Assembly (NCBI RefSeq): GCF_036634195.1
Contig: NZ_JAZIFY010000001.1
Span: forward strand, 496,001 to 560,000
DNA length: 64,000 nt
Direction: 5' to 3'
Source: Streptomyces sp. P9-A4
GTDB lineage: Bacteria > Actinomycetota > Actinomycetes > Streptomycetales > Streptomycetaceae
Part shown: piece after piece, positions 1-64,000 of the stretch
How the letters are laid out: each line of letters starts with the position of its first letter
Numbering within the stretch: the stretch's first letter is position 1
Position numbers and translations under genes: made by a program
The notes under the pieces: generated by a model
Database searches by the model: none
What the model was told of the DNA's origin: nothing
Seen by the model: only the letters and a program-made list of their open reading frames with translations

Positions 1-2
1 CC

Positions 3-545
3 GCGCATCTGCACGGCTCGGTCTCGTGGTTCGGGGTGCAGATCCTGCCGACCGAGCAGCTGTTCGCCCGAGCGCGACGGCCCGAGGACGCGAACGGCGG
101 CCACGCCGAAGGCGCCGGGCACACGAACGGCGACGGGAGCGGGAACGGCTACGCCTGGCTGACGCCGTGTCCCTCCGACCGGCTGCGGATCTGGCTCGCT
201 CACGCGCTCTTCCAGAACCTCACCCTCGACCTGTCCGAACTCCTCGCCCTGCGGGCCCTCCTGCGCCCCGACGTCCTGGCCGAGGCACACCGTGAGGCCG
301 CGCGCGAGGGCTGGAGCACGGGCGGCCACGAGGCCCTCGCCACCGCCGTGGAGGCGATGGCGCGCCTGGACCGGGGCGAACCCGTCCCTCTCCCCCTGCC
401 GCTGCCCGTGCGGACCTCCCTGCGGGTGGGCGCCGAGCACAGCGGCCACCTCCTGGGCGAGGGACGGCTGCGGGCCGCGACCCGTGAGGCCTCCCTCCGG
501 GTGCCGCTCGTGGTGACGAAGAGACTGCGGAGGCGGGTGCCATGA
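3..545 (+). CDS. Nucleotidyltransferase-like protein, 3' part (start outside window)
   Basis: The frame is open from base 3 with no stop, and the first possible start inside the window (GTG at 36) lies in what looks like continuous protein (LHGSVSWFGVQ before it), so this is probably the C-terminal ~180 residues of a longer gene. The fragment is helical and Leu/Ala/Arg-rich, with a segment (LRIWLAHALFQNLTLDLSELLALRALLRPD) like the C-terminal part of uncharacterised NTP_transf_5 nucleotidyltransferases, which often sit in actinobacterial glycan clusters. The catalytic part would lie upstream and cannot be checked. Its stop overlaps the next start (ATGA at 542-545), so it heads the same operon. 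Family assignment is tentative; translation of the frame is well supported. Confidence 0.55.
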   Translation, partial: AHLHGSVSWFGVQILPTEQLFARARRPEDANGGHAEGAGHTNGDGSGNGYAWLTPCPSDRLRIWLAHALFQNLTLDLSELLALRALLRPDVLAEAHREAAREGWSTGGHEALATAVEAMARLDRGEPVPLPLPLPVRTSLRVGAEHSGHLLGEGRLRAATREASLRVPLVVTKRLRRRVP

Positions 546-2440
546 CCACCACGGGTGCCGAGAGGCCCACCACGGGTGCCGGGAGGCCCAGGAGTGCCGG
601 AGGCAGGTCGCGGCGTCCCCTGCTCGTCGCCGTCTCCGGACCCGACGGCTCGGGCAAGTCCTCGCTGGTCGCCCGGCTGAGGCCGCTGCTCGGCGAACGC
701 GGTCTCACCGTGGTCACCACCCACTGCTACGGCTGCTTCCTGTGCCGCGGTCTCCCGGTTCCGCCCCGGCTGGGAGAGCCGGGGGAACCGGGTGGGGGCG
801 AGTGGGCACGGCGCGCCGGGGATCCCGAGCGCCGGGGATCCCGGCTGCGCCGTGTCCACGCGTTCGTGGACGCCGGCGAACTCGCCGCCCGGATCGCCGC
901 CGCCGGGCTGGTCGCCCGCACGCGCGCGCGTGCGCACGGCCGGCGGGCGGTGGTCGTCACGGACCGGGGTCCGCTGGACGGCCTGGTGAAGTTCGACCTG
1001 CCCGAGGGTTCGCGGGCGGCGTCCGTCTACCTCCGGATCGCCCGCCGCTACCGGCTGACCCTGCTCGTACAGACCGGCCCTGACACCCTCCGTGGCCGGG
1101 GCTGGGAAGAGGTCGCCGGGCCCCCGACGGCCTGGTGGACGCGGTACCGGGGCTGGTCGCGGCGGCTCTCACGGATCACACGGATCGACGGCGAGCGGCC
1201 CCCGTCCCTGGTGGCGGCGACGGCCCTCGACCGGATCCTCGAAGAGGTACGGGAGCGGGAGCTGCCCCACGAGGAGTCCGGGAGGCCCGCCCGGCGGCAC
1301 GTGGTGGTGTCCAGCTACGACGACGCGGAGAACCCCGCCTACCGGGGCGGCGGCGCCCTGGTGGTCGGCAAGGTGGCCCGGCGGCTCGCCGAGGACTACC
1401 GGGTGACCGTCGTGACGGCGGGCCGGAGCGGCGGCTCCGAGGAGCGCGACGGCGTCCGGTACGTCCGGCTGCCGGTGGGCCGCGCCGGACCGCGCGCCGG
1501 ACAGCTGCTGTTCCTCGCGATGCTGCCGTTCGTGGCCCGCCGCATCCCGCACGACCTGTGGCTGGAGAGTTTCACTCCCCCGTTCTCGACCAGCTTCCTG
1601 CCGCTGACCACGGGCGCCCCCGTCATCGGCATCGACCAGGGCCGCAGCGCGGAGGCCCTGTGGCGCCGCTACCACATCCCGTTCTTCCTGGTCGAGCGGC
1701 TGGGACTGCGCTGCTACCGGCACATCGTGGTGATGAACACGGCCGACGGCGCGGTGGTCCGCCGGCTCAGTCCCCGCGCCGACGTCCAGGTCATCGCCAA
1801 CGGCGTGGAGCCGCGCGCGCTCGACGAGACCGGCCTCGGATCCGGGCAGTTCATCCTGTTCCTGGGCCGGATCGACACCTGGACCAAGGGCCTGGACCTG
1901 CTGCTCGACGCCTATGAGCGCGCCGCGCCGCCGCTGGACCTGCTCATCGCGGGCCGCGGCACCGCCGCCGAGGAACGACGGCTGGCCGCGCTCGTCGACG
2001 CCCACGGCCACGGGCCCGAGCCGCGGATCCACTGGGTGGGGTACGCCGAGGAGGAGCGCAAGCGGCAGCTCCTGCGCGACAGCGCCTTCCTGGTGATGCC
2101 GTCCCGGCACGAGACCTTCGGCCTGGTGGCCCTCGAAGGCATGTCGTACGGGAAGCCTGTGCTCCACTTCGACCTGCCCGCGCTGCGCTGGATGCGCGAC
2201 GGCGGCGACGTGGCCGTGCCGCCCTTCGACGTGGCGGCGCTCGCGGAGCGGATGGGCGAGCTGGCCACCGACGCGGCACTCCGCCGCCGGCTCGGCCGCC
2301 GCTCCGGGCTCGCCGCCCGGCACTACACCTGGGACGAGATGACGGGCCGCTACCTGGCCCTGGCCCACCGGCTTCTGGACACTCCGGCCGGCCCCCGCCG
2401 ACCGAGGAAGAGGGGTGCGTCATGGCAGACGACCCGCTGA
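542..2440 (+). CDS. Thymidylate-kinase-like domain fused to GT4 glycosyltransferase
   Basis: A 632-residue two-domain protein. Residues ~26-245 form a P-loop kinase fold: Walker A GPDGSGKSS at 33-41, VVVTDRGPLDG as the DR-type motif, and an Arg-rich lid. This matches thymidylate-kinase-like proteins rather than a sugar kinase. Residues ~250-620 are a GT-B glycosyltransferase of the GT4 type: a GGG loop early in the Rossmann half, then ANGVEP, LFLGRIDTWTKGLDLLLDAY and the E-x7-E element RHETFGLVALEG. Known: GT4 enzymes retain configuration and use nucleotide-sugar donors. Inference: the kinase half makes or senses a (deoxy)nucleotide used by the transferase, or phosphorylates a lipid or sugar acceptor. 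No internal stop or start with a ribosome site separates the halves. It sits in a chain of overlapping glycan genes. Confidence 0.8.
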   Translation: MTTTGAERPTTGAGRPRSAGGRSRRPLLVAVSGPDGSGKSSLVARLRPLLGERGLTVVTTHCYGCFLCRGLPVPPRLGEPGEPGGGEWARRAGDPERRGSRLRRVHAFVDAGELAARIAAAGLVARTRARAHGRRAVVVTDRGPLDGLVKFDLPEGSRAASVYLRIARRYRLTLLVQTGPDTLRGRGWEEVAGPPTAWWTRYRGWSRRLSRITRIDGERPPSLVAATALDRILEEVRERELPHEESGRPARRHVVVSSYDDAENPAYRGGGALVVGKVARRLAEDYRVTVVTAGRSGGSEERDGVRYVRLPVGRAGPRAGQLLFLAMLPFVARRIPHDLWLESFTPPFSTSFLPLTTGAPVIGIDQGRSAEALWRRYHIPFFLVERLGLRCYRHIVVMNTADGAVVRRLSPRADVQVIANGVEPRALDETGLGSGQFILFLGRIDTWTKGLDLLLDAYERAAPPLDLLIAGRGTAAEERRLAALVDAHGHGPEPRIHWVGYAEEERKRQLLRDSAFLVMPSRHETFGLVALEGMSYGKPVLHFDLPALRWMRDGGDVAVPPFDVAALAERMGELATDAALRRRLGRRSGLAARHYTWDEMTGRYLALAHRLLDTPAGPRRPRKRGASWQTTR

Positions 2441-3294
2441 CCGGGTTCGTACGGACCGTCGTCGGATCGGGCGTCCCGGTCCTGGTGCTCTCCCCGCACC
2501 TGGACGACGCCGTGCTGTCCTGCGGCGGGCTGCTCGGCTGGGCGGGGCGGCGGGCGCCGGTGACCGTCGCCACGCTCTTCACCCGGGCCGCGCCACCGCC
2601 GTACACCCTCTCCGCCCGCCAGTACCTCAAGCAGACCGGCGCCGAGGACGCCGAGAGCCTCTTCGCCGAGCGGCGGACGGAGGACCGGCGGGTCCTGGAG
2701 CGGCTCGACGTCCACTGGCGTCACGTCGGCCTGGTCGACGGTCTCTTCCGGCGGCTGCCGCGGCCCCGGCCGGGCACGGAACGCCTCTCCCGGCTGCTGC
2801 CCGAACTGGCGCACGTGTACCCGACGTACCGGCTGCACCTCGCCCGGGGCCGGGTCTCCCGCTACGACGACGAGACCCTGCGCGCGGTCGGGGCGACCGT
2901 CGACGCCCTGCTGCCCGGCTCCACCGGCGGGCTCGTCCTCGCGCCGCTGGGCGTGGGCGGGCACGCCGACCACGTCCTGGTGCGCACCGCCGCCGAGCGG
3001 TGCGGGCGCCGGGTCGTGTACTACAGCGACTTCCCGTACGACCAGCACGCGGCCCCCGACCCGGGGTTCACCGGCAGGCACCGGCTCGTGGCCCATTCCT
3101 GGGAGCGGGGCCTCGACCGCAAGGCGGAGCTGATCCGCGGTTACCGGACGCAGGCGGACGCCCTGTTCCCCGGGGGCCGCGTCCCGCGCGCGCCCGAGGT
3201 GTACCTGCTGCCCGAGGACGGTCCGTGGGCCACCGATCCGCGCCGCGCGCGGGCCCCCGGTCTCGGGCTCCACACCGCCGGAGGCGTGTCATGA
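2422..3294 (+). CDS. PIG-L family (LmbE-like) N-deacetylase
   Basis: A 290-residue protein with the metal-binding PIG-L signature SPHLDDAVLSCGG (PHLDD at residues 25-29) and the second motif GGHADHVLVR. Known members are Zn-dependent deacetylases acting on N-acetylglucosaminyl compounds, for example in mycothiol, GPI and glycopeptide pathways. The ATG at 2422 has GAGGAAGAGGGG upstream inside the 3' end of the GT4 gene, giving a 19-base overlap. No signal peptide is seen, so it probably acts in the cytosol. Its place among glycosyltransferases suggests it deacetylates a GlcNAc-containing intermediate of the same glycan or glycolipid. The exact substrate cannot be read from sequence. Confidence 0.85.
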   Translation: MADDPLTGFVRTVVGSGVPVLVLSPHLDDAVLSCGGLLGWAGRRAPVTVATLFTRAAPPPYTLSARQYLKQTGAEDAESLFAERRTEDRRVLERLDVHWRHVGLVDGLFRRLPRPRPGTERLSRLLPELAHVYPTYRLHLARGRVSRYDDETLRAVGATVDALLPGSTGGLVLAPLGVGGHADHVLVRTAAERCGRRVVYYSDFPYDQHAAPDPGFTGRHRLVAHSWERGLDRKAELIRGYRTQADALFPGGRVPRAPEVYLLPEDGPWATDPRRARAPGLGLHTAGGVS

Positions 3295-4976
3295 CCGTCG
3301 AACGCACCGCCCCCGTGGCCGCCGGGACCGAGGCGGCGGCGTCGGAGACGTCACCGCGTCCGCGTCGGCGGATACGGCGCGGCCCCCTCCCCACGTACGT
3401 CTACGCGGCGCTGGCCGCGGTGCTCACCACGGTCCTGCGCCTGCTGGAGATCAGCCGCGCCGGGGACCTGTTCGTCGACGAGCCGATCTACCGCCGGCTC
3501 GGGGACAGTGCCGCCGCGGGCGGCTTCCCCGGGGACGACGAGGGCCTGTTCTTCCTCCACCCGCCGGGCTACTTCTATCTGGAGGCCGGCTGGACGAAGG
3601 TGGTCGGGCAACACGCGGACGTCATCGCGGGCGTGCACTCCTCCCGGGTGCTCAACGCCCTCCTGGCCGGGGGCACCGCCGCCCTGCTGGTCTTCCTCGT
3701 GGCGCGCGTCCGGTCGCGCGGCGCGGGCGTGCTCGCGGGCCTGGTGTTCGCCCTGGACCAGTTCTGCATCCGCCAGAACAACCGGGTGCTGCTGGAGACG
3801 GCGACGATGATGTGGGTCCTCGCGGGCATGCTCGTCCTGCTGGGACTCGCCCGGTCCGGTCCGACCGCACGGCCCCGGGCACGCGCCCTGCTCGCCGGAC
3901 TGTTCTTCGGGCTCGCGATCCTGACGAAGGACCACGCGGTGCTGATCACCGTGCTGCCGCTGCTCGCCGCCCTCGCGCTCGGCTGGGGTCCACCCCGCCG
4001 ACTGGTCGCCCTGGCCGCCTCGGTGGCGGTCCTCATGTACGCCGGGTACGTGGCTCTGGTGGCCGGATTCGGGCACATGGACGCCTTCTGGGAGGCGAAG
4101 ACCTCCGGTGTGCGTCGGCTCATCGGGATCGTGCAGGAGACCGGCTTCAACGCCGCGGGCACACCCTCCCTCTCGGGCCGGCTCGTCGCCGAACTCCCCG
4201 GCTACGCGAGCACCTACGTGCTGCTCGCGCTCACCCCGGTGGCCCTCGTGCTGCTCCTGCGCCACCGGGAGCCGATGTACCGGCTGCTCACGCTCTTCCA
4301 CATCTCGGCGATCCTCACCCTCGGGTACGCCCTCGCCATCGGCACCCTGGAGGAGCAGGCGCTCTATCTGCTGTTCGTGCCGAACCTGGTGGCGCTCGCC
4401 GTCACCCTGCCGGTGCCGTCCCGCCACCGGCGCGGACTGCGCCTGGTGGCGTGCGGCGCGCTCGTCGCCCTGCTCGCCGCCCCGGCCGCGGTGTACGCCC
4501 GTGACCGGTGGACTCCCGACGACGGCTTCGCCCGGCTCCGGGCGTATGTGCTCACCCACGTCCCGGCGGGCAGCGGCATCGTGACCGTGGACGGCCAGCG
4601 GACCCGGGGCGTGACCACCTGGGCGCTGGAGGACACCTACCGGCTCGGCCACTGGGTGACTCCGGGAGAGCGGGCCGCGAACGGCGCCGGGTACCTGATC
4701 GTGCCCTGGCGGGTCATCGAGCAGGGCTACGGGCGTTCCTCGGTCGCGGAGGTCCACGGGCTGACGGACGGCCTGCGGCCGGTGTTCGTGTTCCACGGGC
4801 CCACGTACGGCACGCTCGCCCTGTACCGGCTGCCCGCGCCGCTGCCGGGACCGAGCCTGACGGCAGTCGCCGTGCCGGGCTCCGCCGTGACGGGGCCGCT
4901 GCTTCCGGCGCCCGGTCCGACGGCGGCGCCCGTGCCGGGGCCGCCGGTCACGGAGGCGGGCGATGCGCCACGGTGA
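3291..4976 (+). CDS. GT39/GT83-like polytopic glycosyltransferase (lipid-linked mannosyltransferase type)
   Basis: A 561-residue integral membrane protein. After a basic, disordered N-terminus (residues 1-35) come a first helix and an extracytoplasmic loop with the acidic pair D63-E64 (DLFVDEPIY), typical of GT-C enzymes using polyprenyl-phosphate sugars. About ten more hydrophobic helices follow, then a soluble extracytoplasmic C-terminus ending in a Pro/Ala-rich tail. The ATG at 3291 is chosen because it forms an ATGA overlap with the PIG-L stop and begins just before the first charged segment; the frame is open further upstream only as shadow. Inferred role: transfer of a sugar from a polyprenyl-phosphate carrier outside the membrane. 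Confidence 0.8.
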   Translation: MTVERTAPVAAGTEAAASETSPRPRRRIRRGPLPTYVYAALAAVLTTVLRLLEISRAGDLFVDEPIYRRLGDSAAAGGFPGDDEGLFFLHPPGYFYLEAGWTKVVGQHADVIAGVHSSRVLNALLAGGTAALLVFLVARVRSRGAGVLAGLVFALDQFCIRQNNRVLLETATMMWVLAGMLVLLGLARSGPTARPRARALLAGLFFGLAILTKDHAVLITVLPLLAALALGWGPPRRLVALAASVAVLMYAGYVALVAGFGHMDAFWEAKTSGVRRLIGIVQETGFNAAGTPSLSGRLVAELPGYASTYVLLALTPVALVLLLRHREPMYRLLTLFHISAILTLGYALAIGTLEEQALYLLFVPNLVALAVTLPVPSRHRRGLRLVACGALVALLAAPAAVYARDRWTPDDGFARLRAYVLTHVPAGSGIVTVDGQRTRGVTTWALEDTYRLGHWVTPGERAANGAGYLIVPWRVIEQGYGRSSVAEVHGLTDGLRPVFVFHGPTYGTLALYRLPAPLPGPSLTAVAVPGSAVTGPLLPAPGPTAAPVPGPPVTEAGDAPR

Positions 4977-6054
4977 CCGGCCCCGCGTCCTGCTCCTGAC
5001 CAGCAGCCCGCTGGACGGGTCGGAGGGCGGTGACGTGCGGCTCGCCTCCGATGTCCTCGGGTCCCTGCCGGACGTGGACTTCGTCTGGTTCTCCCAGTGG
5101 CCGCGCCGCCGGCAGGCTCCGCCGGCCCGCGGGCGGCCGGTCCGCCTCCTCTCCCGCGACGGCGTGCCGCACGTGCCGGAACGGGTGCAGTCGGCCCTCC
5201 TCGGGGCCGTGTTCGCCCGCCGGGTCGACCTGGTGCACGCCTTCCTGACGATCGGCCGCACCTTCCCGGCGTTCTCGTGGCTGCGCCCGCTGCTGCTCGG
5301 CGGGCGGCCGGTGGTCCACACGGTGCCGGGGGTGATGGACAACCGGTTCCTGGCCCGCACCCGGCCGCTGGGCACCACGATCGCCCTCTCGGAGTCGATG
5401 GCGCGGCGGCTGCGGGCCGCGGACTTCGGGGACGTGCGCGTGGTGCCGCCGATGATCGGCCTGGACGCCTGGCCGTACCTGCCGCGCCCCGAGGGCTTCC
5501 CGACGGTCCTGTTCGCCGGGCACCACGATCCCGACGGCGGGGCGGAGATCGCGATCGACGCGGCGGCGGAGGCCGTGCGGGCCGGGGCCCGGTTCCGTCT
5601 CGTCCTCGCGATGCGCGGACGGCCGGGGCAGGACCCCGGCGCGCTCGACGAGGCGCTGCGGGAGCGGGCCGGGGCCTCGGGCCTCACGGACTTCGAGCTG
5701 CTCGGCTACGTCGACGACATGCACGCGCTCCTCGCCTCGGTCCATGTGCTGCTGTTCCCTCCGGCGGTGCTCGGCGGCAAGGCGGACATCCCGCTCACCG
5801 TCCTCCAGGCGCTCGCCTCGGGGCGGCCCGCGATCCTCAGCGACCTCCCGCAGTTCGCGGACTTCGGCCACGCGGTGCTGCGGGCGCCGGCCGGTGACGC
5901 GCGGCGCACCGGGCAGCAGCTGGCCTGGCTGCTCGACCAGCCGAGGTCCTGGGACGTGCTCGCGGAGCGGGGCCGCTCCCTCGTCGAGGAGCACTTCGGG
6001 CCCGAGCGCTTCGCGGCCCGCTACGCGGCGCTCTACCGGGAGCTGCTGTCATGA
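4963..6054 (+). CDS. GT4-type glycosyltransferase
   Basis: A 363-residue soluble GT-B protein. The N-terminal half starts RVLLLTSSPLDGSEGGDVR (nucleotide-fold strand plus glycine loop). The C-terminal half has FELLGYVDDMHALLASVHVLLFP and PLTVLQALASGRPAILSD, the usual acceptor/donor cleft region of family 4, ending with a FGPERFAARYAALYREL helix. The start overlaps the GT39-like gene by 14 bases and the stop overlaps the next start (ATGA), so it is translationally coupled on both sides. The usual E-x7-E is degenerate here (LGGKADIPLTVLQAL in place of PSxxEGFGxxxxE), so donor binding may be atypical or the enzyme a divergent subfamily. Confidence 0.78.
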   Translation: MRHGDRPRVLLLTSSPLDGSEGGDVRLASDVLGSLPDVDFVWFSQWPRRRQAPPARGRPVRLLSRDGVPHVPERVQSALLGAVFARRVDLVHAFLTIGRTFPAFSWLRPLLLGGRPVVHTVPGVMDNRFLARTRPLGTTIALSESMARRLRAADFGDVRVVPPMIGLDAWPYLPRPEGFPTVLFAGHHDPDGGAEIAIDAAAEAVRAGARFRLVLAMRGRPGQDPGALDEALRERAGASGLTDFELLGYVDDMHALLASVHVLLFPPAVLGGKADIPLTVLQALASGRPAILSDLPQFADFGHAVLRAPAGDARRTGQQLAWLLDQPRSWDVLAERGRSLVEEHFGPERFAARYAALYRELLS

Positions 6055-7337
6055 CGGCGCGGAGGTGGCCGGGGCGCCGGGGCGGGGTGGCCGCCCTGGC
6101 GGTCCTCACGGTCCTCCTCCTGCTCGTGGGGGCGTTCGGTCTGCTGCGGCACGTGGGGCAGGGGCGGGAACCGGCGCCGGGGCTGTACTGGTACGGCACC
6201 CTCCAGACCGAACCGGACCGGGCGCTCACCGAGTACCGGAACGGCATCCGGGTGGCGCATCTGCAGATCGACTGGGGCCGGCTCGAACCGCGGCAGGGCG
6301 TGTACGACGAGGGGTACGCGCGCGAGGTGCGTGCCCGGCTCGACTCCTTCCGGTCGGCGGGGCTGCTGGTCGAGGCGGGGCTCGGCCTCAACCATCCGCC
6401 GCCCTGGCTGCCGGACGCCTTCCCCGAGTCGGTCTTCGAGAACCAGTACGGCGAGCGGTCCACCGGCACCCCGAACATCGTGTTCAGCCGACCCGTACGG
6501 GATCAGGTCGCCGAGTACGTGCGCGCGGTGGACCGGCTCATCGGGCTCGGCCACGTCTGGGCGATCCGGATCGGCGTCAACGAGAACGGCGAGTTCGCCT
6601 ATCCCTCGCCGCTGTCGGGGAGCGGCGGCCCCGGTGAGTTCTGGGCGTACGACAACCACGCCCAGGCGAGCAGCCCGTACCCGGGATGGCGGCCCGGGGA
6701 GTCCACGTACCACGGGAAGCCGTTCACCCGTGAGCAGGTGGCGCGCTGGTACGACTGGTACACCGGGGCGCTGGCCGGGGCCGTGAACTGGCAGCTCGAC
6801 CTGTACACCTCGCTCGGGTACCGGGGGGCGCTCAAGGTCCTCGTCCCGGGGGCGGGTTTCTACCCCTCGGACCTGCGGGCGGCCGTGAACGCGCGGCTCG
6901 CCGGCTCGCCGTCGGTCCGGCTCGTGGCGCGGGGTGCCGGCTTCTTCCTGACGCTCCCCCTGGTCGAGCACCGGGACACCGTGCGGATCGTCACGACGGC
7001 GCTGGTGGACGGCACGGGCGACCCGGCCGACAACGGCTGCTCGCCCGGCGACGCGCGGACGGACGTGTCCGCGCCGGCCGACGCGGCGGTGCGCGGCTGG
7101 TCCTCGGCGCGCTGGGTGGTGGCGGTGGCCCGGAGCGCGGGCTTCACCCGGCTGGCCGGCGAGAGCGCGGGGCCGCAGGTGTCCCCGTACCGCCCGGGGG
7201 TGACGGAGGCGGCCTTCCGGCAGATGTCGTCCTGCGGGCTCGAAGGGATGATGTGGGCCTTCGACCGGCATCTGTACGACGGGACGCCGGGGTCCTCGCT
7301 GGCGGAGTACGCGGACACGATCCGGCGCCACGTCTGA
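6051..7337 (+). CDS. Membrane-anchored glycoside-hydrolase-like TIM-barrel protein
   Basis: A 428-residue protein with a basic N-terminus and one hydrophobic segment (residues ~9-29, VAALAVLTVLLLLVGAFGLL), i.e. an uncleaved anchor or signal peptide, so the rest lies outside the membrane. The barrel reads like clan GH-A (beta-galactosidase/GH42 or GH5 type): VAHLQIDWGRLEPRQGVYDEGY near the start, then VEAGLGLNHPPPWLP, then the Asn-Glu pair at N177-E178 (RIGVNENGEF), which is the expected acid/base position, and aromatic-rich substrate loops (SPYPGWRPG, WYDWYTGAL). It closes the overlapping operon, consistent with trimming or remodelling the glycan made by the upstream genes. The nucleophile Glu is not securely identified. 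Confidence 0.7.
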   Translation: MTARRWPGRRGGVAALAVLTVLLLLVGAFGLLRHVGQGREPAPGLYWYGTLQTEPDRALTEYRNGIRVAHLQIDWGRLEPRQGVYDEGYAREVRARLDSFRSAGLLVEAGLGLNHPPPWLPDAFPESVFENQYGERSTGTPNIVFSRPVRDQVAEYVRAVDRLIGLGHVWAIRIGVNENGEFAYPSPLSGSGGPGEFWAYDNHAQASSPYPGWRPGESTYHGKPFTREQVARWYDWYTGALAGAVNWQLDLYTSLGYRGALKVLVPGAGFYPSDLRAAVNARLAGSPSVRLVARGAGFFLTLPLVEHRDTVRIVTTALVDGTGDPADNGCSPGDARTDVSAPADAAVRGWSSARWVVAVARSAGFTRLAGESAGPQVSPYRPGVTEAAFRQMSSCGLEGMMWAFDRHLYDGTPGSSLAEYADTIRRHV

Positions 7338-7342
7338 GGTGC

Positions 7343-7361
7343 CGCCGGGGGGGTCCCGGCG
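7343..7361. terminator. Hairpin between convergent genes
   Basis: A 7-bp stem (CGCCGGG / CCCGGCG) with a 5-base loop lies in the 35-base gap between the convergent glycosidase-like gene and methyltransferase gene. It could end transcription from both sides. There is no T-run, as is usual in Streptomyces. Confidence 0.45.
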
Positions 7362-7372
7362 CCGTCGGGTCG

Positions 7373-8140
7373 TCAGGCCGGCCGTTCGGCGGTGAGGAGC
7401 AGGATGCCGGTGTCCCCGTACTCGGGCAGTGTGCGGTCCTTCGCCAGCCGGGCGATCCGCAGCCGGGTGGTGCGGGGCGCGAACACGGCGCGCAGGGCGG
7501 CCTCGTCGACCGGGCAGGCGGGCCAGACCGGTCCGGTGCCGATGCGGTAGCTGGGCATGCGTTCCATGAAGGCGGCGAGGAGCAGGCCGCCCGGCCTGAC
7601 CGCGCCGACGAACGCGGCGCACAGGGCGGCGAACTCGTCGAAGTCCTCGGTGACGCTCTCGGCGACGAAGTTCATCGAGGCGAGGTCGTAGCTGTCCGGG
7701 ACCAGGTCGCCGGCGGCGCCGGGCACGACCCGTACGGGGCGGAGCGCCTCCATGAGGGTGGCCGGGAGGGCGGGGACGAGGGAGCGGCACAGGGCGTAGA
7801 AGGGCTGCCAGCTCTCGTCGGGACCCCGGTCGAGCTGGCGGCGCAGGTAGTCGGCACCGGCGGCGCCGGGTTCGAGGGCGTCGACGCGGCGGCTCGCGGC
7901 GCCCGCGAGCATCAGCGGGTAGAGGTTGGGGCCGGCGCCGAGTTCGAGGGTGTGGGCCAGGCTGTGGGGGGCGTGGCGCCGGTAGACGGCCGCGTGGTGG
8001 CGGATGACGCCGATGTCGCAGGGGTGGAGCTGCCGGTAGTTCTCGGCGAGGTAGTCGGTGACGGGCCAGGCGTCCCAGTCGGCGTCCCGGTTGCGGCGGA
8101 CCCGGGTCCGGTCCGCCGGGGGCGGCGCTTCGCCCCTCAT
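7373..8140 (-). CDS. SAM-dependent methyltransferase, NNMT/PNMT/TEMT-like
   Basis: A 255-residue soluble protein. SAM motif I is LELGAGPNLYPLMLAG, followed by the acidic strand end VDALEPG; a DLASMNFVAESV segment matches the post-I acidic/motif IV area; the N-terminus has W..TDYLAENYRQLHPCDI, as in nicotinamide/phenylethanolamine N-methyltransferase-like enzymes. The ATG at 8140 overlaps the stop of the upstream fusion gene (ATGA), so translation is coupled directly to the alpha-oxoamine synthase domain. Inference: it methylates the product of that synthase, on N or O. It is convergent with the glycan operon. Confidence 0.75.
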   Translation of the reverse strand: MRGEAPPPADRTRVRRNRDADWDAWPVTDYLAENYRQLHPCDIGVIRHHAAVYRRHAPHSLAHTLELGAGPNLYPLMLAGAASRRVDALEPGAAGADYLRRQLDRGPDESWQPFYALCRSLVPALPATLMEALRPVRVVPGAAGDLVPDSYDLASMNFVAESVTEDFDEFAALCAAFVGAVRPGGLLLAAFMERMPSYRIGTGPVWPACPVDEAALRAVFAPRTTRLRIARLAKDRTLPEYGDTGILLLTAERPA

Positions 8141-11100
8141 GGCTCCGCCGTCCGGCCCGCGGCGACGGGGCGGGCGGGGCGGAGCCGGAAGCGCCCGGCG
8201 AGTTCCGTGAGGGCCTGGCACAGCTGGTCGATCTCGGCGTCGGTGTTGGCGGCGGTGATCTGGATGCGGAAGCCCACCTGCTCGCGCGGGACGAGCGGGT
8301 AGGCGGCGAGCGTGACGTAGATGCCGCGCTCCCAGAGGAAGGCGGCGACGTCGTCGAGGTCGTCGGCGTCCCCGAGGGGGATCTCGACGATCGGCAGCCC
8401 GTCCCTGTTGGGGGTGGCGACCCCGAGGGCCCGTACATGGGCGAGGAGGCGGGCCGTCATGGCGTACAGCCGGGCCCTGATCTCGTCGCCGCGCTCCTCG
8501 TTGACGTCGAGTCCGGCGAGCGCGGTGGCGAGCGAGGCGGTCGGTGAGGGCCCGGAGTAGAGGTACGGGGCCGCCGCCACCTTCAGATGGTCCTTGAGCC
8601 ACTTCGGGACGGCGAGGAAGGCCAGCAGGGAGGAGTACGCCTTGGAGAAGCCGCCGACGAGGACCAGGTCCTCGTAGGTCTCGCCGAGGTGGCGGACGAT
8701 GCTGTTGCCGCGGGTGCCGTACGGGCTGGTCTCGCCGGGGCTGCGCTCGCCGATGACGCCGAAGCCGTGGGCGTCGTCGACGTACAGGAGGGCGCCGTTC
8801 TCCCGGCAGATCCGGGCCAGGCCGGGCAGGTCGGGGAAGTTTCCGGTCATGCTGTTGACGCCGTCCATGCAGACGAGCCGGCCGGCGTCGGCGGGGGCGC
8901 CGCGCAGCAGCGCCGCCAGCTCCTCGGGCCGTTCGGCGTGGAAGCGGTGGATCTCGGCGCCCTGGCCCCGGGCGGAGACGCAGCCGTCGTACACGGTGCG
9001 GTGCGCCTGTGCCTCGACGAAGACCTGTCCGGTGCCCGCGAGGAGGGGGATCACCGACTGGTGGATGAGGGTGATGGTGGGCAGCAGCAGGGTGTCGGGG
9101 GCGCCGAGGAGTTCGGAGAGCCGCTCCTCGATCCGGGGGTAGAGCCGGGGGCTGCCGATGAGCCGGGACCAGCTGGGATGGGTGCCCCACCGTCTGACCT
9201 GCGGTTCGATCGAGGCGATGACCGTCGGGTCGAGGTCGAGGCCCAGGTAGTTGCAGGAGGCGAAGTCGACGAGCCAGTCGTCACCGACCCGGATGCGGCG
9301 GCCGTCGATCTCGTCGATGACCGCGTCGCACATCGGGCTGGTGTGCTGGAGGTGTTCCAGGTCGCGCCAGCGGGAGGCGCGCGGGAGGCGCCGGACGGGG
9401 CCGGACGGACCGGCGGAGGCTCCGGTCGACGGGCGGGCGGGCGCCCTCGCCGACAGCCGGACGGAGGGCCGGACGGAGGCGCCGACGCCGGCCGGGCGGA
9501 CGGCGAGCCGTTCGGCGCCGGAGGGCGCGCGGTGCAGGTACGACTCCGCCTGGTGGGCGGTCATGGGCCGGGCGAAGAGGAAGCCCTGCCCGTACCGGCA
9601 GCCCATCTCGGCCAGGAGCGCCCGCTGTTCCTCGTGCTCGATGCCCTCGGCGACGACCTGGAGGCCGAGCACGTCCGCGATGCGCACGATGCCCTCGACG
9701 AGCGCCACCTGCTGGGGGTCGGTGGTGATGTCGTCGATGAACGACTTGTCGACCTTGAGGACGTCGATGGGGAACTCGCGGAGGTAGCTCAGCGAGGAGA
9801 ACCCGGTGCCGAAGTCGTCGATGGCGATGGAGACGCCCAGGTCCTTGAGGGCGGCCATGGTGGTCCGGATCTGGGCGTCCCTGCGCATGAGGACGCTCTC
9901 GGTGAGCTCCAGGACGAGCGAGCCCGGCGCGAGCCCCGAGGAGCGCAGGGTGCGCCGTACGCCTTCCAGGAAGCCGGGGTCGCGGAACTGGCGGGCGGAG
10001 ACGTTGACACTGGCGTACAGGGGGGCCTTGCCGGGGCGGGCGCGCTGCCAGCGGGCGATGTCGAGCGCGGCGTGTTCGAGGACCCAGGCGCCCAGCGGCA
10101 TGATGTGGCCGCTCTCCTCCGCGAGGGCGATGAACTGGTCGGGAGGCACCAGGCCCCGCCGGGCGTGCGGCCAGCGGATCAGCGCTTCCAGACCGGCCGG
10201 GGCGCCGCCGCTGACCTCGACGATCGGCTGGTAGCGCAGGGCGAACGCGTGGTCGGCGATGGCCGTTTCCATGCCCGCCTGGAGTTCGTGCCGGGCGACG
10301 AGCCGCGAGTGGAACTCCGGGTGGAAGAGCCGCCATCGCTTCTTGCCGGCCGCCTTGGCCGCGTACAGGGCGAGGTCGGCGTGGCCGAGGAGTTCCTCGG
10401 CGTGGGCGCTGTCGAGGACGGTCGCGATACCGACGCTGGTCGACACCGAGACCGCGCCGTCGGTCAGGTGGAAGGGCTGGCTGAGGGTGTGCACGATCTC
10501 CGCCGCCAGGGCCTCGGCGTCGCGGGGTTCGCGCGCGCCTTCGATGAGGACGGCGAACTCGTCGCCGCCGAGCCGGGCGGCGGTGTCGGTGAGCCGCAGC
10601 ACGGAGGTGAGGCGGCGGGCGACGGCGACGAGGAGTTCGTCGCCGACGGAGTGGCCCATGGTGTCGTTGACGACCTTGAAGTCGTCGAGGTCGACGAAGA
10701 GCATGCAGGTCAGGGTGGATTCGCGGCGGCCCCGGAGCAGGGCGCGCTCGACCCGTTCGAGGAGGAGGACGCGGTTGGGAAGCCCGGTGAGGGAGTCGTG
10801 GAAGGCCCGGTGGGTCAGTTCCCGTTCGAGTTTCCGCTGCTCGGTCACGTCCCGGAGGGTGAGGACGAGTCCGTGGACGGTGCGCTCGTCGCGCAGGTTG
10901 CTGCAGCGGACCTCGACCTCCAGGTCGGCCGAACCGCCGTGGAGGAGTTTCCAGTCGTCGCGGGCGTCGACGGCGGAGCGGGAGCGCGCGTCGGCGAGGA
11001 CGCGGAGCGCGGCGGGGACGTCGGCGGGGGCGATGAGGTCGGTGAGCGGGGTGCCGGGGAGCAGGGAGCGGCCGAACGTGGTCTCGGCGGAGGGGCTGGC

Positions 11101-12780
11101 GTACCGGACGGTGTCGTCGTCGTCGACGATGAGGATGACGTCCGAGGTGTTGTGCACGAGGGTGCGGAAGTAGGCCTCGCTGGTCCGGCGGTTGACCTCC
11201 TCGCTGAGCGCGAACCGTTCGAGGGCCAGGGCCGCCTGGGAGGCGAGGGACTGGGCCGGGCCCGAGATCTCGGCGAGCTTCTTCTCGGGGCCCGCGACGA
11301 CCAGGACGCCGAGCAGGGGTTCGGGGCCGGCCGGGGCCTGGAGCCGCAGGGGGCAGAGCAGGGCGTACGGCTCGGGGGCGACCTCCGCCGCGACGGCGGG
11401 GTCGAGCCGGTTCACCGGGACGAGCCGGGTGCCGTCGGCGACGGCCTCGTGCCAGGCCGGGCCGGGCGGCGGGGGCGAGGCGCCGGCGGAGGGCCGGGAC
11501 GGGGCGGCGGCGGCCCGTGACGACACGTCGGGCCGTACCCGGAGCGGGTCGGTGGTGGGCCGGGACGGCTCGTCGGTCCCGTGGCGGATCAGTTCCCCCG
11601 TACGGCAGCTCCAGGGGTGGCTCGCGGTGGCCACGGCGTTGAGGTCGCCCCGGCGGTCGCGGGTGAGGAGGAGGACCCGGTGGCCGGTGCCGGGGCCGAA
11701 GAGCGTCGCGGACGCCGTCTCCACGGCTCCGCCGACCTCGCGGGGGCTGAGGGCGGCGACGAGGGAGGCGGCGGCGACCCGGAGGCTGCGCTCGCGCGCC
11801 TCGGCCTTGCCGTGGTCGTTCATCATGCCCCAGAGCCGGACCAGGACGAGAACGAACATCAGGGCCGAGAAGATCGCGATGACGGCGATGTCCCGGTCCC
11901 CGTCGTGGCTCAGCGACTGGAGGAGGAGCAGGACGGGCGCGACGAGCGAGGCACCCGCCAGCAGGGCGAGGCGCCGCTCGGCCACGTGCGGCGCGGGTTC
12001 GGGGGCACGCTCGGTGAGGCGGGTCATCGACGGGTGGAGGGCGGCGAGGCCCCAGGCGGTGAAGAAGACGACCCAGCCGAGGTCCCAGGCCGTGCCGACC
12101 TGCCAGGTGCCCTTGAGCTGGAGGGTGCCGTAGATGACGTCGGAGGCGAGGATGCCGCAGGTGCCGAGGGTGAGGAGCTGCACGGAGCGGGTTCTGAGGC
12201 CGCCGGGGACGAGGAGCCGGGCCAGCATCGCCAGCATCAGCACGTCACCGAGCGGGTACGCCATGGAGATGGCCTTCTCGGTCCAGCTCATGCCCTCGCT
12301 CCTGGCCAGCGGGGTGATGAGGTTGACCCAGGAGAGCAGCGCGAGGCCCGCGGTGAGGATCAGCGCGTCGAGGACGACGCCCAGGTCACGGCCGACGGCC
12401 CGGTAGCGGATGAAGCCGAACAGGCCGACCGCGAACAGCGGGTACGTGGCCAGGTAGAGGGCGTCCGCGACGGAGGGGAACGGTCTGGTCTGGCCGTAGA
12501 AGGCCTCCAGAGCGTTGTACGCGGTGTCGCCGCCGACGAAGGTGAGGTTGGCGGCGGCGAGCACGAGCCAGGGCCAGCGCCGGGACGGCCTGTGGATCCG
12601 GACGCCGACGAGGATGGCGACGACGCCGCCGAGTCCGATGAGCGCCCAGAGGATGGTGTGGCGGGAGGGGAACTGGAGGTAGGCGACCGTGAGAAGGACG
12701 ACCACCAGGACGTACAGCAGGGTCCACCGGCGCAGTGCCCCGGTCGCGGCGAGCGGCCGGTTCGGCTGGCGCAGCGGCAT
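8137..12780 (-). CDS. Membrane PAS-GGDEF-EAL protein fused to PLP-dependent alpha-oxoamine synthase
   Basis: One uninterrupted 1547-residue frame. Residues ~14-310 hold about ten membrane helices. A GAF-like or linker region follows, then PAS at ~535-650 (HNTSDVILIVDDDDTVRYASP). The GGDEF is intact at 738-742 (ARLGGDEFAVL), preceded by an RLTD inhibitory site at 729-732 with the standard five-residue spacing. The EAL is intact at 864-866 (LEALIRW) with DDFGTGFSSL near 988 and VVAEGIE after it, so both c-di-GMP synthesis and hydrolysis look possible. After a low-complexity Arg/Pro/Ser linker (~1095-1135), residues ~1138-1530 form a fold-type I alpha-oxoamine synthase: VDFASCNYLGL, VNSMTGNFPDL, YVDDAHGFGVIGE and GFSKAYSS with the PLP lysine K1380. 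Within the linker I find no ATG, GTG or TTG codon in frame before M1150, and no ribosome site precedes that Met, supporting a true fusion. Known relatives condense an amino acid with an acyl-CoA; the substrate here is unknown. The ATG at 12780 has AAGGGGG upstream. Confidence 0.85.
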   Translation of the reverse strand: MPLRQPNRPLAATGALRRWTLLYVLVVVLLTVAYLQFPSRHTILWALIGLGGVVAILVGVRIHRPSRRWPWLVLAAANLTFVGGDTAYNALEAFYGQTRPFPSVADALYLATYPLFAVGLFGFIRYRAVGRDLGVVLDALILTAGLALLSWVNLITPLARSEGMSWTEKAISMAYPLGDVLMLAMLARLLVPGGLRTRSVQLLTLGTCGILASDVIYGTLQLKGTWQVGTAWDLGWVVFFTAWGLAALHPSMTRLTERAPEPAPHVAERRLALLAGASLVAPVLLLLQSLSHDGDRDIAVIAIFSALMFVLVLVRLWGMMNDHGKAEARERSLRVAAASLVAALSPREVGGAVETASATLFGPGTGHRVLLLTRDRRGDLNAVATASHPWSCRTGELIRHGTDEPSRPTTDPLRVRPDVSSRAAAAPSRPSAGASPPPPGPAWHEAVADGTRLVPVNRLDPAVAAEVAPEPYALLCPLRLQAPAGPEPLLGVLVVAGPEKKLAEISGPAQSLASQAALALERFALSEEVNRRTSEAYFRTLVHNTSDVILIVDDDDTVRYASPSAETTFGRSLLPGTPLTDLIAPADVPAALRVLADARSRSAVDARDDWKLLHGGSADLEVEVRCSNLRDERTVHGLVLTLRDVTEQRKLERELTHRAFHDSLTGLPNRVLLLERVERALLRGRRESTLTCMLFVDLDDFKVVNDTMGHSVGDELLVAVARRLTSVLRLTDTAARLGGDEFAVLIEGAREPRDAEALAAEIVHTLSQPFHLTDGAVSVSTSVGIATVLDSAHAEELLGHADLALYAAKAAGKKRWRLFHPEFHSRLVARHELQAGMETAIADHAFALRYQPIVEVSGGAPAGLEALIRWPHARRGLVPPDQFIALAEESGHIMPLGAWVLEHAALDIARWQRARPGKAPLYASVNVSARQFRDPGFLEGVRRTLRSSGLAPGSLVLELTESVLMRRDAQIRTTMAALKDLGVSIAIDDFGTGFSSLSYLREFPIDVLKVDKSFIDDITTDPQQVALVEGIVRIADVLGLQVVAEGIEHEEQRALLAEMGCRYGQGFLFARPMTAHQAESYLHRAPSGAERLAVRPAGVGASVRPSVRLSARAPARPSTGASAGPSGPVRRLPRASRWRDLEHLQHTSPMCDAVIDEIDGRRIRVGDDWLVDFASCNYLGLDLDPTVIASIEPQVRRWGTHPSWSRLIGSPRLYPRIEERLSELLGAPDTLLLPTITLIHQSVIPLLAGTGQVFVEAQAHRTVYDGCVSARGQGAEIHRFHAERPEELAALLRGAPADAGRLVCMDGVNSMTGNFPDLPGLARICRENGALLYVDDAHGFGVIGERSPGETSPYGTRGNSIVRHLGETYEDLVLVGGFSKAYSSLLAFLAVPKWLKDHLKVAAAPYLYSGPSPTASLATALAGLDVNEERGDEIRARLYAMTARLLAHVRALGVATPNRDGLPIVEIPLGDADDLDDVAAFLWERGIYVTLAAYPLVPREQVGFRIQITAANTDAEIDQLCQALTELAGRFRLRPARPVAAGRTAEP

Positions 12781-12953
12781 CGTCGACCCCCTTGCCGGGT
12801 CGGACGCCGTCGGGAGCGCCCTGGTCGCGGTTCGGACCCCGTACGGTGTCCATTCTCCGGGGCGCCCGGGGCGGGTGCATCTCGGCGGCGATCTCGGGGC
12901 GGTTCCCGCGGGGTGACCCGGTGCGCGAGCCCGCCTCGCGGGGCGAGGGGCTG

Positions 12954-13988
12954 TCAGGAGGAGGCGCGGACCACGAGTTCCGTCGGGAGCATCCGGCGGG
13001 GCTGCTCGTCCGGGTCGCCGGGTGCGGCGATCTCCTGGAGCAGCAGCCGGGCCATGGTGCGGCCCATCTCCTCGATGGGCTGGCGGACGCTCGTCAGCGG
13101 AGGGTCCATGTGCCGGGCGACGGCCGAGTCGTCGACGCCGACGAGGGCCACGTCCTCGGGGACCCGGCGGCCCGCCTCGCGCAGGACGCCGCGCGCGCCC
13201 GCGGCCATCACGTCGGAGGCGGCGAACACGGCGTCCAGGCCGGGCCTGCGGTCGAGGAGTTCCCGCATGGCCCGCCGGCCGCCCTCCTCGGTGAAGTCCC
13301 CGTCGGCGACGAGCGCGTCGTCGGGAACGAGTCCGGCCCCGGTCAGGCCCTCGCGGTAGCCGTCGAGCCGGCAGCGGGCCACGTACATGTCGAGGGGGCC
13401 GGTGATGGTGGCGATCACGCGCCGGCCGCGCCCCGCGAGGTGGGCGACGGCGGTCCGGCCGGCGCCGGTGTTGTCGGAGTCGACGAAGGCGACACGTTCG
13501 TCCTCGGTGCGACGGCCGTTGAGGACGGCGGGCAGGCCGAGGGCGCGGACCTGGTCGGGCAGCAGGTCCTCACCGTGCACGGAGACGAGGAGGACGCCGT
13601 CGACGCGCTGGGCGGCGAGGTACTGCTCGAAGCGCTGGCGCTCCTGCTCGCTGCGGATCAGGGTGAGCAGCAACTGCTTGTCGGCGTCGGCGAGTTCACT
13701 GCTGACGCCACGGATGATGTCGAGGAAGTACGGCTCCGCGAAGAGCCGGGCCTCGGTCTCGGGGATCACCAGGGCGACGGCGTCGGTACGGCTGCCGGCC
13801 AGGGCGCGGGCGGCCCGGTTGGGGACGTAGCCGAGTTCGGCGACGGCCCGTTCGACGGCGGCCTTGGCCTGCTCGCTCACCCGGGGGGAGCCGTTGATGA
13901 CCCGGGACACGGTGCCGCGGCCGACTCCCGCCCTGGCCGCGACCTGCTCCAGGGTGGGCCTGCCGGTCTGCCGCCCGCTCGACGCCAT
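12954..13988 (-). CDS. LacI family transcriptional regulator
   Basis: A 344-residue repressor. The N-terminal HTH (residues ~11-35, TLEQVAARAGVGRGTVSRVI) and hinge helix (VPNRAARALAG) bind DNA. The rest is a periplasmic-binding-protein-like sugar sensor with AVALVIPETE, the effector-domain core LPAVLNGRR, and the C-terminal DVALVGVDDSAVARHMDPPLTSVRQP block. The ATG at 13988 is preceded by GGGAG. No transporter or glycosidase lies directly beside it, so its targets may be elsewhere. The only carbohydrate genes nearby are the glycan operon at 1-7.3 kb. Confidence 0.93.
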   Translation of the reverse strand: MASSGRQTGRPTLEQVAARAGVGRGTVSRVINGSPRVSEQAKAAVERAVAELGYVPNRAARALAGSRTDAVALVIPETEARLFAEPYFLDIIRGVSSELADADKQLLLTLIRSEQERQRFEQYLAAQRVDGVLLVSVHGEDLLPDQVRALGLPAVLNGRRTEDERVAFVDSDNTGAGRTAVAHLAGRGRRVIATITGPLDMYVARCRLDGYREGLTGAGLVPDDALVADGDFTEEGGRRAMRELLDRRPGLDAVFAASDVMAAGARGVLREAGRRVPEDVALVGVDDSAVARHMDPPLTSVRQPIEEMGRTMARLLLQEIAAPGDPDEQPRRMLPTELVVRASS

Positions 13989-14080
13989 GTGCCGCTTCTC
14001 CCCTCGGGCCGGCGCCCCGCCTGCCTGTGCGTGCGAACCTATCAGGCGGGACTGCGGCCCCCGGGGCCGTGGACGGCGGC

Positions 14081-14410
14081 TCAGGCGCCGGTCGGGGCCA
14101 GCTCCGCCATGGCGCCCCAGCCCTGCTGGGGCACCTCCACGTTGATGATCTCGGGGGTGGTGGCGATGGCTCCGGCCATGGCCTCCAGACCGGCCTTGAA
14201 GTGCGCGGAGGCGACGTGGGCGGCGCCCGCTTCGCCGTCGGCGAAGGCCTCGAGGAGGACGAAGACGTTCGAGTCGTCGACGCTGCGGGACCAGTCGAAG
14301 AAGAGGTTGCCGGGCTCCTCGCGGGTGGCGCGGGTGAAGTCGGCGACCAGGTCGAGCCAGCGGTCGGCGTGGTCGGGGCGGGCGGTGAACCGGACGGCGA
14401 TGAAGATCAT
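14081..14410 (-). CDS. Antibiotic biosynthesis monooxygenase (ABM) domain protein, YgiN-like
   Basis: A 109-residue protein forming a single ferredoxin-like ABM fold: MIFIAVRFTARPDHADRWLDLVADFTRATREEPGNLFFDWSRSVDDSNVFVLLEAFADGEA, then an AHVASAHFK helix as in quinol monooxygenase and LsrG-type proteins. The EPGNL, ..VLLE and H..S.HF elements are the family hallmarks. It is separated from LacI and IclR by short gaps on the same strand and could be controlled by either. Substrate unknown. Confidence 0.85.
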   Translation of the reverse strand: MIFIAVRFTARPDHADRWLDLVADFTRATREEPGNLFFDWSRSVDDSNVFVLLEAFADGEAGAAHVASAHFKAGLEAMAGAIATTPEIINVEVPQQGWGAMAELAPTGA

Positions 14411-14455
14411 GCGTCCAGCCTGCGCTCGGCCGGCGGGCGCCGCCAGCCGGCCCCC

Positions 14456-15217
14456 TCAGGATTCCGGCAGGGCCGGAAAGTCCGGTACGGCGCGGGCGAG
14501 GGCCGCCCGGATCACACCCTGCCGCCGGCCGAAGTCGGCGGTCGGCAGCGAGACGGAGAGCGCGTGCACGATGCCGTCGCCGCGCTCGGGCAGGGTCACG
14601 GCGAGACAGGTGTACGCGAGGTCCGCCTCGCCCACCGACACGGCGAAGCCCTGCCCGCGCACCCGGTCGACCTCGGCCTCGAAGCGCTCGGCGCTGGTGA
14701 TGGTGCGCTCGGTGAACCGGGCCATCCCGTGCTCCGCCAGATAGCGGCGGCGCAGCGGGCGCGGCAGGGCGGCGAGCAGCGCCTTGCCGTGGGCGGTGGC
14801 GTGCGCCCGGTCCTCGGGTCCGGGAGTGAAGGGGTGGGCGGCGTCGGTCACCGGGGCGGTGGTGTCGACGACGGTGATCAGGCCGTCGCGGTACGCGGTG
14901 TGGTACGCCTCCGCACCGGTGGCCCTGCGCAGCCGGCCGAGGAGGTCGCCGGTCCCTGCGCCGAGCCCGTGGTGCCGCTGGTGGGAGCGGTACAGGGCCG
15001 GGACGCGGGGGCCCGGGGCGTACCCCTCGGCGGTGCGGACGAGGTAGCCGCGGGCGAGGAGGGGCCCGGTGAGGTGGTACACGGTCGAGAGGGCGCAGCC
15101 GAGCCGCCGGGCGAGCGCCTTCGCCCCGACGGGCCGGTCGGCGTCGGCGACGGCGTCGAGGACGGCGAGGGCCCGGTCGACGGACCGGGGCCCGGAACTC
15201 GGGGACGCATCAGGCAC
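14456..15217 (-). CDS. IclR family transcriptional regulator
   Basis: A 253-residue protein. The N-terminal winged helix is SVDRALAVLDAVADADRPVGAKALARRLGCALSTVYHLTGPLLARGYL, followed by a GAF-like effector domain (HATAHGKALLAALPRPLRRRYL; GFAVSVGEADLAYTCLAVTLPERG; HALSVSLPTADF). It starts at GTG 15217 with GGAG five bases upstream. It is divergent from the VanW-family gene across 189 bases, and IclR proteins often act on a divergent target, so that gene is a candidate. Confidence 0.92.
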   Translation of the reverse strand: MPDASPSSGPRSVDRALAVLDAVADADRPVGAKALARRLGCALSTVYHLTGPLLARGYLVRTAEGYAPGPRVPALYRSHQRHHGLGAGTGDLLGRLRRATGAEAYHTAYRDGLITVVDTTAPVTDAAHPFTPGPEDRAHATAHGKALLAALPRPLRRRYLAEHGMARFTERTITSAERFEAEVDRVRGQGFAVSVGEADLAYTCLAVTLPERGDGIVHALSVSLPTADFGRRQGVIRAALARAVPDFPALPES

Positions 15218-15338
15218 CGCTCCAGCTTAGACCGACCGGCAAATGGGGGGAGCGCGGTCGCGGGCCTCCCAGCCCCGCCCGGCACTCTCCGCACCCGCAC
15301 CCCTCCCCTCCGTATCCCCGCAGGTCAACCGGCCTTAT

Positions 15339-15351
15339 GTGCATATGGCAC
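15339..15351. promoter_or_regulatory. Dyad GTGC-N5-GCAC in the IclR/VanW divergent region
   Basis: GTGCATATGGCAC is a near-perfect dyad inside the AT-richest part of the 189-base divergent region, about 56 bases upstream of the VanW-family start. It could be an operator or part of the promoter (IclR or another regulator). No clear -35/-10 pair was found. Confidence 0.25.
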
Positions 15352-15406
15352 TCTTTCGGCGTACCGTCGAGTGGTTCCCCCCATCCTCGACGCCACGGGA
15401 GAGCGT

Positions 15407-17143
15407 GTGCCCCGCTCCAGGACCGACCATGCCCCACTGCCCCGGCAGGGGCGCCGTCCTCGCCTCCGGACGGCGGCGATCGCGACGGGTGTGGTCGCCG
15501 TCGCCGCGGGCGGCCTGTACGTCGCGGGTCTCGCCGCGACCGGCGACGACATATCCGCCGGCACCCGTGTCGACGGCGTGGACATCGGCGGCATGAGCCG
15601 GGCGCAGGCCCAGGCCAAGCTGGCGGCCGAGGCCCCGGCCTCGTGGAACGCGCCGATACCCGTGCGGGTCGGCGACAGCGCCACCACCGTGGCCCCGGCC
15701 GCCGCCGGCCTCACCGTGGACCTGGCGAAGACCGCCGACCTGGCCGCCGATCCGGCCCGTGACCCCTTCACCGTCATCGGGCGGCTCTTCTCGTCCGGCG
15801 AGCGCGACATCCGGCCCGTCTACGCGTACGACGCCGCCAAGGCGAAGGCCACCGTGTCGACGCTGGCCGAGAAGAACGACCGGGCGGTACGCGAGGGGTC
15901 CGTGGCCTTCCGCGACGGCAAGGCCGTCGCGACGCACCCGGTGACGGGGCAGAAGCTGGACACCGGGCAGGCCGTCGAGACCCTGCGCGCCGCCTACCCC
16001 GCCACCGGCGCCTCGGCGGTGAACCTGCCCGTCACGATGACCGAGCCGAAGCTGCCCGCGACCGAGGTGTCCCGCTTCCTCGACTCGTACGCGAAGCCCG
16101 CCGTCTCCGGCCCGGTGACCCTCACCGCCGGCCAGGAGCGGCTGCGGATCTCCCCCGCGACGCTGAGCGACCACCTCACCGTGAAGACGGAGAACGGCCG
16201 GCTCACTCCCGCGCTCGACGCGGAGGCGCTGCTGCGTGATCCGGACGTGGCCCGGCCGCTCGCCGCGCTGACCGGCGCGCCCGTCGAGGCGAGCCTCGGG
16301 GTCAGGGACGGCAAGGTCGTGGTGGAGTCCGAGGGCCGGCCGGGGCACGAGGTGACCGCGAAGGCCCTCGGGGACGCCGTACGCCCGCTGCTCACCAAGT
16401 CCGGCACGGCCGCGCGGACCGCGCCGGTGGCCACCACCGTCACCGAGCCCGAGCTGAGCGCGGGCTCCCTCGCGCGTCTCGGCATCACCGAGCAGATGTC
16501 GACCTTCACGGTGAACTTCCCGAGCGCGCCGTACCGGACGACGAACATCGGCCGGGCGGCCGAGCTGATCAACGGCTCGCTGGTACAGCCGGGCGAGGTG
16601 TGGAGCTTCAACAAGACGGTCGGCGAGCGGACCGCGGACAACGGCTTCGTCGACGGCACCATGATCCTGGACGGCCAGTACCGGTCGGCGCCCGGCGGTG
16701 GCGTCTCGGCCATGGCCACCACCATGTTCAACGCCATGTTCTTCGCCGGGGTGAAGCCCGTGGAGTACGGCGCCCACTCCTTCTACATCGAGCGCTACCC
16801 GGCCGGCCGTGAGGCGACCGTCGCATGGGGCTCGCTGGACCTGAAGTTCCGCAACGACACCGGCAAGCCGATCTACATCAAGGCGGGCGCGACCGACACC
16901 TCGGTCACGGTGAGCTTCCTGGGCACGAAGAAGTACGACTCCGTGGAGGCGGTCGCGGGACCGCGCACCAACCTCACGCAGCCCTCGAAGCGCGAGGGAA
17001 CCGGTGAGGCCTGTGTGCCGCAGCCGCCCCTCGAAGGCTTCGACATCTCGGTGGACCGGGTGTTCAAGAACGGCGGCGCCGAGGTCAAGCGGGAGACCTT
17101 CAAGACCCACTACACCCCGCGCGACGAGGTGATCTGCAAGTAA
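15407..17143 (+). CDS. VanW family, YoaR-like cell-envelope protein
   Basis: About 578 residues. A basic N-terminus with one transmembrane helix (residues ~25-48, TAAIATGVVAVAAGGLYVAGL) is followed by repeated peptidoglycan-binding-4-like modules (TRVDGVDIGGMSRAQAQAKL ... ) and a C-terminal VanW domain (SFNKTVGERTADNGF, GGGVSAMATTMFNAMFFAGV, HSFYIERYPAGREATVAWG). Two cysteines near the C-terminus (ACVPQP, VICK) could form a disulfide outside the cell. I start at GTG 15407 because GGGAGA lies 4-5 bases upstream and the N-terminus then has a normal signal-anchor layout; the frame is open far upstream but without coding character. Known: VanW-type proteins lie in glycopeptide resistance clusters and spore/envelope loci, but their activity is not defined. 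Confidence 0.85.
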   Translation: MPRSRTDHAPLPRQGRRPRLRTAAIATGVVAVAAGGLYVAGLAATGDDISAGTRVDGVDIGGMSRAQAQAKLAAEAPASWNAPIPVRVGDSATTVAPAAAGLTVDLAKTADLAADPARDPFTVIGRLFSSGERDIRPVYAYDAAKAKATVSTLAEKNDRAVREGSVAFRDGKAVATHPVTGQKLDTGQAVETLRAAYPATGASAVNLPVTMTEPKLPATEVSRFLDSYAKPAVSGPVTLTAGQERLRISPATLSDHLTVKTENGRLTPALDAEALLRDPDVARPLAALTGAPVEASLGVRDGKVVVESEGRPGHEVTAKALGDAVRPLLTKSGTAARTAPVATTVTEPELSAGSLARLGITEQMSTFTVNFPSAPYRTTNIGRAAELINGSLVQPGEVWSFNKTVGERTADNGFVDGTMILDGQYRSAPGGGVSAMATTMFNAMFFAGVKPVEYGAHSFYIERYPAGREATVAWGSLDLKFRNDTGKPIYIKAGATDTSVTVSFLGTKKYDSVEAVAGPRTNLTQPSKREGTGEACVPQPPLEGFDISVDRVFKNGGAEVKRETFKTHYTPRDEVICK

Positions 17144-17329
17144 CGCGGGCGGCGGCTCGGGGGCGCGTACGGCAGATGACCGGCACGCGTCCGTCGGGGG
17201 GTACGGATGAGGCGCCCGGGGTCTTCCCGTGACGGAAGGGTGTCTTCCCGTACCGCCGGGGCATGACTCCGGAGCGCGGCCCGCCAGGTCCCCGGGGCCC
17301 CGCCCCCGCAGACCCGTCGGAGGCCCGCC

Positions 17330-18361
17330 TTGGCAGTGCGCAGCGATCCCATCGAGCGGCTGCTGGGTGACGCGGCCCGCTCGGGTGTGTACCCGGGCGC
17401 CGCGTGGGCCGTGGGTGACGCCCGCGGCACCCTGTCGGACGGCGCCGTCGGACTCCTCGACCCGGCGCGGCCCGGGGAGCCGATGCGCCCCGACACCCTG
17501 TTCGACGTCGCGAGCCTCACCAAGATCCTCGCCGTGTGGGCCGTGACCGGGACCCTCGTGGACGCCGGGAAGCTCGACCTCGCGGCGCCGCTCGGCTCCT
17601 ACTGGCCCGAGGCGGCGGGGCGTCCCCTCGCCGGGGTCACGGCGCACCACCTCCTCACCCACACCGCGGGCCTGCCGCTCCGCGCCAACCTCCGGCACCT
17701 GTACGGCTCCGATCCGCAGGACGTCAGGGACGGCGTCCTCGCGGAGCCGCTGCGGCACCGGCCGGGGGAAGCCGTCGCGTACACCGACCGGGCGGCGCTG
17801 GTCCTCGGCTACCTCGCCGAACACCTCACCCGCACCCCGCTCCCCCGGCTCGCCGGGGAACGCGTCTGGGCGCCGCTCGCCATGCCGGAGACCCGGTACG
17901 GTCCGCTGCCCGCGGCGATCAGGGAGCGGTGCGCGCCCACCGAGTACGACGAGGGGACCGGCGCCCCGCTCCAAGGCACCGTCCACGACTTCTCGGCCCG
18001 GCTGCTCGGCGGGGCCTGCGGGATCGCCGGGGTCTTCACCACCACCGCGGACATCGGCGGGTTCCTGCGCCATCTGCTCGCCCCCGTGCCCGGCACCTTC
18101 TCCGCCGGCTGGACCGCCGACTCGCTCCGGGTCCGCACCGGTGAACTCGACCCGCCGCGCGGGCTGTTCTGGCACCCGGCACCGGGCACGGATCCGGCGG
18201 ACGGCGTGTGGGCGCACTTCGGCTTCACCGGTACGGGGATGTGGGTGTCACCGGCCCGCGGGCGGTGGGCGGTCCTGCTCACCAACCGGCTCCGCCTCAC
18301 CCGTGACCCGGGCCCGCTGGCCCGGGTCAGGGACGTCTTCCGGGCGCTGGCCTTCCCCTGA
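17330..18361 (+). CDS. Serine hydrolase of the beta-lactamase/penicillin-binding (class C) family
   Basis: A 343-residue protein with the SxxK catalytic motif S62-L-T-K65 (LFDVASLTKIL), the VTAHHLLTHTAGLP segment shared by EstB/AmpC-type esterases, a tyrosine motif at Y151 (AYTDRAALVLGY, where YxN is usual, so the Asn is replaced by Asp) and a C-terminal HFGFTGTGMWVSP block in place of KTG. No signal peptide is seen, so it is probably a cytosolic esterase or amidase rather than a beta-lactamase. The TTG at 17330 has GGAGG at 17319-17323 with ideal spacing; a GTG two codons later is the alternative. It converges on the AfsR-like gene. Confidence 0.85.
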   Translation: MAVRSDPIERLLGDAARSGVYPGAAWAVGDARGTLSDGAVGLLDPARPGEPMRPDTLFDVASLTKILAVWAVTGTLVDAGKLDLAAPLGSYWPEAAGRPLAGVTAHHLLTHTAGLPLRANLRHLYGSDPQDVRDGVLAEPLRHRPGEAVAYTDRAALVLGYLAEHLTRTPLPRLAGERVWAPLAMPETRYGPLPAAIRERCAPTEYDEGTGAPLQGTVHDFSARLLGGACGIAGVFTTTADIGGFLRHLLAPVPGTFSAGWTADSLRVRTGELDPPRGLFWHPAPGTDPADGVWAHFGFTGTGMWVSPARGRWAVLLTNRLRLTRDPGPLARVRDVFRALAFP

Positions 18362-18411
18362 CCGCCGGAGCCGGCCGCCTTCGTCCTCCGCGTCCCGGTC
18401 GTCCCAGGGAC

Positions 18412-18442
18412 GTCCCGGGCATTCCCGGGTGCCGTCCGGGAC
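18412..18442. terminator. Inverted repeat between convergent genes
   Basis: GTCCCGG and CCGGGAC pair as a 7-bp stem; the loop itself contains a CCCGGG repeat. It lies in the 114-base gap between the convergent serine hydrolase and AfsR-like genes and is a plausible shared terminator, though alternative pairings exist. Confidence 0.3.
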
Positions 18443-18475
18443 GGCCGTGGACGGCCCCCGCGCCGGGCCGGGTTG

Positions 18476-21460
18476 CTACGTTCCTGCGGGAAGGGCCTCC
18501 AGGCCTTCGAGGCTCTCCGTAATCCGCTTGGCCAGGTTGTGCTCCCGGGCCAGCCGAAGGCAGTTCTCCCAGGTCTCGCGGGCGGCCTCCCACTCGGCGA
18601 AGTGGTGGTGGGCGCGGGCGGTGAAGACCAGGCAGTCGGCGGTCCCGCCGACGTCGTTCATCCGGTGCCGGATGCCGAGCGCCTCCGCGAGGGCGGCGAA
18701 GGCCTCGTCGCGGTGCCCCAGACCACGGAGGATGTCGCCGTACTTGGTGAGAGAGGTGGCCAGGAACAGCCAGTGGCCGTCCGTGCGCAGCAGCTCGATC
18801 ACACTGAGGAAGTCAGCCGCCGCCCCTTCGAGATCGCCGAGCAGCTGCCGGGCGTCCGCGATCCGGCTGAGGACGAGGGCCTCGCCCCGGCTGCTGCCGC
18901 GCTCCCGGGGGAGGTCGCGTTCGGCCTTCCGGTAGAGGTCGCGGGAGAGTTCGGCGTGGGAGAGCGCCCGTTCGGCGTCCTCGATCTGGGCGTAGAGGGA
19001 CGACATGTTGCCGAGGATGGACGCCTGGGCCAGTACGTCCCCGCGCTCGGTGAACAGCTCCAGGGCGATACGGAGGTGGTCGAGGCAGGCCTCGTTGCGG
19101 AAGGCCATGCCGTGGGCGACGGCCATGCGCCGGTGCAGCCAGGCCTGGCCCAGCGTGTCGCCGTGGGCGCGGGCGATGTCCATGGCCTGCCCGAGGCAGG
19201 TGTCCCACTCGGCCGTCCACCAGTGCGTACCGGCGTAGCCGAAGAGTCCGACGGCGAGCCGCCAGGCCAGGTCGGAGCGGCCCAGTTCCCCGGCGCGGGT
19301 CAGGGCGTCCTGGATGGCGGGGAGTTCCTTGGCGGTCCAGCGGATCGCCTCGTCGTCGTCGGCGAACTCGGGCAGGGCCAGGGCCGTCCCGGTCTGTCCG
19401 TCGAGGGGTGGCGGGGACTGCGTCTCGCGGGTGGCCACGCTCGAGGCGGTGGCGAGGGCCGTGGCGTACCAGGAGAGCAGGCGCAGGACGGCCGTGGTGC
19501 GTTCGGCCTCGGTGTCCTCCTCGTCGCCCCGGTGCCACGCGTACTCGCCGAGGAGGTCGTGGAGCACGTACCGGTCGGGTTCGGGGGTGAGGACGAGATG
19601 GGCGTCGGCCAGGACGTCGAGCACGGCGGCGGCGCGGCCCTCGGTGATGTCGAGCAGCGCGGCGGCGGACTGGGGGGTGACCTGGTGGCCGGACCAGTTC
19701 CGGCCGAGGAGCCGGAAGGCGCGGGCGCCCTCGCGTTCCAGGGGCTGGTCGCTGTCCCGCATGGCCACGTAGCTCATGGCGAAGGTCCGCTGGACGTCGA
19801 AGTCGCCCATGGCGAGGGTCTCCAGCCGGCCCCGGTGCGGGGTGAGGCGCTTCGCGAGGAGCGCGAGGGGCCAGGAGGGGCGGGAGGCGAGCCGGCCGCC
19901 GACGATGTGGAGGGCGAGCGGCAGGCCGCCGCAGGCGTCCATGATGTCGGCCAGCGCCTCGGGCTCCTGCCCCACGCGCTCGGCGCCGGCGAGCCGGGCG
20001 AGGAGGGCGTGCTGGTCCTGGGCGGCCAGCGGGTCGAGCGGGACCGTGACGGCGCCCGGCAGGTCGGCGAGCAGCTGGCGGCTGGTGATCAGTGCGGCGC
20101 TGGGCCCGCCGGCGGGGAGCAGGGGCGCGACGTGGGCGGCGCTGCGCGCGTTGTCGAGGACGAGCAGGACCCGGCGCTCGGCGAGCGCGGCGCGGAAGAG
20201 GAGGGCGCGGTCGTCGGTGTCCTCGGGCAGGGTGTCGTGGCGCACCCCGAGGTCCGAGAGGAAGCGGGCGAGCAGTTCGTTGGCCGTCCGCGCGCCGTCG
20301 ACGCAGTAGCCGCGCAGGTCGGCGTAGAGGGCGCCGTCGGGGAACGCCTCACGGACGCGGTGGGCCACGTGGACGGCGAGGGCGGTCTTGCCGATGCCGC
20401 CCATGCCGGAGACGACGACGGGCCGGACACGAGCGGGCGCCTCCGGCTCTCCGCCGACGCCGGACGAACCGCCGGTGCCGTACGTACCCCCGGTTGTGGC
20501 CGGGCTCCCGGGCCCGGAGACACCATCGGTCCCGTACGCACCCCCACCGCCCCCCTCGTCCCGCGCCTCCGGCGCGCCGAGCAGCGCCCGTACCCTCGCG
20601 ACCTCGGCCGTACGGCCCGTGAAGGTGTCGCCCTCGCACGGCAGCTGGAAGGGCGGGCGCGGTGCGGCGGTGCGTGCCTGGGCGCGCGGGCGGGGGCCCG
20701 GGTCCCCGGCGAGGACCTCTTCGTGGGCCCGCTGGACGGCGACGCTCGGTTCGGTGCCGAGTTCGTCGACGAGGCTCCGGCGCAGCCGGTGGTAGACGGC
20801 GAAGGCCTCGGCCTGGCGGCCGGACCGGTGCAGGGCGAGCATCAGCCGCTGGTGGAAGCCCTCGCGCAGCGGGTGCTCGGCGGCGAGGGTGCTGAGCGGG
20901 GCGACGGCGTCGTGGTGCCGCCCCAGGCACAGTTCCGCGTCGAAGCTCCACTCCAGGGCCTGGAGGCGGGCCTCCGCGAGCTGGTGGACGCGGAGCAGGG
21001 GCCCCTCGGCCTCGGCGAAGGGGGCGAGGTCGGCGAGGGGTGTGCCGCGCCACAGGCCCATGGCGAGCGCGACCTCGCGGCGGACGCCCTCCCACTCCTC
21101 CCGCCGGTGCGCGAGCTGTACGGCCCTGACGTGGCCCTCGAAGACGTCGGCGTCGAGTTCGCCCTCGTGGACGAGCAGCTGGTAGCCGGGGGCGACGGTG
21201 CGCAGGCGTTCCTCGGGACCCCGGTCGACGGCGGCGAGGGTGCGCCGCAGCCGGGTGAGGTGGTTGGCGAGGGCGGCGTCGGCGCTGGCGGGGACGGAGG
21301 CGCCCCAGAGGGCCTCCTTGAGGGCGTCCCGGGAGACGGTGCGGTTGGCCTGGAGGAGGAGCGCCGCGAGGAGCACCCGGACCTTGGGGCCCGGCACCGG
21401 TCGCAGCTCCGTCCCGTCGTGGACGACGAGCGACCCGAGCAGCCCGAACTTCACCACCAT
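18476..21460 (-). CDS. AfsR/SARP-family regulator with BTAD, NB-ARC and TPR domains
   Basis: A 994-residue regulator. Residues 1-95 are an OmpR-like winged helix (FGLLGSLVVHDG, KVRVLLAALLLQANRTVSRDALKEALWG, LANHLTRLRRTL). Residues ~97-245 are the bacterial transcriptional activation domain (DVFEGHVRAV ... AEHPLREGFHQRLMLALHRSGRQAEAF). After a Gly/Pro linker comes an NB-ARC ATPase with P-loop GMGGIGKTA (K358), RVLLVLDNAR as Walker B and GLPLALHIVGGRL. Residues ~600-994 are TPR-like helical repeats. Known: such proteins switch on secondary metabolism after ATP binding and, in AfsR, phosphorylation. No obvious biosynthetic cluster is adjacent; it faces the GAPDH gene across 139 bases. Confidence 0.93.
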   Translation of the reverse strand: MVVKFGLLGSLVVHDGTELRPVPGPKVRVLLAALLLQANRTVSRDALKEALWGASVPASADAALANHLTRLRRTLAAVDRGPEERLRTVAPGYQLLVHEGELDADVFEGHVRAVQLAHRREEWEGVRREVALAMGLWRGTPLADLAPFAEAEGPLLRVHQLAEARLQALEWSFDAELCLGRHHDAVAPLSTLAAEHPLREGFHQRLMLALHRSGRQAEAFAVYHRLRRSLVDELGTEPSVAVQRAHEEVLAGDPGPRPRAQARTAAPRPPFQLPCEGDTFTGRTAEVARVRALLGAPEARDEGGGGGAYGTDGVSGPGSPATTGGTYGTGGSSGVGGEPEAPARVRPVVVSGMGGIGKTALAVHVAHRVREAFPDGALYADLRGYCVDGARTANELLARFLSDLGVRHDTLPEDTDDRALLFRAALAERRVLLVLDNARSAAHVAPLLPAGGPSAALITSRQLLADLPGAVTVPLDPLAAQDQHALLARLAGAERVGQEPEALADIMDACGGLPLALHIVGGRLASRPSWPLALLAKRLTPHRGRLETLAMGDFDVQRTFAMSYVAMRDSDQPLEREGARAFRLLGRNWSGHQVTPQSAAALLDITEGRAAAVLDVLADAHLVLTPEPDRYVLHDLLGEYAWHRGDEEDTEAERTTAVLRLLSWYATALATASSVATRETQSPPPLDGQTGTALALPEFADDDEAIRWTAKELPAIQDALTRAGELGRSDLAWRLAVGLFGYAGTHWWTAEWDTCLGQAMDIARAHGDTLGQAWLHRRMAVAHGMAFRNEACLDHLRIALELFTERGDVLAQASILGNMSSLYAQIEDAERALSHAELSRDLYRKAERDLPRERGSSRGEALVLSRIADARQLLGDLEGAAADFLSVIELLRTDGHWLFLATSLTKYGDILRGLGHRDEAFAALAEALGIRHRMNDVGGTADCLVFTARAHHHFAEWEAARETWENCLRLAREHNLAKRITESLEGLEALPAGT

Positions 21461-21537
21461 GCCCCCGCATCAAGGTAGGCGGGCCCGCCCGCCTACCGGC
21501 GGTTCCCGACGGGTCCCATCGTACGGTTCGGCACCCC

Positions 21538-21568
21538 TTGATTGATCAAACCGGCCGCGGGTTACCAT
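21538..21568 (+). promoter_or_regulatory. Probable promoter of the GAPDH gene
   Basis: The region upstream of the GAPDH start is unusually AT-rich. TTGATT/TTGATC boxes at 21538-21547 precede a TACCAT -10-like box at 21563-21568; spacing is 15 or 19 bases depending on which -35 is used, so neither is ideal. The TGATCA core is palindromic and could be a binding site. Confidence 0.3.
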
Positions 21569-21599
21569 ATGAGCGCCGCCTAGCTCGAAAGATAATCTT

Positions 21600-23045
21600 G
21601 TGACTGTCAATGACGACTCGTTCACCAGTTGGAAGAACCGCGAGGAGATCGCGGAGTCGATGATCCCGATCATCGGGAAGCTGCACCGGGAGCAGGACGT
21701 CACCGTCCTGGTCCACAGCCGCTCCCTGGTGAACAAGTCGGTGGTCAGCATCCTCAAGACCCACCGGTTCGCCCGGCAGATCGACGGCGAGGAGCTCTCG
21801 GTCACCGAGACGCTCCCGTTCCTCCAGACGCTCACGACCCTCGACCTCGGCCCGTGCCAGATCGACATCGGTGTGCTGGCCGCCGACTACAAGACCGACA
21901 GCCGCGGCCTGACGGTCGAGGCGTTCACCGCCGAGGCCGTGGCCGGCGCCACCGGCGAGAACAAGGTCGAGCGCCGTGACGGCCGCGACGTCGTCCTCTA
22001 CGGCTTCGGCCGCATCGGCCGCCTCGTCGCCCGCCTCCTCATCGAGAAGGCCGGCTCGGGCAACGGTCTGCGCCTGCGCGCGATCGTCGTGCGCGGCGGC
22101 GGCGACCAGGACCTGGTGAAGCGCGCCTCGCTGCTGCGCCGCGACTCGATCCACGGCCAGTTCCAGGGCACGATCACCGTCGACGAGACGAACAGCACCA
22201 TCGTCGCCAACGGCAACACGATCAAGGTGATCTACGCCAACGACCCCTCCGAGGTCGACTACACGGCGTACGGCATCGAGAACGCCATCCTGATCGACAA
22301 CACCGGCAAGTGGCGCGACCGCGAGGGCCTTTCGAAGCACCTGCGCCCCGGCATCGACAAGGTCGTCCTGACCGCGCCCGGCAAGGGTGACGTGCCGAAC
22401 ATCGTGCACGGCGTCAACCACGACACGATCAAGCCGGACGAGCAGATCCTGTCCTGCGCCTCCTGCACCACGAACGCGATCGTCCCGCCGCTGAAGGCGA
22501 TGGACGACGAGTACGGCGTGCTGCGCGGCCACGTGGAGACGGTCCACTCGTTCACGAACGACCAGAACCTCCTGGACAACTACCACAAGGCCGACCGCCG
22601 CGGCCGTTCCGCGCCGCTCAACATGGTGATCACCGAGACCGGTGCCGCCTCGGCCGTCGCGAAGGCGCTGCCGGAGCTCAAGGCCCCGATCACCGGCAGC
22701 TCGATCCGCGTCCCCGTCCCGGACGTCTCGATCGCGATCCTGAGCCTGCGGCTGGGCCGCGAGACCACCCGCGAAGAGGTACTGGAGTACCTGCGCGACG
22801 TCTCGCTGCACTCGCCGTTGAAGCGTCAGATCGACTTCACCACGGCCCCCGACGCCGTCTCGATGGACTTCGTGGGCTCGCGTCACGCGTCGATCGTCGA
22901 CGCCGGCGCGACCAAGGTCGACGGCGACAACGCGATCCTCTACCTGTGGTACGACAACGAGTTCGGCTACTCGTGCCAGGTCATCCGCGTGGTCCAGCAC
23001 GTGTCCGGCGTGGAGTACCCGACCTTCCCGTCCCCGGCGGTCTGA
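21600..23045 (+). CDS. Glyceraldehyde-3-phosphate dehydrogenase with ~125-residue N-terminal extension
   Basis: A 481-residue protein, about 140 longer than standard GAPDH. Residues 1-125 (SWKNREEIAESMIPIIGKL..., KTHRFARQIDGEELS) are an extra domain typical of the long GAPDH paralogue of actinobacteria and some other bacteria. The dehydrogenase part starts at VVLYGFGRIGRLVARLL (NAD(P)-binding GFGRIGR). The catalytic cysteine is C289 in SCASCTTN, and the C-terminus has LYLWYDNEFGYSCQVIRV. It interconverts glyceraldehyde-3-phosphate and 1,3-bisphosphoglycerate. The start is GTG 21600. It is the second-GAPDH type rather than the gap-pgk-tpi operon enzyme, since pgk and tpi are not adjacent. Confidence 0.93.
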   Translation: MTVNDDSFTSWKNREEIAESMIPIIGKLHREQDVTVLVHSRSLVNKSVVSILKTHRFARQIDGEELSVTETLPFLQTLTTLDLGPCQIDIGVLAADYKTDSRGLTVEAFTAEAVAGATGENKVERRDGRDVVLYGFGRIGRLVARLLIEKAGSGNGLRLRAIVVRGGGDQDLVKRASLLRRDSIHGQFQGTITVDETNSTIVANGNTIKVIYANDPSEVDYTAYGIENAILIDNTGKWRDREGLSKHLRPGIDKVVLTAPGKGDVPNIVHGVNHDTIKPDEQILSCASCTTNAIVPPLKAMDDEYGVLRGHVETVHSFTNDQNLLDNYHKADRRGRSAPLNMVITETGAASAVAKALPELKAPITGSSIRVPVPDVSIAILSLRLGRETTREEVLEYLRDVSLHSPLKRQIDFTTAPDAVSMDFVGSRHASIVDAGATKVDGDNAILYLWYDNEFGYSCQVIRVVQHVSGVEYPTFPSPAV

Positions 23046-23153
23046 TCCCCACCCGTTCCACAGCACGACGGCGAATAGCCATTTCCGTGCACCCACGGCG
23101 ACGATGTGCTACAGTCAATAGCAGTTGCAGTCGTGGTTCCCAAAGAAACTTAC

Positions 23154-23188
23154 AAGTGCCTTTGACGATTCGACATCGTCAGGCACTT
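23154..23188 (+). promoter_or_regulatory. Stem-loop with T-rich tail upstream of the cold-shock gene
   Basis: AAGTGCCT pairs with AGGCACTT and, after a 2-base bulge, GACGAT pairs with ATCGTC around a TCGAC loop: 14 bp in all. TCTGTGTTTT follows directly. This is a textbook intrinsic-terminator shape, rare in Streptomyces. It lies 108 bases after the GAPDH stop and 101 bases before the cold-shock start. A TACAGT -10-like box at 23110-23115 would place it inside the cold-shock mRNA leader. It may be the GAPDH terminator, or an attenuator/temperature-responsive element of the csp gene. Confidence 0.55.
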
Positions 23189-23289
23189 TCTGTGTTTTCG
23201 GTGCAGTTTTCCGGACGGGGCAATCATCACGGCGACGCCGGGAGTCGCACAGTGCGGCTTCCAGGGCTACGCCCCGAAGGAGATTTGAC

Positions 23290-23493
23290 ATGGCTAACGG
23301 CACCGTGAAGTGGTTCAACGCTGAAAAGGGCTTCGGCTTCATCGAGCAGGAGGGTGGCGGCCCGGACGTCTTCGCCCACTACTCCAACATCGCCACCTCT
23401 GGCTTCCGTGAGCTCCAGGAAGGCCAGAAGGTGACCTTCGACGTCACGCAGGGCCAGAAGGGCCCGCAGGCGGAGAACATCCTCCCCGCCTGA
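23290..23493 (+). CDS. CspA-family cold-shock protein
   Basis: A 67-residue single cold-shock (OB-fold) domain: [19 protein letters not shown] with RNP1 KGFGFI at 13-18 and RNP2-like VFAHYS further on, ending in GPQAENI. Single-strand nucleic-acid chaperone and antiterminator family. The ATG at 23290 has AAGGAGA seven bases upstream, a near-perfect ribosome site. The long upstream region is AT-rich and structured. It is followed by a strong hairpin and then a DEAD-box helicase, a natural partner in cold adaptation. Confidence 0.97.
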
Positions 23494-23515
23494 CGTTGAC
23501 ACGTCCGACGCAGCT

Positions 23516-23544
23516 GGGGCCCTCACCCGTGTGGTGAGGGCCCC
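23516..23544 (+). terminator. Terminator of the cold-shock gene
   Basis: GGGGCCCTCACC and GGTGAGGGCCCC form a perfect 12-bp stem around a CGTGT loop, 22 bases after the cold-shock stop codon. It should separate csp transcription from the downstream helicase. Confidence 0.85.
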
Positions 23545-23556
23545 GGCTCGTTGCAT

Positions 23557-23584
23557 TTCCAGGCATTATTCAGCACTTCCAGGC
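23557..23584 (+). repeat. Direct repeat TTCCAGGC, 20-base period
   Basis: TTCCAGGC occurs at 23557-23564 and 23577-23584, exactly two helical turns apart, in the AT-rich leader of the helicase gene. A related CTTCCAGGG sits in the csp leader near 23261. It could be an activator or operator site shared by the two genes; function not established. Confidence 0.35.
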
Positions 23585-23731
23585 TTGTTCACGGGCCGGA
23601 CACCAATTCCTCACCGTCGGTGTGGCCGGATCCGTACGCACCTGGCGTTCGGTACGTTCCAGAAATTCATGGGGCCGTCCGCGGCCGGTCGCGAATTCCT
23701 CGAAGCGCACCGTTTTCGAGGAAGGTCCCGT

Positions 23732-25132
23732 ATGAACACCACCCCCAGCACACCCGACGCCGCCGAGCCCGCCTCCGCCCCGAGCACTCCGGCCACCGGC
23801 TTCGCCGCGCTCGGTCTGCCGGCCGAGGTCCTCGCCGAGCTCACCCGGCTCGGGGTCGACGAGCCGTTCCCGATCCAGTCCGCGACCGTCCCCGACGCCC
23901 TCGCGGGCCGTGACGTCCTGGGACGCGGCCGGACCGGCTCCGGCAAGACCCTCGCCTTCGGGCTGCCCCTGCTCGTCCGCACCGCCGGGCGCCGCGCCGA
24001 GGCCCGCAAGCCCTTCGCGCTGGTCCTCGTCCCCACCCGTGAACTGGCCCAGCAGGTCACGGACGCGCTGGACCCCTTCGCCCGCGCCCTGAAGGTGCGC
24101 CTGGCCACCGTCGTCGGCGGCATGTCGATCGGCCGGCAGGCCACGGCCCTGCGCGACGGCGCCGAGGTCGTGATCGCCACCCCCGGCCGCCTGATGGACC
24201 TGGTCGAGCGCAAGGACTGCCGACTGGACCGGGTAGCCGTCACCGTCCTCGACGAGGCGGACCAGATGGCCGACATGGGCTTCATGCCCCAGGTCACCGA
24301 GATCATGGACCTGACGCGCCCCGGGGGCCAGCGGCTGCTGTTCTCCGCCACCCTCGACCGCAACGTCGACCTGCTCGTCGAGCGGTATCTGACGGACCCG
24401 GTCGTCCACTCGGTCGACCCCTCGTCCGCGACGGTCACCACGATGGACCACCACGTCCTCCTCGTGCACGGCGCCGACAAGTTCGCCACCGCCACGGAGA
24501 TCGCCGCCCGCGACGGGCGGGTCATCATGTTCCTGGCCACCAAGGCCTCGGTCGACCGCTTCACCAAGCACCTCCTCGGCAGCGGCGTCCGTGCCGCCGC
24601 GCTGCACGGCGGCAAGTCCCAGCCGCTGCGGACCCGCACCCTGGACCGCTTCCGGTCGGGCGAGGTCCCCGTCCTCGTCGCCACCAACGTGGCCGCGCGC
24701 GGCATCCACGTCGACGAGCTCGACCTCGTCGTCAACGTCGACCCGCCGGCCGACCACAAGGACTACGTCCACCGGGGCGGGCGCACCGCCCGCGCCGGCG
24801 AGTCCGGTGTCGTCGTCACCCTGGTGACCCCGGAGGAGCGGCGCGAGGTGGCCCGTCTGATGGCGGACGCCGGCATCCGTCCCCTTGAGACCCGGGTGCG
24901 CTCGGGCGAGGCGGAGTTGAGCCGCATCACCGGCGCCCGGACCCCCTCGGGCGTTCCCGTGGACGGCAGCGCACCCAGCAAGGAGGGCGTCAAGCGCGGC
25001 GGGGCGGCCTTCCGCGGCATGGGCACCGTCCCGGGCCGTCCCGGCCGTGCCAAGAACGAGTCCCGCCGGGCCGCCGAGGCCCGCAAGACCGCCGAGGCCC
25101 GCCAGGCCGCACGGATCCGCCGCGGCAAGTGA
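23732..25132 (+). CDS. DEAD-box ATP-dependent RNA helicase
   Basis: A 466-residue helicase with all core motifs: Q-motif PFPIQ near residue 46, Walker A GRGRTGSGKT at 64-73, PTRELAQQ, GG and TPGRLMDL, VLDEADQMADMGF (motif II), FSATLDR (III), VIMFLATKASVDR (IV), VLVATNVAARGIHVDELDLVVNVDPP (V) and YVHRGGRTARAG (VI). The C-terminal tail is Arg/Ala-rich (RRAAEARKTAEARQAARIRRGK) and probably binds RNA. The ATG at 23732 has GAGGAAGG upstream; the frame extends further but without a ribosome site. Adjacent to a cold-shock gene, it probably unwinds mRNA or rRNA structures at low temperature. Confidence 0.95.
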   Translation: MNTTPSTPDAAEPASAPSTPATGFAALGLPAEVLAELTRLGVDEPFPIQSATVPDALAGRDVLGRGRTGSGKTLAFGLPLLVRTAGRRAEARKPFALVLVPTRELAQQVTDALDPFARALKVRLATVVGGMSIGRQATALRDGAEVVIATPGRLMDLVERKDCRLDRVAVTVLDEADQMADMGFMPQVTEIMDLTRPGGQRLLFSATLDRNVDLLVERYLTDPVVHSVDPSSATVTTMDHHVLLVHGADKFATATEIAARDGRVIMFLATKASVDRFTKHLLGSGVRAAALHGGKSQPLRTRTLDRFRSGEVPVLVATNVAARGIHVDELDLVVNVDPPADHKDYVHRGGRTARAGESGVVVTLVTPEERREVARLMADAGIRPLETRVRSGEAELSRITGARTPSGVPVDGSAPSKEGVKRGGAAFRGMGTVPGRPGRAKNESRRAAEARKTAEARQAARIRRGK

Positions 25133-25493
25133 CCCCCTCTCGGCACCGGGCAGTTCGGCCTCGATGTGCGGGAGTCCGGCGAAGAAGCTGACGCCGTCGT
25201 AGTACACCCGCGCACGCCTCGGCCCGCCGGTCCGCTGATCGCGCCCCCGACGCACCCGGCGGCGAGCGCGGTGCCGGCCTCGGTCGCGACCGTCCGGCCG
25301 ACCGTCTCACCCAAGTGCCCCTCCCGGCTCGATGGGTCCCGGTAGACGTTCGGAGGCCATCGGCCGCATCCGGGACGAGGGGTTCTCCCACGGAGTGCCG
25401 GGGACGTCACCCCGACGGCGCACCTGCCGTGCGGGGACGTCCGGCTTCGTGGAGGGTGGCGGCATTCCGTCCGTCCCACGCGAGGTGTGTCCG
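25133..25493. other. 361-base gap; possible decayed gene on the - strand
   Basis: No intact gene. On the - strand two frames carry protein-like stretches that would join by a frameshift: LGETVGRTVATEAGTALAAG followed by CVGGAISGPAGR in one frame, then ARVYYDGVSFFAGLPHIEAE in another, ending near 25145. This may be a decayed or frame-disrupted small Gly/Ala-rich protein, or chance in GC-rich DNA. The region also serves as leader for the antiporter, whose ribosome site (CGAGGTG) is at its end. Confidence 0.3.
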
Positions 25494-26960
25494 ATGAGTT
25501 CCATGGACGTCCCATCAGATCTGCCGAAACCGGAGGCACGGCCGGTGGCGAGGTCGGCGGCCACGCCCACCCTCACCTGGGTGACGCTGGCCCTCATGAC
25601 CACCGCCTCGGTCGCCAGTCTTCGAGCCGCGCCGACCATGGCCGTCTACGGCCTGGCGTGCGTCTTCCTCTATCTCGTCCCGGCGATCGTGTTCCTGCTG
25701 CCGACCGCGCTGATCTCGGCCGAGCTGGCGTCGGGGTGGTCCGGCGGTGTGTACCGCTGGGTCGCGGAGGGGCTTACGAAGCCCCTCGGGTTCCTCGCGG
25801 TGTGGTGCCAGTTCGCGATGACGATCTTCTACTACCCGAGCCTGCTGGCGTTCGTGGCCAGCACGATCGCGTACGTCATCGATCCCTCGCTCGCCGACAA
25901 CGGCGTCTACACGGCGATCGTCATCATGGTCCTGTACTGGACCGGTGTCTGGGTCTCCTCGCGCGGTACGAAGGCGCTGGCCGGGCTGTCGAGCTGGGGC
26001 CTCGTCATCGGCACGCTCGTGCCCGGCACCGTCCTCGTCGTCCTCGGCATGGTCTTCCTCGGCCAGGGCAACCCGTCAGCGGCGCCGATGGACAGCAGCC
26101 ATCTGCTCCCCCAGTGGACGGGCCTGGCCAGCCTCGTGCTCATCGTCAACAACTTCCTCTCCTACTCCGGGATGGAGATGAACGCCGTTCACGTCTCCTC
26201 GCTGAAGGACCCGCCGAAGGAGTACCCGAAGTCGATGTTCCTGGCGATGGGACTCGTCCTGCTGATCTTCATCCTCCCCGCGCTCGCGATCAGCTGGGTC
26301 GTCCCGGCCGACCAGCTCAGCCTGACCGCGGGCGTGATGCAGGCGTTCGACGCGTTCTTCTCGTACTTCAACATCGGCTGGATGACCCCGATCGCCGCCG
26401 TCATGCTGATCTCCGCCTCGCTCGGCGGCATGCTGACCTGGCTGGCCGGACCGTCCAAGGGCCTGCTGGAGATCTCACGCAGCGAGGGCTATCTGCCGCC
26501 GTTCCTGCAGAAGCTCAACAAGTTCGGCATCCAGCAGAACATCCTCGTCACCCAGGGCATCGTCACCTCGATCATCGCCCTGATGTACGCGCTCATCCCC
26601 AATGTGTCCAGCGTCTACTGGATCTTCTCGACGATCACCACGCAGGTGTACCTCATCGTCTACCTGCTGATGTTCGCCGCCGCCATGCGCCTGCGGAAGA
26701 ACCAGCCCGACCACCCGCGCGGCTACCGGGCACCCGCCCTGGGGGTGCTGTGCTCCGTCGGTCTGCTCTCCTCGCTCGCGGCACTCGCCATCGGCTTCGT
26801 CCCGCCCTCGCAGTTCGGCAGCGGCAGCGTCTGGTCGTACATCGTCATCGTCGGCGGCGGTCTGATCATCCTCGGCCTGCTCATCCCGTGGGCCTTCCTC
26901 AAGTTCCGCAAGCCGAGCTGGCGCTCCCCCGCCGCCCGGGGTGAGGCAGGGACCTCATGA
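25494..26960 (+). CDS. APC-superfamily amino-acid antiporter, GadC/glutamate:GABA type
   Basis: A 488-residue protein with twelve predicted membrane helices. The first helices carry the APC core (LTWVTLALMTTASVASLRAAPTMAVYGLACVFLYLVPAIVFLLPTALISAELAS), SGGVYRWVAEGLTKPLGFLAVWCQ resembles the GadC helix 2-3 region, then SYSGMEMNAVHVSSLKDPPKEYPK and GPSKGLLEISRSEGYLPPFLQKLNKFGIQQN. Known relatives exchange glutamate for GABA or other amino acids under acid stress. No decarboxylase is next to it, so the substrate is open. The stop overlaps the next start (ATGA), coupling it to a small membrane protein. Confidence 0.85.
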   Translation: MSSMDVPSDLPKPEARPVARSAATPTLTWVTLALMTTASVASLRAAPTMAVYGLACVFLYLVPAIVFLLPTALISAELASGWSGGVYRWVAEGLTKPLGFLAVWCQFAMTIFYYPSLLAFVASTIAYVIDPSLADNGVYTAIVIMVLYWTGVWVSSRGTKALAGLSSWGLVIGTLVPGTVLVVLGMVFLGQGNPSAAPMDSSHLLPQWTGLASLVLIVNNFLSYSGMEMNAVHVSSLKDPPKEYPKSMFLAMGLVLLIFILPALAISWVVPADQLSLTAGVMQAFDAFFSYFNIGWMTPIAAVMLISASLGGMLTWLAGPSKGLLEISRSEGYLPPFLQKLNKFGIQQNILVTQGIVTSIIALMYALIPNVSSVYWIFSTITTQVYLIVYLLMFAAAMRLRKNQPDHPRGYRAPALGVLCSVGLLSSLAALAIGFVPPSQFGSGSVWSYIVIVGGGLIILGLLIPWAFLKFRKPSWRSPAARGEAGTS

Positions 26961-27397
26961 GCCCCACCCGATTCGCTTCCGAGCACAAGTGGATCTACAT
27001 CGGCGCGATCGTCATCCTCGTCGGGCTGACCGTGACCGGTCTGATCCAGTACAACAACTTCAAGCGGAGCGACGCGACCGCCGACAAGGCGACCCAGCTC
27101 AGCGAGGAGCTGGTGAAGGCCGGCTACCCGGCCCCCGACCTGGAGAACACCCAGCGTCTGCTGGGCACCGACGGCGGCGAGGTCTGCGCGGCCCCCGGCA
27201 ACGCCCTCAGAAAGGCGCTCTACCGCATGGAGGAGCTCTCCAACGGCGCCACCGGTCCGGGCATGCGTCCGGTCATCGCCGACACGAAGGCGGTGCAGGC
27301 GGAGCGGATCGTGCTCCAGGTCTACTGCCCCGACAAGCTCGACGAGTTCGACGAGGCGGTCGAGGATCTCAAGACGGACAACACGGTACGCCGGTAG
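26957..27397 (+). CDS. Small single-helix membrane protein coupled to the antiporter
   Basis: A 146-residue protein not recognised. A short N-terminus is followed by one membrane helix (residues ~12-30, IYIGAIVILVGLTVTGLIQY), then a mostly helical soluble domain rich in Lys/Glu/Asp (ATQLSEELVKAGYPAPD; ALRKALYRMEEL; CPDKLDEFDEAVEDLK) with two cysteines. The C-terminal part should be extracytoplasmic. The ATGA overlap with the antiporter implies a fixed ratio of the two products, so an accessory or regulatory subunit is likely. A strong hairpin ends the transcript. Confidence 0.75.
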   Translation: MSPTRFASEHKWIYIGAIVILVGLTVTGLIQYNNFKRSDATADKATQLSEELVKAGYPAPDLENTQRLLGTDGGEVCAAPGNALRKALYRMEELSNGATGPGMRPVIADTKAVQAERIVLQVYCPDKLDEFDEAVEDLKTDNTVRR

Positions 27398-27413
27398 GCA
27401 CGCGGCGGGTCTT

Positions 27414-27440
27414 CGAGGGGGCCCGGCCCGGGCCCCCTCG
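27414..27440. terminator. Bidirectional terminator between convergent genes
   Basis: CGAGGGGGCCCGG and CCGGGCCCCCTCG are perfect complements around a single central base (13 bp; an ~11-bp stem with a five-base loop in practice). It sits in the 48-base gap between the + strand small membrane protein and the - strand permease gene. Confidence 0.8.
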
Positions 27441-27445
27441 TCCTG

Positions 27446-28723
27446 TCATGTCGCGTTCAGCGCCACCGTGGGGTGGAGGCGGGAGGCGCGGATCGCCGGG
27501 TAGAGCCCGGCGATGACGCCGATGGCGAGGGTGACGGCCAGGCCGCCCGCCAGGGACCAGGGCGGCACCACCGCCGTCCACCCCTGCACCCGTGCGAAGC
27601 CGAACGTCGCCGCCGCGCCGAGGACCGCCCCCGTCGCCCCGCCCAGCGCCGACAGGAGCAGCGACTCGGTGAGGAACTGGAGCCGGATCGCGGTGCGGGT
27701 CGCGCCGAGGGAGCGGCGCAGGCCGATCTCCTGACGGCGCTCCAGTACGGAGATGACCATGGTGTTGGCGACGCCGACGCCGCCGACCAGGAGGGCCACC
27801 GCGCCCAGTCCCAGCATCAGGGCGGTCAGGCCCTTGTCGGTCGCGGCTTTGGCGGCCAGCGCGTCGGAGGGCCGGGACACCTTGACGACCGACTCGTTCC
27901 CCGGGCTGATGGTGCGGGCCAGGACCGCCCGTACGTCCTCCACCGAGGAGTCCGTGGAGCGCTCGAAGACGGTGGTGGGGTGGCCGTCGAAGCCGAAGTG
28001 GCTTTCGGCGGCGGGGAATCCGACCATCGCGACCCGGTCGAGGCCGGGGACGAGTTCGATGGGCCGCAGAATGCCGATGACGACCACGCGGGTGTCGTTC
28101 ATCATGATCGTCTCGCCGGTGCGGGTGATGCCGAGGCGGTCGGCGGCCACCGCTCCGAGGACCGTGACCGGCAGGCGTTCGCCGGCCGGGTCCAGCCAGG
28201 CGCCCTCGGCGACCTCGCCGCCGAGCGCGGCAAGGAGGTCCGTGCGGACCGCCTGGGTGGTGACGCCCGCGGTGCGCTCCTCGGGCACCAGGTCGCTGCG
28301 GCGGATGCGGGCGTCGACGTCGCCGGTGGCCGTGGCGTGCTGGACCGGGCCGATGCGCTCGACCATGGCGACGGCGTTCCTGGGCAGTTTCACCTCCCTT
28401 CCCTGGGCGTCCTTGCCGGCCTCGGCGGTGAGGAGGTTGGTGCCGAGCCGGTCGAGCCGTGCCATGAGGTCCGCCCGGCTCGACTCGGACAGTCCGACGA
28501 CGGCGACCATGGTCGCGATGCCGATGGCGATACCGAGCGCGGAGAGGACCACGCGCGCGCGTCGGGCGCGGAGCCCGACGGCTCCGACCCGGAACACATC
28601 GCTCAGGGAGAGCCGGGCGGGCTTGAGGACGCGGGCGGCGGCGGGGGCGGACGTGGATGCGCCGCCCGCCGCATCGGTGGCGTTCGCGCCACGGGGGCTC
28701 CGCGCCCGGTGGGTTCCTCTCAC
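27446..28723 (-). CDS. ABC transporter permease, MacB/FtsX family
   Basis: A 425-residue protein with the classic MacB layout: one N-terminal helix ([29 protein letters not shown]), a large extracytoplasmic domain (residues ~75-295) and a three-helix FtsX block at the C-terminus ([57 protein letters not shown]...[26 protein letters not shown]). Start GTG 28723 overlaps the ATPase stop (GTGA); AGGAGG is seven bases upstream. It partners with the ATPase, adaptor and lipoprotein upstream to move a substrate, or force, across the envelope. Confidence 0.93.
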
Positions 28724-29427
28724 GGGGAGACCTCCTTCCCGGCGGTGGCGCCGCGTTCGTCCGCGACGATCTCGCCGTCCCGGAAGCGGACCCGGCGCGG
28801 CAGCGAGGCCGCGATCCCGTTGTCGTGGGTGATCACGCAGATGGTCGTCCCCGACGCGTTCAGCTCGTGCAGCAGCTCCATGACGATCTCGCCCGACGCG
28901 GTGTCGAGCGCCCCCGTGGGTTCGTCCGCGAGCAGCAGTCGCGGGTCTCCGACGAGCGCGCGGGCGATGGCCACGCGCTGTTTCTCGCCGCCGGAGAGTT
29001 CGTTGGGCGTGTGGGAGCGGCGGTGGTCGAGCCGTACCCGGGCCAGGGCCTCCCGGGCCCGCGCGCGCCGTTCGCGCGCCGGCACGCCCGCGTAGAGCAG
29101 TCCGTCGGCGACGTTGTCGACGGCGTCACGTCCCGCCGCGAGGTGGAAGTGCTGGAAGACGAAGCCGATGTGGCGGGCGCGCAGGGCGGAGAGCCGGGCG
29201 TCGGAGAGCGCGGACACGTCGTGACCGGCGATCCGGACGGTGCCGCCGGTGGGTTTGTCCAGGGTGCCCATGACGTGCAGCATCGTGGACTTGCCGGAGC
29301 CGGACGGGCCGACGACGGCGAGCAGTTCGCCCTCGTCGACGGTGAGGTTCACGCCGCGCAGGGCGTGGACGCCGCCGGGGTACGACTTGGAGGCGTCGCG
29401 CAGTTCGATCACCGGGTCGGGGGTCAT
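28720..29427 (-). CDS. ABC transporter ATP-binding protein, MacB/LolD type
   Basis: A 235-residue ATPase: Walker [10 protein letters not shown], signature [15 protein letters not shown], Walker [14 protein letters not shown]-loop [14 protein letters not shown] and [14 protein letters not shown] are typical of the MacB/LolD subfamily. It overlaps the permease gene downstream and the adaptor gene upstream by four bases each. Confidence 0.96.
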
Positions 29428-30533
29428 GACGCCGCCACTCCGACCTTCATGCCCTCGCGCAGGTCCGGGCCGCTGACCTCGATCTGTCCGTCGGCGGTCA
29501 TGCCGGTCTCCACCCGGACGGTGGTCGTGGTGGTGCCCCGGACGACCTGGAGGCCGTAGCCGCCGTTCTCGCCGCGCAGGGCGAGGACCGCTTCGACGGG
29601 TACGGCGAGGACGCCCTTCCTGGCCTCGCTGACGAACTTCACACTGGCCGTCGCCCTGGTGTCCTCGCCGGCTGCGGCGTTCGCGCCGCCGTCGAGGACG
29701 ACCTCGACGACGATGCCCTCCTGGGAGGCAGGAGCCCCGTCGGGGCCGGTCTCCTCGGGGCGTACGGTGCCCGCCACGCGTCCGGCCACGGTCCTGCCGC
29801 TGGGCAGGGTGACCTCGACCTTGGTGCCCCGTGAGGTGAGCGCGCCGTCGGACTGGTCCAGTCGCGCCCGGACGACGGGGCTCGTGGAGGCCACGGTCAG
29901 GACGGCCGTGTCGGGGCCGACCCGGTCGGCGAGCGCCGCGTCGGCGGAGACCACCTTGACGCGGCCGGGCTGGAAGACGACGTCACCCCTGCCGACCCTG
30001 CCGGTGGGCTCGCGGTTCAGGAACTTCTGCCACCGTGTGACGGCGGCGGCGGTGTCCTCGTCGTACCGGGTGTCGACAGGGAGGCCCGCGCCGTAGCCGA
30101 GGTCGCGGAGGTTGCGCTCCAGCTGGAGGACGTCGCTCCCCCGGTCGCCGGGCTTCATCTCGCGGAACATCGGGACCGGCCCGTAGAGGAGGGTGACGGG
30201 TTTGTCGTTCAGCTCGTAGAGGGCCTGTCCCCTGGTGAGCGTCCGGCCTTCGGGGGCGGCCACGGTGACCGTGCCCTCGACGGCGGACCTGACGGCGCGC
30301 CGCTGGGCGAAGTCGAGGCTGCCGTCGACGGTCTTGGAGCGGACGAGGTCGGTGCGGACGACGGCGGCGGTGGCGGGCGGCAGGCCGCCGCCCTTCCCCG
30401 GGCCGCCGGAGCCGCCGTCGCCCCGGCCCCCGAGGACACCGAGGTCCCCGGCGCCGAGGAGCACGGCGCCTCCGGTGACGGCCGCGGCGACGGTGACCGC
30501 GGCGAGCGCGCGGAAGGCGGTGCGGCGCCTCAC
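29424..30533 (-). CDS. Periplasmic-adaptor-like protein with peptidoglycan-binding domain
   Basis: About 369 residues. A short basic N-terminus and one hydrophobic segment ([22 protein letters not shown]) anchor it outside the membrane. A Gly-rich spacer, then a lipoyl/barrel-sandwich-like part ([39 protein letters not shown]), a PG_binding_1 repeat ([18 protein letters not shown] ... AVTRWQKF) and HlyD-type beta barrel ([23 protein letters not shown]) follow. Together with the MacB-like pair this is the usual actinobacterial adaptor. I start at GTG 30533 because it overlaps the lipoprotein stop (GTGA); the frame is open to GTG 30572 as an alternative. Confidence 0.85.
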
Positions 30534-31180
30534 TGCATGCCGTCCAGGCCGTCGAGGAGCTTCGTCGCGCACGCCTCACGGGCCGCCTTGTACACCGGTG
30601 AGTGGCTGTCGATGGTCGGGGAGGCCGGGTTCGGGTCGCCGCCGGGCTGGGCGTTGCCACCGCTCATCGTCGGGTTGGCGAACCGGGAGACACCGTGGTC
30701 GCGCATGCAGGTGGCGTGCGCGAGCATCGACTCGTAGTCCTTCTGCTGGTCCCGCTCGGGTTCGGCCAGCATGACCTTCTGGAGTTCGGTCACGCAGACG
30801 CCGTTCCTGCCGCCCTTGGCGGCCTCCATCTGGCCGGGCCGCGACGCGATCTCGTCGACCTTCGCCCAGTCGAGGTGACCGCTGAGCTTCGGGTCCGGGT
30901 AGTCCTTGTAGCCGCCCTTGACGCGCATGCAGCGGACATAGGCGAGCTGGGCGTCGTAGAAGGCGCTGTTCCCGGCGGGCCGGGTGCTCGGGCCGCCGTC
31001 GGCCTTCGTGGACGGCGAGGCCGCGGCGGTCTCCGGCGCGGAGGCGATGTCCTCGCTCTTCCGTGCGCCGCCGGCGCCGTCACCGCTGCCGCAGGCCGCG
31101 GAGAAGGCGAGGACGGGGAGCACGGCGAGCGCCGTCAGGCGCAGCCGGGCGGTGGCACGGGGGGTTGTCTTCGGGGTCAT
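30530..31180 (-). CDS. Lipoprotein, first gene of the export operon
   Basis: A 216-residue secreted lipoprotein: a basic N-terminus, hydrophobic stretch and lipobox ending at C30 (AFSAAC). The mature part begins with a Ser/Thr/Ala/Gly-rich spacer. It contains two related blocks, each with a conserved C-M motif (AYVRCMRVKGGYKDYPDP and AHATCMRDHGVSRFANP) and a partner cysteine (GVCVTEL; EACATKL), so four mature cysteines could form two disulfides. It resembles lipoproteins that accompany MacAB-like systems in Streptomyces; function unknown. ATG 31180 has GAGGGTGGG upstream. It is divergent from the two-component genes across 133 bases. Confidence 0.85.
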   Translation of the reverse strand: MTPKTTPRATARLRLTALAVLPVLAFSAACGSGDGAGGARKSEDIASAPETAAASPSTKADGGPSTRPAGNSAFYDAQLAYVRCMRVKGGYKDYPDPKLSGHLDWAKVDEIASRPGQMEAAKGGRNGVCVTELQKVMLAEPERDQQKDYESMLAHATCMRDHGVSRFANPTMSGGNAQPGGDPNPASPTIDSHSPVYKAAREACATKLLDGLDGMQ

Positions 31181-31300
31181 GCGCCCACCCTCGCCAGGGC
31201 ACGTGATGACGGTTCCATGGCGACATGATGGGAACGTAACAATGCCCCCGACCTGCGGGCCGGCCCCCCGTGGAGGCGCCGGACGGGTGTTCGCGGCACC

Positions 31301-31306
31301 CATAAT
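31301..31306 (+). promoter_or_regulatory. -10 box for a probable leaderless response-regulator mRNA
   Basis: CATAAT lies seven bases before the response-regulator ATG, which has no ribosome site. A start of transcription at the A of the ATG would fit the normal -10 spacing, implying a leaderless mRNA, common in actinobacteria. No convincing -35 box is seen. Confidence 0.5.
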
Positions 31307-31313
31307 CGACCGT

Positions 31314-32009
31314 ATGCCGCATGTACTGCTGATCGAGGACGACGCGTCCGTACGGGACGGGATGGAGCTCGTGCTGCGCCGGCACGGGTACGGCGTCGAC
31401 ACGGCCGCCACCGGCGAGGAGGCGCTCGCGCTGCTCGACTCCCCCGGCGGCGGAAGGATCGAACTGGCCGTCCTCGACCTGATGCTGCCCGGCATGAACG
31501 GCTTCGAGGTGTGCCGGGGGATCCGCGCCCGGACGGCCACGCTGCCGGTCATCATGCTGACCGCGCGCGGCGACGACCACGACATCGTGACGGGTCTGGA
31601 GGCGGGCGCCGACGACTACGTGGTCAAGCCGGTCACCGCGCCCGTCCTCGAGGCCCGCATCCGGGCCGCGCTGCGGCGCGCGGAACCCTCGGGGCGGACG
31701 CGGGCGGACGCCGCCGATCACGCCGGGCTCGTGATCGACCGCGCCGGGCTGACCGTCTCCAAGCACGGTGTCACGGTCCCGCTGCCGCCCACCGAGCTGC
31801 GGCTGCTCCTGGAGCTCTCGGCCTCCCCCGGCCGGGTCTTCAGCCGCGAACAGCTCCTCGCCTCGGTCTGGGACCACACCTTCCTCGGTGACTCGCGGCT
31901 GGTGGACGCGGCCGTCGGCCGGCTGCGGTCGAAGCTGGAGGACGTACCGGCGCGGCCTCGGTACGTCCAGACGGTACGGGGTTTCGGCTACCGTTTCGGC
32001 CCGCTGTGA
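31314..32009 (+). CDS. OmpR-family response regulator
   Basis: A 231-residue regulator. The receiver domain carries the acidic pair E8-D9-D10, phospho-acceptor D55 (LAVLDLMLPG), T in IMLTARG and K in YVVKP. Residues ~135-231 are the winged helix (GVTVPLPPTELRLLLELSASPGRVFSREQLLASVW, SRLVDAAVGRLRSKLED, VRGFGYRF). The stop overlaps the kinase start (GTGA). It is divergent from the lipoprotein/ABC operon, the obvious target. Confidence 0.96.
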   Translation: MPHVLLIEDDASVRDGMELVLRRHGYGVDTAATGEEALALLDSPGGGRIELAVLDLMLPGMNGFEVCRGIRARTATLPVIMLTARGDDHDIVTGLEAGADDYVVKPVTAPVLEARIRAALRRAEPSGRTRADAADHAGLVIDRAGLTVSKHGVTVPLPPTELRLLLELSASPGRVFSREQLLASVWDHTFLGDSRLVDAAVGRLRSKLEDVPARPRYVQTVRGFGYRFGPL

Positions 32010-33517
32010 GCGGCCGGTCGGCGGAGTCCGGGCGCGCCGGGAGCGCCGGTCGGAAGCGGCGGCTCGTCGGAGGGCTGCGGACCCGTCTGGTCGTCACGTT
32101 CGTGGTGGTCGCGCTCGTCAGCGCGGTCACCGCGACCGCGCTCGCCTACCGGGACGCCCGCACCGCCGTCCTGCGGCGCACCCAGGACGCCGCCGTGAAC
32201 GACGTACGGACACGGGTCACGGCGGTCGCCGCCGACTTCGACCTGCCGCCCGACCGGCGGTCGCTCGCCCGGTTCGCGGCGAAGGTCTCGGACGGTCTCG
32301 GCGCCCGGATCGTCGTCGCCCGCTACCAGGACCTCGTCGCGGTCTCCGACTCGCTGGCCGACACGGAGGGCCGGATCACCGCCGAGCTGCGGGCCGCCGT
32401 ACGGGCCGGGGACGGGGCCCGGTTCCAGCGGGTGGAGTGGCGCGGCGAACCGTATCTGGTGGTCGGGACGCCCGTGACGTACGCGGACGGGGACCGGCGC
32501 ACCTCCGGCCTGGAGGTCTTCGTGATCACCGATCTGCGGGCCGAACGGGACGACACCGAGGCGCTGTTGGACTCCGTGCGCGCGGGCGTCCTGCCGGTGG
32601 TGGTGCTGGCCGCCGTCCTGGCGCTGCTCGCGGCGGGCACCGTGCTCCGGCCCGTACGGAAGCTGGGGCGGGCCACGCGCGGACTCGCGGCCGGGGATCT
32701 CGGCAGCCGGGTCACGGTGAAGGGTCACGACGAACTCGCCGATCTGGCGCGGACGTTCAACGACACGGCGGACGCCCTCCAGGCCTCGGACGCGCGTCTG
32801 CGGGAGCAGGAGGCGCGGGCACGCCGCTTCGTGGCGGACGTGTCGCACGAACTGCGCACACCCCTCGCGGCGATGACGATGGTCGCGACCGTCCTGGAGG
32901 AGGACGCCGACCAGCTGCCGCCGGACGCGGCGCGGGCGGCCCGGACCGTGGGCGCGGAGACGGCGCGGCTCTCGCGGCTCGTCGAGGACCTGATGGAGAT
33001 CTCCCGCTTCGACGCCCACGCGGTCCGGCTGAACGCGGCCGAGACGGACCTCGCCGACACGGTACGGGGCTCGCTGGCGCTGCGCGGCTGGACGGACCGG
33101 GTGACGACCCGGCTCGACGAGGGGGTGCGCGCGGTCGTCGACCGGCGCCGGGTCGACGTGATCGTCGCGAACCTGGTGGGCAACGCGCTGCGGCACGGCG
33201 CCCCGCCCGTCACCGTGACCCTCGGCACGACGGCCACGGCGGACGGCTCCTGGGTGACGGTGGCGGTCGCCGACCACGGTCCCGGACTGTCGCCGGAGGT
33301 CCGTGAGCGGGTCTTCGACCGGTTCTACAAGGCGGACGCGGCGCGGACGCGGGGCTCGGACGACGACGGCGGGCACGGCAGCGGCCTGGGAACGGCGATC
33401 GCGCTGGAGAACGCGCGGCTGCACGGCGGCACGATCGATGTCACCGAAGGGCCCGAGGGCGGTGCGGTGTTCACCCTGCGCCTGCCCCTGCGGCGTACCG
33501 GGGAGGAGGCGCGGTGA
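32006..33517 (+). CDS. Sensor histidine kinase
   Basis: A 503-residue membrane kinase. TM1 at ~residues 20-45, an extracytoplasmic sensor of ~145 residues, TM2 (VLPVVVLAAVLALLAAGTVL), HAMP (RKLGRATRGLAAGDLGSRV), DHp with H281 (VSHELRTPLAAM) and HATPase (NLVGNALRHG; VADHGPGLSPE; GSGLGTAIA). GTG 32006 overlaps the regulator stop, and its own stop overlaps the lipoprotein start. The three-gene unit probably senses an envelope signal, perhaps a substrate of the divergent ABC system. Confidence 0.96.
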   Translation: MSGRSAESGRAGSAGRKRRLVGGLRTRLVVTFVVVALVSAVTATALAYRDARTAVLRRTQDAAVNDVRTRVTAVAADFDLPPDRRSLARFAAKVSDGLGARIVVARYQDLVAVSDSLADTEGRITAELRAAVRAGDGARFQRVEWRGEPYLVVGTPVTYADGDRRTSGLEVFVITDLRAERDDTEALLDSVRAGVLPVVVLAAVLALLAAGTVLRPVRKLGRATRGLAAGDLGSRVTVKGHDELADLARTFNDTADALQASDARLREQEARARRFVADVSHELRTPLAAMTMVATVLEEDADQLPPDAARAARTVGAETARLSRLVEDLMEISRFDAHAVRLNAAETDLADTVRGSLALRGWTDRVTTRLDEGVRAVVDRRRVDVIVANLVGNALRHGAPPVTVTLGTTATADGSWVTVAVADHGPGLSPEVRERVFDRFYKADAARTRGSDDDGGHGSGLGTAIALENARLHGGTIDVTEGPEGGAVFTLRLPLRRTGEEAR

Positions 33518-34008
33518 GGATACGCGGACCGGTGGTCGCCGTGGCTCTCGGCGTCGCCCTGGTGGGGTGCGGTGTCCGGCCGACCGGGGTGATAGGCGCG
33601 GGCGAGGCGGCCTCCGGGCCGACCCGGGGCGTCCGGCTGTACTACGCGTCCGACAGCGGGCTGCGCGGGGTGCCCGTGCTCGACAGGGAGATCGAGAACC
33701 TCGCCACGGTGGTGAAGCTGCTCGCCTCCGGCCCGCCGCCCGCCGAGCAGCGCGACGGCCTCACCAACCTCGTCCGGATCGGCGGGTACGGGGTGACCGG
33801 GCACGGCACCCGGGTCACCGTACGCCTGGAGGAGCCGTACGAGGAGACGGGCCGCGACCTGGGCACCGGGCAGCTGGTGTGCACGCTGGCCCGCGCTCAG
33901 TCCGTGCTCGATCCCGAGGTCAGGGCCGACGACGTGGAGGTCACCCTGCGGGCGCCCGGGGACACGGTGCTCGGCCCGTACCGGTGCGCCGAGTTCCTGA
34001 ACCGGTGA
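33514..34008 (+). CDS. Lipoprotein with GerMN-like domain
   Basis: A 164-residue lipoprotein with lipobox LVGC (C19). The mature domain (GVRLYYASDSGLRGVPVLDREI, ATVVKLLASGPPPAEQRDGLTNLV, TVRLEEPYEETGRDLGTGQLVCTLARAQS) reads like a single GerMN (sporulation/germination) domain, as in the N-terminal part of LpqB. The start overlaps the kinase stop, so it is part of the signalling unit. By analogy with LpqB, which acts with the MtrB kinase, it may modulate the kinase sensor (inference). Confidence 0.8.
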   Translation: MRIRGPVVAVALGVALVGCGVRPTGVIGAGEAASGPTRGVRLYYASDSGLRGVPVLDREIENLATVVKLLASGPPPAEQRDGLTNLVRIGGYGVTGHGTRVTVRLEEPYEETGRDLGTGQLVCTLARAQSVLDPEVRADDVEVTLRAPGDTVLGPYRCAEFLNR

Positions 34009-34071
34009 GCCGGGCGGGCGGCGGATGCCGTCGCGGGCGGCCCGCTCGACTCGCCCTCCTCCTCGTGCACG

Positions 34072-34509
34072 TCAGTGCAGCGGCAGCCGTACCTCGATGG
34101 TCTTGCCTCCCTCCGAGGGCAGACTCAGCCTGACCTCAAGGGCGAGCAGCCTGATCATGGGCCACCCGAAGCCGCCTTCCGGCAGGCCGGCGGCCCGCTC
34201 CGGACCCGAGGGGCCCGAGGGGTGCGGCAGCTCGTCGCTCGCGTCCGCGACGGAGATCGTCACCTCCGTCGGGTCGAGTTCCACGTCGAAGCCGGTGAGG
34301 CCGCCCCCGTGACGGAGCGCGTTGGTCACGAGCTCGGACGTCACGAGCAGCGCGTCCCCGAGTGCGACGGGTGACGGCGCGCTCCCGTGCCCGGACGCCC
34401 CCACCGCCAGCGCTTTCGCCACGAGGGCGCGCGCCTCGGCAGCGTCACGTGGGATCGGGGGTCCGTTCCCGTCCGTTGTGCGATGCCCTGCGGTCACTGT
34501 TCTTCCCAC
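34072..34509 (-). CDS. RsbW-like ATP-binding (anti-sigma / serine kinase) protein
   Basis: About 145 residues with an HATPase_c_2 domain: N-box LLVTSELVTNALRHGGGL, VEL, G1 box ISVADASDELP and G2-like GFGWPMIRLLALEV. Known relatives hold sigma factors inactive and phosphorylate anti-anti-sigma proteins. I start at GTG 34509 (AGGAG ten bases upstream). The frame is open to ATG 34653, which also has AAGGAGG, but the added ~48 codons are Arg-rich with many A/T third positions, unlike coding DNA here. It is divergent from a SigB-type sigma gene, a likely partner. Confidence 0.8.
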   Translation of the reverse strand: MGRTVTAGHRTTDGNGPPIPRDAAEARALVAKALAVGASGHGSAPSPVALGDALLVTSELVTNALRHGGGLTGFDVELDPTEVTISVADASDELPHPSGPSGPERAAGLPEGGFGWPMIRLLALEVRLSLPSEGGKTIEVRLPLH

Positions 34510-34539
34510 CCGATCTCTTCTCCTCGCCCTGTTCCCTCC

Positions 34540-34551
34540 AAGGGGCCCCTT
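34540..34551. promoter_or_regulatory. 12-base palindrome between RsbW-like and sigma genes
   Basis: AAGGGGCCCCTT is a perfect palindrome near the middle of the ~170-base divergent region. Candidate operator; no binding factor known. Confidence 0.25.
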
Positions 34552-34620
34552 CCCCGCCGGACGCGCGCCATTCCCTTTCCTCACGGTCCGTTCCCGCGCC
34601 TCACGACCGGTGCCCGCTCC

Positions 34621-34645
34621 GCTTCCCGGGCGCGTGAGTGGGTAG
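34621..34645 (+). promoter_or_regulatory. SigB-type promoter for the sigma gene
   Basis: GCTT at 34621-34624 and GGGTAG at 34640-34645 with 15 bases between match the Streptomyces SigB consensus GNNT-N14/16-GGGTAC/T except the last base. It lies 33 bases before the sigma start, as expected for an autoregulated SigB-family gene. Confidence 0.4.
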
Positions 34646-34678
34646 GAGGACATGGGGGCCTCCTTGAGGAGCCTTTGC

Positions 34679-35563
34679 ATGCCGAACCGCAGCAGCACCG
34701 CCAGAACAGCCGACGGCCTCGCCTCCCGCGTGGCCGACGATCTTCCGGAGATCGCGGATCCGCTGACGGTCAGCACCGCCGACGCCCGTGCGCTGTCGGT
34801 GATCCTTTTCCGGCGGCTCCGGTCGCTGGAGGAGGGCACGGCCACCTACTCGTACGTACGGAACACCCTGGTCGAGCTGAACCTCAGCCTGGTGAAGTAC
34901 GCGGCGACCCGGTTCCGCCGCTCCGGCGAGTCCTGGGAGGACGTCGTCCAGGTCGGCACCGTGGGTCTGATCAAGGCGATCAACCGGTTCGACCCCGGGC
35001 GCGGGTGCGAGTTCATGTCCTTCGCGCTGCCGACCGTGCTCGGCGAGATCAGACGGCATCTGCGGGACACCGGCTGGAGCGTCCATGTACCCCGCCGCCT
35101 CCAGGAACTGCGGCTCGACCTGGCGAAGGCGAACGAGGCCCTCGAACAGGAGCTGGGCAGGCCGCCGACGGACGCGCAGCTCAGCGCGCGTCTCCACGTC
35201 AGCGAGGCCGAGCTGCGCGAGGGCAGGATCGCCGCGAACGGCTTCGTCAGCCGTTCCCTCGACGTGCCCGTGGACGACGAGGACGGCGGTCCCGGCCTGC
35301 TCGCGCGCCGTCTCGGCGCCGACGACGCGGCCTTCGAGAAGATCGAGAACCTGGAGACGCTCAAGCCGCTCGTCGCCGCCCTCTGCGCCCGGGACCGGAC
35401 GATCCTGGCGCTGCGGTTCGGCGAGGAGCTGACCCAGTCGGAGATAGGCAAGCGCCTCGGCCTCTCGCAGATGCACGTCTCCCGGCTGCTGAGCCGCATC
35501 CTCGGTGGTCTGCGCACCGCGCTGACGACCGAACCCCCGGACCGCCCGGGGGTTCAGAGGTGA
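34679..35563 (+). CDS. RNA polymerase sigma factor, SigB/SigF/SigG family
   Basis: A 294-residue group 3 sigma factor: region 2 (YVRNTLVELNLSLVKYAATRF, EDVVQVGTVGLIKAINRFDPGRGCEFMSFALPTVLGEIRRHLRDTGW), region 3 (VHVPRRLQELRLDL..., ELGRPPTDAQLSARL) and region 4 (FGEELTQSEIGKRLGLSQMHVSRLLSRIL). I start at ATG 34679 because GAGGAG lies seven bases upstream; ATG 34652 has its SD too close. Stress or development sigma factor, normally controlled by RsbW-like anti-sigma proteins, one of which lies on each side. Its 3' end overlaps the convergent RsbW-like gene by ten bases. Confidence 0.95.
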   Translation: MPNRSSTARTADGLASRVADDLPEIADPLTVSTADARALSVILFRRLRSLEEGTATYSYVRNTLVELNLSLVKYAATRFRRSGESWEDVVQVGTVGLIKAINRFDPGRGCEFMSFALPTVLGEIRRHLRDTGWSVHVPRRLQELRLDLAKANEALEQELGRPPTDAQLSARLHVSEAELREGRIAANGFVSRSLDVPVDDEDGGPGLLARRLGADDAAFEKIENLETLKPLVAALCARDRTILALRFGEELTQSEIGKRLGLSQMHVSRLLSRILGGLRTALTTEPPDRPGVQR

Positions 35564-36069
35564 GGGAGCCCGAGGGCTGGTCCGGGGTCCCCGCCGGCGG
35601 GGACCGGCGCCGCGATCTCCATCCAGACGGACTTGCCCCCCTCCCTCCTGACGACTCCCCACGCGTGGGAGAGCCGGTCGATCACGATCAGCCCGTTGCC
35701 GCCCGGTTGCCCCGGCGCGCCCCGTGGCCGTAGACGAGGAATCCCGGCGCCCCGGTCGCTCACCTCGATCCGCACCCCGGCGGCCCCCTCGGGCGTCCCC
35801 GGCTGCGCGGGGGCGAGCCGGATCACGAGTTCCGTCGGGCCGCCGGCGTGGAGGCAGGCGTTGGTGACCGCTTCCGACACCAGTAGCAGGACGTCCTCGA
35901 CGGCGAGTTGCCGCTCTCCGTCCGTGAGCCCGGCCGACGGCGCCGATCCCGGCCAGTCCCAGTCGGTGAGCGCGTCGCGGCAGAAGTCCCGGCAGCGGGC
36001 GACCACCGCATCCGGGCCCCGCAGTCCGAGGCGACGGGTCTGACTCCTCGTCGGAGCTGGTTCGCTCAT
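35554..36069 (-). CDS. RsbW-like ATP-binding protein, convergent with the sigma gene
   Basis: A 171-residue HATPase_c_2 protein: N-box LLLVSEAVTNACLHAGGP, G1 IEVSDRGAGIPRL, G2 GGNGLIVIDRLSHAWGVVRREGGKSVW. The N-terminal ~45 residues (RRLGLRGPDAVVARCRDFCRDAL) carry a helix like those that contact partner proteins. Its last codons overlap the sigma gene's end on the other strand. It may act as a second anti-sigma or a phosphatase-kinase switch partner. The ATG at 36069 is chosen as the first Met before the conserved part. Confidence 0.85.
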   Translation of the reverse strand: MSEPAPTRSQTRRLGLRGPDAVVARCRDFCRDALTDWDWPGSAPSAGLTDGERQLAVEDVLLLVSEAVTNACLHAGGPTELVIRLAPAQPGTPEGAAGVRIEVSDRGAGIPRLRPRGAPGQPGGNGLIVIDRLSHAWGVVRREGGKSVWMEIAAPVPAGGDPGPALGLPHL

Positions 36070-36270
36070 CGTCGGCTCCACGCCTCGGTCCGGGGGCCTC
36101 TCCCTCGGCGAGTTCCCCGGGCGGCCCGTCGTACACGGTGAACCCGTCCACGATTCCGGTGAGGGCGTACGTCCTGCCGTTTCCCCTGCGCGGTGCGGCG
36201 CGGCCGGCGGGGCGCTCTCGTGTGATGCTGCGAAGACGCGGCGGAGCGGGTGAGCCGAAAGGTGGGAAGG

Positions 36271-36786
36271 ATGGCCGGACGCGAGGACGGCGGAGGGGCG
36301 GCCGAGGGCGGCCGGGGGCGGGTGGAGACCACAGAGGAGCGCGCGGACCGGCAGTGGCAGGACCTCATGCAGGAGATCCGGGTGGCCCAGACGGGCGTAC
36401 AGATCCTCCTCGGCTTCCTGCTGACCGTCGTCTTCACCGCCAGGTACGCGAGCCTGGACGCGGCCGACAAGGCGATCTACGTCCTGACCGTGGTCCTCGG
36501 ATCGCTGGCCACCGGAGCCCTCATCGGCCCGGTCTCCTTCCACCGGATCGTCTCCGGACGCAGGATCAAACCCGAGGCCGTCGCCTGGGCGTCCCGGCTG
36601 ATCCTGATCGGCATCGTGTTCCTGCTGGCCACCCTCACCTGCGCGCTCGTCCTCATCCTGCGGGTGGCCACCGACAACGCGATCGTGCCGTGGCTCGTGG
36701 GCGGGGTCCTGGCCTGGTACCTGCTGTGCTGGTTCGCGCTCCCGCTGTGGGCCCGGAGCAGACACACGACGAAGCGGGTGGAGTGA
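36271..36786 (+). CDS. DUF6328-like membrane protein
   Basis: About 171 residues. A charged N-terminus (TTEERADRQWQDLMQEIRVAQTGVQILLGFLLTVVF) is followed by four hydrophobic helices, ending RSRHTTKRVE. This pattern matches a widespread actinobacterial family of unknown function. ATG 36271 has AAAGGTGGGAAGG upstream; GTG 36250 is the alternative. No operon partner overlaps it. Confidence 0.8.
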   Translation: MAGREDGGGAAEGGRGRVETTEERADRQWQDLMQEIRVAQTGVQILLGFLLTVVFTARYASLDAADKAIYVLTVVLGSLATGALIGPVSFHRIVSGRRIKPEAVAWASRLILIGIVFLLATLTCALVLILRVATDNAIVPWLVGGVLAWYLLCWFALPLWARSRHTTKRVE

Positions 36787-36859
36787 CCTGCGGGACGCCG
36801 GGTAGCCGCCCGGGGGACGGGGGAAGCCTGCCCCGTTGTCACACCGGAAGGAGTACGCG

Positions 36860-37189
36860 ATGCCTCGCGGATCCAGCCCGAAGCGGGAGCGGCAGTACGA
36901 GCACGTCAAGGAGAGCGCGAAGCGGCGCGGCGAGAGCGAGAAGCGCGCCGAGGAGATCGCCGCCCGCACCGTGAACAAGGAACGGGCGCGGCAGGGCGAG
37001 TCCAGGACCTCCAGCCGGTTGTCCCGGGAGGACATGTCCTCGGGTGAGCGCGGCGGCCGGCGCTCGCACAGCGGTGCCGAGGGGCGTACGTACGACCAGC
37101 TCTACGAGGAGGCCAAGCGCCGCAACATCGACGGCCGGTCGAAGATGAACAAGGACCAGCTCAGGCGCGCCCTGGGCGGCGGCAGCTGA
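36860..37189 (+). CDS. Small charged protein with Rho-N/SAP-like C-terminus
   Basis: A 109-residue very hydrophilic protein (Arg/Lys/Glu/Ser). Residues 1-45 form a charged helix (KRERQYEHVKESAKRRGESEKRAEEIAARTVNKERAR). The C-terminal part, TYDQLYEEAKRRNIDGRSKMNKDQLRRAL, matches the Rho N-terminal or SAP-like helix-extended-helix. Homologues are often labelled 'plasmid stabilisation protein' without evidence; nucleic-acid binding is more likely. ATG 36860 has GGAAGGAG upstream. Confidence 0.85.
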   Translation: MPRGSSPKRERQYEHVKESAKRRGESEKRAEEIAARTVNKERARQGESRTSSRLSREDMSSGERGGRRSHSGAEGRTYDQLYEEAKRRNIDGRSKMNKDQLRRALGGGS

Positions 37190-37194
37190 GCCTG

Positions 37195-37209
37195 GGCCGG
37201 TCGCCGGCC
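37195..37209. terminator. Short hairpin after the small charged protein
   Basis: GGCCGG-TCG-CCGGCC, six bases after the stop codon and ahead of the convergent amidase gene. Small but perfect. Confidence 0.35.
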
Positions 37210-37336
37210 TCACCTACGACGGTTCGCATGGCCGCGGCCGTCCGGCGTGATCCGCGTGCCGCTCATGGTGTCGAGTCGCCGCACTTCAGGAGGCGTCTAC
37301 CCCCGTACGGCGACGGCCAGCGCACCTCATTCCCGG

Positions 37337-38755
37337 TCACAGGTCCTGGACGCGTCGGAAGGGGCGGTCCGCCTCCAGTTCGAAGGCGAGTTCCAGGAGG
37401 GTGCGCTCGGCGCCCGGGCGGCCGGAGAACATGACGCCGATGGGCAGTCCCTCCTCCGTCGGGCGGGCGGCCGGCAGGGAGAGCGACGGGGTGCCGACGA
37501 CGTTGTTGACCGGGGTGAAGGCGACGTACGCGAGGATCCGGTCGATCAGGGTCCGGTAGGGAACGGTGGGGCTGAGGTGGCCCAGCCGTGGTGTCGTGTG
37601 GGCGAGCACGGGCGACAGTACGAGGTCGAGCCCGCGGAACGCCGCCGCGTACGCCTCCCGGGTGCGCCCCAGCCGGCGCAGCACGCCCGGGGTGCTCCGC
37701 CAGCTCTTGAGGTAGTCCTCGCGCAGCCCCCGGCTGAGGCCGTCCGTGCGGTGCCGGTCGAAGTCCGCGCCGAAGCCTCGGCCCGTGACACCGAGCAGGA
37801 ACGACAGCATCCCCCAGTACGTGAGGAAGTCCTCGGTGAACCGGGGATCGAGGGTCAGTTCCACCGGTTCCACGGTGTGACCGAGCCGTTCGAGCGTGGC
37901 CACGGTCTCCGTGACGGCCTCGCGGGTGGCGGAGTCGGTGGGGACGCCGTTGGGTGAGTCGACCAGGAATCCGACGCGAAGCCGCCGCGCCGAGGGGCCC
38001 TCGACCAGGCCGAGGGGTGGCAGCTTCGGGTTGCGCCAGTGCGTCTCGGCCGCCGCGAGGAACGCGGCGGTGTCCCGTACGGACCGGCTCACGATGCCGT
38101 CGGTGACGATGTCCAGGGGCAGTTGACGGCTCTGGGCGTTCCTCACGACCCGGCCCCGGGTCGGTTTGAGGCCGACGAGTCCACAGCAGGCGGCGGGGAT
38201 ACGGATCGAGCCGCCGCCGTCGTTGGCATGGGCGAAGGGCACCGCCCCCGCGGCGACCAGGGCCGCGCTGCCGCCGGACGAACCACCCGCTGAATATCCC
38301 GTGTTCCACGGGTTGCGCACGGGCTCGGCGGACTCGTACTCCGTGGTCGGGCTGAAGCCGAACTCGGGCAGACGGGTCTTGCCGAGCACCGTCGCACCGG
38401 TGCTCAGGAACTGCCGGGCGAAGGGCGCGTGCCGCCGCGCGGTCCTCGGGGTGAAGGCGGAGCTGCCGTGGCCCGTGGGCAGCCCGAGGTAGTCGGTGTT
38501 GTCCTTGACGAACGTCGGCACCCCGGCCAGCGCTCCGCCGCCGGCCCCGGCGACCGGCGCGGGAGCCGCCACGCGTACCTGAACGGCGTGCAGCCGCCCC
38601 TCGACGGCCCGCACCCGCTCGGCCGCGTCCCTGGCGACCTCGGCGGCGCTCACCTCGCCCCGCCGTATCGCCGCGGCGAGTCCCACGGCGTCGTGCTCCC
38701 CCAGGGCGTCGTCCCGGTAGGCGTGCACCGTGGTCAGTTCCTCGAATGTGGACAC
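37337..38755 (-). CDS. Amidase (amidase signature family)
   Basis: A 472-residue enzyme with the full catalytic triad at the expected spacing: K84 (FVKDNTD), cis-serine S159 (YSAGGSSGGSAA) and nucleophile S183 (NDGGGSIRIP). The spacing (75 and 24 residues) equals that of GatA-type enzymes. It hydrolyses an amide bond; the substrate could be an aliphatic or aryl amide. GatB/GatC partners are absent, so it is not the tRNA amidotransferase. I start at GTG 38755 (VSTFEEL...); the frame extends to 38872 but without coding character. Confidence 0.92.
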   Translation of the reverse strand: MSTFEELTTVHAYRDDALGEHDAVGLAAAIRRGEVSAAEVARDAAERVRAVEGRLHAVQVRVAAPAPVAGAGGGALAGVPTFVKDNTDYLGLPTGHGSSAFTPRTARRHAPFARQFLSTGATVLGKTRLPEFGFSPTTEYESAEPVRNPWNTGYSAGGSSGGSAALVAAGAVPFAHANDGGGSIRIPAACCGLVGLKPTRGRVVRNAQSRQLPLDIVTDGIVSRSVRDTAAFLAAAETHWRNPKLPPLGLVEGPSARRLRVGFLVDSPNGVPTDSATREAVTETVATLERLGHTVEPVELTLDPRFTEDFLTYWGMLSFLLGVTGRGFGADFDRHRTDGLSRGLREDYLKSWRSTPGVLRRLGRTREAYAAAFRGLDLVLSPVLAHTTPRLGHLSPTVPYRTLIDRILAYVAFTPVNNVVGTPSLSLPAARPTEEGLPIGVMFSGRPGAERTLLELAFELEADRPFRRVQDL

Positions 38756-38917
38756 CGCTGTCTCAGCCCCCGGCCTCGCGATCGTTGGACGACCAGCATG
38801 CCGTACCCGCGAGTAACACGCGAGGGTTCCGCCGAGGGCGACCTCGGCGTGCACAACGTCCACCAGAACCATGAACGCGCCCGGCGCGTCCGGGTCGGCG
38901 GCGGGCGGCGCCCCGGG

Positions 38918-40312
38918 TCACCACCCGAGGCGCCTCACCCCGGCGCGCCACGGGCCGTCCGCCATCTCGAACTGCACCACGAGCGGCCCCTCGGGCAGCG
39001 GCACCGTCTCGCGCCGCTTGCCGCTCTCGTTCAGCACGTTCTCGTCATCGGGCAGGGACGTGGGGTCGTGGTGGCCGGCGAGTTCGTAGATGTTGACGAT
39101 CAGGTTCTCGTCACCTCGGTAGTGCACGGTCAGGTCGGCCGCGCCACCGGTGTGCAGCAGCACGTCGGGACCCCGGTACTCCACCTCGTCCTCCGTCAGG
39201 TGACGGGCCGTCGCCAGCGGCGACACCTCCACCCTCCACGGCCCCTCCGCCTCCAGCTTGAGGCGCAGCGGCCCCTTCTGGGGGACCTGGGCGAGCACGC
39301 GTCCCCAGAAGTCGTCCTCCGTGCTGTTGACGAGGTTGTCCGCCTCCTTGTTGCGGCGGTCGAGGACCGTGAGCCCCGTGTAGCCGTCGCCGTCGATGTC
39401 GAGCTGGACGACGACCGGGCCCGGCGGGAGGCCCTCGACGGTGATCACGTCGTTGTCGCGGCCGGTCCATGAGAGCGGCTCGAAGACGGGGCCGTACGAC
39501 CACAGGGCGACGGGTGCGGGCACCACCGGCGGGGGCGCGTACGGGGCGGGGGCGACGGGCACCACCGGCGGGGCCGGCCAGGGGGTGGGGGTGACCGGCG
39601 GCGGAAGCGGTGCCGGAGCCGCCGAGGGGGGAGGAAGCGGAACCGGTGCCGGCGTCGGCATCGGCGGGCCCGGGACCTTGAACCCCGGCGCTCCCCCCAG
39701 TACTTGCTGCCCCGCCGGCGGCCCGGGCGCAACCGGCGGAGACATCGGAACCGGCCGCATCGGAGCCACCGCTTGCACCGGAACCACCGGTTCCACGGGT
39801 TGCACCGGAGCCGTCGGCTCCGCCACATCGACCCCGTGATCCGTCGCGAGCCCCGCGAGACCGTTCGCGTAACCCTGGCCCACCGCCCGGAACTTCCATC
39901 CGCCCGCCCGCCGGTACAGCTCGGCCAGCACCATCGCGGTCTCCCCCGCCGCGTCGGTCACGTCGTACCGCGCCACCGACGTACCGTCAGGGGCGAACGC
40001 CTCCACGGACAGCCCGGCGACGTCCCGCATGGCTCTCTTCTCCGTCGAGGCGACGACGAGCACGCGCTCGATCCGCGCCTCCACGGAGGCGAGCCCGACC
40101 TCCAGCCACGCCGTGCCCGTGCCGTCCCCGGTCAGCCGTACGGCGCCGGAGGAATGCGCCGGCGCCCCGTGGAAGACGACGTCCCCGTCGCCGCCGACCG
40201 TCCCGCCGCCCGTCAACAGCAGTGCCATGGCGTCGATTTCACCGCCCCGTACCGCGATGTTCAGCGGCACGGTGGGAACAAAACCGTTCCCGCCCTTGGT
40301 CAACGCCCCCAT
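38918..40312 (-). CDS. TerD-family stress protein with proline-rich linker and C-terminal beta domain
   Basis: About 464 residues. Residues ~1-165 are a TerD (calcium-binding tellurite-resistance) domain (ALTKGGNGFVPTVPL, ARIERVLVVASTEKRAMRDVAGLSVEAFAPDG, AMVLAELYRRAGGWKFRAVGQGYANGLAGLA). Residues ~170-285 are a Pro/Ala/Val linker. Residues ~290-464 form a beta-rich module with an internal duplication of the form 'GP.VVQ..'(GPVVVQLDIDGDGYTGLTVLDRR; GPLVVQFEMADGPWRAGVRRLGW) including an EF-like acidic loop DIDGDG. ATG 40312 chosen. No other ter genes are adjacent. Role in stress or surface stability is inferred only. Confidence 0.85.
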   Translation of the reverse strand: MGALTKGGNGFVPTVPLNIAVRGGEIDAMALLLTGGGTVGGDGDVVFHGAPAHSSGAVRLTGDGTGTAWLEVGLASVEARIERVLVVASTEKRAMRDVAGLSVEAFAPDGTSVARYDVTDAAGETAMVLAELYRRAGGWKFRAVGQGYANGLAGLATDHGVDVAEPTAPVQPVEPVVPVQAVAPMRPVPMSPPVAPGPPAGQQVLGGAPGFKVPGPPMPTPAPVPLPPPSAAPAPLPPPVTPTPWPAPPVVPVAPAPYAPPPVVPAPVALWSYGPVFEPLSWTGRDNDVITVEGLPPGPVVVQLDIDGDGYTGLTVLDRRNKEADNLVNSTEDDFWGRVLAQVPQKGPLRLKLEAEGPWRVEVSPLATARHLTEDEVEYRGPDVLLHTGGAADLTVHYRGDENLIVNIYELAGHHDPTSLPDDENVLNESGKRRETVPLPEGPLVVQFEMADGPWRAGVRRLGW

Positions 40313-40688
40313 GACACCCCGCCCGGTTTCCCTCGTACCCGCCCTCATGCCCTCGGACTCCGTGTCCGCCGTCGTTCATCTCCCAGCGATCTTGCAGCTG
40401 GCCGGGCTCCCGGACAAGGCCCCTATGATGGGCCCGCTGTGCGGGGAGATCGGGATACGCCCGAGAGGGATCGTTCGCAAGACCGTTCTCCTCCGGTTAA
40501 TTCTCCTTCTGATCACCGGTCCACGTCCGTCGAGGGGTTGCCGGTCGTTCGGGGCGGGCAGGTTTGGAGAGCCGTAGGGCGGAAATCGGCCGTCCTCGGT
40601 GCCATAGATGACGTGAATCGTCCGTTGTTCGTGTGTGTTGGGCCGTCCGCACACCGGGGCGGGCCGAAAGAGGAGGGGGTCGGTCCCC
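40313..40688. other. 376-base divergent region, promoters only
   Basis: No gene. It lies between the TerD gene (-) and the terpene synthase (+). The middle (40480-40520, GGTTAATTCTCC) and a stretch near 40600-40640 (CCATAGATGACG, GTTGTTCGTGTGTGTTG) are AT-richer than surrounding DNA and probably hold the two promoters. AGGAGGGGG near 40670 is the likely ribosome site of the terpene synthase, slightly far from its ATG. Confidence 0.6.
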
Positions 40689-41723
40689 ATGACCGTGCAC
40701 GCCGTCGAGATCCCCGAGTTGTGGATGCCCCATCCCCTGCGGGTGAACCCCTGCCTGCCGGCCCTGCGCGAGGAGAGCGAGACATGGGCACGCGCGATGG
40801 GCATGCTGGGCGGCGAAGGGGGGCCACCAGCCCGCCGGCCGATCTGGACCCCGGCCCAGTTCCACGCGATGACCGTCGACCAGCTCACCGCCTGGACCCT
40901 GCCGGACGCGTCACTCGCCGGCCTCCGCCTCAACCACCGGTTCAACATATGGGCGTTGGCCTGGGACGACTACTTCGCCTCCGCCTTCAAGCAGACCGGT
41001 GACCTCCCCGCCGCGCGCACGTTCACCACGCGCCTGCACGCCTTCCTGCGACCGGATTCCGGCGCCCGGCTGCCGGAGCCGACGAACGCCGTCGAGCGCG
41101 GGATCGCCGACCTCCAGGGGCAGCTCTTCCCGCCCCGACTCGCGCACTGGCGGCACGAGTTCAACCGGGCCCTGGTGAGGTACGTGGACGCCGGCGTCGA
41201 GGAACTCGCCAACAGCCGGGGCGGCCGGATCCCCCATCTGATCGAGTACGCGCCGTTCCGCCGGGAGAGCTTCGCCGCGCACACCGCCCCCTACTCCGTG
41301 GAACTGGCCACCGGCGCGCGCATACCCGAGCAGATACGGCGCAGCCGGCCCGTCCGCGCCCTTCTCGACGCCTTCATGGACTACATGGGGCTCGCCAACG
41401 ACATCGCCTCCTACGAGCGCGAGGTCAACGAGGAGCACGACGTCAACAACCTCGTCCTGGTCCTCGGCACCTCCCTGGGCATCCCGCTCCACGACGCCGT
41501 CCCCGCCGCCCTGAACCTGGTGAACTCCCGGATGCGGGACTTCGAGCACCTCCGGCGGACCGAACTGCCGCCGGTCGTCGAGCGCGCCGGGCTCGACGAG
41601 GCCGAGCGGGCCGAGCTGGACACCTGGCTCCGGGGCGCGTGCGGCTTCCTGTCGGGAATCCACGCCTGGTACACCGGCGCCCCCCGGTACGCCCCCGCGG
41701 ACGTCCCCGCCTTCCAGGAGTGA
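40689..41723 (+). CDS. Class I terpene synthase (sesquiterpene-cyclase fold)
   Basis: A 344-residue protein of normal length for a bacterial terpene cyclase. The NSE metal-binding triad is intact: N237, S241, E245 (NDIASYEREV), and the C-terminal RY pair is present (GAPRY). The first Asp-rich motif is only W-D93-D94-Y-F-A, with no third acidic residue in the following positions, so it is a reduced form of DDxx(x)D/E. Known family: Mg-dependent ionisation and cyclisation of prenyl diphosphates. The product cannot be predicted. It converges on a conservon carrying a P450, a typical association in Streptomyces. Confidence 0.88.
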   Translation: MTVHAVEIPELWMPHPLRVNPCLPALREESETWARAMGMLGGEGGPPARRPIWTPAQFHAMTVDQLTAWTLPDASLAGLRLNHRFNIWALAWDDYFASAFKQTGDLPAARTFTTRLHAFLRPDSGARLPEPTNAVERGIADLQGQLFPPRLAHWRHEFNRALVRYVDAGVEELANSRGGRIPHLIEYAPFRRESFAAHTAPYSVELATGARIPEQIRRSRPVRALLDAFMDYMGLANDIASYEREVNEEHDVNNLVLVLGTSLGIPLHDAVPAALNLVNSRMRDFEHLRRTELPPVVERAGLDEAERAELDTWLRGACGFLSGIHAWYTGAPRYAPADVPAFQE

Positions 41724-41726
41724 AGA

Positions 41727-41763
41727 CACCGCACGGCCGTACCGTCGGTACGGCCGTGCGGTG
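41727..41763. terminator. Strong bidirectional terminator
   Basis: CACCGCACGGCCGTAC and GTACGGCCGTGCGGTG pair perfectly over 16 bp around a CGTCG loop, three bases after the terpene synthase stop and before the end of the convergent conservon operon. Confidence 0.9.
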
Positions 41764-41841
41764 CGTTCGCCTGCGGCACGGGGTCATGTGCGGGGTGCGG
41801 TCGTACGGGTCCGTACGGGTCCACCGCCGGGTCGTACGCGT

Positions 41842-43287
41842 CTACCGCCGCCCCAGCAGCCTCAGGACGCGCGTCCACCAGGTGTCCCGGGACACGGTGC
41901 CCCGGGCCGGCTCGGTCTGCGGCCTCGGCGGCGCCGACGGTCGCCTCGTGTCGGTCCGCGCGGGCGGCGGCGGCAGCGGGGCGGGGTGGTCGTGCACCTG
42001 GGGGGCGCGCGCGACGAACTGCACGGGCAGCGCCGTCAGGTGCCGGGCCCAGGTGGTGGAGCGCCAGCTGAGGCTCTCCTCGGGCACGGACAGGGCGATG
42101 TCGGGGAGCCGGGTGAGGAGGATGTCGATGCCGGTGTCGGCGATGATGCGGCCGATGTCCTGACCGGGGCACTCGTGGTTGCCGGCGCTGAACGACAGGT
42201 GCGCGCGGTTGTGGTGGACCGGGGTCGCGGGGTTCGGCCGGATCGCCTCGTCGACGTTTCCGGCGGCGAGACCGAGCAGGAGCATGTCCCCCGCCTTGAT
42301 CTCCTGTCCGCCGAGGGTGGTGTCGCCGTTGGCCCAGCGTCCCGGACACACCATCAGCGGCGGCTCGTCCCAGAGGACCTGCTCCACGGCCTCGGGCAGG
42401 GTCATCTGACCGCCTGCCAGGGAGCCGCGGAACCGCGGGTCGGTGACGACCATGCGCAGGACGTTGGACATCAGGTTGGCGGTCGTCTCGTAGCCGGCGA
42501 GCAGGATGAGGCGCAGGTGGTGCTGCACCTCCTCGTCGGAGAGGCCCGCGGGGTGCGCGAGCAGCGCGGAAGCGATGTCCTGCCCGGGGCGGGACCGCTT
42601 GGTGGCGACGAGCTTCTCCAGGCTCTCCAGCACATACGTGTTGCTGGAGAGCGAGGTCTCGGTGGCCTTGAAGAGGTCACGGGCGGAGTGCACGAGCCCG
42701 GGTCCCGCCTCGTCCGACATGCCGAGCAGATGGGTGAGGGTGAGCATGGGCAGGTGCTCGGTGAACTGTTCGACGAGCTCCGCCTCGCCGTCCTCGCAGA
42801 ACGTGTCGATCAGTTCGTGCGCGAAGCGGGTGATGTGGCGGCGCAGCCCCCGGTGGTCGAACTGGTCGAGGCCGGCGGTGAGCGCGCCGCGCAGCCGCTG
42901 GTGCTCCTCGCCGTCGGCGCACACGCAGTCGGGGCGCCAGCCGATCATCGGGACCAGGGGCGAGGTCGCCGGGTCGATCTCCCCGCTCGTCCAGCCGTGC
43001 CAGACGCGCGGGTCGCGGGAGAACTGGGTGGGGCGGCTGGCCACGTCGCGGTTCTCGAGGTAGCCGAGGACGAGCCAGGCGCGTACGTCGCCGTCGAGCA
43101 GGACGGGCGCCACCGGGCCGTGCGCGGCGCGCAGTTCCTCGTACAGGCCCATGGGGTCCGTCTCGGCGGCGGGGCCGTAGAGCCGGCTCGCTCCGCCGGG
43201 TCCTGTGGTGGCCACATGGGCCGGGCAACCCGGGGGCGGGGTCTGTCCGGGCAGCGCGGTGGTGTGTTCGGCGGGTGGGACGGTCAT
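41842..43287 (-). CDS. cvnE: Cytochrome P450, CYP157-like, conservon 1
   Basis: A 481-residue P450. The heme loop is HLSFSAGNHECPGQDIGR, with the axial Cys. The I-helix is LILLAGYETTANL (YETT for the usual GxxT). The K-helix reads EAVEQVLWDEPP: the invariant ExxR is absent, the arginine being replaced by tryptophan. Known: members of CYP157 lack ExxR, which supports this family. The C-terminal ~60 residues are a proline-rich tail. It is the last gene of the conservon; start ATG 43287 overlaps the CvnD stop. Whether it is catalytic is uncertain. Confidence 0.88.
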   Translation of the reverse strand: MTVPPAEHTTALPGQTPPPGCPAHVATTGPGGASRLYGPAAETDPMGLYEELRAAHGPVAPVLLDGDVRAWLVLGYLENRDVASRPTQFSRDPRVWHGWTSGEIDPATSPLVPMIGWRPDCVCADGEEHQRLRGALTAGLDQFDHRGLRRHITRFAHELIDTFCEDGEAELVEQFTEHLPMLTLTHLLGMSDEAGPGLVHSARDLFKATETSLSSNTYVLESLEKLVATKRSRPGQDIASALLAHPAGLSDEEVQHHLRLILLAGYETTANLMSNVLRMVVTDPRFRGSLAGGQMTLPEAVEQVLWDEPPLMVCPGRWANGDTTLGGQEIKAGDMLLLGLAAGNVDEAIRPNPATPVHHNRAHLSFSAGNHECPGQDIGRIIADTGIDILLTRLPDIALSVPEESLSWRSTTWARHLTALPVQFVARAPQVHDHPAPLPPPPARTDTRRPSAPPRPQTEPARGTVSRDTWWTRVLRLLGRR

Positions 43288-43910
43288 GCGGTCTCCTGGG
43301 AGGCTGCGAGGGTGCACAGGTAGACCATCAGCGAGAGCAGGGCGTCCCGGCAGGACGCCCGGTCGCGTGCGTCACAGGTGACGATGGGCACGGAATCGCT
43401 GAGGGCCAGAGCGGTGCGCAGTTCTTCTACGGGGTACTGCGGGGCTTCCGGGAAGCTGTTGACGGCCACGACGAACGGGACGCGGCGGTCCTCCAGGCGG
43501 GTGACCACCTCGAAGCAGACCTCGACCCGCCGGGTGTCGACGAGCACCACGGCGCCGAGGGCGCCTTCGAAGATGCCGTTCCACAGGAACCAGAAGCGTT
43601 CCTGTCCCGGGGTCCCGAACAGGTAGAGGATCAGCTCCTCGTTGATGCTGATCCGTCCGAAGTCGAGAGCGACGGTCGTGGTCTTCTTGCCCTGGGCGCC
43701 GGGGTTGTGGTCGATCCCGACGCCCGCCTGCGTCATGGTCTCCTCGGTGGTCAGTGGCGGGATCTCGCTCACCGCCCCGACCATGGTCGTCTTGCCGACT
43801 CCGAAGCCGCCGACGATCACGACCTTGACGCCCCGGGCGCCGTACGGCAGCAGCATGTCGGTGCCGCGCGGGCCGACGACGGCGGGCGCGTCAGAGCTTG
43901 CGTAGTCCAT
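43284..43910 (-). CDS. cvnD: Conservon Ras-like GTPase, CvnD
   Basis: A 208-residue small GTPase: Walker A GGFGVGKTT (K40), conserved EIPPLTTEETMTQAGVGID as switch I, G3 region LFGTPGQERFWFLWNGI and VLVDTRR. These are the hallmarks of the CvnD/MglA-related family. It works with the CvnA sensor and CvnB/C regulators at the membrane. ATG 43910 overlaps CvnC by 20 bases; the stop overlaps the P450 start. Confidence 0.95.
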   Translation of the reverse strand: MDYASSDAPAVVGPRGTDMLLPYGARGVKVVIVGGFGVGKTTMVGAVSEIPPLTTEETMTQAGVGIDHNPGAQGKKTTTVALDFGRISINEELILYLFGTPGQERFWFLWNGIFEGALGAVVLVDTRRVEVCFEVVTRLEDRRVPFVVAVNSFPEAPQYPVEELRTALALSDSVPIVTCDARDRASCRDALLSLMVYLCTLAASQETA

Positions 43911-44244
43911 GGATCACCGCCTCAAGTAGGCCTCGTTCGGGGAACGCCGCGACGGGCACGGGCGCGATGGCCTCGACCCTTTCCTCGTCGACGAGTTGGG
44001 ACAGGAGCACGGTGACCACGCTGAACGGAAGACTGAGGTACGCCGAGAGCTCGGCCACCGACAGCGGGTACGTGCACATGGTGAGGATGGCCGCCTGCTC
44101 GGGCTGCATCGCGGGGTCCGGTGTGGACCTCGCCGCGATGAGGGTGACCAGGTTGAAGGTGTCGGCCGAGAAACCCCCGCCGGTGATGACGTAGAGGGGG
44201 ACGGGGTTGCCTTCCTCCCAGGGGTTCCGGTTCTCTGGTGTCAC
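43891..44244 (-). CDS. cvnC: Conservon DUF742 protein, CvnC
   Basis: A 117-residue protein: PLYVITGGGFSADTFNLVTLIAA, then a winged-helix-like segment (PEQAAILTMCTYPLSVAELSAYLSLPFSVVTVLLSQLVDEERVEA). DUF742 is the third conservon component, thought to modulate the GTPase. GTG 44244 overlaps the CvnB stop (GTGA). Confidence 0.93.
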   Translation of the reverse strand: MTPENRNPWEEGNPVPLYVITGGGFSADTFNLVTLIAARSTPDPAMQPEQAAILTMCTYPLSVAELSAYLSLPFSVVTVLLSQLVDEERVEAIAPVPVAAFPERGLLEAVIHGLRKL

Positions 44245-44648
44245 ATCGCCTGCCCGACGTCATCCCGGGGCGGGCTGGTCATGTGCTGGCCGATCCGGAC
44301 CACCAGGGTCCGCATGCGGTCTCCCAGGAGGCCGGCGTCGACCTCCTGGTCGGCGAGGACCGCGAGGTAGGCCCCCGGACCGGCCGCCATCAGGGAGAAG
44401 TACCCGCCGTCGGCCTCGATCCCGACCATCCGGGTCGTTCCGTTGCCTTCCGGGAACATCTGCGCGATGGCCCGCGCGAGGCTCTGGATCCCGGAGCAGG
44501 CGGCGGCGATGGCGTCGGCGGCGTCGGGCTCCGTGTTCGCCTGCCCGATGCACAGCCCGTCCGACGACAGGACGACCACGTGGCGCACGTACGGGACGCT
44601 GCCCACGAGCTCCTTGAGCATCCAGTCCATGTTGGGCAGTGGCTGCAT
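44241..44648 (-). CDS. cvnB: Conservon roadblock/LC7 protein, CvnB
   Basis: A 135-residue roadblock/LC7 domain: LNWMLKEL-type start (MDWMLKELVGSVPYVRHVVVLSSDGL), DAADAIAAACSGIQSLARAIA, TRMVGIEADGGYFSLMAAGPGAYLAVLAD, LLGDRMRTLVVRIGQHM. It resembles MglB-type regulators of the partner GTPase. I start at ATG 44648, which has GAGG nine bases upstream and lies one base after the CvnA stop; ATG 44663 is in frame five codons earlier. Confidence 0.95.
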   Translation of the reverse strand: MQPLPNMDWMLKELVGSVPYVRHVVVLSSDGLCIGQANTEPDAADAIAAACSGIQSLARAIAQMFPEGNGTTRMVGIEADGGYFSLMAAGPGAYLAVLADQEVDAGLLGDRMRTLVVRIGQHMTSPPRDDVGQAM

Positions 44649-44649
44649 G

Positions 44650-46155
44650 TTACTCAACCTCATCTGACGGTTCGCTGGGGGAAGTGGAGGGTTCGGCGGA
44701 CGCTCGCTTGTCGCCGTTGAAGGCCTCCCACATCAGACCCGGCGGGCGGGTCGTGCCGGAGGATCCCCCAGATGCGGGCGGGGTCGTCGTCCCGGCGACG
44801 ACGACCGGCGTCGGGACGGGCGACTCCCTGCGGCGCTGCGGGAGCCCGTTGGGCGTCTTCCTCACCTCGCCGGATTCCGTCGAGGCCTCCACCGGCGGCA
44901 CCACCCTCGGCACCACCCTCGGCAGGACCGGACCGCCGACCGTACGCTTCCGGATCGGCTCCGGGAAACGGCGCATGGCGGGCTGCGGCACCGTCGTGAT
45001 CAGATTCCTGGGCACCAGGACGACGGCCCGTACGCCTCCGTAGGCGGAGGTGCGCAGGTCGACCTCGCAGCCGTGCTCACGGGCGAGCCGGCTGACGACC
45101 GGCAGGCCGAGCTGGGTGACCTCACCGAGGCTGGCCAGCTGGATGCCCGACATCGACTGCTTCATGACGCGTTCGATGCGGTGCCGGACCTCTTCGGTGA
45201 GTCCGACGCCGCGGTCCTCGATCTCGATCGCGATGCCCGAGGGCACCTCGCTCGCGGTGACCTCCACCGGGGTGTGGGGAGGCGAGAACGTGGTGGCGTT
45301 GTCGAGGAGTTCGGCGAGGAGGTGGATCATCGGCTCGGAGCCGGGGCCGACCACGGCCACCTCGGCCACCGACGTCAGCTTCACGCGCGGGTAGTCCACG
45401 ATGCGGGACATGGCCCCGCGCAGCACGTCGTAGAGCGGGATCGCCTTCGACCACTGGCGTCCGGGCCGGGCGTCGCCGAGGACGGCGATGCTGGCCGCGA
45501 GCCGCCCGATCAGGGCGTTGCGGTGGTCGACGTCCTGGAGGCCCCTGGAGACGACGAGGTCGTTGCCGTGGACGATCTGCATGGTGTGCAGGTCCTTGGC
45601 GAGCTGGTGCACGATCGCCTGGACCCGGCGCGCGACCGCGACCAGGGTCCGCTGGGAGGCGTCACGGGTGTGCTCCTCGGCCTCCACCGCTTCCAGGAGT
45701 GACCCCAGGGCTCCCCTGAGCGCTTCGGCGAACCCCTCGTCGAGGTGGCTGCCGAAGGCGGCGGACCGCAGGACCTCCGAGGCGGGGGCGCCCCTGCGGA
45801 GCCGGGCGACGGCCGCAGGGAGCAGCTCCTCGGCGAGCCACACGGTGGCGGCCTGCTGGTCGGCGAGGCGCCCGAGCAGGGCCGCTTCGCGCTGTGCGTA
45901 GTACTCGCGCTCCTCGACTCCCGCCCGGGTGGTGCGGGCCTCGTCGGCGGAGCGGAGCCGGCGCGCGGTCTCGGCCGAGGCGGCGATCGCCAGGACGATC
46001 GCGCCCAGCCCGTACCAGGCCACGGCGGTCCGTATGTGTGCAGGCGAGAGGAGCAGCGCGGCCATCAGGGCGCCGGCCAGCACTCCGGGGGTGAGGAGCC
46101 ATACCCGGGGAGGCGCGGGCGGGCGGGCTCTGGACATCGATCCTGCACGAACCAT
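44650..46155 (-). CDS. cvnA: Conservon sensor (histidine-kinase-like ATPase), CvnA
   Basis: About 501 residues. Two N-terminal membrane helices (WLLTPGVLAGALMAALLLSP; AVAWYGLGAIVLAIAASAE), a coiled-coil/helical region, then HATPase: LAELLDNATTFSPP (N-box), IEIEDRGVGL (G1), QLGLPVVSRLAREHGCEV (G2). There is no canonical HELRTP phospho-acceptor, as in other CvnA. The C-terminal ~110 residues are a Pro/Ser/Arg-rich tail. ATG 46155 has GAGGGA upstream. First gene of the operon. Confidence 0.93.
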   Translation of the reverse strand: MVRAGSMSRARPPAPPRVWLLTPGVLAGALMAALLLSPAHIRTAVAWYGLGAIVLAIAASAETARRLRSADEARTTRAGVEEREYYAQREAALLGRLADQQAATVWLAEELLPAAVARLRRGAPASEVLRSAAFGSHLDEGFAEALRGALGSLLEAVEAEEHTRDASQRTLVAVARRVQAIVHQLAKDLHTMQIVHGNDLVVSRGLQDVDHRNALIGRLAASIAVLGDARPGRQWSKAIPLYDVLRGAMSRIVDYPRVKLTSVAEVAVVGPGSEPMIHLLAELLDNATTFSPPHTPVEVTASEVPSGIAIEIEDRGVGLTEEVRHRIERVMKQSMSGIQLASLGEVTQLGLPVVSRLAREHGCEVDLRTSAYGGVRAVVLVPRNLITTVPQPAMRRFPEPIRKRTVGGPVLPRVVPRVVPPVEASTESGEVRKTPNGLPQRRRESPVPTPVVVAGTTTPPASGGSSGTTRPPGLMWEAFNGDKRASAEPSTSPSEPSDEVE

Positions 46156-46430
46156 CAAGGGGTCCCTCAGCAGACGGGAAATGAGCGGACTGGGGTGAAG
46201 CGATGGGCCGACGGGGCGCTTCGAGAGCGCGTCGATGGTCGCTTCCCGTCACAGCCACGTTCCGTCCGCGCGCACCACAGCGTCCATGACTCGCTGTGAC
46301 CGCACCGCAACACAGAGGGGAGCATAGTCAGTTCGGGTTCCCCATGTGCCGGAGCTGGAAGGGCTACCTCCACCGGTCATTCAGGGCGCATTAAATGACC
46401 ATTCACCGCACCGAACATGCAATGAACCGA

Positions 46431-47633
46431 TCACATTTGGACGTTGGCCCACCCCGACTCCACGGCTCCCGAACGCACGGACGCGCCTTCCCTCCCAAGG
46501 GTTACGCGGCCCACGCCGCCGACGAGGAGGGCGGTGGCCACGAGGACGGCACTCACGACCAGCGGCGCGCGGAGGCCGAGTCCGGCGCCGAGGGCGAGGC
46601 CGCCCAGGACGGGGCCGGCCACCGCACCGACGTTCAGCGCGGCGGTGGCGAAGCCGCCGGACAGGGTGGGCGCCCCGGAGGCCCCGTAGAGCGCCTGGGT
46701 GATCAGGGTGGAGCCGACCCCGAAGGACAGCGCACCCTGGACGAAGACGAGGGCGAGGGCCACGACCGGGTTGCCGGCCGTGAGGGCGAGGACCAGCCAG
46801 CCCGCCGTCAGCGCCGCGCCACCGACCGCGAGGACCCGGCCGGACCGGGTGTCCGCCAGCCGGCCGGCCAGGTTGACGCCGAGGAAGGATCCGGTGCCGA
46901 ACAGCGCCAGCGCGGCGGGCACCCACCCGGCGCCCAGTCCCGTCACACCGGTGATGACGGGGGTGAGGTACGTGAACGAGCAGAACGTCGCGCCGTTCAC
47001 CAGCGCTCCGAGCACGAGCGTCAGGATCAGCCGGGGGCCGCGCAACGCCCGCAGTTCACGGCGCACACCGGGCGCCCCGGGGTCGGCGGGCGTCACGGGC
47101 ACGGACCACAGGATCGCGAGGACGGCGGGCGCGGAGATCAGCGCGACGCCCCAGAAGGCGGAGCGCCAGCCCCAGAACTCGCCGGCCAGGGCGCCGAGCG
47201 GGACACCGGCGACGCACGCCAGGGTCACACCGCTCAGCAGGACCGAGGTCGCCCGGCCCTTGGCCCCCGGTCCCGCCATGGCGGCGGCGGTCGAGAGGCC
47301 GACGGCGAGGAAGCCGGCGTTGGCCAGGGCGGCGGCCACCCGTGTGACGAAGAGGACGTCGAAGCTGTGGGTGAGGGCGCCCACGACGTGGGCGAGGAGG
47401 AAGGTGACGAGGAAGGCCAGCAGCGCCCGGCGGCGGGGCAGGCGCAGGCTGAGCACGGCGACGAGCGGCGCGCCCACGACCATGCCGAGGGCGAAGGCGG
47501 AGGTGAGCGAGCCGACGGCTTGGAGGGACACACCGAAGTCGGCGGCCATGTCGTGCACGAGACCGGACAGCATGAATTCCGACGTTCCCTGGGCGAAGAC
47601 CGCGAGCCCGAGAACGTAGACGGCGAAGGGCAT
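46431..47633 (-). CDS. MFS exporter, Cml (chloramphenicol exporter) type
   Basis: A 400-residue, twelve-helix DHA1 transporter. It starts MPFAVYVLGLAVFAQGTSEFM, with RRALLAFLVTFLLAHVVGAL, ALANAGFLAVGLSTAAAMAG, KGRATSVLLSGVTLACVAGVPLGALAGEFWGWRSAFWGVALISAPAV, which closely matches the Streptomyces chloramphenicol-resistance exporters. It pumps a hydrophobic drug or metabolite outward. Start ATG 47633; a GGAG eight bases upstream can pair with CTCC just before the ATG. Its leader carries a uORF and hairpins, and it is divergent from a P450-ferredoxin pair. Confidence 0.9.
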   Translation of the reverse strand: MPFAVYVLGLAVFAQGTSEFMLSGLVHDMAADFGVSLQAVGSLTSAFALGMVVGAPLVAVLSLRLPRRRALLAFLVTFLLAHVVGALTHSFDVLFVTRVAAALANAGFLAVGLSTAAAMAGPGAKGRATSVLLSGVTLACVAGVPLGALAGEFWGWRSAFWGVALISAPAVLAILWSVPVTPADPGAPGVRRELRALRGPRLILTLVLGALVNGATFCSFTYLTPVITGVTGLGAGWVPAALALFGTGSFLGVNLAGRLADTRSGRVLAVGGAALTAGWLVLALTAGNPVVALALVFVQGALSFGVGSTLITQALYGASGAPTLSGGFATAALNVGAVAGPVLGGLALGAGLGLRAPLVVSAVLVATALLVGGVGRVTLGREGASVRSGAVESGWANVQM

Positions 47634-47823
47634 GGAGAAGCTCCGAACTACATCGCAGAAAGGGGGAGACGCGACGCGCGGACGGCAGGTCCGGGGGTCG
47701 CGTGGGAGACGCCTCGGAGAGAGCTCCGGGCGCGATCCCGCGATGCGGTCGATCCATGGCGGATCCGCGACGCACTGCTCGGCGAAGAGCCGAAGGAAGC
47801 AGGGTCGTCAGAGGCTTGCGCGA

Positions 47824-47874
47824 TCAGCCACCGATCACCGGTGGCCGGCTTCTCTCCGCCTCAGGGCTGGACAT
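47824..47874 (-). CDS. Leaderless upstream ORF / leader peptide of the exporter gene
   Basis: Sixteen codons, MSSPEAERSRPPVIGG, beginning seven bases after a TATGTT box and so probably at the 5' end of the mRNA. It has no ribosome site, consistent with leaderless translation. The segment RSRPPVIGG, which includes two adjacent prolines, overlaps a hairpin; stalling here, for instance with a ribosome-targeting drug bound, would open it. Known: leader-peptide attenuation controls some chloramphenicol exporter genes, e.g. cmr of Rhodococcus. Translation of this one is an inference. Confidence 0.5.
   Translation of the reverse strand: MSSPEAERSRPPVIGG
47827..47845 (-). promoter_or_regulatory. Hairpin overlapping the leader-peptide ORF
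   Basis: GCCACCG-ATCAC-CGGTGGC, a perfect 7-bp stem, covers codons ~10-16 of the uORF up to just before its stop. A ribosome translating or stalling in the uORF would disrupt it. Confidence 0.5.
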
Positions 47875-47916
47875 GGCGCCCAACATAGCAACGGCCGACG
47901 GGCCGTGTCCCCCGCA

Positions 47917-48010
47917 TTCCGGTCGGGCGGGTGGCCGACACCCACGGGTCGGGTCGGTTGGATGGCCGACACCCCACGGGTCCGAACGGGTGGATTGGCC
48001 GAACTACGCG
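47917..48010. repeat. Three tandem ~32-base repeats in the exporter/P450 divergent region
   Basis: Units at 47917-47948, 47949-47980 and 47981-48010 share the core GGxTGGCCGACACCCxACGGG; the first two agree well over their second half and the third diverges at its end. Unit 1 contains the dyad GGGTG-N5-CACCC. No spacers lie between units, so it is not a CRISPR. A cluster of operator sites for a shared regulator of both divergent transcripts is plausible. The region between 47888 and 48091 otherwise holds only promoters. Confidence 0.6.
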
Positions 48011-48091
48011 TAGACCAGATAGGTGCCTGAGGCATGTAGTGGAGACGGCACCCACGTCAGAGTCACCGATTCGCACCTAGCGAGGCCTCCC

Positions 48092-49282
48092 ATGACGAAA
48101 GCCGTTGCGTTCCCGCAGTCCCGGACCTGCCCCTACCACCCCCCGGCCGAGTACCCCCGGCCCGCCGAGGAACGCCCGCTGTCGCGGGTGACGCTCTGGG
48201 ACGGGCGGCAGGTGTGGCTGGTCACCGGGCACGGAGCCGCCCGCTCGCTCCTCGCGGACCCGCGCCTGTCCACCGACTCCACCCGGCCCGACTTCCCGAT
48301 GCCGACCGAGCGCGCCGGGACGCTGCGGCGCCGCCGCCGCGCGGCGCTGCTCGGCTGGGACGACCCCGAGCACAACGCCCAGCGCCGGCTGCTCATCCCG
48401 AGCTTCACCCTCAAGCGCACGGAAGGCCTGCGGCCCCGCATCCAGGAGACCGTGGACCGGCTGCTGGACGCCGTGGAGGCCCAGGGGCCGCCCACCGAGC
48501 TGGTGAGCGCCTTCGCCCTCCCGGTGCCTTCGATCGTCATCTGCGACCTGCTCGGAGTGCCGTACGAGGACCACGACTTCTTCGAGGAGCAGTCGCGGCG
48601 GCTGCTGCGCGGGCCGACGGGCGCGGACACCGAGGACGCCCTGGCCCAGCTGGAGGAGTACCTCGGCGCCCTGATCGACCTCAAGCGGGCGAAGCCGGGC
48701 GACGGCGTCATCGACGACCTCGTGGCCCAGGGCTCCGGGGACGGCGGCCCCGACCGCCAGGAGCTGGTGCAGCTCGCCACCATCCTGCTGGTCGCCGGGC
48801 ACGAGACCACGGCGAACATGATCTCCCTCGGTACGTTCACACTGCTGAACCATCCGGAGCGGCTGGCGGAGCTGCGGGCCGATCCCTCTCTCGTCCCCTC
48901 CGCCGTCGAGGAGTTGCTGCGGTTCCTGTCGATCGCCGACGGACTCCTGCGGGTCGCGCGCGAGGACATCGACGTCTCAGGGACGGTCATCCGCGCGGGC
49001 GAGGGCGTGGCGTTCTCGACCTCGGTCATCAACCGGGACGCCGCCGCCTACGGCGATCCGGACACCCTCGACTGGGCGCGCCCGGCCCGCCACCACGTGG
49101 CCTTCGGCTTCGGCATCCACCAGTGCCTCGGCCAGAACCTGGCCCGTGCCGAGCTGGAGATCGCGCTCGGGACGCTGCTGCGCCGGCTGCCGGGGCTGCG
49201 TCTCGACGCACCCGCCGAGGAGATCCCGTTCAAGCCGGGCGACACCGTCCAGGGGATGCTCGCGCTTCCCGTCAGCTGGTGA
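48092..49282 (+). CDS. Cytochrome P450, CYP105-like
   Basis: A 396-residue soluble bacterial P450 with all marks: I-helix LLVAGHETTANM, K-helix EELLR (ExxR intact), and heme loop FGFGIHQCLGQNLARAEL. The N-terminus (FPQSRTCPYHPPAEY) and SRVTLWDGRQVWLVTGH are typical of the CYP105 family of xenobiotic and secondary-metabolite hydroxylases. ATG 48092 has GAGG six bases upstream. A ferredoxin gene follows in 14 bases, the usual electron donor. Divergent from the exporter. Confidence 0.95.
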   Translation: MTKAVAFPQSRTCPYHPPAEYPRPAEERPLSRVTLWDGRQVWLVTGHGAARSLLADPRLSTDSTRPDFPMPTERAGTLRRRRRAALLGWDDPEHNAQRRLLIPSFTLKRTEGLRPRIQETVDRLLDAVEAQGPPTELVSAFALPVPSIVICDLLGVPYEDHDFFEEQSRRLLRGPTGADTEDALAQLEEYLGALIDLKRAKPGDGVIDDLVAQGSGDGGPDRQELVQLATILLVAGHETTANMISLGTFTLLNHPERLAELRADPSLVPSAVEELLRFLSIADGLLRVAREDIDVSGTVIRAGEGVAFSTSVINRDAAAYGDPDTLDWARPARHHVAFGFGIHQCLGQNLARAELEIALGTLLRRLPGLRLDAPAEEIPFKPGDTVQGMLALPVSW

Positions 49283-49296
49283 GAGGAGTGCCGCGG

Positions 49297-49533
49297 ATGC
49301 GCGTCACGATCGACGGAGACCTCTGTATCGGTGCCGGTCAGTGCGCCCTGACCTCGCCGGGCTTCTTCACCCAGGACGACGACGGCTTCGGGATGGTCGT
49401 CCCGGACCGGGAGGACGGCGGCGCCGGGACCGGGTCCGACAGCGACGACACGCTGCTGGACGAGGCCGCCCGCGCCTGCCCCGTACAGGCGATCACGATC
49501 CACGATCCGGCCGACGGTCCCGGGACCGCCTGA
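49297..49533 (+). CDS. 3Fe-4S ferredoxin partner of the P450
   Basis: A 78-residue ferredoxin: three cysteines, DLCIGAGQC near residues 10 and 16 and ACPVQAI near the C-terminus, with the second CxxC cysteine of 4Fe-4S forms replaced, giving a 3Fe-4S cluster. An acidic Gly/Asp-rich insertion (GGAGTGSDSDD) separates the motifs. Start ATG 49297 with GAGAGGAG upstream. It transfers electrons to the CYP105-like enzyme and possibly to the other P450s here, which have no ferredoxin of their own. Confidence 0.93.
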   Translation: MRVTIDGDLCIGAGQCALTSPGFFTQDDDGFGMVVPDREDGGAGTGSDSDDTLLDEAARACPVQAITIHDPADGPGTA

Positions 49534-49754
49534 CCCCGGCCGGGGCCTCCGGCTCCCGGCTCCTGTCTCTCTGCTCCCGTCCGACGTACCGGTGCCCGCG
49601 CCGGTGCGCCGGGCCCGGGGCGGCCCCACGGAAGGTCAGGAACCCTGCGTCACCTGGCACTTCGGCACGGACCGAACAAGTTCGGACTTTCTTGGGCGCA
49701 TAGGGGAAACATGTGCCCTGTAATGAATGACGATCCGGTCGACCGAGTTCCGTA

Positions 49755-49777
49755 TTGATCAACAACAGATCTATAGT
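49755..49777 (+). promoter_or_regulatory. AT-rich promoter region of conservon 2
   Basis: TTGATC at 49755 and TATAGT at 49772-49777 lie in an unusually AT-rich stretch about 50 bases before CvnA. Their spacing (11 bases) is too short for a normal pair, so only the -10 is proposed. The rest of 49534-49827 holds a CCCCGGCCGGGG palindrome just after the ferredoxin stop and nothing else recognisable. Confidence 0.35.
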
Positions 49778-49827
49778 GCCGACGTTACGACTCCCTTCCC
49801 CGTGTGCCTGTCCCGAGAGTCTGGTTG

Positions 49828-51459
49828 ATGTCGGCGTCACCCACCCCTTTCCGCCCTGCCCTGATCGCCTTGTCGCTGACAGCCGCAGCGGGTGGCGCGG
49901 TCGCCGCCGCCGCGGCCACCGCGGCACCGGACGGCGTCCGCACCGCGCTCGCCTGGTTCGCCGCCTGCGGCGTCCTTCTGCTCTCCGCGGCGGCCTTCGC
50001 CGTCACCTGGTACGGCCGCACTTCACGCACGCTGAGCCGGCGGGTCGAGACCCTGTCCGCCGAGCTCGCCTCGCGAGAGACGTACGCCGCCCAGTCCCGG
50101 GCGTCCGCCGCGCGCGAGAACGCCACCCTCAAGGAGCGGTACGAGGAGCGGGCCTCGGCGGCCGAGGCCGCCCACGCGGCCCGTACCGAGGAACTCGTCA
50201 GCTCCCACACCGCCAGGACGGCGGCGCTCGCCCGCGAGCGGGCCGCCGACGTCCAGCGGCTCGAAACCCGGCTGCGCCGTGCCGAATCCGGCCGTTCCGC
50301 CGCCATGGCCGCCTCGGCCAACGCCGCCGGCCGTATGCAGGCCCTCGCCACCAGCATGCTGGCGGACCTGCGCGAGATGGAGCACCGGCACGCGGACGAG
50401 GACGTCCTCACCGACCTCCTCCACCTCGACCACCGCACCGCCCAGGCCGGCCGGCTCGCCGACTCCGTCGCCGTGCTGACCGGAGCCCGCTCCGGCCGCC
50501 GCTGGGCCCGCCCGATCGGCATGGAGTCGATCCTGCGCGGCGCCATGGGCCGGATCGGCGGCTACCAGCGGGTGCGGCTGCACTCCAGCAGCGACGCGGC
50601 CGTCGCCGGACACGCGGCCGAGGGCGTCATGCACGCCCTGGCCGAACTCATGGACAACGCCGCCAACTTCTCGCCGCCCACCGCCGAGGTCCACATCTAC
50701 GTGGAAGAGGTCCCGGCCGGCATCATGATCGCCGTCGAGGACAGCGGTCTGGTGATGAGCGACGTACAGCTGCGGCGCGCGGAGGCCGCCGTGGGCTCGG
50801 AGGCTCAGGATCTGGCCGGCCTGTCCGGAACCCGACTGGGTCTGGCGGTCGTCGGCCGGCTGGCCCGCAAGCACGGCCTGACCGTGTCGTTCCGCCCCTC
50901 GGCACGCGGCGGCACCGGCGCCCTGCTGATGCTGCCCCAGGAACTGATCAGCCGTACGCCGATGGAAGCGCAGGCCGCGCCGACACCCCCGCCGGCTCCC
51001 CTCGCGGGCCGTGGGGTGTCCGTGCCCGCGCAGGCCTCCGGCGAGGCACCGGACCGGACCGCCGCCCCCGCGCCGGCCGTCACTCCGGCTCCCGAGCCCG
51101 AGACCGTGCACGACAGCGCGGCCGAAGGCACCGGCGAGCACCCTCGGTTCGGTGAGAGCGGTCTGCCGCGCCGCCGTCGTGGCCGGGCCTTGGCCGCCGC
51201 GCACCCCGAGGGGCCCGACGCCGCCGCCAAGCCCCGTACGGCGAGCCCGCGCACCGGCGCCGCGGCCGGGGCGGCGACCCGCTTCGGCAGCTTCCGCCAG
51301 GCCGTCCGCGCGGCCTCCCAGCCGGAGTCCCCGCAGCAGGAGTCCCCGCAGCCGGACTCCGCCCCGCTGGAGACCTCGCGGCCGGACGCGACCGAGCCGG
51401 ACGCGACCGACCCCCGTCCCACCCCGAACTCCCCGTCCCCGGAAGGCACCCCGCAATGA
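49828..51459 (+). CDS. cvnA: Conservon sensor (histidine-kinase-like ATPase), CvnA, second conservon
   Basis: About 543 residues. Two N-terminal helices (ALIALSLTAAAGGAVAAAAATAA; ALAWFAACGVLLLSAAAFAVTWYG), a long coiled coil (~60-160, rich in Ala/Glu/Arg), then HATPase: ALAELMDNAANFSPP, IAVEDSGLVMSD, GTRLGLAVVGRLARKHG. The C-terminal ~180 residues are a Pro/Ala/Ser/Glu tail with short repeats (QPESPQQESPQPDS; RPDATEPDATDP). No phospho-acceptor motif. Start ATG 49828; GTG 49804 is in frame upstream but lacks a ribosome site. The stop overlaps CvnB. Confidence 0.92.
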   Translation: MSASPTPFRPALIALSLTAAAGGAVAAAAATAAPDGVRTALAWFAACGVLLLSAAAFAVTWYGRTSRTLSRRVETLSAELASRETYAAQSRASAARENATLKERYEERASAAEAAHAARTEELVSSHTARTAALARERAADVQRLETRLRRAESGRSAAMAASANAAGRMQALATSMLADLREMEHRHADEDVLTDLLHLDHRTAQAGRLADSVAVLTGARSGRRWARPIGMESILRGAMGRIGGYQRVRLHSSSDAAVAGHAAEGVMHALAELMDNAANFSPPTAEVHIYVEEVPAGIMIAVEDSGLVMSDVQLRRAEAAVGSEAQDLAGLSGTRLGLAVVGRLARKHGLTVSFRPSARGGTGALLMLPQELISRTPMEAQAAPTPPPAPLAGRGVSVPAQASGEAPDRTAAPAPAVTPAPEPETVHDSAAEGTGEHPRFGESGLPRRRRGRALAAAHPEGPDAAAKPRTASPRTGAAAGAATRFGSFRQAVRAASQPESPQQESPQPDSAPLETSRPDATEPDATDPRPTPNSPSPEGTPQ

Positions 51460-51857
51460 CCGGCACCACCACCGACGAGAAGCTCAGCTGGCTCCTGGAG
51501 GGCCTTCTGGAACGCACCCCGGGCACCCGTCATGCCCTGGTGCTCTCCCGCGACGGCCTCAAGCTCTGCCGTACCGCCGGGCTCTCCGTCGACCAGGCGG
51601 ACCAGCTCGCGGCCATCGCCGCGGGCATCCAGAGCCTCTCGCACGGCGCCTCCGTGGAGTTCGGTGACGGCACGGGCGGGGTCCGCTCGGCGATGGCCGA
51701 GTTCTACGGCGGCATCCTCTTCATCGTGGAGGCCGGCGAGGGCGCCCACCTCGCGCTCGTCGCCGACGAGGACGCCGACGCCGGGCTCGTCGGCCACAAC
51801 ATGTCGGAGCTGGTCGAGCAGTTGGGCGAGCACCTGGTAGCGAGGCCCCGGGGATGA
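51456..51857 (+). CDS. cvnB: Conservon roadblock/LC7 protein, CvnB, second conservon
   Basis: A 133-residue roadblock domain: LSWLLEGLLERTPGTRHALVLSRDGLKLC, ADQLAAIAAGIQSLSHGASVEFGDG, GILFIVEAGEGAHLALVADEDADAGLVGHNMSELVEQLG. ATG 51456 overlaps the CvnA stop; its stop overlaps CvnC (ATGA on both sides). Confidence 0.95.
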   Translation: MTGTTTDEKLSWLLEGLLERTPGTRHALVLSRDGLKLCRTAGLSVDQADQLAAIAAGIQSLSHGASVEFGDGTGGVRSAMAEFYGGILFIVEAGEGAHLALVADEDADAGLVGHNMSELVEQLGEHLVARPRG

Positions 51858-52207
51858 GTCGCGGCAGGCCGGGACGGGACGACTCCCCCGACCGGCTCTA
51901 CACCCTCACCGGCGGTCGCAGCCGCGCCGGTTCCGACGCCTTCGACCTGGTGACGCTCATCGTCTCCGAGAGCGACCCGGTTCCCGGTATGCAGTCCGAG
52001 CACGCCACGATCCTCCGGATGTGCCAGTTCCCCACAGCGGTGGTGGAAGTCGCCGCCGAACTCGGCCTGCCCGTGTCGATCACCCGGATCCTCCTGGCAG
52101 ACCTGCACGACACAGGCCGGATCCACGTGCGGCATCCCCGCTCGTCGTACCGCCTTCCCGATCACGACATCCTGGAGCAGGTGCTCGTTGGACTCCGTAA
52201 TCTCTGA
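51854..52207 (+). CDS. cvnC: Conservon DUF742 protein, CvnC, second conservon
   Basis: A 117-residue DUF742 protein: DRLYTLTGGRSRAGSDAFDLVTLIVSESDP, then SEHATILRMCQFPTAVVEVAAELGLPVSITRILLADLHDTGRIHV (winged-helix-like). It overlaps CvnD by 20 bases, the same arrangement as in conservon 1. Confidence 0.93.
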   Translation: MSRGRPGRDDSPDRLYTLTGGRSRAGSDAFDLVTLIVSESDPVPGMQSEHATILRMCQFPTAVVEVAAELGLPVSITRILLADLHDTGRIHVRHPRSSYRLPDHDILEQVLVGLRNL

Positions 52208-52817
52208 ACAGCGCCAGACCCTGCACAGCACCGCCGACAACGGACTGAAGATCGTTGTCGTCGGCGGATTCGGCGTCGGCAAGACCACCCTGGTCCGCTC
52301 GGTCAGCGAGATCCGTCCGCTGAACACCGAGGAGACGATGACGCAGGCCGGCGAGGGCGTCGACGACACCGTCGGCGTCAGCTCGAAGACGGCCACCACC
52401 GTGGCCTTCGACTTCGGCCGGATCTCGCTGGACGCCCACAACGTCCTGTACCTGTTCGGGGCGCCCGGCCAGGAGCGGTTCTGGTTCCTCTGGGACCGGC
52501 TGTTCTCCGGGACGCTGGGCGCGGTCGTGCTCGTCGACACGCGCCGGCTCGCCGATTCCTGGTACGCGATCGACCGCCTGGAACACCACGGCACGCCGTT
52601 CGTCGTCGCCTGCAACGACTTCGGCGGGACCTCCCACTCCCCCGACCAGATCCGCGAGGCCCTCGACCTCGCCGACGAGGTTCCGCTGGTCCTCTGCGAC
52701 GCCCGCTCGCGGGAGTCCAGCAAGCAGGTCCTCATCTCGCTCGTCGAGCACCTGCGCACCGTCGTCGCCTCGGCCCCGCGGCCGACGTCCCAGCCGATCC
52801 CGGAGCCCACCCCGTGA
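52188..52817 (+). CDS. cvnD: Conservon Ras-like GTPase, CvnD, second conservon
   Basis: A 209-residue GTPase: KIVVVGGFGVGKTTLVRSVSEIRPLNTEETMTQAGEGVDD (Walker A lysine K32), VAFDFGRISLDAHNVLYLFGAPGQERFWFLWDRLFSGTLGAVVLVDTRR. The G3 motif is GAPGQE where copy 1 has GTPGQE. It starts at TTG 52188 inside CvnC with AGGTG upstream. Its stop overlaps the P450 start. Confidence 0.94.
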   Translation: MDSVISEQRQTLHSTADNGLKIVVVGGFGVGKTTLVRSVSEIRPLNTEETMTQAGEGVDDTVGVSSKTATTVAFDFGRISLDAHNVLYLFGAPGQERFWFLWDRLFSGTLGAVVLVDTRRLADSWYAIDRLEHHGTPFVVACNDFGGTSHSPDQIREALDLADEVPLVLCDARSRESSKQVLISLVEHLRTVVASAPRPTSQPIPEPTP

Positions 52818-54043
52818 ACCACCCCGAACCCCAGCCCGTCCCCCTCAGCGGGCCCAGGTTCCAGACCGACCCCACGGAGCTGTACCGGCAGATCCGGCGC
52901 GAACACGGGGCCGTCGCGCCGGTCGTCCTGGACGGCGGCATACCCGCGTGGCTGGTCCTCGGCTACCGCGAGCTGCACCAGGTCACCAGCGACCCGGTCC
53001 TCTTCTCGCGCGACTCCGACCTGTGGCACCAGTGGGACGTCATCCCGGCGGACTGGCCGCTGCTGCCCATGATCGGCCGCAAGCAGCCGTCCATCCTCTA
53101 CACCGTGGGCGAGCGGCACCGCGAGCGCGCCGCCGTCATCTCCGGGGCACTGGAGGCGATCGACCCGTTCGTGCTGAGGCAGCGGGCCGAGCGCTTCGCC
53201 GACGAGCTCATCGACGCGCTGTGCGCCAAGGGGTCCTGCGACATCATCGCCGAGTACGCGATGCTCCTGCCGGTACGGGTCCTCGCCAGCGTCTACGGCT
53301 TCGCCGACGAGCAGGGCCCCGCGCTCGTCACCGCCATGAACGACATGATCAACGGCCAGGAGGGGGCGCTGGAGGGCCAGCGCCACCTGGGCGAGTCCAT
53401 GTTCGCGCTGCTCGCCGCCAAGTCCGCGGCACCCGGCGACGACGTGGCCTCCCGGATGCTCGGCAACACCGCCGGGTTCTCCCTGGAGGAGGTCGCCCAG
53501 GACCTCATGGTGATGATGGCCGCGGGCCACCAGCCCACCGCCGACTGGATCGGCAACTCGCTGCGTCTGATGCTCACCGACGACCGCTTCGCGGCCTCGC
53601 TCGCGGGCGGCCGGCACAGCGTCGGCGAGGCCATGAACGAGGTCCTCTGGGAGGACACCCCCACCCAGAACGTCGCCGGCCGCTGGGCCTCGCGCGACAC
53701 CCACCTCGGCGGCCGGAAGATCGGCCAGGGCGATCTGCTGTTGCTCGGGCTGGCCGCGGCCAACTCCGACCCGCACGTGCGCACCGACTCCGGCGCGTTC
53801 ACCGGCGGCAACAACGCCCACCTCTCCTTCGGTCACGGCGAGCACCGCTGCCCCTTCCCCGCCCAGGAGGTGGCCGAGACCATCGCGAGGACGGGCATCG
53901 AGGTGCTGCTCGACCGGCTGCCGGACGTGGACCTCGCGGTGACCGCGGGCGCCCTCTCCCGTCGTCCCTCCCCCTGGCTGCGCGGTCTGACCGCGCTCCC
54001 CGTGACCTACACCCCGACACCCGCACTTGGAGCCATCGGATGA
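52814..54043 (+). CDS. cvnE: Cytochrome P450, CYP157-like, conservon 2
   Basis: A 409-residue P450. The K-helix has EAMNEVLWEDTPT: the ExxR arginine is again replaced by tryptophan, as in CYP157. The heme loop is HLSFGHGEHRCPFPAQEV, with the Cys but with Phe where CxG has Gly. The I-helix is LMVMMAAGHQPTADW, also lacking the usual acid-Thr pair (HQPT). Such changes suggest altered proton delivery or a non-catalytic role. GTG 52814 overlaps CvnD; the stop overlaps the CYP154-like gene. Confidence 0.87.
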   Translation: MNHPEPQPVPLSGPRFQTDPTELYRQIRREHGAVAPVVLDGGIPAWLVLGYRELHQVTSDPVLFSRDSDLWHQWDVIPADWPLLPMIGRKQPSILYTVGERHRERAAVISGALEAIDPFVLRQRAERFADELIDALCAKGSCDIIAEYAMLLPVRVLASVYGFADEQGPALVTAMNDMINGQEGALEGQRHLGESMFALLAAKSAAPGDDVASRMLGNTAGFSLEEVAQDLMVMMAAGHQPTADWIGNSLRLMLTDDRFAASLAGGRHSVGEAMNEVLWEDTPTQNVAGRWASRDTHLGGRKIGQGDLLLLGLAAANSDPHVRTDSGAFTGGNNAHLSFGHGEHRCPFPAQEVAETIARTGIEVLLDRLPDVDLAVTAGALSRRPSPWLRGLTALPVTYTPTPALGAIG

Positions 54044-55284
54044 GCTGCCCGTACGACCACACCGCCGCCACCGGCGCCGAGGCCATCACCCTGGACCCGT
54101 TCGTCAGCGACCTGGACGGCGAAGGCGCCCGGCTGCGCGCCGCCGGCCCGCTGGCCCGTGTCGTGCTGCCCGGTGGGGTGCCCTGCTGGGCCGTCACCCA
54201 CCACGCCGAGGCCCGGCGGCTGCTGACCGACTCCCGGCTCGTCAAGGACATCGGTGTCTGGGGTGCCTGGCAGCGCGGCGAGATACCGATGGACTGGCCG
54301 CTGATCGGCCTGGCCAACCCCGGCAGGTCCATGCTGACCGTGGACGGCGAGGAGCACCGGCGGCTGCGCACCCTGGTCGCACAGGCGCTGACCGCGCGTC
54401 GGGTGGAGCGGCTGCGCGAGGGCATCGAGGCGCTCACCGGGGGCATGCTGGACCGGCTGGCCGAGCGTCCGGCCGGCGAGACCGTGGATCTGAAGGCGGA
54501 GTTCGCTTTCCCGCTGCCCATGAACGTGGTGTGCGAGCTGATGGGCGTCGACACGGCCGACCAGCCCCGGCTGAAGGCGCTCTTCGACAAGTTCTTCTCG
54601 ACGCAGACGCCTCCGGAGGAGGTGCCGCAGATGATGGCGGACCTGGGCGCCCTCTTCGCCGGGATCGTGGCGGCCAAGACGGAGCAGCCCGGCGACGACC
54701 TCACCAGCGCGCTGATCGAGGCCTCGGAGGGCGGCGACCGGCTCAGCACGGAGGAGATCACCAACACCCTCCAGCTGATGGTGGCGGCCGGGCACGAGAC
54801 GACCATCAGCCTGATCGTCAACGCCGTCGTCGCCCTGGAGACCCACCCCGAGCAGCGGGCCCTGGTCCTCAAGGGCGAGGTGCCGTGGGAGAACGTCATC
54901 GAGGAGACCCTGCGCTGGTCGACGCCCACCTCGCACGTACTCATCCGGTTCGCCGCCGAGGACATCGAGGTCGGCGACCGGGTGCTGCCGAAGGGGGAGG
55001 CCCTCATCGTGTCCTTCGGCGCGATCGGCCGGGACGAGGAGCAGTTCGGTCCGACGGCGGGCGACTTCGACGTGACCCGTACGCCGAACCGTCACATCTC
55101 CTTCGGTCACGGCCCGCACGTGTGCCCCGGCGCGGCGCTGTCCCGTCTGGAGGCGTCGGTGGCGCTGCCCGCGCTGTACGCGAGGTTCCCGGAGCTGCGG
55201 CTCGCGGTGCCGCGCGAGGAGCTGCGCAACAAGCCCGTCGTCACGCAGAACGACCTCTTCGACCTGCCGGTCGTTCTGGGCTGA
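54040..55284 (+). CDS. Cytochrome P450, CYP154-like
   Basis: A 414-residue P450 with canonical motifs: I-helix [15 protein letters not shown]-helix IEETLRW (ExxR intact), heme loop [28 protein letters not shown]. The N-terminus ([26 protein letters not shown]) resembles CYP154. CYP157 followed directly by CYP154 is a known pairing in Streptomyces conservons, so a joint pathway or complex is likely. ATG 54040 overlaps the CYP157-like stop. No own ferredoxin; it may share the one at 49297. Confidence 0.93.
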
Positions 55285-55314
55285 CGGACTGCCCGGCCCC
55301 GGATCGCGGACGGG

Positions 55315-57375
55315 TCACTCCTCCTGCTCCAGGACCACGATCTCGTCCTCCTGGTGCCAGTGCCGGACCTGTGACTTCGGCGGGTTGACGCACACGCCGT
55401 GGGCGGGGCCGCGGGCGCGGTAGCCGATGGCGCACGCGCCCTGGCGGGCGGCCGATTCGACGACGGTCGCGAAGGAGACCTCGCGGCCCGTCTCGATGTA
55501 GCGGCCCGCCAGGTGGATACGGAGGGTGCTCCCTCCTTCGGCGAAGAGCTCCTGGAACACCGCGGCCAGCCGCGGGTTCTGGGAGATCTGCGTCATCAGG
55601 AGTCCGATCAACCTGCCGCTGACCACGAAGTCGGCGCCGGGGGCATGGGGGGCGATCAGCCGGTTGCGGTCGTCGGCCATCTCGGTGACGACGGGAACGC
55701 ACGGGCTCTCCACCCCGGCCGCCGCCCGCTCGCGTTCGCGTGCCCGCAGGTGGAGGAGGGTGACGAGGGTCCGGTCGTCCGGATCGTCGTGACCGGGCCG
55801 GGGGTCGGCGGCCAGGACGATCACGGCGTCGTGTCCGGCGGGGTCCAGCGCGTCCGTCGTCTCGCGCAGGGTCGGGTCACCGGGGTGGTGGCGTACGAAC
55901 AGACGGTGGCCGAGGGCCTGCGTGAGGTCCCGGATGCCGGAGACGGTGGCGGCGCGCGCCTCGGCCACGACGTCGAGCACGGAGCCGGGTGGGGTACGCC
56001 GGGACAGCGCGTCGGCGATCCGGTGGGCCCGCCGGTTCCAGCCCAGCAGGAGAAAGCGCTCGGGGGCCTCGGCCCGGCCGGTCGGCGCGGGACCCGCCGC
56101 ACGGATCGCCGTGGGGTCGTACGGGTGCGGTGCGGCGGTCCAGTACGTCGCGTCCTGGTGCTCGGCGATCACGATCAGGGCGTCGCCCTCCAGGACGGGG
56201 GTCCGGGCCGGCGGGTTGAGTGACACGCTTCCGTCCTCGTGGGCGATGCCGACGACGGCCGACACCGGGGAGAAGGCGGCGGCCTCGTGGAAGGTCAGGC
56301 CGAACAGACCGGGCTCGCGCACCGTGTAGAACTCGTGCCCGGCGAAGTCCAGCAACTCCTGATGGACGAGGGAGAGTCCGGGCTGCCGCGCGCACTGGAC
56401 GAGGAGCCGCGCGGAGAGGTCGTCCGTGTCCAGGACGGTGGCCCGGGGGCCGCCGGCCAGCCGGGCGGCGCCCAGGTAGCGCTCGCCTCGTACGGCCGCG
56501 ACGACCCGCACCGGGTGTTCCTCTCCCACGGCCGCCGTGAGGGAGAGCAGTGTCTTGACGACCTCGGCGTCGTCGCCGGGGCTGTCCCTGGGCAGTACGA
56601 GCACGCACTCCGCCGTCGCCGGGCTCACCCGGGCGAGCGCGACGGGGTCGGTGGGACGGCCGCTGCGGCAGAGGAGCCGGGTACGGCCGACCGGGCCGAC
56701 GGTGGCGCGGAACTCGTCCTCCATGTCTGCCTTGCCCCGGTCGGCGAGCACCGTGACGACTCCCCGGCGCCGTTGGGCGTGGGCGGCGACGAGTTCGGCG
56801 ACGACGGTGGGGATCTGTTCCGACCAGCCGAGCACGACGGTGTGGCCGCTCTCCACGACTCTGGCGTGTCCCCGGTCGAGGGCGAGCAGCTTGTCGGTGA
56901 TGCCGGTGGTGATGAGGCTGACCAGGGTGGAGACGTAGAAGAGCGCGATGAGGGCGAGGAGGACCGACAGGGCGACGCGCAGCGGGGGCCCGACCTCGCC
57001 GCCGAGCCGCAGGGTCTGTCCCGTGTTCCGCCACACGGCGGCGATCCTCGCGCTGGGGGTGGTGGGGGCGCGGTGGTCGGTCCACACAAGGAGCGCGCTC
57101 ACGGGCACGACGAGGGCGAGGCAGGCGAGGGCGAGCCAGCCGACGAGGGCGGGGGTTCCGCGGCTGAGGGTGGTGTCGAACCAGTAGCGGAGACGGGCCT
57201 CGACGGGCCCGCTCCGGTGGAGGGGGAGCCCCCGGGGCACGGGCGGGACCACGGCCCGGCCGGTCGTCGGTCCCGGTGCGGCGTTCCGCTGGGCGGGAAC
57301 CACCTTGCTGCCTTGTCTGCGCACGTCAGAAGCGTGGCGTCCCGTTCTGTCCGGCGGAGCGCCATCGCGGCACAT
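55315..57375 (-). CDS. CASTOR/POLLUX-type ion channel with RCK-like domains
   Basis: A 686-residue membrane protein. Helices at ~82-105 and ~150-175 ([28 protein letters not shown]) flank a pore region, followed by [23 protein letters not shown] (TrkA-N/RCK Rossmann fold), a C-terminal regulator part ([12 protein letters not shown]) and a second Rossmann domain ([32 protein letters not shown]). This matches the CASTOR/POLLUX SYM8-like channels (monovalent or divalent cation). A GAAGGG lies before ATG 57375; shorter starts (GTG at 57324) are possible. Divergent from a TetR gene in 73 bases. Confidence 0.85.
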
Positions 57376-57448
57376 TCATCCCTTCGGGATCGAACGACTC
57401 GGTTCCGGGGGCTGGAACGAAGAGCTGAATGGTGGTTCACTTCTTTGT

Positions 57449-58090
57449 ATGGCCTATCGGAAGACCCCCGCGGAACTCGAACGGCTGGAGGCCGCCCGTG
57501 AGCGCCTGGTCGACCAGGCCACCCAGGTCGTGGCCGAGGTCGGCTGGGCGAACGCCTCGGTCACCGCCGTCGCCGCCGCCGCGGGCATCGCGGCCGGCTC
57601 CGTCTACCAGCACTTCCCCTCCAAGGCCGCCCTGGCCGTGGAGGTCTTCCGCCGCGCGTCCGGCCGCGAGGCCGAGGTGCTGAGCGAGGTCCTCCACGGG
57701 GACGGCGATCCGGTCGAGCGGCTGACCGACGGCGTACGGGTCTTCGCCCGGCGCGCCCTGGAACGCCCCGGACTGGCCTACGCCCTGCTCGCGGCGCCCG
57801 CCGAACCCGCCCTGGGGGCCGAGCGCCTGGAGTTCCGGCGGCGCTACCACGAGCTGTTCGCCGAGGTCGTCCGCGAGGGCACGGCCGCCGGGCTGCTGCC
57901 CCCGCAGGACGCCCGCGTCACCGCCGCCGCGCTGACCGGCGCCGTCGGCGAGGTGCTCGTCGACCCGCTCGGCGCGCCCGTCGAGGGGGCCGACGGCGGC
58001 GCCGACCTCGCCGTCGACGAGCTGCTCACCGAACTCACCGCGATGACTCTGCGCTGCACCGGCGCCCACCCGGCCGACCCGCCCCGCTGA
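57449..58090 (+). CDS. TetR family transcriptional regulator
   Basis: A 213-residue regulator: HTH residues ~20-62 (ARERLVDQATQVVAEVGWANASVTAVAAAAGIAAGSVYQHFPSKAALAVEVF). The C-terminal ligand domain is typical in length. It is divergent from the channel gene in a 73-base gap rich in AT (GGTTCACTTCTTTGT) and precedes an AidB-like gene by 143 bases on the same strand, so it may control both. Confidence 0.93.
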   Translation: MAYRKTPAELERLEAARERLVDQATQVVAEVGWANASVTAVAAAAGIAAGSVYQHFPSKAALAVEVFRRASGREAEVLSEVLHGDGDPVERLTDGVRVFARRALERPGLAYALLAAPAEPALGAERLEFRRRYHELFAEVVREGTAAGLLPPQDARVTAAALTGAVGEVLVDPLGAPVEGADGGADLAVDELLTELTAMTLRCTGAHPADPPR

Positions 58091-58233
58091 CCCCGCGCCG
58101 CCGACCCGGCCGGGCTGTCCCCCGTACCACACCGCACCGCACCGCAAGCCGGACCCGCACGAAGGACCCGCCCCACCGCATCGCACCCGCACCCGTCCCG
58201 CCGACCCGTCCCGCCGACCAGGAGGAGCCCGCC

Positions 58234-59916
58234 ATGACCGCGACCGCCGGAGTGCCGCCGCTGCGCAGCAACCCCACCGCGCACACCCACGACGTCACCA
58301 ACCAGGCCCCGCCCCTCGTCGGCCACGACATCGCCGACGACCCCGTCCTGCTGGAGGGCGTACGCCGGGAGGGCGCCGAGTGGTACCTCGACGACCTGCA
58401 CCGGATCGGCCGCCGCGCCGGCAGCGAGGAGGTCCAGCGGTGGGCGGAGGAGGCCAACCGCCACGAACCCGAGCTGCGCACCCACGACCGCTACGGCAAC
58501 CGCGTCGACGAGGTCGACTTCCACCCCGCCTACCACTCCCTGATGGACGTCGCGATCGGCGAGGGCCTCGGCGGCGCCCCCTGGGCCGACGACCGGCCCG
58601 GCGCCCATGTGGCCCGCGCCGCCGGGTTCATGGTGTGGAGCACCACGGAGGCGGGCCACGGCTGCCCGGTGTCCATGACGTACGCCGTCGTCCCGGCCCT
58701 CCGCTCCGCCCCGGCGCTCGCCAAGGAGTACGAACCCCTGCTCACCAGCCGGGTGTACGACCCCGGGCTGCGCGCCCCGGCCGGCAAGCGGGGCCTGCTC
58801 GCGGGGATGGGCATGACGGAGAAGCAGGGCGGTACGGACGTCCGTACCAACACCACCACGGCGGTGGAGGCGGCGGACGGCACCTGGCGGCTGCGCGGCC
58901 ACAAGTGGTTCACCAGCGCCCCGATGAACGATCTCTTCCTCGTCCTGGCGCAGGCGCCCGGCGGCCTGTCCTGCTTCCTCGTCCCCCGGGTGCTCCCCGA
59001 CGGCAGCCGCAACACCTTCCGGATCCAGCGCCTCAAGGACAAGCTCGGCAACCGCAGCAACGCAAGCAGCGAGCCGGAGTTCGACGACACCGTCGCCTGG
59101 CCGGTCGGCGCCGAGGGCCAGGGCGTGCGGACGATCATCGACATGGTCACCATGACCCGCCTCGACTGCATCCTCGGCTCGGCCTCGGGCACCCGCGCCG
59201 CGCTCGCGCAGGCCGCCCACCACATCCGGCACCGTTCGGTGCTCGGGGCGAAGCTCATCGACCAGCCGCTGATGCGCAATGTCATCGCCGATCTGGGCGT
59301 CGAGTCGGAGGCCGCGACCACCCTGGCCCTGCGGATCGCCGGCGCGGCGGACCGCGCGCAGCGCGGCGACGCGGGTGAGCGCGCGTTCCTGCGCCTGGCC
59401 ACCTCCGTGGGCAAGTACTGGGTGTGCAAGCGCCAGCCCGCCGCCGTGGCCGAGGCGCTCGAATGCCTGGGCGGCAACGGCTACGACGAGGCGTCCGGCA
59501 TGCCCCGCCTCTACCGCGAGGCCCCGCTGAACGGGATCTGGGAGGGCTCCGGCAACGTCAACGCCCTCGACGTCCTGCGGGCGTTGACCCGCGAACCGGA
59601 TTCCCTGGAGGCCTTCCGTACGGAGGTCGAGGCCGCCGCCGGCGCCGACGCACGACTGGACGCCGCCTGGCGCGAACTGCGCGGCGAACTCGTCCTCACC
59701 GAGGACGCCCAGCTGCGCGCCCGCCGCCTGGTGGAGCGCCTGGCGCTCGTCCTGCAGGGCTCGCTCCTCGTCCGGCACGCGCCGCACGCGGTGGCCGACG
59801 CCTTCTGCGCCTCCCGCCTGGCGGGCGACCGGGGGCTGGCCTTCGGCACGCTTCCGGCCCGTTCGGACCTCGGCGGGATCATCGCCCGGCTGCCGGCGGG
59901 GACGCCGACGGCCTGA
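58234..59916 (+). CDS. Acyl-CoA dehydrogenase-like flavoprotein, AidB type
   Basis: A 560-residue flavoprotein: N-terminal region (NQAPPLVGHDIADDPVLLEGV), GMGMTEKQGGTDVRTNTT (FAD-binding motif of AidB-like enzymes), GHKWFTSAPMNDLFLVLAQ, RIQRLKDKLGNRSNASSEPEF, CLGGNGYDEASGMPRLYREAPLNGIWEGSGNVNALDVLRAL. These are the hallmarks of the AidB/isovaleryl-CoA dehydrogenase subfamily linked to DNA-alkylation responses. A true acyl-CoA substrate is not implied. ATG 58234 with AGGAGGAG upstream. The 58091-58233 gap contains low-complexity (CCGCA)n-type repeats. Confidence 0.92.
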   Translation: MTATAGVPPLRSNPTAHTHDVTNQAPPLVGHDIADDPVLLEGVRREGAEWYLDDLHRIGRRAGSEEVQRWAEEANRHEPELRTHDRYGNRVDEVDFHPAYHSLMDVAIGEGLGGAPWADDRPGAHVARAAGFMVWSTTEAGHGCPVSMTYAVVPALRSAPALAKEYEPLLTSRVYDPGLRAPAGKRGLLAGMGMTEKQGGTDVRTNTTTAVEAADGTWRLRGHKWFTSAPMNDLFLVLAQAPGGLSCFLVPRVLPDGSRNTFRIQRLKDKLGNRSNASSEPEFDDTVAWPVGAEGQGVRTIIDMVTMTRLDCILGSASGTRAALAQAAHHIRHRSVLGAKLIDQPLMRNVIADLGVESEAATTLALRIAGAADRAQRGDAGERAFLRLATSVGKYWVCKRQPAAVAEALECLGGNGYDEASGMPRLYREAPLNGIWEGSGNVNALDVLRALTREPDSLEAFRTEVEAAAGADARLDAAWRELRGELVLTEDAQLRARRLVERLALVLQGSLLVRHAPHAVADAFCASRLAGDRGLAFGTLPARSDLGGIIARLPAGTPTA

Positions 59917-59950
59917 GCGGGTCGGGTGCCGGCGGGGCGGGGCCGCCCGC

Positions 59951-60865
59951 TCAGACGCCCGGCGGGCAGGCGGCCAGTACCGGCAGCAGCGGAACGGCGA
60001 GCGTGGCCGCCGCCATCGAGCCCCGCAGCACGGGGTGCGGGGCTCTGCGGGGGCCGAGCAGACGCTTCATCCGGAGGAGCGCCGTCGAGCCGCCCGCGGC
60101 GAACGCGCCCGCGGGCGTCCGGCCTGCGGCCATCTCGAACAGCGCCGTCGCGAGCGCCTGCCGCGAGTGGCTCCGCAGCGCCCGGTCGTCGGCGATCATC
60201 TCCAGCAGCACCGGGATCTCGGCACGCGCGTGCCGGGCCAGCGGCAGCCACGGGAACACGGTGGAGAACGCCTCCACGGCCGCGATCAGCAGATGGTGGC
60301 GGCCGGATACGTGCGCGCGCTCGTGTTCCAGGACGGCGCCGAGCTGCTCGTCCGTGAGGAGCCGCACCGCCGAGTCGCTGACGACGACCCGGGAGCGGAG
60401 GCCCGGGAGGGAGTACGCGACGGGAACGCGGTGCGCGAACACCGTCGCGCGCAGACGGTCGGAGCGTACTCCCACCTTGTCGAGCCGGTCGCGGTGGCGG
60501 GCGCGGAAGCGTCCGGCGCGGGCGAGGTGGTAGAAGAACGCGCCGCCGTAGGCGGCCAGGACCGCGAGGGGCATCGTCAGGGCGAGACGATCGGCGGTCG
60601 TGGGGCTGGGGTCCGGCCCTTCCGTCCCCTCCCCCAGGCCGCAGGCGTGCAGCAGCTGCACGATCCCCGCGTGCAGGTGCTCCGTCGGCGTCGCCAGCTG
60701 GGAGGCGGCGAGGGCGGTGGTGAGGGTGAACGACATCATGAGCGCGATCCACAGGGCGGCGCCGAGCGCGGGTGCCCCGTACGGTACGGCGCTGCGTGCC
60801 ATCAGCCGGGGGGCGGCGACGCCCACGATCGCGGCGCAGCCCAGGAGCGCGGGGGCGGCGTTCAA
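59951..60865 (-). CDS. M56-family metalloprotease / BlaR1-like membrane protein
   Basis: A 304-residue protein: several N-terminal helices (ALLGCAAIVGVAAPRLM; ALGAALWIALMMSFTLTTALAAS; LALTMPLAVLAAYGGAFFYHLA), a cytosolic segment and the zinc motif HERAH (EHERAHVSGRHHL), then a further helix at the C-terminus (MAAATLAVPLLPVLAAC). It lacks the large penicillin-binding sensor of BlaR1. Start TTG 60865 overlaps the BlaI stop (TTGA). It probably cleaves or senses for the BlaI repressor it is coupled to. Confidence 0.9.
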   Translation of the reverse strand: MNAAPALLGCAAIVGVAAPRLMARSAVPYGAPALGAALWIALMMSFTLTTALAASQLATPTEHLHAGIVQLLHACGLGEGTEGPDPSPTTADRLALTMPLAVLAAYGGAFFYHLARAGRFRARHRDRLDKVGVRSDRLRATVFAHRVPVAYSLPGLRSRVVVSDSAVRLLTDEQLGAVLEHERAHVSGRHHLLIAAVEAFSTVFPWLPLARHARAEIPVLLEMIADDRALRSHSRQALATALFEMAAGRTPAGAFAAGGSTALLRMKRLLGPRRAPHPVLRGSMAAATLAVPLLPVLAACPPGV

Positions 60866-61230
60866 TCCTTCGCCCGTCGTTCCACGTCCCGAAGGGCCTT
60901 GCGGAGCGCGGCGATCTCGTCCTCGTCGAGGTTCTCCACGAAGTGGACGAGGGCCGCGGGCCGGTCCTCGCTGGCGCCGAGGCCGTCCTCCATGAGGGCG
61001 GCCGAGTACGCCTCGCGGGTCGCGACGGCCTCGTACAGCCAGACCCGTCCCTCCCTGGTACGCGTGAGGTGGCCCTTGTGGAAGAGGATGCTGGTGACGG
61101 TGGTGACGGTCGTGTACGCCGCGTCCCGCTGCCGGTTGAGGTCGTCGACGACCTCGCGCACGGTGGCCGGGCGGTTCCATCTCCAGAAGCGGTCCATGAT
61201 CTCCGCTTCGAGCTCCCCCAGCCGACGCAT
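60862..61230 (-). CDS. BlaI/MecI-family transcriptional repressor
   Basis: A 122-residue winged-helix repressor: RRLGELEAEIMDRFWRWNRPATVREVVDDLNRQRDAAYTTVTTVTSILFHKGHL, then a C-terminal dimer/coiled-coil part with protease-target character (LVHFVENLDEDEIAALRKALRD). It is the partner of the M56 protein downstream. ATG 61230 has AGAGGAAG upstream. Members respond to cell-wall stress; its regulon probably includes this operon. Confidence 0.94.
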   Translation of the reverse strand: MRRLGELEAEIMDRFWRWNRPATVREVVDDLNRQRDAAYTTVTTVTSILFHKGHLTRTREGRVWLYEAVATREAYSAALMEDGLGASEDRPAALVHFVENLDEDEIAALRKALRDVERRAKD

Positions 61231-61349
61231 GGGTTGCTTCCTCTCCACTGGGCTCGTCCTCGTTCGGCCCTCATGGTAAACGGCCAGCTCACGGTGGCAC
61301 CGGCCGCTGTACCCCGCCGAAGCGACCGAGCCGGCGGGGGCGGGAGAGG

Positions 61350-62390
61350 TCAGCCGATGCGGACGCCCCACATGAAGGGCATGCCGCTGCGGGCGATCGA
61401 CTCGTAGCGCACCTTCGCACCGGGCTTGGGCGAGTGGAGGATCTGTCCGTTGCCCGCGTAGAAGCCGACGTGGCTCAGGTCGGTCCGCATGATGATCAGG
61501 TCCCCTGGCTTGAGGTCGCCGAGGGAGTTGATGCGCGTACCGACATTCGCCTGGGCCTGTGAGGTACGGGGGATGGACACGTCGGCCTGGCGGAAGGCCC
61601 AGGAGGTGAGCCCGGAGCAGTCGAAGGAGCTCGGGCCGCTCGCGCCCCAGACGTACGGCAGCCCGACCCGGCCCTGAGCGGCGGCGAAGGCCGCGGCGGC
61701 GCGCTGCGAGGCGCTCGCCTCGCTCCCGAGGTCGACGCGTTCACCGGCGCGGTTAGCACGGTCCTCCGCCTCGTCGATCCGCGCCCGCTCCTTCGCGGAC
61801 AGGGTGTTGAGCAGGCGTCGGGCCTCGCTCAGCTTGCCCTGGATCTCCCTCTTCCGGTTCCCCAGGTCCTTCTGTACGGCGTCGAGGTCGCGCAGCTTGC
61901 CCGAGGCCTCCTGGCGCTGCTGCTGGAGCGCGCGCTGCCGGGAGAGGAACTGCTGCAGGACGGCCGTCTGCCGCTCGCCTACGCGGTCGAGGGCGAAAGC
62001 CTTCTCCAGATAGGTGTCGGGAGCCTCGGAGAGGAAGAGCTGTATGGAGGGGTCGATTCCGCCGGACCGGTACTGACCGGCCGCCAGGCCGCCGATCCGC
62101 TGGCGGAGTTCGTTGAGTTCGCCCTGCTTGCGGGCGGCCTCGTCCTGCACGACCGCGATCTGCTTCTTGAGCCGGTCCGCCCTCTCCTTGGCCCCGTTGT
62201 ACTTCTCGGTGGCCTGGGTGGCCTGCTCGTAGAGGCGGTCCACCTGGGCCTCCACGCCCTTCTTGTTCGGGTCGGGCAGCGGGTCGGCCGAAGCGGACTG
62301 CGTGCCGAACGCCACGGCCGCCGCCGTGGCCACGGTGAGGACGCCGGTGCATCGCGGACCGGACTGCTTCGGGCGGCGGTGGGAAGCCAC
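61350..62390 (-). CDS. NlpC/P60-family peptidoglycan hydrolase with coiled coil
   Basis: A 346-residue secreted protein. Signal peptide (residues ~1-36, ending AFGTQSASA), a long coiled coil (residues ~40-215, EQATQATEKYNGAKERADRLKKQI...), then NlpC/P60 endopeptidase with catalytic C258 (SSFDCSGLTSW), H in LSHVGFYAG and third residue in ILHSPKPG. It cleaves stem peptides of peptidoglycan, like RipA. GTG 62390 has AGGAG seven bases upstream. Known Streptomyces relatives may be riboswitch-controlled, but no such leader is seen here. Confidence 0.95.
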   Translation of the reverse strand: MASHRRPKQSGPRCTGVLTVATAAAVAFGTQSASADPLPDPNKKGVEAQVDRLYEQATQATEKYNGAKERADRLKKQIAVVQDEAARKQGELNELRQRIGGLAAGQYRSGGIDPSIQLFLSEAPDTYLEKAFALDRVGERQTAVLQQFLSRQRALQQQRQEASGKLRDLDAVQKDLGNRKREIQGKLSEARRLLNTLSAKERARIDEAEDRANRAGERVDLGSEASASQRAAAAFAAAQGRVGLPYVWGASGPSSFDCSGLTSWAFRQADVSIPRTSQAQANVGTRINSLGDLKPGDLIIMRTDLSHVGFYAGNGQILHSPKPGAKVRYESIARSGMPFMWGVRIG

Positions 62391-62782
62391 GGTGGAGCTC
62401 CTTCTTCCTCGTCCGCCTTGCCGGGTCCGTACGGTGCCCCGGGGTCCGCGCGGGGACAGCGCGCACGGCGGTGCCCTCGGCGCCGCCCCGGACGGGCGAC
62501 CGGCTGAGCGAAGGCTCCGCGAATACTAATCTGCTTAGAGGATTAGAAACAACGACCGTCGGGCCGCGAGGGCGGGATGGGGGCTTGGGCCTGGGGCCCG
62601 GGGCCGGGGGCCCGGGGCCGGGGGCCGGGCCGGACGCGAAACGGAGGCCGGGCGGGACGGGAGCCGGGAGTCGGCCGCCCAGCCGGGTGACCACACCGCT
62701 CGGACGATCCGGGGTCACCCCCGCCCCACGCGGCCGGACGTACGCTGCCGACTCTGACCATTCGTCACGAAAGGAGCGTTTT
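62391..62782. other. 392-base divergent region with an AT-rich dyad
   Basis: No gene. It separates the NlpC/P60 gene (-) and the VOC gene (+). At 62526-62546 CTAATC-N9-GATTAG forms a perfect 6-bp dyad in an island of AT (about 62521-62550) within otherwise ~78% GC DNA; it resembles a MarR- or TetR-type operator with promoter. The following stretch, 62560-62640, is a G-rich low-complexity run (repeated GGGCC/GGGGCC). AAAGGAG at 62770 is the VOC ribosome site. Confidence 0.5.
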
Positions 62783-63193
62783 GTGGCCTCCCGTCTCAAC
62801 CCGTACATCACCTTCACCGGTGAAGCGAAGCAAGCCATGGAGTTCTACAAGGAAGTCCTGGGCGGCAACCTGACCCTCAACACCTACGGCTCGTTCGGAG
62901 CGAAGACACCGCCCGGTTACGCGGACAAGGTCATGCACGGCCTGCTGGAGACCTCCGCCGGATTCACGCTGATGGGCGCCGACAACCCGCCGGGGATGGA
63001 GAACAACCCCGGCAACAACTTCGCGGTGAGCCTCAGCGGCGACGAGGCGGCCGAACTGCGCGGCTACTGGGACAAGCTGTCCGCCGACGGTGCCGTGTCG
63101 GTGCCGCTGGAGAAGCAGATGTGGGGCGACGTGTTCGGCATGTGCACGGACAAGTTCGGCATCACATGGATGGTCAACATCAGCGAGCAGTGA
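62783..63193 (+). CDS. VOC-superfamily (PhnB-like) protein
   Basis: A 136-residue glyoxalase/bleomycin-resistance-fold protein of the PhnB-like subgroup: RLNPYITFTGEAKQAMEFYKEVLGG, MHGLLETSAGFTLMGADNPPG, SLSGDEAAELRGYWDKLSADGAVSVPLEKQMWGDVFGMCTDKFGITWMVNI. GTG 62783 has AAAGGAG six bases upstream. Substrate unknown; metal ligands of true glyoxalases are only partly present. Confidence 0.93.
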   Translation: MASRLNPYITFTGEAKQAMEFYKEVLGGNLTLNTYGSFGAKTPPGYADKVMHGLLETSAGFTLMGADNPPGMENNPGNNFAVSLSGDEAAELRGYWDKLSADGAVSVPLEKQMWGDVFGMCTDKFGITWMVNISEQ

Positions 63194-63383
63194 CCTCATC
63201 GCGGCACACCGACGCGTCGGCCCGAGCAGTACGGCCGGCGCGTTGCCCATGCCCGGGGAGCCGGGGCCGCGGCCGGGGCCGGCGCCGTCAGCTCGGCTAC
63301 TCTCGGCGCCATCTGACGTTCGTTCGATGATCCGGACATACGTCCGATCACCCACCCCAACGTCGCTCGGGAGACTCCGGCCC

Positions 63384-64000
63384 ATGACCACGCCCCCATC
63401 GCCGCCTGCATCCACACGGGCCGCCGAACCGGCCGTCCTGATCGGCGCACTGGTTCCGCTGACCCGGCCCGGCTGGGTCACGGCGGGGCGGCAGCTGCTC
63501 GCCGGCCTCGAACTGGCCGTCGAGGACGTCAACAACTCCGGCGGGATCGGCAGAAGGCCGCTGGAGCTGGTAGTCAGGGACACCGCGGCCGACCCGGAGA
63601 AGGCCTTGGCCGCCGTCGACGAGCTGGCCCACCTGGGGGTGGCCGCCCTGGCGGGCGAGTACCACAGCGTCGTCGCCCGCACCGCCGCCACCAGGGCCGA
63701 CGCCCTCGGTCTGCCGTACCTCTGCTCGTCGGCGGTGCTCGACGCGCTCACCGAACGGCCGACGGCACGGGTCGCGCGCATCGCCCCCGCGCAGTCCCAC
63801 GGCTGGCGGATCTACGCGGACTTCCTGCTCGAAGCGGGCCACCGGCACATAGCCGTGGCGGCCGACCCGAGCGTCTACTGGGCATCGGGGGCCCGCATCC
63901 TGCGCGACCGTCTCGCGCCTCGCGGCGGCGACGTCACCGAACTCGACACGCGCACGCTCACCCCCACGGCGCTGTGCGACGCCCTCGTCGACAGCGGCGC
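63384..64000 (+). CDS. Periplasmic-binding-protein-type-1 protein (LivJ-like), 5' part
   Basis: The gene runs off the window; 205 codons are visible. It begins MTTPPSPPASTRAAEPAVLIGALVPLTRPGWVTAGRQLLAGLELAVEDVNNSGGIGRRPLELVVRDTAADPEKALAAVDELAHLGVAALAGEYHSVVARTAAT, matching the branched-chain amino-acid-binding (Peripla_BP_6) fold. There is no signal peptide or lipobox, so this copy is probably cytosolic, perhaps the sensor half of a regulator or a domain of a larger protein. ATG 63384 has GGGAGA upstream. Confidence 0.85.
   Translation, partial: MTTPPSPPASTRAAEPAVLIGALVPLTRPGWVTAGRQLLAGLELAVEDVNNSGGIGRRPLELVVRDTAADPEKALAAVDELAHLGVAALAGEYHSVVARTAATRADALGLPYLCSSAVLDALTERPTARVARIAPAQSHGWRIYADFLLEAGHRHIAVAADPSVYWASGARILRDRLAPRGGDVTELDTRTLTPTALCDALVDSG

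Follow-up and report, generated by a model that had tools for sequence, protein, structure and literature searches.

A CdgF-like Streptomyces protein that continues into an alpha-oxoamine synthase: a possible single-polypeptide quorum circuit with c-di-GMP output

In the window, by which we mean the whole 64,000-nucleotide stretch of Streptomyces sp. P9-A4 DNA that was analysed, an EAL domain and an alpha-oxoamine synthase (AOS; a fold-type I PLP enzyme class) belong to one continuous open frame. Counterparts of this locus across actinobacteria suggest cell-cell signalling through a circuit whose synthase and receptor have been joined. We hypothesize that the product of the AOS is a fatty aminoketone-type signal, that the ten-helix membrane domain (10TM) at the other end of the protein is its receptor, and that Streptomyces fused both, a reading to which we assign a probability of about one half. 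We hold more tentatively to its fullest form, a single-polypeptide quorum circuit in which CdgF makes and reads its own aminoketone with c-di-GMP as output, and whose family alternatively drives histidine kinases. No described protein is known to us in which a small-molecule signal synthase is united with its presumed receptor and with a second-messenger enzyme. If the hypothesis is true, Streptomyces c-di-GMP signalling gains a named input, the orphan enzyme CdgF is explained, and an AOS-based signal family in Actinomycetota is indicated.

The fusion frame and its domains

The features discussed below are these:
8137 to 12780, minus strand: CdgF-like fusion open reading frame, 1547 aa, ATG start (10TM-PAS-GGDEF-EAL-linker-AOS)
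11794 to 12747, minus strand: proposed receptor, a membrane sensor domain of ten helices, residues 12-329 (AlphaFold2 model md9ded5decc5b)
10846 to 11172, minus strand: PAS domain, residues 537-645 (Pfam PF00989, 27.9 bits, cut-off 22.6)
10336 to 10806, minus strand: GGDEF domain, residues 659-815 (Pfam PF00990, 148.9 bits)
9565 to 10269, minus strand: EAL domain, residues 838-1072 (Pfam PF00563, 251.5 bits)
9370 to 9510, minus strand: R/P/A-rich linker, residues 1091-1137, sequence not conserved
8191 to 9369, minus strand: AOS domain, residues 1138-1530 (Pfam PF00155, 100.9 bits; model m191311429130)
8641 to 8643, minus strand: PLP lysine codon (K1380, within GGFSK)
7373 to 8140, minus strand: SAM-dependent methyltransferase gene, 255 aa, whose start overlaps the fusion stop (ATGA at 8137-8140)

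The PAS, GGDEF, EAL and Aminotran_1_2 matches, the last spanning residues 1171-1524, all exceed their own Pfam gathering cut-offs. A sequence-only reading of this DNA had described a single 1547-codon protein with ten membrane helices, a PAS domain, intact GGDEF and EAL domains and a PLP enzyme with lysine K1380, and we recovered each of these parts: the AlphaFold2 model of residues 1-330 (mean pLDDT 85) shows ten long helices, the GGDEF motif (738-742) and the I-site RLTD (729-732) lie where they had been placed, and K1380 lies in GGFSK. The EAL motif is intact as claimed, with DDFGTG at 988-993, but occupies residues 865-867 and not 864-866. All the motifs by which we recognised a bifunctional DGC/PDE (GGDEF, RxxD, EAL, DDFGTG) are thus present; the enzymatic activity of both CdgF domains has been published as predicted only (PMC6205966, cited throughout from parts of its text).

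The AOS is carried by 51 of the 295 Streptomyces genomes searched, a survey that the earlier reading had called for. It is fused in frame in 39 of the 51, encoded by a separate gene just downstream in 9, frameshifted in 2 and unjudgeable in 1; the EAL-AOS linker of the 39 fused copies measures 15-74 residues and is unconserved. None of 44 loci outside Streptomyces has the fusion. The possibility that homologues are split near residue 1135 is therefore realized in part, in the 9 Streptomyces genomes and the 44 other loci with a separate AOS gene, from which we conclude that an older partnership of two genes was fused at the level of Streptomyces.

Those separate genes would also fit an annotation or assembly artefact in which the enzyme is normally a gene of its own, as would the long frames that arise by chance at high G+C. 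Two loci, L062 (frame of 1701 aa) and L160 (G081, 1481 aa), look fused by length and are not; we rejected open-frame length as proof of fusion and compared the EAL and AOS frames instead. We consider an artefact very improbable, and at the DNA level it is already refuted: GC at third codon positions is at least 0.95 across the linker and evenly high, so that no frameshift is visible, the 39 Streptomyces genomes share the EAL-AOS frame, and at least 120 homologues among the matches listed bear both PF00155 and PF00563 in precomputed domain annotation. Relatives and third-position GC thus agree with the frame as first read. The claim that the linker offers no start codon with a ribosome site also holds, since the sole in-frame start codon in residues 1081-1172 is the ATG at M1150 and no purine-rich site was found in the 20 bases before it.

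The ten-helix domain as the persistent partner of the synthase

Among 396 sampled actinobacterial genomes, 26 carry the AOS, 2 of them Streptomyces. A 10TM homologue lies beside it in 25 of the 26 (23 of 24 without Streptomyces) and, among the matches listed, the best-scoring 10TM match is no more than about 5 kb away in 24 (22 of 24 without Streptomyces), as judged by eye from the tables; against this weighs that the 10TM profile was made from sequences already linked to an AOS and that adjoining genes share descent. Among the same matches, the adjoining 10TM of G440 is a lower-scoring one and G421 has none near its AOS. The 15 other AOS-like genes that these genomes contain (28-35% identity) served as a control, and none of them lay near a 10TM among the matches listed. 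The pairing, with its control, argues for the signal-receptor reading, and the 10TM next to an AOS would be its cognate sensor.

The partnership occurs in several gene orders. A set of 80 loci (36 Streptomyces and 44 non-Streptomyces) comprises 35 fused copies, 12 with sensor then AOS, 12 with AOS then sensor, 7 on opposite strands and 14 partnerless. The fused class includes L032, whose fused frame lacks the 10TM, which sits upstream in another frame, and the sensor-then-AOS class includes L085, a frameshifted Streptomyces copy. We stress that the phylum sample and this set are not independent, since at least five contigs occur in both (L112/L049, L113/L056, L125/L081, L126/L082, L131/L088); the 68 non-Streptomyces loci behind our motif survey likewise include shared-contig repeats. 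L093 and L109 are one genome and entered the counts once.

At seven loci (L115-L119, L130, L133) the 10TM neighbour of the AOS has a histidine-kinase output, and at L115, L119, L130 and L133 such a kinase is the sole 10TM partner in the fetched stretch. We therefore rejected the view that c-di-GMP generally accompanies the AOS; the persistent partner is the 10TM domain and not the c-di-GMP module. In a 75-row tree of 10TM domains the AOS-linked state switches 6 times, whereas 300 shuffles average 17.9 switches and never fall below 13, and within the linked rows the output type switches on at least 4 occasions. That outputs are swapped while the 10TM stays, and that linkage changes less often than in shuffles, speaks for the signal-receptor reading. 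The trees drew on 123 candidate rows, from which near-alike Streptomyces loci were removed, ten Streptomyces being kept; the 75-row tree is an 87-row tree minus 12 rows (5 long or doubtful, 2 short fragments, 5 same-contig duplicates), the dropped rows including the linked L047 (long or doubtful) and both fragments, also linked. Further observations count against the reading: two of the partners, L047 and L063, are placed away from the linked clades of the 87-row tree, a 10TM-GGDEF/EAL partner is missing from the fetched stretch in 14 of the 44 non-Streptomyces loci, and the 10TM is widely present without AOS. So does the shifting place of the kinase-type pair L119/L130, which stands beside linked rows in the 87-row tree and among unlinked ones in the 75-row tree.

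Indeed, 107 of the 396 genomes contain a 10TM match at E <= 1e-20, and of 20 10TM neighbourhoods without this AOS that were fetched, not one contained a copy, which rules out a 10TM exclusive to this AOS. The domain has no PDB match at E <= 0.001 (best E 0.2), and its alignment shows invariant positions that include D106, D138, D179 and D214. Its wide occurrence would fit a different arrangement, in which the sensor and c-di-GMP module respond to another cue (membrane state, light, redox) and switch formation of the AOS product via c-di-GMP, phosphorelay or contact. As part of one chain the AOS would be controlled directly, and in the 50 other Streptomyces loci GGDEF, I-site and EAL are each kept in 49, the remaining one giving no GGDEF or EAL match. 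The four loci whose only partner is a kinase nevertheless indicate that c-di-GMP is not the general link, and free AOS protein in 9 of 51 Streptomyces genomes indicates that one chain is not required; we regard this arrangement as rather unlikely. The sequence-only reading had tied such a switch to synthesis: its link between a c-di-GMP switch at the membrane and the AOS product is kept, while that direction becomes less likely than a product sensed by the switch, because the 10TM stays with the AOS where the output may be a histidine kinase.

The synthase, its neighbours and a proposed circuit

The AOS domain model (mean pLDDT 91) has a TM score of about 0.85 to AOS structures, with ThaOS at Foldseek E 3.7e-33 and TM 0.85; together with the PF00155 match this identifies the C-terminal domain as an alpha-oxoamine synthase in fold. 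K244 (K1380 of the fusion), H124, D199/D200, H202 and R369 are invariant in the 40 rows of our AOS alignment (A1); we take them to be the PLP lysine, the stacking His, the Asp and His of DDAH and the carboxylate-binding Arg. In the 50 other Streptomyces loci the PLP lysine is kept in 48 and absent from 2, and 13 have DDTH in place of DDAH. The fold with its invariant residues supports the signal-receptor reading, and the reaction expected of the domain would be condensation of an amino acid and an acyl thioester.

The product need not be a signal. Serine palmitoyltransferase (SPT), KBL and BioF are among the closest solved relatives, two relatives (L132, L133) fuse a fatty-acyl ligase and carrier domain to an AOS of 42% identity, and the AOS is a minority gene (51 of 295 Streptomyces genomes), as is often the case for accessory metabolites. 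These facts would suit an enzyme of structural lipid or secondary metabolite synthesis paired, by co-regulation only, with an ordinary membrane or stress sensor. We consider this unlikely, given the nearly constant receptor-like 10TM partner, the kinase or c-di-GMP outputs of related 10TM domains and the exporters at part of the loci: 16 of the 44 non-Streptomyces loci have an MFS_3-type exporter close by. Those exporters and the ligase-carrier-AOS fusions also favour the signal-receptor reading; against it, an MFS gene occurs in only 3 of 36 Streptomyces loci and none adjoins the window's operon.

The methyltransferase start codon lies within the fusion's stop codon, a detail unmentioned in the sequence-only reading; given the overlap, the gene is probably translationally coupled to the fusion. 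In 49 of the 51 Streptomyces AOS genomes such a gene comes after the AOS. In the 80-locus set it was seen only in Streptomyces loci and L062, and we rejected it as a general part of the system. Its product appears related to the SCO2525 family without being a member (117.8 bits to SCO2525_fam, NCBIfam cut-off 240), and a weak NNMT_PNMT_TEMT match falls below the curated cut-off.

In the circuit that we propose, the AOS domain would convert an amino acid and a fatty-acyl thioester into an aminoketone-type signal, which the co-encoded methyltransferase would perhaps methylate and which would then be exported. The ten-helix domain would bind it and set the balance of GGDEF against EAL, and the c-di-GMP level would thereby report population or diffusion state. 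In most other AOS-bearing actinobacteria synthase and receptor would be neighbouring genes, in Streptomyces usually one chain, CdgF. We infer the identity of the ligand as the AOS product, the direction of control and the chemistry.

Comparison with CdgF, CdgC and the CqsA/LqsA systems

The earlier reading took the architecture to be undescribed, which does not stand, since by architecture and exclusion the gene is most probably the orthologue of S. venezuelae cdgF (vnz02140 / sven0451), although the published domain table stops at EAL. CdgF is given there as 10TM-PAS-PAC-GGDEF-EAL (PMC6205966); like the fusion it has both catalytic motifs intact, and the fusion is the composite protein that remains once the window genome's other four have been matched to CdgA, CdgC, RmdA and RmdB. 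What was already known thus extends to EAL, and the AOS extension is absent from the table; the words "synthase", "oxononanoate" and "pyridoxal" do not occur in the main text of PMC6205966. The complete fusion is present in P0013, a 1547-aa protein named S. venezuelae by NCBI. In the open-access literature, no paper judged by title among those listed joins GGDEF and AOS in one protein, and none came up that pairs GGDEF with alpha-oxoamine synthase or, in a fusion, with 8-amino-7-oxononanoate synthase.

C-terminally FLAG-tagged CdgF is found in the membrane fraction only (PMC6205966), as predicted for a one-chain product. Under the conditions tested, an S. venezuelae cdgF deletion had no developmental phenotype (PMC6205966), which counts against the signal-receptor reading; the signals perceived by the sensor domains of Streptomyces c-di-GMP proteins are described as unknown in the same paper. 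CdgC is 10TM-PAS-PAC-GGDEF with a degenerate EAL (PMC6205966) and lacks the AOS, whereas the fusion has an intact EAL with AOS attached; the window genome's presumed CdgC (L002) retains GGDEF, and its membrane region is 26% identical to that of the fusion over 279 aa.

Among enzymes, SPT, KBL, BioF and ThaOS resemble the AOS domain in fold and in catalytic residues, at only about 25-30% identity, and the GGFSK of the AOS family has Gly where the aligned SPT has Thr (GTFSK). The closest logic is that of CqsA/CqsS and LqsA/LqsS, the alpha-hydroxyketone quorum-sensing systems, in which a PLP-dependent synthase that uses fatty-acyl-CoA as co-substrate is likewise encoded with a membrane sensor, there a kinase (PMC3376566, in part). 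The earlier comparison with CqsA was a useful lead, although the families differ: the AOS domain scores 122-123 bits against KBL and SPT and 37-38 bits against CqsA chains, so that CqsA is not its closest relative. CqsS has six helices, unlike the receptor candidate, which has ten and matches no solved fold. The analogy suggests a circuit of CqsA/CqsS-like logic built from different protein families, in which the AOS-linked 10TM outputs are c-di-GMP enzymes or kinases where CqsS and LqsS are sensor kinases, and in which, unlike in either of those systems, synthase and sensor are joined in most Streptomyces copies.

The fused reading frame and its surroundings

The alpha-oxoamine synthase (AOS) domain of the window lies in a single open reading frame, in which Pfam recognizes PAS, GGDEF, EAL and aminotransferase class I/II domains, with no match for residues 330-536. 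The linker has a GC3 of at least 0.95 throughout and no plausible internal start was seen in it, which bears out the claim of the sequence-only reading that all domains share one frame without a usable start between them. At the DNA level, the fusion of EAL and AOS is certain. The ten predicted membrane helices (10TM) reappear as ten long helices in a structure model of residues 1-330. The GGDEF motif, the I-site and the PLP lysine stand where they had been placed; the EAL and DDFGTG motifs are also intact, but EAL had been put one residue too early.

Features of the fusion and its neighbours
8137-12780, minus strand: fusion open reading frame, 1547 aa
fusion residues 729-732: I-site RLTD
fusion residues 738-742: GGDEF motif
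fusion residues 865-867: EAL motif
fusion residues 988-993: DDFGTG motif
fusion residue K1380: PLP lysine
7373-8140: SAM-dependent methyltransferase gene, next after the fusion, with an ATGA overlap with its stop
12954-13988, minus strand: LacI-family regulator, directly upstream of the fusion on the same strand
542-7337, plus strand: five-gene glycan-type cluster (kinase/glycosyltransferase, PIG-L deacetylase, PMT-like mannosyltransferase, GT4, weak GH42-like), convergent with the fusion operon

The methyltransferase follows AOS in 49 of 51 Streptomyces genomes. Matched by size and order rather than by alignment, neighbours resembling the glycan cluster recur in Streptomyces loci, one of them (363 aa) in 26 loci; a gene with the size and place of the LacI-family regulator (not aligned) is found in a cluster of 20 loci. 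The glycan-type cluster makes a polysaccharide regulated by c-di-GMP possible.

Distribution of fused and separate synthase genes

A protein search with fusion residues 1130-1547 returned 535 matches; among the 120 matches listed, the precomputed domain column gives PF00155 and PF00563, with PF00990 too in all but one protein (P0047), and the named source organisms are Streptomyces. At E <= 1e-70, AOS is present in 51 of 295 Streptomyces genomes. The proposed count of the fusion's frequency, made by comparing EAL and AOS frames at the locus in all 51, gave 39 genomes fused in frame, nine split (five by a stop between EAL and AOS, four by a change of frame), two broken by a frameshift and one at a contig end. 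Locus L111, flagged as having a stop inside, was scored as fused because its 1486-aa frame holds both domains; L093 and L109 belong to one genome.

A GTDB genome scan kept 80 of the 89 loci encoding a relative, 36 in Streptomyces and 44 in other hosts, which include Actinoplanes and relatives, Dactylosporangium, Solirubrobacter, Acidimicrobiia and one Yersinia nurmii. The 80 comprise 35 fused loci, 12 with the sensor gene followed by AOS (among them the frameshifted Streptomyces copy L085, and L062, whose two genes share 4 bases), 12 in the order AOS-sensor (including L071), seven whose genes lie 128 to 2682 bases apart on opposite strands and 14 without a partner, mostly from Paractinoplanes and kin but also from Solirubrobacter soli and Y. 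nurmii. AOS is fused to GGDEF-EAL in none of the 44 non-Streptomyces loci. The expectation that most relatives would not be split thus holds within Streptomyces (39 of 51 fused, 9 split) and fails elsewhere (44 of 44 separate). Streptomyces rows form one clade of the AOS tree (49 rows, SH-aLRT 95), and the fused or split state changes at least six times on this tree; this is consistent with an early fusion and repeated later splitting, although such counts carry no direction.

The Y. nurmii gene (L086:9965-11239) is a stand-alone member of this AOS family (54% identity) in a proteobacterium; it lies beside arginase-family and GTP cyclohydrolase genes, and no 10TM partner was found at the locus. 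One Streptomyces contig carries a second 10TM-GGDEF-EAL gene lacking AOS (L036:16320-19472, minus strand), about 5 kb from the fused copy; the 10TM of this second gene falls inside the linked 10TM clade.

The ten-helix domain as partner of the synthase

In an even phylum sample of 396 genomes, AOS occurs in 26 (two of them Streptomyces) and a 10TM match in 107. The best 10TM match lies within about 5 kb of AOS in 24 of the 26 genomes, or 22 of 24 without Streptomyces (tables compared by eye). A lower-scoring match adjoins AOS in genome G440. Among the matches listed, none is near AOS in G421, whose 10TM protein (L153) is on another contig; labelled unlinked, L153 falls inside the L132/L133 clade of the 10TM tree. 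Other AOS-like genes in the AOS genomes were near a listed 10TM match in 0 of 15 cases.

On the 10TM tree (75 rows, 55 AOS-linked), linkage changes 6 times, against a mean of 17.9 and a minimum of 13 in 300 shuffles. Evidence on the other side is that partners in L047 and L063 lay outside the linked clades of a first tree, and that L119/L130 stood beside linked rows there and among unlinked ones in the 75-row tree. Output type changes at least four times among linked rows. At seven loci (L115-L119, L130, L133) a 10TM protein beside AOS is a histidine kinase, L116-L118 having a 10TM-GGDEF-EAL copy as well. GGDEF and EAL catalytic residues are intact in 49 of 50 other Streptomyces loci, the one without a match presumably being L107, at a contig end; the 68 non-Streptomyces loci include nine with GADEF or GGDEY and 22 with no GGDEF match. 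Because outputs are swapped and c-di-GMP residues vary outside Streptomyces, the synthase is tracked better by 10TM than by the output, a correlation to be read knowing that neighbouring genes co-descend and that linked rows were the source of the 10TM profile.

This correlation is the pattern that a ligand-receptor pair would show. Control in the reverse direction is possible; we consider a signal synthase with its receptor the best supported of three readings, at a probability of about one in two.

Substrate, export and known systems

The AOS model (mean pLDDT 91) matches the alpha-oxoamine synthases ThaOS, BioF, SPT and KBL at a TM of about 0.85; by sequence, KBL and SPT are nearest (about 122 bits) and CqsA is far (about 38). 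A 40-row alignment shows no variation in the lysine, the ring-stacking His, the Asp/His of DDAH or a C-terminal Arg. Because of this fold match and these invariant catalytic residues, AOS is expected to be an enzyme capable of condensing an amino acid with an acyl thioester. The PLP lysine motif reads GGFSN or AGFSQ in two of 50 other Streptomyces copies; their synthase may be inactive, or the copies broken.

Two actinobacterial genomes of one genus encode AMP-binding ligase-carrier protein-AOS fusions (L132:7953-11183 and L133:5862-9209), each near a 10TM protein; their AOS is more distant (42%) and fused to AMP-binding, DIP2-like AMP and PP-binding domains, the first two paired as in fatty-acyl-AMP ligases. 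In Paractinoplanes, an AMP-binding enzyme with AMP-binding_C_2 (L068:11212-12471) starts 4 bases before the AOS end, with relatives in L066 and L072. A fatty-acyl substrate is the natural guess. An MFS_3-type transporter lies beside the AOS or sensor gene at 16 of 44 non-Streptomyces and 3 of 36 Streptomyces GTDB-scan loci (counts by clustering, Pfam verified for two) and at 10 of 24 phylum-sample loci (five contigs repeating scan loci); none does so in the window.

The genome of the window encodes five GGDEF-EAL-type proteins. Since four match other classes (one CdgC-like, combining membrane segments with a degenerate EAL, two without a predicted membrane segment, and one RmdB-like), exclusion leaves the fusion as the likely orthologue of the Streptomyces venezuelae protein CdgF. 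Where PMC6205966 treats CdgF (vnz02140), it gives 10TM-PAS-PAC-GGDEF-EAL, predicted bifunctional, of low abundance, with no developmental phenotype on deletion and, when FLAG-tagged at the C-terminus, confined to the membrane fraction; the words 'synthase', 'oxononanoate' and 'pyridoxal' are absent from its main text. That membrane-only C-terminal tag fits a one-chain product. A passage of PMC12096830 describes the CdgF gene as one for a bifunctional enzyme, with raised expression in RNase mutants at the fragmentation stage. For AOS with 10TM, the closest functional analogy is with the CqsA and LqsA systems (PMC3376566).
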